Shown here: positions 1 through 36,352 of the stretch, in pieces
How the letters are laid out: the number at the start of each line of letters is the position of its first letter
Numbering within the stretch: position 1 is the stretch's first letter
Assembly: GCA_016937015.1 (NCBI GenBank)
Contig: JAFGWT010000524.1
Location: 1 to 36,352, forward strand
DNA: 36,352 nucleotides
Direction: 5' to 3'
From: Deltaproteobacteria bacterium
GTDB taxonomy: Bacteria; Myxococcota_A; Polyangia; JAAYKL01
The notes under the pieces: model-generated
The model's input: only the letters and a program-made list of their open reading frames with translations
Told to the model about the DNA's origin: nothing
Databases searched by the model: none
Program-made: the position numbers and the translations under genes

Positions 1-40
1 AACCGGAACTCACAAATATGACCCGAGACTACGATGAATA

Positions 41-1612
41 TTGACGGATACGCTCAGAATGGCCCGCTTAAGCGATCACGCATGCAGCCAGGAAATGGTG
101 TCGCAGTACACTGGCCTGGCGACCCGCATTCAGTCTGCTGCCAGTTTCATAATGCCCCAAATTCTGTCTGTTCCAGTTAAAAAGCTGGACGAATTTATGA
201 CCTCAGAGTGTCTTTCGGATTACAGAATCACGCTGGAAAAAATTGTGCGCCAGAAAAAGCATATTCTGAGTCACAAAGAAGAACGCATTCTGGCCATGCA
301 GGGTGAAATTGCCGGAAGTGCTGGAGATATTTTTCGCAAGCTAAATGACACCGACTTTAAATTTGGACACGTGAAAGTGGATGGCGAGGACGTCGCACTC
401 ACCCAAAGCAGCTATAGTCTTTTTCTCGAATCGCCAAATCGCAAGGTGCGAAAATCCGCATTCAGCAAGCTGTTTGAGAAATATTGCGAATTCGAAAACA
501 CACTTGCGGAGACTTATAATGCCTCCGTGCTGCAGGATGTGTATCAGGCCAGAGTGCGCCATTTTTCATCGGCTCGAGAGCGGTCACTGTTTGCCGATGA
601 CGTTCCTGTGAGCGTATACGACAATCTTATAAACACAGTACGGGAACATCTTTCGATTAATCATCGATATCTCAGATTGCATAAAAAAATGCTGAAGCTC
701 AATTCGCTTCATTTTTACGACACATATGTCCCGCTCATTGATTCGGTGGACTGGAAATGCGAGTACGGCGACGCTGTCACTTTGATTGGCGAGGCCCTTG
801 CTCCCCTTGGTCCACAATATGTTCGAACCTTAAAGAAGGGGCTGACTTCTGACCGCTGGGTGGACCGATACGAGAACAGGGGCAAACGCAGCGGCGCGTT
901 TTCCGCAGGCGGATACGATGTGGCGCCATATATTCTAATGAACTACAAACCAGATTCACTACAAAGCGTATATACCCTGGCACACGAAGCCGGGCATTCC
1001 ATGCACACCTGGTACAGCGCCAAAAATCAGCATTTCGCAAATTATGATTATACCATTTTTGTGGCTGAGGTGGCATCCACATTCAACGAGCAACTGCTCA
1101 CAGACCACTTACTAAAGACCGCAAAAAATCGGCGCATGAAGGCGTACATTCTCGACAGGGAAATAAATCAGCTTCGGGCCACTGCCATTCGACAAACCAT
1201 GTTTGCGGAATTTGAAAAGGTCAGCCATGAAATTGTCGAAAGTGGAGACGCCTTAACGCTGGAGCGGCTGAAGAATGAGTACACTGCGCTGGTTAAAACT
1301 TACTTTGGTCCGGACTTCACATTCGATGACGCGCTGGCAATGGAGTGGTCCAGAATCCCCCATTTTTACAGCGCTTTTTATGTTTACAAATACGCCACTG
1401 GATTAACCGCCGCGACCGCCCTGAGTCAGAAAGTCCTCAATGGCAACGCCGACGACAGGGATGCATATCTCAACTTCCTCAAATCCGGTGCATCCGCCTT
1501 CCCGCTGGGACTGCTGAAAAAGGCCGGTGCAGATCTGACCACGCCAGCTCCGGTGGTTGCATTGATGCAGCGTTTTGAATCACTCGTCAATCAATTGGAA
1601 GAACTGTTCTGA
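41..1612 (+). CDS. pepF: M3 family oligoendopeptidase F-like metallopeptidase; N-terminus apparently disrupted or outside the window
   Basis: HEAGHSMHTW zinc motif and PepF-like blocks (SAASFIMPQILSVP, VYDNLINTVREHL, HFYDTYVPL). ORF opens with TTG directly after an in-frame TGA; homologous N-terminal ~80 aa missing in this frame. Confidence 0.88.
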   Translation: MTDTLRMARLSDHACSQEMVSQYTGLATRIQSAASFIMPQILSVPVKKLDEFMTSECLSDYRITLEKIVRQKKHILSHKEERILAMQGEIAGSAGDIFRKLNDTDFKFGHVKVDGEDVALTQSSYSLFLESPNRKVRKSAFSKLFEKYCEFENTLAETYNASVLQDVYQARVRHFSSARERSLFADDVPVSVYDNLINTVREHLSINHRYLRLHKKMLKLNSLHFYDTYVPLIDSVDWKCEYGDAVTLIGEALAPLGPQYVRTLKKGLTSDRWVDRYENRGKRSGAFSAGGYDVAPYILMNYKPDSLQSVYTLAHEAGHSMHTWYSAKNQHFANYDYTIFVAEVASTFNEQLLTDHLLKTAKNRRMKAYILDREINQLRATAIRQTMFAEFEKVSHEIVESGDALTLERLKNEYTALVKTYFGPDFTFDDALAMEWSRIPHFYSAFYVYKYATGLTAATALSQKVLNGNADDRDAYLNFLKSGASAFPLGLLKKAGADLTTPAPVVALMQRFESLVNQLEELF

Positions 1613-1630
1613 ATGTGAAGCGGGCCAAAA

Positions 1631-2554
1631 TCAGTTTACTTTGAACTTCGCATCGCCCTTTTCGAAGAAATCCACTATCTGGCTGGCGGCGGCGAGACCG
1701 GCGTTGATGTTGGCTTCCGCTGTCTGCGCGCCCATTTTTTTCGCGGTTACAAATACGCGGTCACCGGCTTTATCAGTGAGTTCGGCAAGGCAATCCGGTG
1801 TCAGGTCTGAACCGAAGAGCAAATCCGTGCGCTCGGTCATCGCTTTAATCAAACCATCTTCGTCGATTACTTCCTTACGGGCCGTGTTAATCAGCGCGGC
1901 GCCGGCCTTCATTTTGGACAACAGGTCATAGTTGATGGATTTTTTTGTCTGCGCAGTCGCCGGAATGTGAAGAGAAACATAATCGCAACTGCTGTAAAGT
2001 GCTTCAATGGAATCGACCGCTTCAACCCCGTCGGCCTCGATGGCGGATTTGTCCACAAACGGGTCAAAGGCTTTAACCGTCATTCCAAATCCTTTGGCGA
2101 TAACAGCAACGATTCTGCCAATATTGCCATATGCATGAATGCCTATGGTTTTGCCGCGCAGTTCGGTCCCGGCCTTTCCAGAATAATTTTTACGAGCGAG
2201 GTTGAGCATCATGCCAAATGCGAGCTCAGCCACCGCATTTGAGTTCTGCCCTGGGGTATTCATTACGGTAACGTCAGCTTTGGTCGCAGCTGCACAGTCG
2301 ACGTTGTCGTAACCGGCACCGGCCCGTACCACAATTTTGAGATTTTTACCGGCGGCGATCACTTCTTCGGTGACCATGTCGCTGCGGATAATCAGTGCAT
2401 CAACACCCTCCACGGCTTTGAGCAGATCAGCTTTGTCGGTATAGCTTTCGAGCAGCACAAGTGTATATCCGGCGTCATCCAGAATTTTCTTAATTCCGTC
2501 CACTGCGGCTTTCGCAAACGGCTTTTCGGTAGCAACCAATACTGTTTTTGACAT
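1631..2554 (-). CDS. D-isomer specific 2-hydroxyacid dehydrogenase (phosphoglycerate dehydrogenase-like, no ACT domain)
   Basis: VVRAGAGYDNVDCAAA, NTPGQNSNAVAELAFGMML, GKTIGIHAYGNIGR NAD-binding region; 307 aa; RBS-like AGGAGG upstream. Confidence 0.88.
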   Translation of the reverse strand: MSKTVLVATEKPFAKAAVDGIKKILDDAGYTLVLLESYTDKADLLKAVEGVDALIIRSDMVTEEVIAAGKNLKIVVRAGAGYDNVDCAAATKADVTVMNTPGQNSNAVAELAFGMMLNLARKNYSGKAGTELRGKTIGIHAYGNIGRIVAVIAKGFGMTVKAFDPFVDKSAIEADGVEAVDSIEALYSSCDYVSLHIPATAQTKKSINYDLLSKMKAGAALINTARKEVIDEDGLIKAMTERTDLLFGSDLTPDCLAELTDKAGDRVFVTAKKMGAQTAEANINAGLAAASQIVDFFEKGDAKFKVN

Positions 2555-2733
2555 AAATGCCTCCTGTACATTATTAATTTAAAGCGCAATGAACAATGCA
2601 GTCCGCATCCTCAACGCACCCGATTAAAAGACACGCATTTCATATGCCAAAGCGTGCACTTTGTCACCCGATAAACCCCGGCGTTGTGAAAAAAAATACA
2701 CAGCGCAGCAGACAAAGATAAATTGGCGAAGCG

Positions 2734-3363
2734 TTATTTTTCCCGTGGTTCCGGGTAAAACATATCGTGTAGCAAATTATCGATGAACGCCTTTACAAGA
2801 GCGCCCTGGTGTTCGATGGCACTACCCAAAGCGGTCTGAACCGCCAACCCCTCCATCATTGCCGCGCTCAGTTCAAAGGAATCTGCAAATTTCTCTTTAA
2901 ACTCAACTGGGATTGAAAAACCATCGCGTTTAGCGAGTTCGATACACAGCGTGCCAATCTTCATTTCAATCTCCGCTAGCAGTTCCGCTCGCTTGAGACT
3001 GAATCTCTGATCATTCAGAACCTCCGGCAGGAGGCGAATCCAGATGCGATCCTGCCGGCGCGCGCCTTCCTCAGGAAGTCTGTAACGGTTGAATAGCCTG
3101 AAAACAGTATCGGCCATGGGCAGTTGCCACTCAAGACACGCCTGAACATCAAACGAAAGAATGGCTTCGTATGATTCCGCAAAAATTCGCAATGCAATAT
3201 CGGATTTGTTGCCAAAAAAGCGATATATGCCCCCTTTGCTGAATCCCGTCCGCCGGACAACAGCTTCCATACTGAAATCCGCGTAGCCATTTTCGTCGAT
3301 TTCGGCCCGGGCCGCTTCGAGTATTTCAAATATCCATTCCTGTTTGCTTCTGTGTTTTGTCAT
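2734..3363 (-). CDS. TetR family transcriptional regulator
   Basis: N-terminal HTH: ILEAARAEIDENGYADFSMEAVVRRTGFSKGGIYRFFGNKSDIALRIF. Confidence 0.88.
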   Translation of the reverse strand: MTKHRSKQEWIFEILEAARAEIDENGYADFSMEAVVRRTGFSKGGIYRFFGNKSDIALRIFAESYEAILSFDVQACLEWQLPMADTVFRLFNRYRLPEEGARRQDRIWIRLLPEVLNDQRFSLKRAELLAEIEMKIGTLCIELAKRDGFSIPVEFKEKFADSFELSAAMMEGLAVQTALGSAIEHQGALVKAFIDNLLHDMFYPEPREK

Positions 3364-3546
3364 TTAGTCTGTCAGTTCCCGGTGGTCATGTCCCCTGTCA
3401 TATATACTGCTTGAGAAAATATACGTAAATATAAGCCTGGCGTTATTTATTTCCATGTTTATGCAGCACCAGGTATGCTGGCAGCAACAGCCTTGTCGCA
3501 AAGATAAAGTGTTTTGCTGCCCTTGAATACCGCAACTGGAGAGAAA

Positions 3547-4068
3547 ATGAAATCTGATGTCGATGCAAATGCCGATTGGCGGAAGGCAAAACGCTCATGG
3601 AATATGAGCCGTATTCGCGGCAAAGATACGAAGCCTGAGCTGATGGTGCGCTCTATTCTGCATCGCATGGGATATCGGTTTCGACTCAATCGAAAGGATT
3701 TGCCCGGAAAGCCCGATATCGTTTTTCCGGCATACAAAACCGTTCTGTTTGTTCATGGCTGTTACTGGCACAGACACAAATCGTGCAAAAATGCAACCAC
3801 ACCCGCTAATAACCGGGAATTCTGGATAAGGAAATTTGCGGATACTGTTCAACGCGATATGCGCAACCAGCAGGATTTGAGAAAAATGGGATGGATCGTT
3901 GCTGTTATTTGGGAGTGCCATATTCGCAGAGATCCTGTTTTGGCTGTCACCAACGCACTTATCGATGCAGGCATGCTCACAGACGATACCCCTTATCCGA
4001 CGGAACTCTCCATCGAGCAATTGCGTACGGTGGTTAGAGAACGCTTTAACGTGGGATGGAAGCGGTAG
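3547..4068 (+). CDS. vsr: Very short patch repair (Vsr) endonuclease
   Basis: NMSRIRGKDTKPELMVRSILHRMGYRFRLNRKDLPGKPDIVFPAYKTVLFVHGCYWHRHKSC ... VIWECHIRR; matches Vsr catalytic and Zn-ligand pattern. ATG at 3547 preferred over ORF-track start 3514. Confidence 0.92.
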   Translation: MKSDVDANADWRKAKRSWNMSRIRGKDTKPELMVRSILHRMGYRFRLNRKDLPGKPDIVFPAYKTVLFVHGCYWHRHKSCKNATTPANNREFWIRKFADTVQRDMRNQQDLRKMGWIVAVIWECHIRRDPVLAVTNALIDAGMLTDDTPYPTELSIEQLRTVVRERFNVGWKR

Positions 4069-4092
4069 CCAGCGCTGATGCCCTGGAAGCCA

Positions 4093-5445
4093 CTACTCAA
4101 GGATGATTATGACCTCACAGGGGAAGTCTGCTTCAAGATGATGAGAGCCCAGCTGAATGTCGGTACATGCGCCGCCAAGCAATTCAATCTCTGAAGGGCT
4201 CTTCATGCGCCAGCCGTAATCGTCGTTGTTGAGTTCGAGCAGTTGGCCATCCAGCGCCACGGTTCCCTCGGTCTCATCTCCAGGAGCGATTCCCTTGCCA
4301 TCCAGCTCGTATACACAGCTTTGTGATTCCACAGTGATAATTTCGGTAATGGCGTCGACCAGACTGCTTTCAGTCAATCCCTGATGAAACACAGCTTTTT
4401 CGCTGCCATCAGCGGAAAGCCCAACGCCGACATTGGCGACTTTTTGCAGATAGGTGGCGGCGGCAGCATCTTCAGCGTCAACCATCCCAACAACAAACGT
4501 TGAGATACCTGCGGAATAGGCAGCTTCCACCGACGCGATGGTGGCAGCCTGAGCAGCGGGATCGTCATTCACCGCCAGATTGTCACACGTTTGCGGATCC
4601 CCATCTGTGGCCAGCAGCATCACTTTTTTACTCGGACCATCCATGGCGTTTAGTATCGCGGTTGCTTCTTCCACACCAGCCGGTACTGGTGACGCGCCTT
4701 TATACGTCTCGTCATCCGCCTTAAAAATTTCGGCGATATCGTCACCACTTTCCAGTTCGGGTGCAACAGTCTGCAGCAAGGGGCAGGTTTCGGGCTGGTT
4801 GCGTTTGGCGGTAAACAATACAATCCCAAACTTAACCGACCTTTCCAGCGACCAGACCAGACCATCTTCCGGATGGGTGGCCGTTCCCATCAGGGTCTTC
4901 ACCATCACGCTCCATCGCGTATCCGTATCGCCCATCTGCAAATCCATCGACGCGGAATGGTCGACCACCAGCATGATAGTCACGGGTTGACGATTTAAGG
5001 TTAAATCAAGGTTCGTACAGCTATCTGTTTCATTTGGTTCCGTGGTATCGGAATCTTTGCTTTGGCTCGACGTGTCTTTAGGCTTTTCTCCGGTGTCCTT
5101 ATTTCCAGTGTCCACAGGATCCGCATCGCTGTCACTGTCCGTGTCGGTATCCGTGTCGGTATCCGTGTCGGTATCCGCATCAGTATCCGTATCGGTATCT
5201 GCATCAGTATCCGTATCGGTATAAGTGTCGCCGTCCGTGTCCTTATCGGTGTCCGAATCGGTATCAGAATCCGTATCCTTATCGGTGTCCGTATCCGTGT
5301 CCGTATCCGTATCGGTATCACTTTCAGCAGCCTGCTTTTTGGATGGGTCTTCCGAGCAGCTCTGGAGACCGCCAAAGGTTGCAATTAAAATCAGAGCCAA
5401 CGTAAGAACGATAGTACTTAAAAGTGTCATCGGTTTTTCAGTCAT
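4093..5445 (-). CDS. VWA-domain lipoprotein with (D-T/S)n tether
   Basis: Signal peptide plus lipobox (GGLQSC-SED), Asp-rich repeat tether, then VWA MIDAS-like VVDHSASMD and [14 protein letters not shown] at 5445 overlaps the GH9 stop (ATGA). Confidence 0.85.
5119..5321 (-). repeat. Hexanucleotide-type repeat coding for (D-T/S/A)n tether of VWA lipoprotein
   Basis: Tandem GAY-ACN/TCN/GCN codon pairs encoding SDTDTDTD...SDSDAD. Confidence 0.95.
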
Positions 5446-8024
5446 GGTTCCACTCCCCAAATCAACTCACCGTCGCTGTACATGGTGACGTTTTCAGTTA
5501 CAACATGCAGAGAATCTTTTCCTTCTTCAAGCCCCTGAGCACTGTAGTCATTGCTGCCGTCCATATAATAGCTGGCGTTATCCGAACCAATTCTTGCCGC
5601 CTGCAGCTGGAATTCCAGCGGAATGGAACCATAGAATTTACAACCGGTAAACGCGAATTCATAGTAGTACAGGTGGTTGGCCTCATCGTAGGGTACCGGT
5701 CCTGTAACGATAGTGGGTTTGCCATCACCGGAATTGAGCATACCGTTATCGACGCTGCGGCCATCGTAGGTCAGCTGAAGTCGAATATCATCGAGGGTTT
5801 GCCCCGCCTCAATAAATTCGCTGAAATCAACGTAGTATCGGATGGACAGATTGGGATTCAAATGCGGCGGATGCACTGTTTCATTGTGCACAATCAATTT
5901 AGGCTCAGTAATCATGTCGTCATTTTGTCCCAGTCGACCTTCCACCCAGTATTCCAACTGTTCCGGTTCCAGCGGCGGGAAGTTCTCCAGTGGCGCTTCG
6001 CCGACACCTTTATCGTCCATGGCAAAATTCGCATACAACCCGGCCATCGCGGCCACCAGTGATGCAGCGTAGTCGATACATACCTCGGTGTACGCGTATT
6101 CCCAGATGTCATCCTTGTACGAGTCATCACCATCTGGGCCGCCAAGCAAAGCGCCCCAGGCCACGTGACTGGGCGTCGGTGGAATCCTAAGACTGTTGTC
6201 CTTGGTGGAGCCATGGGCCGCTCGATTATGAATATGCGTATGCCATTCATCCCCAAAGCCGACAATGTAGGATTTTCCTGTCGGATTATCGCCCCAGATA
6301 TACCTGATTTGAGTATCAGCCCAGGCGGCGTATGCCGGATTGTCAACATATTTGCCCCATGTCATGGCAGTCATTTGTGCTGCAACATTATAACGTAAGG
6401 AGCCCCAGCCAGACAGGAAGCTGAGACCGCCGGGGGTCACGCCACGATCACCATCGAGCCCGGCCCAAAGGTTAACATGATCAACTGCAATTTTGGTCCA
6501 TTTTTCGTCTCCGGTGACCTGTGCGAGTTTCAGGAACATGCCGCTCCATACCGTGTTCCAGCAGTGCGCCCAGGCATTGTACCAGCCATCCTCGGTGGAT
6601 TCCATAATTCGCCCCAGGTAGCCGGTATACTGATCGCCTTCAACGTGGGTGATGTGATCCACATACTTGTCGTCTCCCGTTGCGATGGCCAGCCATATCG
6701 CAGCCCACGCCAGGTCATCATCGTCATACTCTGAGGTGTAGTATCCGCCAGTATCAGCAACGAGATCCTTATCCGGATTTCGAACGCCCTCCCCTTCACC
6801 GTCCGCGAGGTCTTCGCTGATGTCGTTGCCGGAATACTTTCTGGCAAATTCGTACAGTGCGGTCCCATAATCGAGACACTTGTCCGCGTACTTCTCATCC
6901 AGCGGACGGAATACCATCGATGCCAGGGTCAGGGCCGCCGAAGCTGCCGATGTAACGTCTGATGCAGGATTTTCCTCTGTTGCAAAAAATGCGGGTCTGG
7001 GAAAGTCTTCCGCTTTCTGAAGTTCCGGTGGGCCCCAGAATGTATGATCTATGGACCCATTGCCCACCTGATGGCAAAATGCGATAACGCGACCATCCTC
7101 CTCGCGGAAAGTGCTTCTTAAAAAGTAATTGGTGAAACGCTTTAAAATATCGAGAGCATGAGGTGCCTGCCCGGAGGCAATGAACGCATCAGTCCATTCA
7201 TAAATCGCCCAGGCGAGCATGGATGCGGAATATGCCTGGGGCAAACCAAATTTAACGTGATCGCCGCAATCGTGAAATCCACCGCCCACATTGATGGTAC
7301 CAATGCCATCGGGGTCAAATATGTGAATGTACTTGTTGATATATTCTTCAGACATGTCAGTACAGTTACTCTCGCGGGGGACTTTGCCATTGCAAAATAG
7401 CGGCACCGCGTAGTCTGTGACTTCGGAATTGCCACGCCATTGCAGGCGGCCACCGGTAACACCAATGCCAGACATATTTACATCGAAAAAATAAAGGGAT
7501 TTCTGGAAAGATTCAGCATAGGGTCCTGGATCATTGTATTCTTCAGGAGGCGCATATGGCCCCCATATCTTCTCCATGATCTCTTCCTGGGTTGGCCCGT
7601 CGCTATCGCTGTCTGCGTCTCCGTCGCTGTCGCTGTCGGCATCTGAATCTGAATCGCTATCAGTGTCTCCATCGGCATCGCTGTCCGCATCGGAATCGGC
7701 GTCAACATCTGAGTCGGCATCGCTGTCTGCGTCGCCATCGCCATCCGAATCTCCGTCGGAATCCCCATCAGAGTCGCTATCGGCATCGCTGTCTGCATCA
7801 GAATCAGAGTCAATATCTGTGTCTGAATCGCTGTCTCCCCCTGGGCTGGAGTCCGAACCGTCCGGACCGATGTCGGATGAATCCGGGTTTGGGTCACTAC
7901 TGGTATCCGTCGGATTGTTTGAGTCCTTTGAGGAATCAACTTTGTTTCCGGGACTGTTTTCAGAACATGACATGAGCACTGCACTCAGCAGTAGAAATGC
8001 GGTAAGGTATCGTAAAAGCAACAT
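5442..8024 (-). CDS. Glycoside hydrolase family 9 (endoglucanase-like) lipoprotein with Asp-rich tether and C-terminal CBM3-like module
   Basis: [30 protein letters not shown] and [29 protein letters not shown] typical of GH9; C-terminal [12 protein letters not shown]...[12 protein letters not shown]3-like. Start [20 protein letters not shown] at 8024 has a GGGAGGG RBS; ORF-track start 8174 is probably too long. Confidence 0.88.
7599..7835 (-). repeat. Hexanucleotide-type repeat coding for (D-S/A/G)n tether of GH9 lipoprotein
   Basis: Encodes [17 protein letters not shown]...DSDSDG. Confidence 0.95.
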
Positions 8025-8289
8025 TTCTAACCCTCCCTGTGTTGGGTATGGGAATTGGTGCAAGCCACCAATTAAGTTTCTAACCAATAGTATCATTAGA
8101 TCAAATTTACAGGTGACACTTTTATTATTTGTTACATCACGCAGATAAAATACGAAAATAACTGCAGCCTTCATGTAATTTTTTTTTCAGACTACAGGAT
8201 TCAGTTCGGGGCCGATTGAGAAAACCATTCGAACAAAGACAATAAATCTCATATTATTGGCATGTTACAGGATGACAGGAGCAATCGCT

Positions 8290-9003
8290 TCATTGTAATC
8301 GGTTGACAATATCGTACCCCGCTCTGACAGACCGCAAGTAATAGCGGGCCACCAAAATATCACGTTCCGGTTCACTTAAATCGCCGCCGCCGTGTTGGCG
8401 AAGCATGGCGATGGTGATGCCGGCCGCAACCGATACGTTGAAACTTTCGACAAAGCCAAACATTGGAATCCTGAACGCGCCATCGGCACCCGCGCGCATC
8501 TGAGCCGAGATACCTTCGGCCTCGTTCCCAAAAACAAGAACAAGCGGTGTAGTAATATCAACATTGGCCACAGCCACCGCGCCATCCATCGCCGCAACAA
8601 ACACCCGCATTTGCTGATCGCGCATTTTCTCAAGAAACGATGAGGTATCGGCATATACGTGGACATCAACCCATTTATGTGCACCCTGAGTTACAGCCGC
8701 CGAGGACTTAAAGCGGGTGGCGCCTTCTATAATATGAATATTTTGAATTCCAAACGCATCCGCAGAACGGATAATCGCCGCAGTGTTGTGAGGGTCATGC
8801 ACACCTTCTATCGCCACATGCAGCATTTGGGTTCGATTGGCCACCACATTGTCAATCGTTGCACGCCGCTCATCGGTCATCATTTTTCCAAGGATTTCAC
8901 AGACACGCCGGGGATCTTTCCGAGCAAGCAGTTGCTCTTTTTCCGATTGCCGGGTGGGTGTGAACACGTCAGAGCTGATTTTTCGCCTGTATTTCACTGT
9001 CAT
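8290..9003 (-). CDS. SpoU/TrmH family RNA 2'-O-methyltransferase
   Basis: EGVHDPHNTAAIIRSADAFGIQNIHII, LVFGNEAEGIS, IPMFGFVESFNVSVAAGI (SPOUT motifs 1-3). Confidence 0.92.
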   Translation of the reverse strand: MTVKYRRKISSDVFTPTRQSEKEQLLARKDPRRVCEILGKMMTDERRATIDNVVANRTQMLHVAIEGVHDPHNTAAIIRSADAFGIQNIHIIEGATRFKSSAAVTQGAHKWVDVHVYADTSSFLEKMRDQQMRVFVAAMDGAVAVANVDITTPLVLVFGNEAEGISAQMRAGADGAFRIPMFGFVESFNVSVAAGITIAMLRQHGGGDLSEPERDILVARYYLRSVRAGYDIVNRLQ

Positions 9004-9171
9004 GGGCGAGAGATTACTCAGCAGAAAAAAAAAATCCAGCGTTAAACGTCCCGATTGGTGCCCCTGATTTAAACAGCATACAGCGCTTGCAGAATGAGAC
9101 TCATGATATTTCGAGCATTTAAAAAGATTTGAAATTGAAGTTGGTTTTTACCGGGGCAATGGAGGGAGGCA

Positions 9172-11364
9172 TTAATAGAGAATGGGTTCCACTATTTCGC
9201 CATTTGCCTGTCCCTGAACGTTTTCGTAGGTTCCAAGGAACTGAGACGTCAGGTCCAGCCAAAGCGCTATGCGATGCAGTTCCTCCTCGCTCAGATCGAC
9301 GCCATTGTGTCCGGATGTGACAAGCGGGTACAGCTTGGACTGACGCGCGCCGACACGCCCCGGAATGGAACGCGGATAACCGTAAAATTCCGGACCGTCT
9401 CCACCATCCTTCGTGCAATACGCCCTGTTGATTTCGGGCACGAAATTGCGGTCGTCATATCCGAATGCATACCCACCTTCGTACAGATTTGTATAGGATT
9501 CGTAGAAACGTGTATCCCACGCCTGCCCGTCTCCAAGACTGAACGCCTGGTTGCCATTGTGACAGCGAACGCAGTTGGCTTCGAGTACAGGCTGCACCAG
9601 CCTGGGATAACTGAATGGCTTCGCGCCAGGTACTGTTTCCGGTTCAATGGTCGATGGCGCACGCATCAGTGCTTTGGGATAGGCCTTGGGTATCGGCGGC
9701 GCAGTGTGACGCGATTCATGGCATCCCTGACAGGTCAGATGGCTGTTGCCGTACGGCACATACGTTTCAGATCGCATGGACTGATAGGCCAGACCGTTCT
9801 CATCCAACGCCTGAAAGTACACCGGAATATCATAGGGCAAATAGAAATAGGCGCTGCCGTCGTCTTCAACCGGTACTGTCCCCAGCACCTGTCGTGTATT
9901 CCGGTTGATAAAATAAGAGACCCGCGGGTTGGCGTTGTTGGGCGTTGTTTTAGGGAGAACCTGAACAATCCGAAGCTGCTTAATTTTCACGTTTTCGTCA
10001 AACGGAATCAGACTGTCGTAAACGTTCATAACAGATACCGTCGCGTTATCGGCGAAGGATGCGGGCATCGGATCGAAGTACAGACCTGTGACAGGAACGG
10101 GTTTGGGCCGCGCCTTTATCGGTATGGGATCCAGCACCGACAGATTGTTGTCTCTGAAGATTTCCTGTTTATTCCCCCAGCGGTCTATTACATAAACGCC
10201 ATAGTGAAGCCCAAGGATATTAAATTCGTTGTAATCAGGCTCGTGGGCCACCAGAAACAGATTTTCATTCAGCGCCCACGGTGTGGCGTAGTACTGCTCG
10301 GCGTTCATTCCCACGGTCGACTCGGGAAATCCGGCGTCTTTGGTAATAACCTCAATGGGCCCCATGCCGTCGTCATCCTCTATATTCGGGTCGACTGTTA
10401 TGATGGAACCAAAACTCTGTGAATGGTGTCCCATCGCAATGCCAACGTATTTATCCGAACCGGGAATAGCTCGCAGCTCCGCGATCATTCTCGGGAGACG
10501 CCATTCATCGTTGGGGTAATTCAGATTGATCGCCCGGGCATCGACGCCATCAGGGGTGGTGATCCATGGACTGTGCATTTGATTTTCACCACGGTCGATG
10601 TAATCCCACCGCGTATAGATTATCATGCCATTGTTGTCCACCGAGGGGTGCCACTCGTTGGTTTCGTGCCAGCTGATGGTCCGGATGTTGCTGCCATCGG
10701 CGTTCATGATATGAAGCGTGTACGTGGGTACGGGGCGCGGATGGCAACGACCGTAACCACCTCGGCGGTCGGATATAAACACAATGCGTCCATCCGGCAG
10801 CCATACGGGGTCAAAATCATTGTTTTTACCGTCTGTGAGCTGCGTCAACCCAGTGCCATCGATATTGACCTTAAAAATGTGAAATGTATTGGTTTCGTTC
10901 CATACCTGAGTAAAGCCCCCACGCTCGGTCCATGCAAACAGAATCTCTTTACCGTCGTAACTCAGATCCGGTGACAGAAAACCACCGTAGTCCAGCTTTC
11001 TTCCTGCGAACCGACCATTTTCGACAGTGGAATTTTCAAGCACATTCCGTACCGTTGGATTTCCGGAAAACGCATTTTGAAGAATAAACAAACCACCTTC
11101 GCTGGCGTTAAAGCCATGGTACTGGTCACACATATGGCCACCGGCGCCGTGATTATTGACCGCGTTCAGGAACGGGCGGCTGACAAAGAGGATATCATCA
11201 AAATCAAATGCAGGGTCATTGAGGTCAATCTGAGCCATCGACCGGCTGCTGAAAGACAGAATGCCTGCGCCCAAAACAACCGCCAAAATAAAAGTCATAT
11301 GATTTACGAAGTGTTTACCAGTCATCATTTCCATATTTCCATTTTTGAATGTCTTCATAGCCAT
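9172..11364 (-). CDS. Exported c-type heme protein with TolB/PD40-like propeller, hydrazine synthase alpha-subunit-like family
   Basis: CDQYHGFNASEGGLFILQNAFSGNP, FLSPDLSYDGKEILFAWTE, FDPVWLPDGRIVFISDRRGGYGRC, HEWHPSVDNNGMIIYTRWDY-type blocks; two CxxCH motifs (CQGCH, CVRCH); N-terminal signal sequence. Confidence 0.8.
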   Translation of the reverse strand: MAMKTFKNGNMEMMTGKHFVNHMTFILAVVLGAGILSFSSRSMAQIDLNDPAFDFDDILFVSRPFLNAVNNHGAGGHMCDQYHGFNASEGGLFILQNAFSGNPTVRNVLENSTVENGRFAGRKLDYGGFLSPDLSYDGKEILFAWTERGGFTQVWNETNTFHIFKVNIDGTGLTQLTDGKNNDFDPVWLPDGRIVFISDRRGGYGRCHPRPVPTYTLHIMNADGSNIRTISWHETNEWHPSVDNNGMIIYTRWDYIDRGENQMHSPWITTPDGVDARAINLNYPNDEWRLPRMIAELRAIPGSDKYVGIAMGHHSQSFGSIITVDPNIEDDDGMGPIEVITKDAGFPESTVGMNAEQYYATPWALNENLFLVAHEPDYNEFNILGLHYGVYVIDRWGNKQEIFRDNNLSVLDPIPIKARPKPVPVTGLYFDPMPASFADNATVSVMNVYDSLIPFDENVKIKQLRIVQVLPKTTPNNANPRVSYFINRNTRQVLGTVPVEDDGSAYFYLPYDIPVYFQALDENGLAYQSMRSETYVPYGNSHLTCQGCHESRHTAPPIPKAYPKALMRAPSTIEPETVPGAKPFSYPRLVQPVLEANCVRCHNGNQAFSLGDGQAWDTRFYESYTNLYEGGYAFGYDDRNFVPEINRAYCTKDGGDGPEFYGYPRSIPGRVGARQSKLYPLVTSGHNGVDLSEEELHRIALWLDLTSQFLGTYENVQGQANGEIVEPILY

Positions 11365-11368
11365 CACC

Positions 11369-13600
11369 TCACTCCTTCATATCCCGGTAGTCCAGTTCCA
11401 GCATATAGGCCTCCAGCTGGTGCAGTTGCTCGTCGGTCAACTGCGTTGTAACGCCATGGAGGTCGCTGGTGTTGTGGGTCGTCAGGACATCCATCAGTGT
11501 GGCGGCCGAACCATCGTGCATGTAGGGAGCAGTGCTCCACATGCCAATGACTGTGGGCGTGTCAAAAGCGTCTTTTTTATCCATGTCGACTTTAGAGCCA
11601 ACATTATAGGTTTGAAGATCCGTGAATGCCACGCCATTGTGGCACTTCGAGCATTCAGCCTCTCCTTCGAAAAGCTTTTTGCCGGCCTGCGCGGCCGCAG
11701 AAAACTGATTTCCCTTGCGATACGGGCTTCGTTCAACCTGTTTGGCATCGAGATATGCGCGAATTTCCGACAGCTGTGATGCGGAGGGCTCAACGAATTT
11801 GATATAGCGGAAGCCGGCCGCAATGGACGCGTCCACATTGGGCCTCGCGCCAGTGGCGATCATCGGTGGGGTTATTGGCGAATAGATGAGCGATTTGGTG
11901 TTTTTTGAATTGCCCATACCGTCATTCAGAAGATCCCAGTTCAACGCATCGGCGCGGCCGCTGGGGTGACAAGTAACACAGCTGAGCCAACTCTGCAGTG
12001 TGCTGGTGGCATCGTGAAACAGCTCCTCTCCGCGACGGAATGCATCCATTTCGGGAGTTTCGCCAACTGACACCACCTCTTCCACCTGGCTGTTTTCAGT
12101 ATTGATCATCATCACTGCCGAGTCGAAATATGCCCCAACCGCAAGCTGGCTGCCATCGGGAGAGATGTCGATGCCACGGGGGCCATCGTGATCTGTCTCA
12201 ATAATTTTTAATACACCGCCGGTCCACAGCGCGCCAAGGTCGTCCTGCAACAATGAAATCTTTGACGGATCCTCCGCAATTTTCAGCCATACATCGGAGT
12301 AAGGTCTGTCGAAATTGCGTTTGTCTCTGGCATATGGGTTAAAGCGTGCCCCTCTGCCGGCGCCTTCAGTCAGAAGTACATGCAATCGGTCCAAATCAAC
12401 CTGAATTACCTGTCTGGTACCGGCAATGCTGACCCAAAGACGATCACTTTCAGGAGAGATGGCTATGCCCCATGGGTCCGCGGCGCCATGCATCAGTCGG
12501 TCGAGCAGCACAGTGGTATAGCGGGTTTTGGTGGTCAGGTTGATAATCGACAGAGCGTTGGTATTAACCCAGCCTTTGGTAATCTGGGTAGTAGGCAGGG
12601 TTACACGGCCAAGAGTATGCACAGCGTAGGCATACTGACCATCCGGCGCACAGCGAATCTGCTGCAGATTGCTGGAACCAAACGGCAGTGCAATTTCCTC
12701 TGAAACACTCTCCGTGCCCAAATCAATGACAGTAATTGTTGATGCCATGCCGTATTGGGATGCATCTCCCGTTGGCAGATGATGACCCACCAGCGCCGAT
12801 GTGCCATCGGGGGTGATGTCGACAAAGTTTGGATAATTTTTTACCGGGATGGTTGCCGTCACATCGCCCAGAGCAATCTCAACAATTACTACCTTGCCTA
12901 ATCCGTATTCAGCGACCACTGCCGTATCTCCGTCAATTGCGATGCCCATCGGTTTGGATCCAACCGATACCCGCTGGGACACGCTGCAGTCTGTGGCGCT
13001 GATTTGGGCGATACTGCCATTGTCATATTCCGATACCCAGACGCTGGCATCGTTTTGCCAGGCCACCCCCTTACCGTAGCCTTCCAGCTCGATGGTACAG
13101 ACCACCATGTCGGTCAGTGCGTCAAGAATATAAAGCGCGCCTTTGGTTGCGTCTGAAATCGCGATCATTTCACCGTTGGGTGAGAAGGAAACGTCGAATG
13201 GAGATCGATATTCAGAAAACTCAATAGGCAAATCCCCATCAGCGTCTGTGTCCGTATCGGTATCTGCGTCAGAGTCGGCATCGGTATCTGCATCAGCATC
13301 GGTATCGGTATCCGCGTCAGTGTCAGCATCCGTATCCGCATCGGTATCGGAATCCGCGTCCGAATCGGAATCGGCATCCGTATCAGCATCGGTATCGGAA
13401 TCCGCGTCCGAGTCAGAGTCCGCATCTGTATCTGAATCAGTGTCGGCATCCGTATCCCCATCGGTATCGGAATCCGCGTCCGAATCGGACGGCAGGGAGT
13501 CGGATCCGCTGTCGTCGCTTTTAGTGTCTTCCGAACAGCCCGATATTGCTGCCAGGAACACGATAGCCATGAGCGAAATGAGTTGGTTTCGAAGCATCAT
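11369..13600 (-). CDS. Lipoprotein with Asp-rich tether, YVTN-type beta-propeller and C-terminal di-heme (MauG/cytochrome c peroxidase-like) domain
   Basis: Lipobox AAISGC-SED; DxDxD tether; propeller repeats ([44 protein letters not shown]); CVTCH and [32 protein letters not shown] typical of MauG/CCP family. AAGGAAGG RBS before ATG 13600/13597. Confidence 0.85.
13232..13489 (-). repeat. Hexanucleotide-type repeat coding for (D-S/T/A)n tether of propeller/MauG lipoprotein
   Basis: Encodes [15 protein letters not shown]...DTDADGD. Confidence 0.95.
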
Positions 13601-13795
13601 GAAAGTGGCCTTCCTTGTATTAAAAGTTAAAAAAATGAATTGCCGCAACTTTTGATTATTGGTGTATTTAATGTTCAAAAAAAGGGTGGCTGAGCGAGGC
13701 AGTCTTTTGATTTAAACTGTAAACCACATGAATTTGTCGCTTGATGACCTGTAAACCTGTTGGTTCATCGGCGTGAAAGGGTTAGACTGCCTTCC

Positions 13796-15145
13796 ATGGG
13801 TGCAGGAATTTTATTAATTGAAGATGATGCCGCCGGGCGGGCGCTTGCTGTATTTAATCTGACCAAAGCGGGATATGATGTAACGGCCGTGGCAGATGGT
13901 CAGTTGGGACTTGACACTCTGACTACGCAGAATTTCGATTTGGTGATTACCGATGTGAAGATGCCGGGACTTTCAGGTATCGATGTTCTGAACGCCATTG
14001 GAAAATCCCATCCCAACCTGCCTGTTATTATTATCACCGCTTATGCGAATGTGGCGATGGCGGTGGATGCGATGAAGCTGGGTGCTGAGGATTTTATTGG
14101 AAAGCCCTTTACCCGCGATCATTTGCTTCTTGTGGTGAGTAAAGCGCTGAAACACCGTGCGCTGAAAAACGAACTGAATCAGCTGCGGGCAAGGGCTGGG
14201 GGGATTGAACGCCCTATACTGTCAAAATCCGGGCAAATGAGACAAGTGATTGAAATGACCGATCGCTTTGCTGTTTCGGACGCGTCGGTTCTGGTCACCG
14301 GCCGCAGTGGTACTGGCAAGGAATTAATTGCCCGGCGCATTCACGCACGAAGTTCTCGCCGCGACCATCCGTTTGTACCTGTAAATCTGGCGGCCTTGCC
14401 GGAAAATCTTATTGAATCAGAACTGTTTGGACATGAAAAAGGCGCGTTTACCGGTGCAGTCAATACCCGCATTGGCCGCTTTCGCCAGGCCGACAGGGGA
14501 ACAATATTTCTGGATGAGATCGCCGAGCTGCCGTTTCAGCTTCAGGGTAAGCTGCTGAGGGTCCTGCAGGAAAAAACGGTGGACAGTGTGGGCAGTGACG
14601 CGCCAGTGATGGTTGATGTTCGTGTTGTGGCAGCCACCAACCGCGATTTGGAAAAGGAAGTGGCGGCGGGCCGGTTCAGGGAAGATTTGTATTATCGTAT
14701 AAATGTGGTGCAAATTGAGATACCGCCTCTGGTCGACCGCCCAGATGATATTGAGCCGCTGGTTCGGCAATTTGTCGGAATATTTTCAGAGGGACGGACG
14801 CTCGATATCCCCGACGTTGTGATGTCCGGAATTCGGGCGCACTCATGGCCTGGTAATGTTCGCGAACTGGAAAACGTATGCCAGCGGTTGGTTCTCCTTG
14901 CCCCCGGTGATGCCCTTCGCGCATCGGATTTGCCGTTTGGTAAAACCGCACCATCGGAAAAAAAATGGCATGTGGATGATATACCATTGCCTGCGGAGGG
15001 GATTTCGCTGATGGATGTGGAAAAGGAAATCATCGAAAAGGCGCTCCGCCTGCAGGGAGGCAACGTATCCAAAACAGCCACGTGGCTGCAGATACCACGG
15101 CATGTTCTGGCATATCGAATGGAAAAGTTCGGAATCGAAAAATGA
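13796..15145 (+). CDS. NtrC-type sigma-54-dependent response regulator
   Basis: Receiver domain (LLIEDDAAGRAL...DLVITDVKMPG), AAA+ domain with GRSGTGKELIARRIH, ESELFGHEKGAFTGA (GAFTGA), C-terminal Fis-type HTH. Start at 13796 (MGAGILLIEDD). Confidence 0.95.
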   Translation: MGAGILLIEDDAAGRALAVFNLTKAGYDVTAVADGQLGLDTLTTQNFDLVITDVKMPGLSGIDVLNAIGKSHPNLPVIIITAYANVAMAVDAMKLGAEDFIGKPFTRDHLLLVVSKALKHRALKNELNQLRARAGGIERPILSKSGQMRQVIEMTDRFAVSDASVLVTGRSGTGKELIARRIHARSSRRDHPFVPVNLAALPENLIESELFGHEKGAFTGAVNTRIGRFRQADRGTIFLDEIAELPFQLQGKLLRVLQEKTVDSVGSDAPVMVDVRVVAATNRDLEKEVAAGRFREDLYYRINVVQIEIPPLVDRPDDIEPLVRQFVGIFSEGRTLDIPDVVMSGIRAHSWPGNVRELENVCQRLVLLAPGDALRASDLPFGKTAPSEKKWHVDDIPLPAEGISLMDVEKEIIEKALRLQGGNVSKTATWLQIPRHVLAYRMEKFGIEK

Positions 15146-16275
15146 ATGCTTTTTATACCCCCGCAGGTCCCTTGCGTCACACTGACAGCGAACCGGACAA
15201 ATCTTTGTTAAAACGGATTTTCACCCCCACACTGATTCTCGGCGCGTGGATTCCCCTGGTGGCCGTTAGCCTGTTTCATTATTTTACCGGGCATGATCAA
15301 TTGCATATACACGACATTTTACGTCGTCTCTACTATTTGCCGATTGTTGTTGGCGCGCTGCAGCTGGGATTGCTCGGCGGTCTGCTGTTTGCATTACTGG
15401 TTACCCTGGCGTACATTCCTCATGCGTTCATTTTGCCCCATCATTTCGATCCGGCGGATGGTATCGAAAAAATTCTTGAAATCGGCATTTACTTTGTAAT
15501 GGGCGCCATTGCCGGATATCTGTCAGACCGAGAGCAGCGACAGCGGCGTCGCACAGAATACGCGTTGAGGGAACAGGCAGCGCTGCAACAACAGCTGGTT
15601 CGCGCTGGCCGTTTGAGCGCTCTTGGCCAGACCGTTGCGGGAATTGCCCACGAAATAAAAAATCCCCTTCATTCATTGCTGGGAACCTCGGAAATTGTGG
15701 ATAACGTGGTGCCGGTTGACTGTGACGAACGCCGCCTATGGGAAATCCATGTTTCCGAAATAAAACGATTGCAAAATATTGCGGATCGCTTTTTGTCTTT
15801 TGCAAGACCTTCGCCGTCTGAAATGACGCTGATGGACCTGAGAGATGTGGCCGAGCGGATTCGCGACCTTTACGGGGCGCAGGCCAGACAGAGTGATCTG
15901 TCACTGGCGATTGCATTGCCAGATGGGCCAGTGCACGTGCGCGCAGACAGGGATTTACTGGCGCAGTTGGCAATTAACATCTTCATTAATGCTGAAAAGG
16001 CGATTGGTGCCCGCAAAGGCGGAATCCGATTAAGCGTGGGCACAGAAGTTAAAAACGGTTTAAGAATGGCGTTTCTGCAGATAGAAAACGACGGCCCCCC
16101 TGTTGACATCGCCAATGTGGAGTCCCTCTTTGATCCGTTTTACAGTGGCACGGATAGCACCGGACTTGGACTTTCAATATCTTCCAGAATCGCACAGCAA
16201 CACGACGGGTTTATCGATGTGGCCAACAAAGGGATTGGCGTCGCGTTCACTCTGTATCTGCCAGCAGCCGACTGA
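15142..16275 (+). CDS. Membrane sensor histidine kinase
   Basis: 4 predicted TM helices, H-box GIAHEIKNPLHSLLG, HATPase region (IFINAEKAIG, DSTGLGLSISSRIAQQHDG). ATGA overlap with upstream response regulator. Confidence 0.93.
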   Translation: MNAFYTPAGPLRHTDSEPDKSLLKRIFTPTLILGAWIPLVAVSLFHYFTGHDQLHIHDILRRLYYLPIVVGALQLGLLGGLLFALLVTLAYIPHAFILPHHFDPADGIEKILEIGIYFVMGAIAGYLSDREQRQRRRTEYALREQAALQQQLVRAGRLSALGQTVAGIAHEIKNPLHSLLGTSEIVDNVVPVDCDERRLWEIHVSEIKRLQNIADRFLSFARPSPSEMTLMDLRDVAERIRDLYGAQARQSDLSLAIALPDGPVHVRADRDLLAQLAINIFINAEKAIGARKGGIRLSVGTEVKNGLRMAFLQIENDGPPVDIANVESLFDPFYSGTDSTGLGLSISSRIAQQHDGFIDVANKGIGVAFTLYLPAAD

Positions 16276-16406
16276 ATTTGTTGAAAAAGTGTTCACCGTT
16301 CGCACTTGTTTTGAGGGATTATTCACTTGCAAAATGGGGATTATGACGGCATTGTCCCCCATTATGGATCCCATACGGTCGTAACAGGGGTTAAAGCGAG
16401 GCTACT

Positions 16407-17501
16407 GTGAAAATCACAGCGAATATGGTTACAGTTGCGCGGATTGTGCTGATGCCAATCCCAGGGTATCTGCTCTATCAGGGGATTCCTGAACTGTATG
16501 TCGCACTGGTGGCCATTATTCTTCTTGGCATTACAGACTGGGTCGACGGTCGAATGGCCAGACGGGATGGCCCGACAGTGCTTGGCGGACTTCTCGATCC
16601 CATTGCAGACAAAATTTTCATTGCGGTATGTTTTATTCCGTTTGCAGAACGGGTCCTGCCTGGCACTGAGATGATCGTGTTTCCGGTTTGGCTGCTGATT
16701 CCCATGTTCTGCCGCGATTTTCTGGTGACGTCCCTTCGCACCAGTTTGTCTCTGCGGGATGCCCCCATGCGAACGTCAATGCTGGCGAAATTCAAAACGG
16801 CGATACAGATGACAGCGGTTGGGTATGTCCTTGCGATAGTGATTGGCGCATTGCACTCGCCAGACAGTCTTATTCCGTTTTATGTTTTTGCATCTGCAGC
16901 AGCAGTGCCAATTTTGTACATTTTATATCAGTTAACAATAGGGCCGAGAAAACCGGGGCTTCGCAGCGGGACAATGGCCGGTCTGATGTCGGCATTTGCG
17001 GCCATTAACTTTTTTGGCGGCACCACATGGAGCATTGGCATTCTGGTGTACAGTGTAACGGCATTGACGGTATTCAGCGGATTTTCATATCTGGTGGACA
17101 CCTGGTCCGCACTTAAGGGCAAACCTGGCGGCGTCCGCGAAGCGGGAAGATTTATTCTTGAAGGTATACTTGTCCCCACCGCTTTTCTGTTGCCCATCGG
17201 CATGTACGACACACAGGGTATGAGCACCCTGATTATTCTGGCAATTACACTTGAACTCGCCACGGGGGGACTGGCGAATCTGCTTGCATCCAGAAAGATA
17301 CAGTTGCGTTTCAAATGGATGGTTATCAAGTCCGCATTGGAAGTGCTTCTCGCGGGCGGCGCATTTGTTGTCGGCCATCTGGAAATGGTTCCCTCTTTTC
17401 CGGCGGGGGAAATCCTTCTTTCGCTGGCGACAATGGTGGCAGTTGTCAATGCGCTGATTTCATTTGTGCGGCACAGATCTGTTTATCTCGGGGCCATCTG
17501 A
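16407..17501 (+). CDS. CDP-alcohol phosphatidyltransferase with extra C-terminal membrane domain
   Basis: DGRMARRDGPTVLGGLLDPIADK fits DGxxARx(8)Gx(3)Dx(3)D; GTG start. Confidence 0.9.
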   Translation: MKITANMVTVARIVLMPIPGYLLYQGIPELYVALVAIILLGITDWVDGRMARRDGPTVLGGLLDPIADKIFIAVCFIPFAERVLPGTEMIVFPVWLLIPMFCRDFLVTSLRTSLSLRDAPMRTSMLAKFKTAIQMTAVGYVLAIVIGALHSPDSLIPFYVFASAAAVPILYILYQLTIGPRKPGLRSGTMAGLMSAFAAINFFGGTTWSIGILVYSVTALTVFSGFSYLVDTWSALKGKPGGVREAGRFILEGILVPTAFLLPIGMYDTQGMSTLIILAITLELATGGLANLLASRKIQLRFKWMVIKSALEVLLAGGAFVVGHLEMVPSFPAGEILLSLATMVAVVNALISFVRHRSVYLGAI

Positions 17502-17520
17502 AGTTCGAGAGGAGCCCTTC

Positions 17521-18204
17521 CTACTGATTCATGCAATATTCGAGACAGCTGGCCTGGGCTGCAGGATCCTTCTGATGCGGGGCGCAAATCGTCTCACACT
17601 GGGCTTGTCGCTCCGCTTTCTGTTTCAGATAGAGGGCCTGCTGGGTTGACAAATCATCGGGCGGAATGGATGCCGTTATGCCGCCAATCTGCCCCGAAGA
17701 GGTCAAATTGATAATCGAGCCGGCAGGATACCAGTTTCCGGCCACTTCTCTTTGACTTCCCAGCCGAACCTGTGACAACTTTGGTGACTCAGTCAGATTC
17801 CCGATGAAAAATGCGCCGTCTCCCGCAAAAACTTCAATGTTGCTGATGACGGCAGCATCACCCAGGTTTACTTTACCGTTCCATACAAATTTTCGTTTCT
17901 GTTGAACCAGCTCTATTTCCGATGCGGCCGGGAGGGGAATAGAACCAATATAGATGGTTTCAGAAGGAAATACACTGCAGCTCGTTTTACTGGTTTGCCT
18001 CATAATTGATCCGGCTGGCAGCGACAAACCGGATACTGAAACGGCTTGGGTCAACCGAATCGCGACCGGCTGTCCGGCCAATTCCTCCATTGTTGAGCGG
18101 CTGGACTCTGGAATGGATTGAATCGGGGTGGTCCGACATCCGGAAAGTATTGTGATGAGTACCAAAAGAGAGAAAGAAGAAAATACGAATCTCGCGCAAT
18201 ACAT
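17521..18204 (-). CDS. Putative lipoprotein of unknown function with C-terminal twin CX3C motif
   Basis: SLLVLITILSGC lipobox; C-terminus QCETICAPHQKDPAAQASCLEYCMNQ. Confidence 0.7.
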   Translation of the reverse strand: MYCARFVFSSFSLLVLITILSGCRTTPIQSIPESSRSTMEELAGQPVAIRLTQAVSVSGLSLPAGSIMRQTSKTSCSVFPSETIYIGSIPLPAASEIELVQQKRKFVWNGKVNLGDAAVISNIEVFAGDGAFFIGNLTESPKLSQVRLGSQREVAGNWYPAGSIINLTSSGQIGGITASIPPDDLSTQQALYLKQKAERQAQCETICAPHQKDPAAQASCLEYCMNQ

Positions 18205-18385
18205 GATGCAGCCTTTATATGAATAATGCTTTTAAAATATGGTTACCTAATTAAGCCGTTTGGAATTTTTACTTCCAACGAGTAAACCGGTGCAATCATT
18301 TTCTGCCAAAGGGACAAAAAAAGCAACTGGGACTCAGACCGATAATTTCTGACTACAATGCATCATTGTGCGATTGACAGGGTAA

Positions 18386-19078
18386 TCAATTGTTTTGTGT
18401 CATCTTTTTTCGGCGGCTCGCCAAATATACCACATGTCTGGGGCCACCTTTACCCGGTCGCGTCTGGACTACTGAAAATCCGGCACGTCCGAGCCGCCGT
18501 TCAAATCCTTTGTCTTCCCCTTCGGTCCAAACTGCGAAAATGCCTAAAGTGGACAATGCGTCTTTGGTTTTCATCAGCGCTTCAAATCCATAAAACGGAT
18601 GCATATCGTCCCGGTTGGCTTCTGTTGTGCCCTCATACAGATCGAGAATGATGGCATCGTATCGTTTCTTCGAAATATATGCCGCATCCATGATGATATT
18701 TGAGACATCACCCTCCACCACCCTCACCCGCTTGTCACGGAGCGGATAATCCGTCAATGCGCCAAGTTCTCCTTTGCACCACTCAATCACAATGGGATTC
18801 AATTCAACAACTGTTACACTGCTTTTGGACGGCAACGCATCCAATGCCGCACGCAGGGTATATCCCATTCCCAGTCCACTGACGAGGACCCGTGCGCCCT
18901 CTTTGGGGGTCATCATTTCGACCGCACTGGTCGCCAGTGCCTGTTCAGTGAGGCTTAAGTGGCTGTTCATCAGTATCTGATTGTCGATTTTGATGATAAA
19001 ATCCTTTTTTCCTCTTTGCAGCAACTGCAGCAACCCATCCTGTGTCTGCTTTTGATCAAGTAATGTCCACGGTTTCAT
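18386..19078 (-). CDS. Spermidine synthase-like (SpeE fold) methyltransferase-family protein
   Basis: VLVSGLGMGYTLRAALDALPSKSSVTVVELNPIVIEWCKG ... YDAIILDLYEG. Confidence 0.75.
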   Translation of the reverse strand: MKPWTLLDQKQTQDGLLQLLQRGKKDFIIKIDNQILMNSHLSLTEQALATSAVEMMTPKEGARVLVSGLGMGYTLRAALDALPSKSSVTVVELNPIVIEWCKGELGALTDYPLRDKRVRVVEGDVSNIIMDAAYISKKRYDAIILDLYEGTTEANRDDMHPFYGFEALMKTKDALSTLGIFAVWTEGEDKGFERRLGRAGFSVVQTRPGKGGPRHVVYLASRRKKMTQNN

Positions 19079-19206
19079 CTGTTATCTGTCTTTCGCTTCA
19101 CGGTATTCCATGACTGCGCCAGGAAACTGGCCTTAGTGAGCTTAGTAACACAGGACTGCGCCCAAATGCAATTGGCCTTTAAAAACAAAGTGGCGTTGGG
19201 ATGGGC

Positions 19207-19956
19207 TTATATGGGGCCGTCCGCAAATGTGGAAACAGTGTTGAGATCTCTGGCCACCTGGAACGCCCGCGCCATATCGGGAAGCTGAGTGATTTCAGGA
19301 ACCACCTGCAAATGCCGAACCACGCCGCTTCGATCCATGACAATGACAGCTCTGGCAATAATATCAGCACCGTCTACTCCTAAACCCGTTGCCATGCCAA
19401 AAACGCCTTTCTCATGATCGCTTAAATACAGAACATGTGAATTGCCTTGGTTTTGGGCAAAATCCGCAAGGGACAGGATGGGATCGCGGCTGAGTGTCAC
19501 CCGCACAATATCCGGCGGAAGCGTGTCTCCGCTGTTTTCAAGCGCCTGGCTTTGCGCGCTGCACACAGGGGTATTCACAGCAGGCACCGCACTGATTAGA
19601 ACCACTTTGCCAACCAGAGATCGGGTATTGAAGACTTCACCGGTCTGCGCATCCGTTAGATTGAGTTCAGGCAACGAATCACCGATCGCCAAAGGCGCCC
19701 CAACCAGTTTCAGGGGCACTCCTTTTTGGGTAATCAGTGTTGCCGGCGGCACAGAGGCCCGACTGACTGAAATCTGTGATGCATCCTTCGAACCAGAGGC
19801 GGCAGTGGTTGCGATGTCCTGTTTGGCCACGCTATCACCGACCGTGCCAACGTCCGTCTTTTCAGTATTTATTTGCGTGGGCTGGGGATCAGTGTGAGAT
19901 TTGCATCCGGTGAATAGCGCATACGATAACACGACTGCGAGTGCGTTTTTAAACAT
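19207..19956 (-). CDS. Tpx-like peroxiredoxin lipoprotein
   Basis: Lipobox LFTGC; thioredoxin-fold block LPELNLTDAQTGEVFNTRSLVGKVVLISAVPAVNTPVCSAQSQAL resembling Tpx. Confidence 0.75.
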   Translation of the reverse strand: MFKNALAVVLSYALFTGCKSHTDPQPTQINTEKTDVGTVGDSVAKQDIATTAASGSKDASQISVSRASVPPATLITQKGVPLKLVGAPLAIGDSLPELNLTDAQTGEVFNTRSLVGKVVLISAVPAVNTPVCSAQSQALENSGDTLPPDIVRVTLSRDPILSLADFAQNQGNSHVLYLSDHEKGVFGMATGLGVDGADIIARAVIVMDRSGVVRHLQVVPEITQLPDMARAFQVARDLNTVSTFADGPI

Positions 19957-20053
19957 TCGGCCATATCCTTTTTGCAACTATGGAAAATTCATTGAAATAA
20001 TAACCACGAATAGATGGGGCGCAAATACTTCCCACAGGGGCGCGAAGGAATGG

Positions 20054-20818
20054 TTATTCGCTGATATCCTGTCCTAAAAATTTTTTACCCAGGATAAATG
20101 TGGCGATCAGCGTGATTGAAACGGTAATGATGCCAAGGACCGGCTTTTGGGCGATTTGTGTAATCTCCGAACGGCCCATATTGGCAAGCAGAGCGATTCC
20201 GCCGGCGCCAATCGCTGAGCCTGCGGCAATGCAAAGCACAAGAACTCTGCGTGACAGCCCCAGAATTCGGCCAAGAAACACGCCGAGTACGGAGCCAGTG
20301 CCCTGGAACGGCAGTGCCACAAAGACAATGATTCCGAATTCTGCTGCGCGGCGCATCCATTTATGAGTTGCCAGCACTTGATGGCCCGCTTTGCGCAGAG
20401 CGGCCAACCGGGGGCCGAACGCAGGCATTTTGTACAGATGATGCATATTGGCAACCAGAATAAACGCGGTGGACAAATCGCCAAATAACACCATCGCAGC
20501 GATGGGCCAGGCGCCCATAGGTGCATTCTCAATTGCACCGGCCAAAACCACCAGCTTGCCGCCGCCCACAAAACCGCCAACAGTCATGCCGCCAATGAAC
20601 CACATGGCATTGACGCCCTTGATGAGTCCGACCAGAAGCAGTATCAGCCCAAACACACCCAACGGTCCAAATGTGAATGTTGCCCAGAGCCATTTCGGCA
20701 AGGGACAAAACGCTTCGCTTGATAAATCAATACAGGGTTCTTTTATTCGATGGGTCACTGTTCCGTTCCACTGATAAAATCCATGCCATCGCATTCGATA
20801 CAGGTTGCGAATAACCAA
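20054..20818 (-). CDS. Small multidrug export (Sm_multidrug_ex) family-like integral membrane protein
   Basis: Multiple TM helices; FGIIVFVALPFQGTGSVLGVFLGRILGLSRRVLVLCIAAGSAIGAGG typical of this family. Start uncertain. Confidence 0.65.
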   Translation of the reverse strand: MVIRNLYRMRWHGFYQWNGTVTHRIKEPCIDLSSEAFCPLPKWLWATFTFGPLGVFGLILLLVGLIKGVNAMWFIGGMTVGGFVGGGKLVVLAGAIENAPMGAWPIAAMVLFGDLSTAFILVANMHHLYKMPAFGPRLAALRKAGHQVLATHKWMRRAAEFGIIVFVALPFQGTGSVLGVFLGRILGLSRRVLVLCIAAGSAIGAGGIALLANMGRSEITQIAQKPVLGIITVSITLIATFILGKKFLGQDISE

Positions 20819-20989
20819 TTTCTGCCTGTGTCATACATGTATGCATCGCATACCCACGATGAAATTCTTTGCGCTTCCCGGTAAATTACTGCAAGCAAAA
20901 TCGATGAAAAAAGTCTTACTGACCGATGACGCAAAATTTAAAATAACGTTGTGGTTGCATGATATTGGCAACGCACCTATTAACACACA

Positions 20990-23503
20990 ATGACTGCGTC
21001 GCACCAAAATCGCGCAAACTTTATAAAAGGCCACCGACACCGTGCCCCCGGTTCATGTGCGAAAGGGGGCCTACGCCTTCTTTTCGCCCTCTGCATGACC
21101 ATGCACCTTGATGCCTGCATGGACTTGAACAGCACAGAGAACCCTGATCGCCTCATTTCAGGTCGTATCGTTGTTGAAAAGATTACGCAACGCCATTTTT
21201 CGGTGCTCAAATCGGCGCCAGTTCATCCCGGTGACTGGATGCTGACATCCCCCATCGGTACCCTTCTTGTTTCCGGCACCGCATCCGCGTCGGGGACCCG
21301 CAGCACTTTGGGCGAGATTATCGGCATCTGGCGTGACAATACCTTTTTTGACAACCTGTCTGCCGTGTCGTTTAGACCGGTCATCGATGGCAGTCCCAGC
21401 CAATTGAGGCTGGCTAAGATACATCCCGCCCGTTTCAATGGCGCCGCTGGTCTGCAGATAACCTGGAATGACATTGATAACCAGCTGTCACAGCGAACGT
21501 TCATTTCCTATGCCGAACAGACCCGTTCGTTCAAAATATCGAGTCGTATCCGCAATACCGGTGATCAGACCATCCGCAATGTGTTCGTGAATACATCATT
21601 TGCGGGAGATGGTGGATTCCCATTTGCGCCAGGACTTGGCTTTGTTGACGCCGAATCGCAGGGAAGCGCTGCATGGATTGCGTTCAAGGGGCAGCAACTG
21701 TCAACTGCGCTGGTACGCAGTGGGAAACCCTACGAAGTAACTTTCCAGTTTGATCCGCATGGCCCATACCAAAATCACGCCAGAATCGGCGATTGGACAT
21801 TGCCCGCAGGTGCGTCCGCGATTTTTGATCAGCATATACTGGTAGCCGAGGGCGGTCTTGAAGCCATTGCCCACAGCGCCTGGCAAATCGCCGGGGTATC
21901 TGTCGGCCGAATTTCAGGAACTGCCCTTCCCATGCAAAGCTGGGGTGAGATTTCAATTGCAAACAGGACTGGTCACCCAGTCATGGTGGTGGATGTATCA
22001 AAGGGAGGATTTTTTGAGGCGTATGTGCCATTCGGTGATTATACCGTATCCCTCGTGACGCCCGGGGGGATTCAGGGCAAGTCCCTCCAACTGACCGGCG
22101 ATACACCTGCCGCTGATGTGGCCTTCTCCACCGTCCCTCCTGGCACGGTGCATTACCTGGTTTTTGACAGGGATATGCATTCTCTGCCCGCGCGCCTCGT
22201 TATCCATGGCATAAGCCCTACCCCGAACCCGACACTCGGTCCGCGATACAAGGCATCCGGCGCCGAAAATATCAGATATTGCGGCAAAGGCGCCGGTTCG
22301 TTCGAGTTACCCTCTGGCACCTACCGGGTGCTGGTGACACATGGTCCCGAGTTTTCCATTGACGAAAAGATCTTCACTGTCCAGCCTGGCAGACATGTGT
22401 CCCTGCAGTTTGAGCTGACCGAAGAGATTTATCGGGACGGTTGGCTCTCCGCGGATTTTCATCTGCACGCTGAGCCAAGCTATGACTCAGATATTTCTTT
22501 GGCAGACCGGCTGATTTCCCTTTACGCGGAAAATCTGGATATTGCAGTGGCCACGGATCACAATGCCGTCACAGATTACAGTATCGCATTCAAAGATTTG
22601 CCGTTTTCGCCACCCCACGTCGTTCGCACAGTGAGCGGTGTGGAGGTGACCACCAAAAAGCCTGACTGGGGCCATTTCAACATTTGGCCCTGGCCGGCGC
22701 AGGAATCGCCTCCCCCCTGGATGGGGCAAACCGCGGAGGACATATTCAGCTTTAGTCGCGCCCATCATCCAGAGGCGATTATTCAGGTGAATCATCCCCG
22801 CATGACCATGTATGATGTGGGATATTTCAATCTGGCCGGCTTGAACACGACGCAGGGCGAGTTTGAAAAATATGGTGCGTCGTTCGATTTTGATACCATA
22901 GAGGTGTTTAACGGAATGGACCTCAATTATCTCGAAAACGTGGCGGAGAATCTTGAGGAATGGTATCGGCTGCTCAATCAGGGCCATCGTTATGTGGCTA
23001 CCGGCAATTCGGATTCTCATTTTCTGGTTGGGCATTTCGCAGGATATCCCCGAAATTATCTGCGCATTCCTGAAAATACTGCCAAAACTGAGCCAGGGGC
23101 GTTGCCGACGGACAGGACAATCGCAGCCGCAGTTCGAGAGGGGCACCTGTTTGTGAGCAACGGCCCTTTTCTTCTGGCGGATATCGGTGACGCCTCTTTT
23201 GGCGACACTGTATCAGTTAAAAGAAACGCGCCCCACCCCATATATCTTGAAGTCCGAAGTCCATCATGGCTGCCAGTGGATACGGCGCAAGTGATAGTGA
23301 ACGGCGAATCTGTTCAACAAGCGGCATTGCCGGCACTGGATGAAACCGGGATTCAAACCGTTGAACTGCCGCTGATGTTTGATAAAGACGCGTGGGTCGT
23401 CGTAAAGGTGACTGGGAATTGCGACATGAACCGGATATTACCAGGCTCCAGGACCAGTCCCCTGGCATTTGGCAATCCCATTTGGGTCACAGTGCATGAT
23501 TGA
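20990..23503 (+). CDS. CehA/McbA-like PHP-domain metallohydrolase, probable lipoprotein
   Basis: GWLSADFHLHAEPSYDSDIS, AVATDHNAVTDYS, VNHPRM, ATGNSDSH metal-ligand blocks; N-terminal hydrophobic stretch ending in DAC. Confidence 0.85.
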   Translation: MTASHQNRANFIKGHRHRAPGSCAKGGLRLLFALCMTMHLDACMDLNSTENPDRLISGRIVVEKITQRHFSVLKSAPVHPGDWMLTSPIGTLLVSGTASASGTRSTLGEIIGIWRDNTFFDNLSAVSFRPVIDGSPSQLRLAKIHPARFNGAAGLQITWNDIDNQLSQRTFISYAEQTRSFKISSRIRNTGDQTIRNVFVNTSFAGDGGFPFAPGLGFVDAESQGSAAWIAFKGQQLSTALVRSGKPYEVTFQFDPHGPYQNHARIGDWTLPAGASAIFDQHILVAEGGLEAIAHSAWQIAGVSVGRISGTALPMQSWGEISIANRTGHPVMVVDVSKGGFFEAYVPFGDYTVSLVTPGGIQGKSLQLTGDTPAADVAFSTVPPGTVHYLVFDRDMHSLPARLVIHGISPTPNPTLGPRYKASGAENIRYCGKGAGSFELPSGTYRVLVTHGPEFSIDEKIFTVQPGRHVSLQFELTEEIYRDGWLSADFHLHAEPSYDSDISLADRLISLYAENLDIAVATDHNAVTDYSIAFKDLPFSPPHVVRTVSGVEVTTKKPDWGHFNIWPWPAQESPPPWMGQTAEDIFSFSRAHHPEAIIQVNHPRMTMYDVGYFNLAGLNTTQGEFEKYGASFDFDTIEVFNGMDLNYLENVAENLEEWYRLLNQGHRYVATGNSDSHFLVGHFAGYPRNYLRIPENTAKTEPGALPTDRTIAAAVREGHLFVSNGPFLLADIGDASFGDTVSVKRNAPHPIYLEVRSPSWLPVDTAQVIVNGESVQQAALPALDETGIQTVELPLMFDKDAWVVVKVTGNCDMNRILPGSRTSPLAFGNPIWVTVHD

Positions 23504-23645
23504 TTTTCCCCCAATGTGCCTTCCTTAAAAAACTTCGCATAAAAAAACTTCGCATTATCGGGCCGTCAGGTGTTCCCTGGATGGAACAGAAAATAAATGC
23601 CTGCTTTTTCCATTTATAAGCAAACAGGCGTTTGAAAACAACAGC

Positions 23646-23661
23646 TGTGATAGACATCACG
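23646..23661 (+). promoter_or_regulatory. Candidate CRP/FNR-superfamily binding site
   Basis: TGTGATAGACATCACG = TGTGA-N6-TCACg, 23 bp upstream of ATG 23685. Confidence 0.4.
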
Positions 23662-23684
23662 CTGGTTCGGAAGGACGTGTATTA

Positions 23685-24776
23685 ATGAAAACCTTATATA
23701 GTTGTGTTGCCGCAATTTTTGTCATCTCAGCAGTCGCGTCGCAGGCGAAGGCCGAGCCGTGTCAATTGAGCGATGAATGCGATGCAGGTGAATTCTGTGT
23801 CAATCTCGAATGCGCTGTGCCAAATGCGAAAATATCGGAGTGTGGGGATTCTTTGGATTGCGACCACATGTTCACATGTATCAGCGGCATATGCAAACCG
23901 GATGGGGTTTACTGTGAAACGGTCACCGGCTGGGAGGTAATCTGGGCAACGGGGAGTTCACTGACGTGCATGGATGGAATGGGAACCGGAAGTGCCAGCA
24001 CCTCAGTCGGCACGGATATGGACTGCAGCGGTGAGTGCGATCCAGCCACATCGGTGGATTTACCCAATATCGAAGTTGCCGATCTTCAGGAACAGTGTCT
24101 CACGGAGGTTGAGCATACTTGTGGCAGCGAGATTCCTGTACCGCAGGAGGTGTGCGCGCCTGATGCGCTTAAAATCTGTACCGACTGGCTCATGCTCGCA
24201 GCTGAAATTGCGGCCAATTGCGAAGACGAATTTAGCAATTCGACCTCTGGGAATGAGGAGACACCCATTGGCGACGGCGGAGATATGGGTTGGGAAACAG
24301 ATACAGACATGGTCGTTGAAGAGGACATGGGCGGTGGAGCGTCCGGAAAAGGAACTGCCGTTGCGGGAATCATATCAATGCGAGGTCTGGAATCCACGGT
24401 TAGTCCGTGGGCTTTGGTCGACTGCTGCGACGGGCTCGCGGATGAAGACGCCGCCGTTATCACGGGATTTGTCGATTGTATAAATGAAACGTCAACCAGC
24501 GACTGTGACGCAATCTGGGCCTGCTACGAGGAAAACTCGGAAAATTTAGACAACATTTTTGGGGGGTATGAAACCGAAAAAGGTATGGATGGAGGCGAAG
24601 CAAACGGAGACGTAGACAACACCTCTGCGCCCCGAGACGAAGATGTTGTTGTGGCAGGCGATGGTCAGGCCGCTGACGATGCGGATGGCGCCACAGACGG
24701 TGGCAGTTCGGACAGCGGCTGCACATTCGTCAGCCCCGGAGCATTGGGCACCTCCCTCCTGTCAATCCTCCTTTAA
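23685..24776 (+). CDS. Secreted Cys-rich protein of unknown function with C-terminal Gly-Cys plus hydrophobic tail
   Basis: Signal peptide MKTLYSCVAAIFVISAVASQAKA; many Cys; C-terminus SSDSGCTFVSPGALGTSLLSILL. Confidence 0.7.
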   Translation: MKTLYSCVAAIFVISAVASQAKAEPCQLSDECDAGEFCVNLECAVPNAKISECGDSLDCDHMFTCISGICKPDGVYCETVTGWEVIWATGSSLTCMDGMGTGSASTSVGTDMDCSGECDPATSVDLPNIEVADLQEQCLTEVEHTCGSEIPVPQEVCAPDALKICTDWLMLAAEIAANCEDEFSNSTSGNEETPIGDGGDMGWETDTDMVVEEDMGGGASGKGTAVAGIISMRGLESTVSPWALVDCCDGLADEDAAVITGFVDCINETSTSDCDAIWACYEENSENLDNIFGGYETEKGMDGGEANGDVDNTSAPRDEDVVVAGDGQAADDADGATDGGSSDSGCTFVSPGALGTSLLSILL

Positions 24777-25025
24777 CTGATTTCAATACCGTCCGTTCGA
24801 ACCGCCGACGCATGTAAGTGGAGAGAATTGCTTTGGTTCACGATTTGAGCGCCCCGCTGCTATTCGGATTTGTCACATCGCCGTGAGGGCCTATCGCGGT
24901 GCGCCATGCAAACGAACTGCGCTGTATACTGATTCTATTGATATTTTTAATGATTCTGATATTTTAAATCGATCGGCGGCGTTTCCAATCGGCAACTGTC
25001 CCGCGTAGCCCAGGCATCCTGTTTT

Positions 25026-25520
25026 ATGAGCATCAGTCACGAAGAAAGCATTTTAACGTCTTTGCGAAAAATAACCCGTGCCATTGATTTGTACAGCCAT
25101 CAGCTCTCCAGGCAGTGCCACCTCACTGCCCCTCAGATTGGTTGCCTCCGCTACCTGAAAAAATCAGGAGATTCAACGCCAGGAAAGATTGCGAAATCCA
25201 TGCATTTGAGCCAGGCAACCATTACCGGTATTCTTGACCGGCTTGAAGCCCGACGACTGATTATCCGCAGCAGAAGCACTTCCGACCGCCGAAAAGTGAT
25301 AGTGGCTCTCTCCAGCGACGGCAATAATATCGTTGAAACCGTGCCATCGCCGCTTCAGGAGCGTTTTGCCCGAAAGCTGGCCGCACTTCCTGAAGAAAAC
25401 CAGGCGGTTATCGATACAATACTGGGTCAGGTGGTGAGCATGATGGAAGCGGAAAAACTCGCCGCCGCTCCAGTTTTGCAGGCCGGTTCCATTATGGATG
25501 GGCCCGGAGAACCGGCATAG
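25026..25520 (+). CDS. MarR family transcriptional regulator
   Basis: Winged HTH: LTAPQIGCLRYLKKSGDSTPGKIAKSMHLSQATITGILDRLEARRLIIRSRSTSDRRKVIVALSSDG. Confidence 0.93.
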   Translation: MSISHEESILTSLRKITRAIDLYSHQLSRQCHLTAPQIGCLRYLKKSGDSTPGKIAKSMHLSQATITGILDRLEARRLIIRSRSTSDRRKVIVALSSDGNNIVETVPSPLQERFARKLAALPEENQAVIDTILGQVVSMMEAEKLAAAPVLQAGSIMDGPGEPA

Positions 25521-25564
25521 CAAAAGTCGCGTCGTGCATCACATGGACATGGCAGCACTGGCCG

Positions 25565-26152
25565 TCACTGGATAGGATTTCCATCGTCATCCACGAGCGC
25601 GCCCTCTTCCAGAACAAACTCAATATTGCCCTGTTTGAGACGAAAATCCACGCGGCGGTTTTTCGCATTCACCACGTCGCCACTGCCATCCGCCATGGGG
25701 TTCTCTTCGCCAAAAGACGCGATTGCGAGTCGGCTCTCATCAACGCCCAGATTCGACAGATACTTTACGACGGTCTGTGCCCGCCGCTCAGCCAGAGACA
25801 TATTATATTCGTTTGTCCCCCGTGAATCGGTATGTCCTTCGACGGCCAGGGTAATGTCCGTCATCTCTTTTAGCCGGTTAGACGCATCCACCAGCGCTGC
25901 TTTGGCCGGTTCGGTCAGAGTTGATGCGTCCAGCGGAAAGTGGACGCGCTGCAGCACCAGCAGCAGTTCCTTTAATTCTCCTTCGGCGGCCTGAATTGAC
26001 GGCGACGCCACGGCTGCATCATTTCCGCCATTGCCATCGCTTTGGGGCGTTACCGTAATGGCATCATCGGCACTGGCCACATTGGTCTGTTTTTTGTTAC
26101 AACCTGACGCGGATATCGCCGCACATAACACGATAAAAAAAATCCTTTTCAT
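25565..26152 (-). CDS. OmpA/Pal-like peptidoglycan-associated lipoprotein
   Basis: Lipobox AAISASGC; OmpA C-like VEGHTDSRGTNEYNMSLAERRAQTVVKYLSNLGVDESRLAIASFGEENP...NRRVDF. Confidence 0.92.
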   Translation of the reverse strand: MKRIFFIVLCAAISASGCNKKQTNVASADDAITVTPQSDGNGGNDAAVASPSIQAAEGELKELLLVLQRVHFPLDASTLTEPAKAALVDASNRLKEMTDITLAVEGHTDSRGTNEYNMSLAERRAQTVVKYLSNLGVDESRLAIASFGEENPMADGSGDVVNAKNRRVDFRLKQGNIEFVLEEGALVDDDGNPIQ

Positions 26153-26312
26153 ATCAGTCTCCCTCAATTCTCTTTTTTTGTTATGACGAATACTATGATC
26201 ATGTTTGTCAGCAGTTCAAGTTCCCGGTCGAAAGAAATATTCCCCGCAATGAAAAAAAGATCTTAATCTCGTGAAAAAATGGTTTTTTGGGGATTTGGAA
26301 TATCAGCGAATT

Positions 26313-29300
26313 TCAATTCATCGTACATGCTGACAAAGGAACGAAATCCCTGCTATTTCGATTGGTATCGATGCTGTTGCCAATGCGCCGATAACATTGC
26401 GCGGAATAATTGGCAAGAGGAGCCCCGTCCACAAATGCGGTCTGCGATGAGGTGTCTGTGTCGCTGCGTTCAGGCGGTTTTACGCCGCCCACCTGCAATT
26501 CGTCCATGGCTGTATAATTACAAATTAGGCGAATTCTGAAATCATCTTCAATATCAAATTCGGATACACTTGAATTGTCCGACACCGTTACCATTGGGGC
26601 GCTGGATGGCGCAACATAAACGCGTCCGTTATCGGGGACGATGCCTGAAAGTGCCTGCTCGGTCATCATCACCGGATTGAGACTCGCCGGATCGAGTCGC
26701 TGCAGCCAGCACCCGTCCATGGAAGCGCCCGGCTCCATCCGCAATTCAATAAACGGATTGGCGGCCGCCAGACTGACCTGCTGAATGATTGCTGGAGATC
26801 TCACGTTGAGCGCATAATATCCAATCGTTCCCATTGCTGCGCGAATTGTCATTTCTGAAAAATCAGCAGCGTCGACGTACAGTGTTGGGTCCGGAGACCC
26901 GGCCGTACCGTCGACCGTGTCCACATCACAGTTTTTATCCTGACACAGCGCCAGTGACACATCGGGAGTTACGCGGGGACTGTCATTGAGGGTTCGGGCA
27001 GATACGCTGACCGCCAATCTGCAATTCTCACTGGCTGGCAGCATTTCAAAGGAATCCGCTTCGTTGGCCAGCATGATTTCATCGACCGTAAGCCATGGTG
27101 TCTGGCACAAATCAATTCCCTCATCAGGAAGTGCCAGAGGTGTTGTTTTGATCATGGTCACCGTGTATGGTTCGCTATTGTTCCCCCAGACCCTGAACAC
27201 GTCATCGGCAAAGGCAAACAGCACGCCATCCTGCGAAGATGAAACGGCAACGGAACGGTTGTCCAATTCATCTCTGGAGGTTAGCAACTCAAGGGGCGCG
27301 CTCCTGTATTGTTCAGTGGCGGTATAGCTTCCGCGGATCTGTATCAGTGATTTTTCCGACGGCGGAAAAAGGAAATATCCGCGAATCAGCTTTCGTCCGC
27401 CGTCGATCGCCTGATAGGATACTTCATCCTTGCCTTCCTCATCCACGGGAACGGTAACGCGATTTTCGGGTGAATTCGCCCTGTCTTCATCATGTATTTT
27501 CCAGAAGCCGACAATGGCACCGTCACTGGCCGACACACTGACCGGCACTCCCGGATAAATCTGGTCTGATGGCAGGTCCAGGGTGTGGGCAAAATCAGCT
27601 GTCATGCGAACGGACGTGCCACCCTCTTCGGAAACATTTTCAATTCGTGCATAGACACCAGGGTCCAGTGGGTGGAGTTCAGACACCATGCTGCCCATGG
27701 CCGGGGCGTCTTCTCCGTCCCATATGGCGGCGCTCATTTCGATATTGAGATCTTCGACATTGGTTCCGCCGGGGGCAATATATTCCCGGTTCAAGGTGGC
27801 AGTGAGTGAATCGTCTTCCACACCGTCTTCATTTTCTGCAATAATTTTGACCGGAATCACGAATCGTTCGCCATTGAGAAAGGCGGCAACGCCAATCCAG
27901 CCCCCTGGTCCCTCCTCCTCCAGGGAGAAGAATATTGAGAAGTAATTTCTGTTTCTGGGAAAATTATAACGCTCGATACTCACGCCAATATTGTGAAACA
28001 CCGACAGCGCCAGCGGCGGATTGCTAAAGGTGTTGGGGAGTGGCACTGAAATTTTTCCCAGTCCCACCCGCCGATAAATGTAAGGAGAGCCTATCGTGCT
28101 CATGATTGGCTGCTCCCGCTTAATTCCCCTGATATTCACCGCTGCCTGCTGCCCATCGGGGTTTACAAAATAAAATGTTTTCAATCCGGCAATGGCCGCA
28201 GGGGAAATATCAAGATCCATCACTGCAACAGGCGCCAGGCGCAGGGTTCCGTTATTGTTGACTTCGACCGTATCGTAGGTCAGATTCGCAATTTTCATGG
28301 ATGGATCTGACAGCAATATTTGGGTGGATTCATTGAGAACCATGCTCAGCTCACCTTTAAACACGATGCGGGCTGATGACCTGCCAAGCCAGACAACATC
28401 CGGATCAGCGGTGACATGCGCCGTGGAATCATGGGCGGGATCGACCCTGAACCATAGCTGACTGGTTCCATTTTCTGACAACCTGGTTTCACCGTTTACC
28501 TGAAGTGCGGATGGCCCTGTGGGCGCATCGAATGCCGGGGCAAAATTGGTAATCTGCAATTGCCCGGGCGTTGTGATCGCGTCCGTTACATATCCGGGGA
28601 TGGCATCGATACCCACACCGCTGCGCGGCATCGAAAAAATGGAGATGTTATCCCGGCTGTTAAAATGTGTATTCTGAAGGTTCAAAATCATCCATCGATA
28701 CGAATAATTCTGGCGCGCATTGGGTTCGGTCGTCTGAGAAGTCTCAAGAGCGCGAAATGCCTCACCCCCGATGTCACGAACCAGCACGTGGCTGTGAATC
28801 TCCCTGTCGCCATTTGAAAATGTGAGTTCGAAGTCATTATGAACCTGAGCGCCATCCGCCACAATGCCGAGAATCCAATGGTTGGATGACGCGTGAACTT
28901 CGCTGGCAATAATGGCGCCAGGGGTCGACGAGGTCACGCGCCATGTGTCATCCAGTGTTGCGCCAATCATTTTTGCGACAACAGATTGAGGCTGACACTT
29001 GCTCTTCAGGCACTCGTCATCCCCCGGTGCGCAGTTATTTCTGACGCACACCACGTCCGCGGGGTCACAGGTCGGCAGGGTGCAATTGTCTATCATGGGA
29101 GGCCAGAATCGCACCATTGCGTCGCTGAAATCCGATGGCACAACAGTAATTGACGCGTAAGTCGTCTCTGAACCGGTTTTAATCGCCAAAGCCGTAGGGC
29201 CAGGAAATGCGCTGTCGTCCACGGTCAGTGCACAGACCGCTGTGTCAACGAGTGTGGTAGTGATTTGACAATTTCCCACATGAACACCGGGATTTTCCGG

Positions 29301-30209
29301 CACGGCTACTGAAAACCAGTCGGCGTCATTGGATTGCGCGCCAATAAAGGAAATGTTTTTCCCTTCCAGACCGATATTGAGGACGTTTGGAGGATCTCCC
29401 GCCGAAGGCTTTTTCACCCGGCGTGGGGTGACCATAACACTGGCGGAATTATCGGGTTCTATATTCAGCTTTCCGGAATACACCCGGGGAGAGTCCACAA
29501 AATAGACATCAATCGTTCTTGATGATTCGCCAATCGCCAGAGCCAAATCCGAAACGGTAAATTTTGCACGCATCTCAGGGGGGGCGTCAGAGTCTGGGTC
29601 TTCATAAAAATAAACATCGTCAACTGTTATTTTTACGGTGTCAGGATAGAAAATAACACTGCTGGGGATGTGGGGGGGCGACGATATGCGCCCGTCCGCA
29701 TCGCGCAAACTAATGACCACTTCCTCCTTTTCATCCCCTGCATTCAGGGTCGGTGGATTGAAAATCAGCTCGCTGGCGGTTTGGTTTGCACCCACATAAA
29801 ACCGGGCGGGAATCGCCTGTTTCCGGGTGCACGCAAATGTCATTTTGTAGTAGCCTTCCTCAATATTCTCCCCAATGTTCAAACGCATTGAAATGCTGTC
29901 GGGGCCCACGTGTTCCAACGAATCAAACGTGATGTCCGAAATGGGTTTGTTCGAGTTGTCCTTTGTAAAAACAAAGCGCTCCTGCAATTGAAAAACAGGA
30001 AGGTCTGTCCACTTATCCAGGGAATCGCAGGCGCTGAAGTCGGTGCCGCTGCGGGACAGCTTCATCAGTATTTCGGATCCGCGATAGACCGTCGCGGGAT
30101 ACAGTTCGCCGTTTTTTTTGGCGCGAATGTCGGCTGGTGGCTCGCAGGCAATACAAAGTGCAGTCAATACACATATTTGCAATGTTCTCAAAGCTCTGCT
30201 TGCAACCAT
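26313..30209 (-). CDS. Very large (about 1298 aa) lipoprotein of unknown function
   Basis: Signal and lipobox LTALCIAC; continuous 3.9 kb ORF; Cys-rich insert CTLPTCDPADVVCVRNNCAPGDDECLKSKC. Confidence 0.75.
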   Translation of the reverse strand: MVASRALRTLQICVLTALCIACEPPADIRAKKNGELYPATVYRGSEILMKLSRSGTDFSACDSLDKWTDLPVFQLQERFVFTKDNSNKPISDITFDSLEHVGPDSISMRLNIGENIEEGYYKMTFACTRKQAIPARFYVGANQTASELIFNPPTLNAGDEKEEVVISLRDADGRISSPPHIPSSVIFYPDTVKITVDDVYFYEDPDSDAPPEMRAKFTVSDLALAIGESSRTIDVYFVDSPRVYSGKLNIEPDNSASVMVTPRRVKKPSAGDPPNVLNIGLEGKNISFIGAQSNDADWFSVAVPENPGVHVGNCQITTTLVDTAVCALTVDDSAFPGPTALAIKTGSETTYASITVVPSDFSDAMVRFWPPMIDNCTLPTCDPADVVCVRNNCAPGDDECLKSKCQPQSVVAKMIGATLDDTWRVTSSTPGAIIASEVHASSNHWILGIVADGAQVHNDFELTFSNGDREIHSHVLVRDIGGEAFRALETSQTTEPNARQNYSYRWMILNLQNTHFNSRDNISIFSMPRSGVGIDAIPGYVTDAITTPGQLQITNFAPAFDAPTGPSALQVNGETRLSENGTSQLWFRVDPAHDSTAHVTADPDVVWLGRSSARIVFKGELSMVLNESTQILLSDPSMKIANLTYDTVEVNNNGTLRLAPVAVMDLDISPAAIAGLKTFYFVNPDGQQAAVNIRGIKREQPIMSTIGSPYIYRRVGLGKISVPLPNTFSNPPLALSVFHNIGVSIERYNFPRNRNYFSIFFSLEEEGPGGWIGVAAFLNGERFVIPVKIIAENEDGVEDDSLTATLNREYIAPGGTNVEDLNIEMSAAIWDGEDAPAMGSMVSELHPLDPGVYARIENVSEEGGTSVRMTADFAHTLDLPSDQIYPGVPVSVSASDGAIVGFWKIHDEDRANSPENRVTVPVDEEGKDEVSYQAIDGGRKLIRGYFLFPPSEKSLIQIRGSYTATEQYRSAPLELLTSRDELDNRSVAVSSSQDGVLFAFADDVFRVWGNNSEPYTVTMIKTTPLALPDEGIDLCQTPWLTVDEIMLANEADSFEMLPASENCRLAVSVSARTLNDSPRVTPDVSLALCQDKNCDVDTVDGTAGSPDPTLYVDAADFSEMTIRAAMGTIGYYALNVRSPAIIQQVSLAAANPFIELRMEPGASMDGCWLQRLDPASLNPVMMTEQALSGIVPDNGRVYVAPSSAPMVTVSDNSSVSEFDIEDDFRIRLICNYTAMDELQVGGVKPPERSDTDTSSQTAFVDGAPLANYSAQCYRRIGNSIDTNRNSRDFVPLSACTMN

Positions 30210-30307
30210 AAAATTTCCTGTTATTCTCCTGCTGAAGAACTGGTGGTCATGCCGGTACCGGTGACACCGGTTTGAACTGTTATAACATTAATATCAAGGG
30301 GTTGTTA

Positions 30308-30613
30308 ATGTACATTCCAAAAATTGAAGAACGACACCACTTTTGCTTTAAATGTGGCCAGGAAATCGATTTCGATCGAATCAAAATGGCACGGACTGAT
30401 ACCTGTCCGCACTGTGCACATGATTTGCACTGCTGCAGAAACTGCGAGTACTGGGATCCGGGATACCACAACCAATGCCGGGAACGAATCACGGAATATA
30501 TCTCCGATAGGGAATCGGCCAACTACTGCAGCCATTTTACGTTTAAAAACGGAAAGCCGGAAACTGACAGCACTGACGACGCCAAAGCCAAACTGAACGC
30601 GCTTTTCAAGTAG
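30308..30613 (+). CDS. Small multi-Cys zinc-ribbon-like protein of unknown function
   Basis: CFKCGQEI, CPHCAHDLHCCRNCEYWDPGYHNQC, YCSHF; start ATG 30308 preceded by AAGGGG. Confidence 0.8.
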   Translation: MYIPKIEERHHFCFKCGQEIDFDRIKMARTDTCPHCAHDLHCCRNCEYWDPGYHNQCRERITEYISDRESANYCSHFTFKNGKPETDSTDDAKAKLNALFK

Positions 30614-30638
30614 TTTCAACCACAGGAACCATACACCT

Positions 30639-31508
30639 ATGCGAAGCATGACCGGATTTGGCCGGGGTGACGCCTCAGCCGCGGAAGCGCACATTGTCGT
30701 TGAAATAAAAACGGTGAATCATCGCTTTTTGGAGATTCGTTCCAGGATACCGGCGGAACTTGGCGATATGGAGCAGGTGCTTGAACGGCAGGTGCGCAAT
30801 CGCCTGAGCCGGGGATATTGCACCATTCATCTGACAGTTGAGCACAGCGATTCCGGTCGGACCCGAATTGACGAAAAAGCGCTTGTTGGACATATCGCGC
30901 AGCTTCAGGAAATAGCGAAACGAACAGCGGTTTCCGTGGACTCACTGCTGCCGATACTGGCCAGCGCTCCTGACCTATATGAGTTATCCAGGGCAGGTGC
31001 GTCGGATTCCATTCGGGCGGCGTGTATCCAGGCGTGTGACAGCGCCCTGGGGCAACTGATAGGCATGCGAGAGTCTGAAGGCGCCCATATGACCACTGAT
31101 ATTCGCCAGCGAATGGATACCATTGCCCAGTTGAACAGTCAGATTGAGGTGCATGCCACGGCCCACGAAAAACTCATTTTCGACAAATATCATCAAAAAA
31201 TTTCTGAGATGCTGGCAACAGTGTCCGCCACCGAAACCAGCCGCATTGAAACCGAAGCGGCGATTTTTGCTGAGAAGGCGGACATTAACGAAGAGGTAAA
31301 TCGTCTGCACAGTCATATCAACCAGATGCGAAGCGTATTCGATGAAGTTGAGCCGATTGGCAGACGGATGGATTTTCTGGTTCAGGAAATGGGGCGCGAA
31401 GCCAATACCATTGCGTCAAAAGCGGTCCTTTCCGAAATCACTCACATGGTGGTTGCCATTAAAGGTGAACTGGAAAAAATACGGGAATTGGTTCAGAATA
31501 TTGAATAA
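30639..31508 (+). CDS. yicC: YicC/YloC family endoribonuclease-like protein
   Basis: [12 protein letters not shown] start and C-terminal [44 protein letters not shown]-like end; upstream of gmk as in many genomes. Confidence 0.95.
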   Translation: [289 protein letters not shown]

Positions 31509-31541
31509 CCAGTAAGTAACCAGTAACTTTCCGGAGTATTT

Positions 31542-32150
31542 ATGACAACACATAAACCGCTGTTAATCATTGTGTCCTCCCCTTCCGGCGCGGGCAAAAC
31601 AACGTTGTGCAAACGGTTGCTTGCCGAATTTTCAGACATTCGCTTTTCAATTTCGCATACCACACGGGTGCCCAGACCCAACGAAGTGGATGGCAGGGAC
31701 TACATATTCACCGACAAGGCCACATTCGATAAGATGGTCGATGAGGAACAGTTTGTTGAGTGGGCGCATGTTCACGGCAATCGATATGGCACGTCGCTTG
31801 GTGAGATTCGTTCCGCCGCTGCCCAGCGGGTGGATTTGATATTCGATGTGGACTACCAGGGGGCGAGACAAATCAAGTCCAATTACCCGGACGCCGTTGG
31901 TATATTTATACTGCCCCCTTCAATCGATGAGCTGAAACTGCGGCTCAACGCACGGGGAACCGAAACGCCCGAATCCCTGGAGCGGCGTTTCAAGGCAGCG
32001 CTCGGCGAAATCGCCCATTACGACGAATTTGATTATCTGCTGGTCAATGACAATGTGGACCATGCATATGACCGGCTGCGGTCCATTCTGCTGGCAGAAA
32101 GAATTCGCATCGCAAGAAGCAGTGATGCGGCTCGAAAACTGCTGGAGTGA
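31542..32150 (+). CDS. gmk: Guanylate kinase
   Basis: IIVSSPSGAGKTTLCKRLL P-loop, SISHTTRVPRPNEVDGRDYIF, IFDVDYQGARQIK. Confidence 0.97.
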   Translation: MTTHKPLLIIVSSPSGAGKTTLCKRLLAEFSDIRFSISHTTRVPRPNEVDGRDYIFTDKATFDKMVDEEQFVEWAHVHGNRYGTSLGEIRSAAAQRVDLIFDVDYQGARQIKSNYPDAVGIFILPPSIDELKLRLNARGTETPESLERRFKAALGEIAHYDEFDYLLVNDNVDHAYDRLRSILLAERIRIARSSDAARKLLE

Positions 32151-32168
32151 GTCTATAAATAAAATATT

Positions 32169-32215
32169 TATGCCACTTTGGGCATATTATTGTTTGTGTT
32201 TATTTATTTCCGAAT
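32169..32215 (+). terminator. Candidate intrinsic terminator after gmk
   Basis: TATGCC-ACTTTG-GGCATA followed by TTATTGTTTGTGTTTATTTATTT, about 20 bp after gmk stop. Confidence 0.45.
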
Positions 32216-32360
32216 CCTGACCAGCCAATCCGAAAACAGCTTGCCATTTTACTTCTTGAGTAAATTTATTTAATTATTTCAGGTGATTATACATAAAAAA
32301 TGCCACAAGCACTCTAAAAAAAGACTGGGCCTGGTGTTGGGGTCACCAAAGGGATAACAT

Positions 32361-32376
32361 TGGCATCGCTTTTGCT
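32361..32376 (+). promoter_or_regulatory. Candidate sigma-54 (-24/-12) promoter
   Basis: TGGCATCGCTTTTGCT: matches TGGCAcgNNNNTTGCW with exact GG-N10-GC spacing; intergenic, upstream of 32452 ORF. Confidence 0.6.
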
Positions 32377-32451
32377 GTTATATGTTGCGTGACTCAAAAC
32401 TCAAAATTGCCACATCGATTAAGTCAGTTAATAAATGGAAAGGATTCTGCG

Positions 32452-32565
32452 ATGAGAAAAGTAAATGCACAGGCATCCCATGACGTACTGGTGGGCCCTC
32501 CCGGTCTGTTCTTTTTTGCAAGTGTTGCGGTACCCGTACTCCTGATTATGATTCGTTTGATCTAA
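32452..32565 (+). CDS. Putative 37-aa single-TM small membrane protein (not in supplied ORF track)
   Basis: MRKVNAQASHDVLVGPPGLFFFASVAVPVLLIMIRLI*; GGAAAGGA RBS-like sequence upstream; sigma-54-like promoter about 75 bp upstream. Confidence 0.5.
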   Translation: MRKVNAQASHDVLVGPPGLFFFASVAVPVLLIMIRLI

Positions 32566-32670
32566 ACCCGTTAATAAATTCAACACATCGTCGATAATGA
32601 TATTGAGGCAATGGTCCAATCACGAAGGGGTTTTTTTGTATGCTGCCGAACCGAATAATTTACCTGAAGA

Positions 32671-33900
32671 TTGAAAAAAAAGCTGATGCTGATTGCAATT
32701 GAAGAAATTGAAGCCGGCATGAGAACGGCCAAAAGCGTGATGAATCAACGGGGACAGATTCTTCTGCCTAAAGACACTGAATTAAATGACAAACTTATTC
32801 AGGGACTTCGTTCCTGGTCCATTCGTTTTGTGGATGTGCAGCAATCGGAAGACGGAGATGTCACAGACCTGACAGATGAACAGCTGCTGATGCTCGAAGA
32901 TTCCCTGGTTCGCACATATTCACAGAGTGAAACCAACGACGAAAATCCCCTCTTCCGCCTGCTCAGAGAGCTTTACCGGGATTATCTGGAGACTGACCAT
33001 AACGCGCTGAGTGCTGAAGCGAACGTAGTCTCCAATGAACCATTGCCCGCAGAAAAATGGATGACTGTCCCCCACCTGATTCAGAACGCCAAATTCCAGG
33101 TGACTATCCCGGAAATAAGGCATCGGCTGAGCGAAGAGATGAATCGCCCTGAAATATCCGTGACGCGAATCGGCGAATGGCTGTCCCGGGACCCCGTTTT
33201 GAGCGCCATGATAATCAGGATGTCAAATACGGTCTGGTATGGGGTGAGCCATCGGGCCAACACGGTGTCCAGAGCAGTCTCGGTGATTGGGTATGAGGAT
33301 GTGAAAAAATTTGTGCAGGATACAGCTGTTGCCAGCCGGTTTTCCGAGTCAGACGACATAGCGGCAACGCCTTACAGCTTCTGGATTCACAGTTATGCCA
33401 CGTCGGTATTTACACAGATTATTGGGTCGCATCTGAAATACCCGGACCTGGAACAGCTGACCCAGCTTGGCCTGCTCCACGATATGGGCAAGCTGCTTTT
33501 GTATATGCAGGTTCCCCAGTTGTATAGCGATATTTGCCGATTTGCGTGGCAAAGCAAAACACCGACTTTAAAGCTTGAGAGACGATATTTGGGGTTTTAT
33601 CACAATATGCTGACAATGGAGTTGCTCAAGCACTGGAACTTTACAAAGGCGAGTCAGGATACGGTTTATTTTCATCACACCCCTGAAAACGCAACCCACA
33701 AAAAAGAAGCGTATACGCTGCATCTGGCGGACGCATTGGCCAATGCCATGGGATTCAGTGTACAGAAGCACTGCGTTCACCCGGCGATTGCGCCAAATAT
33801 CCTCGCTGAGTTGCAACTAAAGGAAAAATTTCTGGCGGGGATCATTGCCGAGGCGCAACAGCAGATTGTTACAGTGATGAGAGAATTGGGAATTCAGTAG
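32671..33900 (+). CDS. HDOD-domain signalling protein
   Basis: N-terminal IEAGMRTAKSVMNQRGQILLPKDTELNDKLI; HDOD core ISVTRIGEWLSRDPVLSAMIIRMSNTVWYG...AVSVIGYEDVKKFV, LGLLHDMGKLLL. TTG 32671 or ATG 32686 start. Confidence 0.85.
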   Translation: MKKKLMLIAIEEIEAGMRTAKSVMNQRGQILLPKDTELNDKLIQGLRSWSIRFVDVQQSEDGDVTDLTDEQLLMLEDSLVRTYSQSETNDENPLFRLLRELYRDYLETDHNALSAEANVVSNEPLPAEKWMTVPHLIQNAKFQVTIPEIRHRLSEEMNRPEISVTRIGEWLSRDPVLSAMIIRMSNTVWYGVSHRANTVSRAVSVIGYEDVKKFVQDTAVASRFSESDDIAATPYSFWIHSYATSVFTQIIGSHLKYPDLEQLTQLGLLHDMGKLLLYMQVPQLYSDICRFAWQSKTPTLKLERRYLGFYHNMLTMELLKHWNFTKASQDTVYFHHTPENATHKKEAYTLHLADALANAMGFSVQKHCVHPAIAPNILAELQLKEKFLAGIIAEAQQQIVTVMRELGIQ

Positions 33901-34261
33901 GCAGACTGGATCGATTCGGATTGCGCCTGATTGTGTTTACAGACAGAACCTGAAGGGAATCGGCAGGACGGAAAGCCCTATTGCACTCATATAAATCCCG
34001 AATAGGTCTGGCATTTGCCATAAACCCATCCCACCTGGAGACCAACACGCTTTAATATTTTTTTAGGACTGCCGGGACCGGCAAAAAAACAAACTCCGAA
34101 ATCTCAATACCTGCCTGCGGATACAACGGACACCAGGTCTTCTCCATACCAGACAGCCAACAGGAACATCCAGGGTTGAATCAACTTTGTCCAGACAGGA
34201 TGAGATGGTTCGGTAATCTGTTTTCAAAGAGCGATTCATCCAGGTGACGAAAAGCGATGCC

Positions 34262-34296
34262 CCTTCCGGGTAATTCCGGGCAGAAACCCCGGAAGG
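34262..34296 (-). terminator. Candidate terminator/3' hairpin of flagellin paralog 1
   Basis: CCTTCCGGG (34262-34270) / CCCGGAAGG (34288-34296), 17-nt loop, just after the stop; short CTTTTC after the hairpin on the minus strand. Confidence 0.5.
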
Positions 34297-34315
34297 AGCG
34301 ATGCCTTAATCATGC

Positions 34316-35140
34316 CTAGATGAGGCTTAACGCCATGGACGGGATTTGGTTGGCCTGCGCCATAACCGCTGTACCCGCCTGCATCAGAATCTGTGACCGG
34401 GTCATGCTGACCGATTCTTCCGCCACATCCACGTCTCTGATTCGGCTGTTGGATGCGGACAGGTTCTCGCGTGTGGTTGCAAGGTTGCGCACCGTGCTCG
34501 CAAGTCTGTTCTGGACCGCACCGAGTTTACCGCGCTGCTCCGACAGGGAAGTGATTGCATCATCAATTGTGCCAAGTGCCGTTCTGGCGCCGGAAGCGGT
34601 TGAGATACTGGCGGAAGCCACATTTAATCCGCTCGCTTCGGTGGTTACCTTGGTGAGCTCAACCGTGATCTGGCTGTTGGTATCATTGGCATGACCAACC
34701 TGCAGGGTGACGGAGGTCGCACCATTGAGCAGGTTTGTTCCGTTGAATTCGGTTGAATTGGCGATTCGATCGATTTCAGAAGTCAGTTGTTCAAATTCGT
34801 TGTTCAAAAATCCTTTCTGGTCTGAATCGGTGGTGCCGTTGGCGGCCTGAACAGCCAGCTCGCGCATACGAATCAACATGCCGCTGATTTCGTCCATGGC
34901 GCCTTCTGCGGTCTGCACCAGCGAAATACCATCGTTCGCGTTGCGTTCCGCCTGGCCCAGTCCGCGAATCTGCGCTTTCATTTTTTCGCTGATGGCCAGA
35001 CCGGCGGCGTCGTCTTTCGCAGCGGTAATCCGCTGACCGGAGGACAGGCGGGCCATGCTGGTCGAAAGAGAGGAGCTCGTGTTGTTCAGGTTCCGTTGGG
35101 CATTGATTGCCATTGTGTTGGTGTTAATTACCATTCCCAT
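34316..35140 (-). CDS. fliC: Flagellin (short, D0/D1 type), paralog 1
   Basis: [52 protein letters not shown] and C-terminal [56 protein letters not shown]. Confidence 0.97.
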
Positions 35141-35167
35141 AATGTTTCTCCTTACATGGAACCGGGA

Positions 35168-35207
35168 CCGACAACAGCGTCGGCGATCCGGGGAGCATTC
35201 GTGCTCC
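35168..35207 (-). promoter_or_regulatory. Two-hairpin 5' leader of flagellin paralog 1
   Basis: GGAGCA-TTCG-TGCTCC (35192-35207) and CCGAC-AACAGC-GTCGG (35168-35183), perfect inverted repeats upstream of RBS. Confidence 0.55.
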
Positions 35208-35329
35208 GTTTATGGTTGCGTTTTCAAAGTTTCCCACCGTGGCGACCGGTCAAACATGTGACCCGGTGAGTCCCTCTGGTTATTATGAAAAACGAGAGGG
35301 GTCATGACTCCCCGCCCGCGTTTTCACCC

Positions 35330-36163
35330 TTATCCGATCAAAGACAGCGCCATGCTCGGTATTTGGTTGGCCTGCGCCAACACCGACGAGCCGGCCTGCA
35401 TCAATATCTGTGATCGCGTCATGGCCACTGATTCATCCGCCACATCCACGTCTCTGATTCGGCTGTTGGATGCAGACAGATTTTCCCTTGTGGTGGCCAG
35501 GTTGCGTACTGTACTCGAAAGCCGATTCTGAAGCGCACCCAGCTTGCCTCGCTGCTCTGACAGATTGGTAATGGCCGTGTCAATGCCGCCAATGGCGGAC
35601 AATGCGCTGCTGGCGGTGGCAATGCTCGCACTTGAGAGATTTCCCATATAGCTGGTATCCGCAGACACATCTTTAAACTGAACGCTCATCTGATCGATAT
35701 TGGCACTTGTGCCAATGCCAACCTGCAGCACAATTGATGTGTCCCCATTGAGCAGTGACGCGCTGTTAAATGAAGTGGCGTCGGCAATACGGGTAATTTC
35801 AGTTGCCAGCTGTGTGAACTCAGTATTGAGGAACCCTTTTTGGTTGGAATCAGTTGTGCCGTTGGCGGCCTGAATGGCCAGTTCGCGCATACGAATGAGC
35901 ATACTTGAAATTTCGTCCATCGCGCCTTCTGCGGTTTGTACGAGGGAGATGCCATCGTTGGCGTTTCGTTCAGCCTGTCCCAGACCACGAATCTGCGCTT
36001 TCAATTTTTCGCTAATGGCCAAACCGGCCGCGTCATCTTTCGCCGCGGTAATGCGTTTACCAGATGACAGACGTGCCATGCTGGTAGACAGAGATGCGGT
36101 TGTGTTGGATAGGTTTCGCTGTGCGTTGATTGCCATTACATTGGTGTTGATTACCATTCCCAT
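35330..36163 (-). CDS. fliC: Flagellin (short, D0/D1 type), paralog 2
   Basis: Near-identical N and C termini to paralog 1, divergent centre. Confidence 0.97.
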   Translation of the reverse strand: MGMVINTNVMAINAQRNLSNTTASLSTSMARLSSGKRITAAKDDAAGLAISEKLKAQIRGLGQAERNANDGISLVQTAEGAMDEISSMLIRMRELAIQAANGTTDSNQKGFLNTEFTQLATEITRIADATSFNSASLLNGDTSIVLQVGIGTSANIDQMSVQFKDVSADTSYMGNLSSASIATASSALSAIGGIDTAITNLSEQRGKLGALQNRLSSTVRNLATTRENLSASNSRIRDVDVADESVAMTRSQILMQAGSSVLAQANQIPSMALSLIG

Positions 36164-36185
36164 TGTTCTTTCCTCCGTGAAAGCC

Positions 36186-36216
36186 GTCCCATTGGGACAG
36201 GGAGCATTCTTGCCCC
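36186..36216 (-). promoter_or_regulatory. Two-hairpin 5' leader of flagellin paralog 2
   Basis: Sense RNA GGGGCA-AGAA-UGCUCC (36201-36216) and GTCCC-ATT-GGGAC (36186-36198), same order and similar positions as in paralog 1. Confidence 0.55.
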
Positions 36217-36266
36217 GCAGTTTATCTGTGTTGTCGATACGTCACTGTATCAACAAAATTTTTTAT

Positions 36267-36352
36267 ATAGCCCACGCGCTGTCTCCGGCTCCGGCGATCA
36301 TGAAACCGGAGACAGCGCCATAACGGTTTTATAGCCCACGCGCTGTCTCCGG
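36267..36352. repeat. Duplicated 22-bp element ATAGCCCACGCGCTGTCTCCGG flanking an inverted copy of its 12-bp core
   Basis: Direct copies at 36267-36288 and 36331-36352; inverted CCGGAGACAGCG at 36306-36317. Confidence 0.9.

Follow-up and report, generated by a model that had tools for sequence, protein, structure and literature searches.

Outside the Bacteroidota and the Neisseria-type (Slam) systems, it is still unclear how Gram-negative bacteria select the lipoproteins that they display on the outside. The present locus raises it: three exported proteins of an uncultured Myxococcota bacterium carry, shortly after a lipobox Cys, a long alternation of Asp with another residue (Asp-X tract), and the initial annotation took this tract together with a Cys-Ser-Glu-Asp/Asn start (CSE[DN]) as a mark of outer-surface delivery. 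The window, i.e., the whole stretch of 36,352 nucleotides analysed, is contig C310 of a metagenome-assembled genome (G000; 6.43 Mb in 564 contigs), whose relatives carry names such as 'Deltaproteobacteria' or Myxococcota MAGs. Here we propose that the tract is probably a disordered polyanionic stalk for surface display, which would lie between a lipidated Cys and an extracellular domain in about 300 exported proteins.

Asp-X tracts in the window

Translation confirmed the CSE[DN] start and the following Asp-X alternation on all three lipoproteins (VWA-like, GH9 and propeller/di-heme), which are encoded on the minus strand and have 66 to 86 residues of strict alternation. The features are as follows.

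4093–5445, minus strand: gene of the VWA-like lipoprotein (reading frame open to 5460; likely ATG at 5445 or 5430)
5356–5358, minus strand: lipobox Cys codon of the VWA-like protein (C-SED), from the translation
5116–5319, minus strand: Asp-X tract of the VWA-like protein, 32 + 34 residues with a two-residue break (sub-runs from the translation: 5224–5319, 32 residues; 5116–5217, 34 residues)
5442–8024, minus strand: GH9 cellulase lipoprotein with a CBM3-like domain (reading frame open to 8174; likely ATG at 8024)
7965–7967, minus strand: lipobox Cys codon of the GH9 protein (C-SEN), from the translation
7596–7835, minus strand: Asp-X tract of the GH9 protein, 80 residues
9172–11367, minus strand: hydrazine-synthase alpha-like partner gene, without lipobox and without tract (PF18582; PDB 5c2v_A)
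11369–13600, minus strand: hydrazine-synthase beta-gamma-like propeller/di-heme lipoprotein (likely ATG at 13600 or 13597; range to 13678)
13535–13537, minus strand: lipobox Cys codon of the propeller/di-heme protein (C-SED), from the translation
13229–13486, minus strand: Asp-X tract of the propeller/di-heme protein, 86 residues

The GH9 protein matches PF00759 (E = 1.7e-110) and PF00942 (E = 1.8e-5). The VWA-like protein is homologous to another tract-bearing (tether) lipoprotein of G000, and a VWA_2 domain was found once among the tether lipoproteins in the Pfam scan. The other lipoproteins named in the window (OmpA at 25568, the protein at 17524, and the Tpx-like, PHP and 1298-aa proteins) were checked and none has a tract, as had been noted initially.

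Genome-wide distribution and protein-level constraint of the tract

A DNA pattern for eight Asp residues gave 6,794 overlapping matches in G000 and 6 for the reversed control, so that the Asp-X pattern is not due to chance. With a tract defined as at least five Asp-X pairs, 72 genes (73 ORFs in a first, ungreedy scan) were found in a sample of 1.30 Mb of the 6.43-Mb genome, for which the contigs were partly picked for tether content. By a rule-based scan, not SignalP, 62 of the 72 tether ORFs have the signal peptide and, upstream of the tract, the lipobox-like Cys of a bacterial lipoprotein. In these 62 lipoproteins the tract starts at a median of 16 residues past the acylated Cys, and the longest Asp-X run has a median of 64 residues. 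Extrapolation to the genome gave from ~267 (by tract windows) to 317 proteins (by contigs chosen regardless of tethers). The Asp-X tract is a genome-wide feature of about 270–320 proteins. Of 284 genomes sampled across the phylum, 90 had a longer Asp-X pattern; its abundance is very high in the family of the window (f1) and in f26, f35, f40, f43 and f62, and most families are without it. We found no description of an Asp-X tract beside an anchor Cys as a flag of surface display in the literature searched. Such a tract would provide a simple sequence flag for surface-displayed carbohydrate enzymes in uncultured Myxococcota.

Asp is encoded in the tracts by 1262 GAT and 1192 GAC codons, and all six Ser codons occur. 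Neighbouring identical dipeptides shared the same hexamer in 220 of 1189 cases, compared with a mean of 203 and a maximum of 233 when the codons were shuffled within tracts. The codon usage and the shuffling rule out slippage of DNA repeats as the origin of the tract, and the alternation is thus held at the protein level. The X residue is Ser > Thr > Ala > Gly in order of frequency, and an ortholog of the hydrazine-synthase-like protein from the same genus (L052) has Gly at nearly every X position. Since X varies between orthologs, Asp at every second position is the conserved element.

Residues following the acylated Cys

The 62 tether lipoproteins were set against 69 lipoproteins without a tether (non-tether set) from the same genome sample. 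CSE[DN] was found in 5 of 62 and 0 of 69, respectively, and the five include the three window proteins, so that only 2 of 59 tether lipoproteins outside the window have it. With stricter filtering and the window left out, the counts were 2 of 54 with the tract versus 0 of 67 without it (p = 0.2). Moreover, orthologs do not keep the motif: those of the window GH9 protein begin with CSEN, CEGD, CSDD, CSDD and CEKN, and that of the hydrazine-synthase-like protein begins with CSKD. Thus CSE[DN] is rejected as a common signal, and its sharing by the three window proteins is a local coincidence.

The initial annotation likened the motif to the acidic lipoprotein export signal of Bacteroidota, which is likewise proposed to lie just past the acylated Cys (PMC5080379). 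The idea that CSE[DN] and the tract form a composite signal of this kind accounts for the three of three tether lipoproteins of the window and for the shorter motif CSE, found in 9 of 62 proteins with the tether and 0 of 69 without it. However, the acidic enrichment of the Bacteroidota signal does not appear here: acidic residues at +2 to +8 average 1.42 with the tether and 1.52 without it (p = 0.7), and two or more of them at +2 to +6 occur in 18 of 62 and 20 of 69 proteins. An acidic export signal was rejected because the acidic count does not differ between the two sets. In addition, some tracts have no N-terminal lipobox anywhere near them. The composite signal is largely refuted by these computations and we regard it as highly improbable.

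On the other hand, the two sets are separated by a start that is rich in Ser/Gly and poor in basic residues, without extra acidic residues. With the window excluded, Ser/Gly/Thr/Asn at +2 to +8 average 3.73 in the tether set versus 2.33 in the non-tether set (p = 1.5e-6), Lys/Arg average 0.41 versus 0.88 (p = 5e-4), and Ser or Gly stands at +2 in 39 of 54 versus 23 of 67 proteins (p = 5e-5). This enrichment is a property of the sets and is confounded by linker composition, disordered linkers being rich in Ser/Gly anyway, and the start may be just the beginning of the disordered linker.

Cargo of tether and non-tether lipoproteins

When the lipoproteins were split by the tether, a GH or PL domain was found in about 20 of 62 with it and in at least 1 of 69 without it (Fisher's exact test, p = 9e-7), where domains were counted per family, so that a protein with two catalytic domains could count twice, and the non-tether value is a lower bound, as weaker families may be hidden behind the 25 listed. 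By Pfam, the GH cargo of the tether set comprises GH9 (three), GH8, GH45 and GH12 (two each), and GH5, GH11, GH26, GH30, GH2, GH54, GH127 and a GH catalytic core family (one each); the PL cargo comprises PL14 and two pectate lyases. GDSL, CE4-type and other esterases, CBM4/6/13 and PA14 were also found. The non-tether cargo consists of OmpA (five), TPR, BamB-like/PQQ, HEAT, DegP-like trypsin with PDZ, SLT, periplasmic binding protein, FKBP, beta-lactamase and one GH9 without a tract. All-against-all BLAST between the two sets gave only one homologous pair.

The tract is tied to extracellular cargo, mainly polysaccharide-degrading enzymes. An equally frequent tether on periplasmic cargo, which would have spoken against an outward role, was not seen; OmpA, BamB-like, SLT and DegP-like proteins are all in the non-tether set. 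Of the marker proposed initially for outer-surface delivery, the tether holds, in that it tracks extracellular-type cargo, and CSE[DN] does not, as it is not general. Because one genome has dozens of lipoproteins with and without the tether, and GH9 paralogs of both kinds, the sorting rule is directly testable.

In a GH9 tree of 52 rows, the tether is clustered by groups of orthologs (9 changes versus 16.2 when shuffled, with none of 500 shuffles as low) and has been repeatedly gained or lost; one row scored as untethered (L203) is truncated at the 5' side. Untethered sister proteins often bear other polar linkers, and GH9 orthologs swap the tract for such linkers of varying length, as is expected if the tract is a spacer.

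C-terminal tracts and Cys tags

Some proteins without a lipobox have the Asp-X tract at the C-terminal side, followed by a short tag with a MYXO-CTERM-like Cys motif (GGCGC, GSCGC or GGCSC). They include a GH9, M6 metalloproteases and a beta-glucanase-like protein, and end with the tract, [SGD]C[GS]C and a tail of ~20 residues ending in LL. Orthologs of the C-tagged GH9 with a C-terminal tract were found in two genomes of the same genus (G001 and G002), the G001 row being without the tag. Among five C-termini with [GS]C[GSTAN]C, four stand directly after an Asp-X tract. Thus the tract sits between the predicted anchoring Cys and the enzyme in either polarity. No other argument speaks as strongly for a spacer between anchor and cargo and against an N-terminal export signal.

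In Myxococcus, the MYXO-CTERM tag has a Cys predicted to be lipidated, is cleaved by myxosortase, and its transport is assigned to the type II secretion system (T2SS) (PMC11980579). The C-tagged set is similar in the Cys motif (GCGC) at the C-terminus after a disordered region and in that a myxosortase-core protein is encoded (L279; NF040914 Mrt_core, 123.1 bits, above the cut-off of 100), though the individual Mrt subtype models all scored below their cut-offs on L279. It differs in that the tags are short, in G000 with a truncated look, and that neither the transmembrane helix nor the Arg-rich end of MYXO-CTERM was found in the C-terminal tags, the tails being without an Arg cluster; in addition, the main topology here is N-terminal. 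TIGR03901, the model for canonical tags, had no match in G000 and 0–3 across 14 genomes of its family, whereas the median for other families of the class is 21 (p = 3e-6, which represents one evolutionary event). Loss of MYXO-CTERM as a general cause of tether expansion was rejected, as other tether-rich families keep 8–51 canonical tags (median 22 versus 13 in tether-poor genomes, p = 0.11); the two are therefore not linked by a general rule.

The window also encodes, at 23685–24776 on the plus strand, a Cys-rich exported protein of 363 aa with the end DSGCTFVSPGALGTSLLSILL; its size and ending resemble the short C-terminal Cys tags, and it has no NCBIfam match. Two other proteins of the genome have unusual arrangements. 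In L035 (8261–10036, minus strand), a lipobox, Asp-X tracts and YGMPxDT repeats follow a radical SAM/SPASM-like ORF in the same reading frame; this is possibly a self-modifying surface lipoprotein or a fused pair of maturase and substrate. L148 (7652–10012, minus strand) is a beta-propeller-looking repeat protein with several Asp-X tracts inserted inside, so that the tract is not always beside an anchor.

These tracts inside L148, together with the use of other polar linkers by orthologs, would suit a generic interdomain or solubility linker without any role in display, whose link to enzymes reflects the modular nature of polysaccharide enzymes, and acidic and Ser-rich linkers are indeed common in modular CAZymes (PMC2386152). 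However, the tract is proximal to the anchor in both polarities instead of lying between catalytic and binding modules, and few other lipoproteins of this genome carry it. We consider a generic linker unlikely and prefer the display stalk. In Saccharophagus degradans, 31 of 34 lipobox proteins are carbohydrases, polyserine and Glu-Pro-rich linkers are used, and some acidic linkers directly follow the lipobox, as in LPB/EPR(47)/GH10 (PMC2386152). The present system differs in having Asp-X in place of poly-Ser or Glu-Pro, hundreds of proteins in place of 34, and also C-terminal tags and stalks that contain a six-Cys module.

Six-Cys module in the stalk

This module of 33 residues, with the consensus CPGTCVAQGECRNLNGTYLPDYTCPTETPICC, lies within the Asp-X stalks. 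It had 32 matches in G000, four in one genome of the same genus and one each in two genomes of the same family, and is almost confined to the source species. Examples in G000 are L151 (6646–7995), L104 (17833–19704) and L282. An Asp-X tract lies upstream of it in all 27 bearers recovered and on both sides in 25, and it is present in N-anchored and C-tagged stalk proteins alike. The module had no sequence match in PDB, and no Pfam family covered it at 1e-3 in the bearers scanned. Its Cys spacing recalls that of eukaryotic CLIP domains. As a guess, its role may be docking or glycan binding. If so, hundreds of stalked enzymes could be organised or clustered in a membrane-borne, cellulosome-like array with the module as the docking or substrate-binding element, but we hold this to be rather doubtful. 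One protein, L288, has two six-Cys units and no recognisable enzyme.

Possible display mechanism and export route

From the layout, the genome-wide spread, the protein-level constraint, the association with cargo and the two polarities, all read from sequence, we infer lipidation, surface location, a T2SS route and a spacing function for the stalk proteins. In the usual layout, a signal peptide would be followed by the lipidated Cys, ~16 Ser/Gly-rich and base-poor residues, ~30–130 Asp-X residues and the enzyme, the Asp-X stretch being split in some proteins by the six-Cys module; a minority would have the mirror layout of enzyme, tract and short MYXO-CTERM-like Cys tag. The tract would act as a spacer, interchangeable between orthologs, and the sorting information would most likely be carried by the folded domain together with the Ser/Gly-rich residues that follow the Cys (or with the C-terminal tag). 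A charged chain extends by ~0.3 nm per residue, so that 64 residues would give the stalk a reach of ~20 nm, enough to clear a surface layer.

The most likely carrier to the surface would be the T2SS. GspD was detected in all 14 genomes searched, and its model TIGR02517 scored over the cut-off in 13 of the 14 and in G000. In A. baumannii, GspN is needed for T2SS transport of lipoproteins. Unlike that system, GspN (PF01203) was not found in any of 29 genomes, where the positive controls gave matches, and GspN-dependent export was rejected on this ground. Lipoproteins that depend on the T2SS in A. baumannii have P2'–P8' segments rich in Gly/Ser or in Asn/Asp, and the start of Pal gave no support to surface localisation in Acinetobacter (PMC12802150). 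The start of the tether set resembles the Gly/Ser-rich class of these surface lipoproteins; likeness to PulA and InvL extends to the Gly/Ser-rich residues after the Cys, the polysaccharide-degrading cargo (PulA) and the presence of GspD.

In the staphylococcal Clf/Sdr proteins, too, a long, strict Asp-X stretch (mostly D-S) links the functional domain to its surface anchor. On the Asp-X proteins, the NCBIfam models for Sdr/Clf (MSCRAMM) matched the repeat only (31–114 bits versus cut-offs of 999–2500), and neither a whole-protein family score nor an LPXTG anchor was found. In contrast to Clf/Sdr, the present proteins belong to a Gram-negative, are anchored by an N-terminal lipid or a C-terminal Cys tag, carry enzymes rather than adhesins, and use X in the order given above. 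The likeness is presumably convergent. Staphylococcal SD repeats are glycosylated, and the extreme Asp density and the Thr/Ser alternation, which resemble them, would also suit a polyanionic coat (matrix) component, binding Ca2+ or other cations or glycosylated, that carries the enzymes. We regard a coat component as very unlikely, and keep to the display stalk.

Hydrazine-synthase-like pair and flagellin-like genes

The adjacent alpha-like (9172–11367) and beta-gamma-fusion-like (11369–13678) genes on the minus strand are kept as a pair in G002. The beta-gamma-like protein matches chains B and C of PDB 5c2v (E of about 2e-21) and NCBIfam NF052342 at 130.5 bits, below the cut-off of 1250. Its alpha-like partner scores 66.2 bits for PF18582 (cut-off 26.6) and matches 5c2v_A with E = 3.8e-12. 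The equivalog scores of hydrazine synthase were not reached by the gene pair (130 bits versus 1250 and 50.9 versus 800). In the alignment with 5c2v, gamma-His144 is replaced by Ala and gamma-Cys165 falls in a gap (the numbering offset was worked out here); since these key residues of the gamma subunit are apparently not conserved, hydrazine synthesis is unlikely. Judging from the tract, the beta-gamma-like part would sit on a surface stalk. A published account of hydrazine-synthase homologs in bacteria other than the anammox group names Planctomycetota and Desulfobacterota and does not refer to Myxococcota (PMC12758564).

Finally, a tandem pair of flagellin-like genes (products of 274 and 277 aa) at 34316–36163 of the window, on the minus strand, suggests that the source organism is flagellated, unlike Myxococcus.
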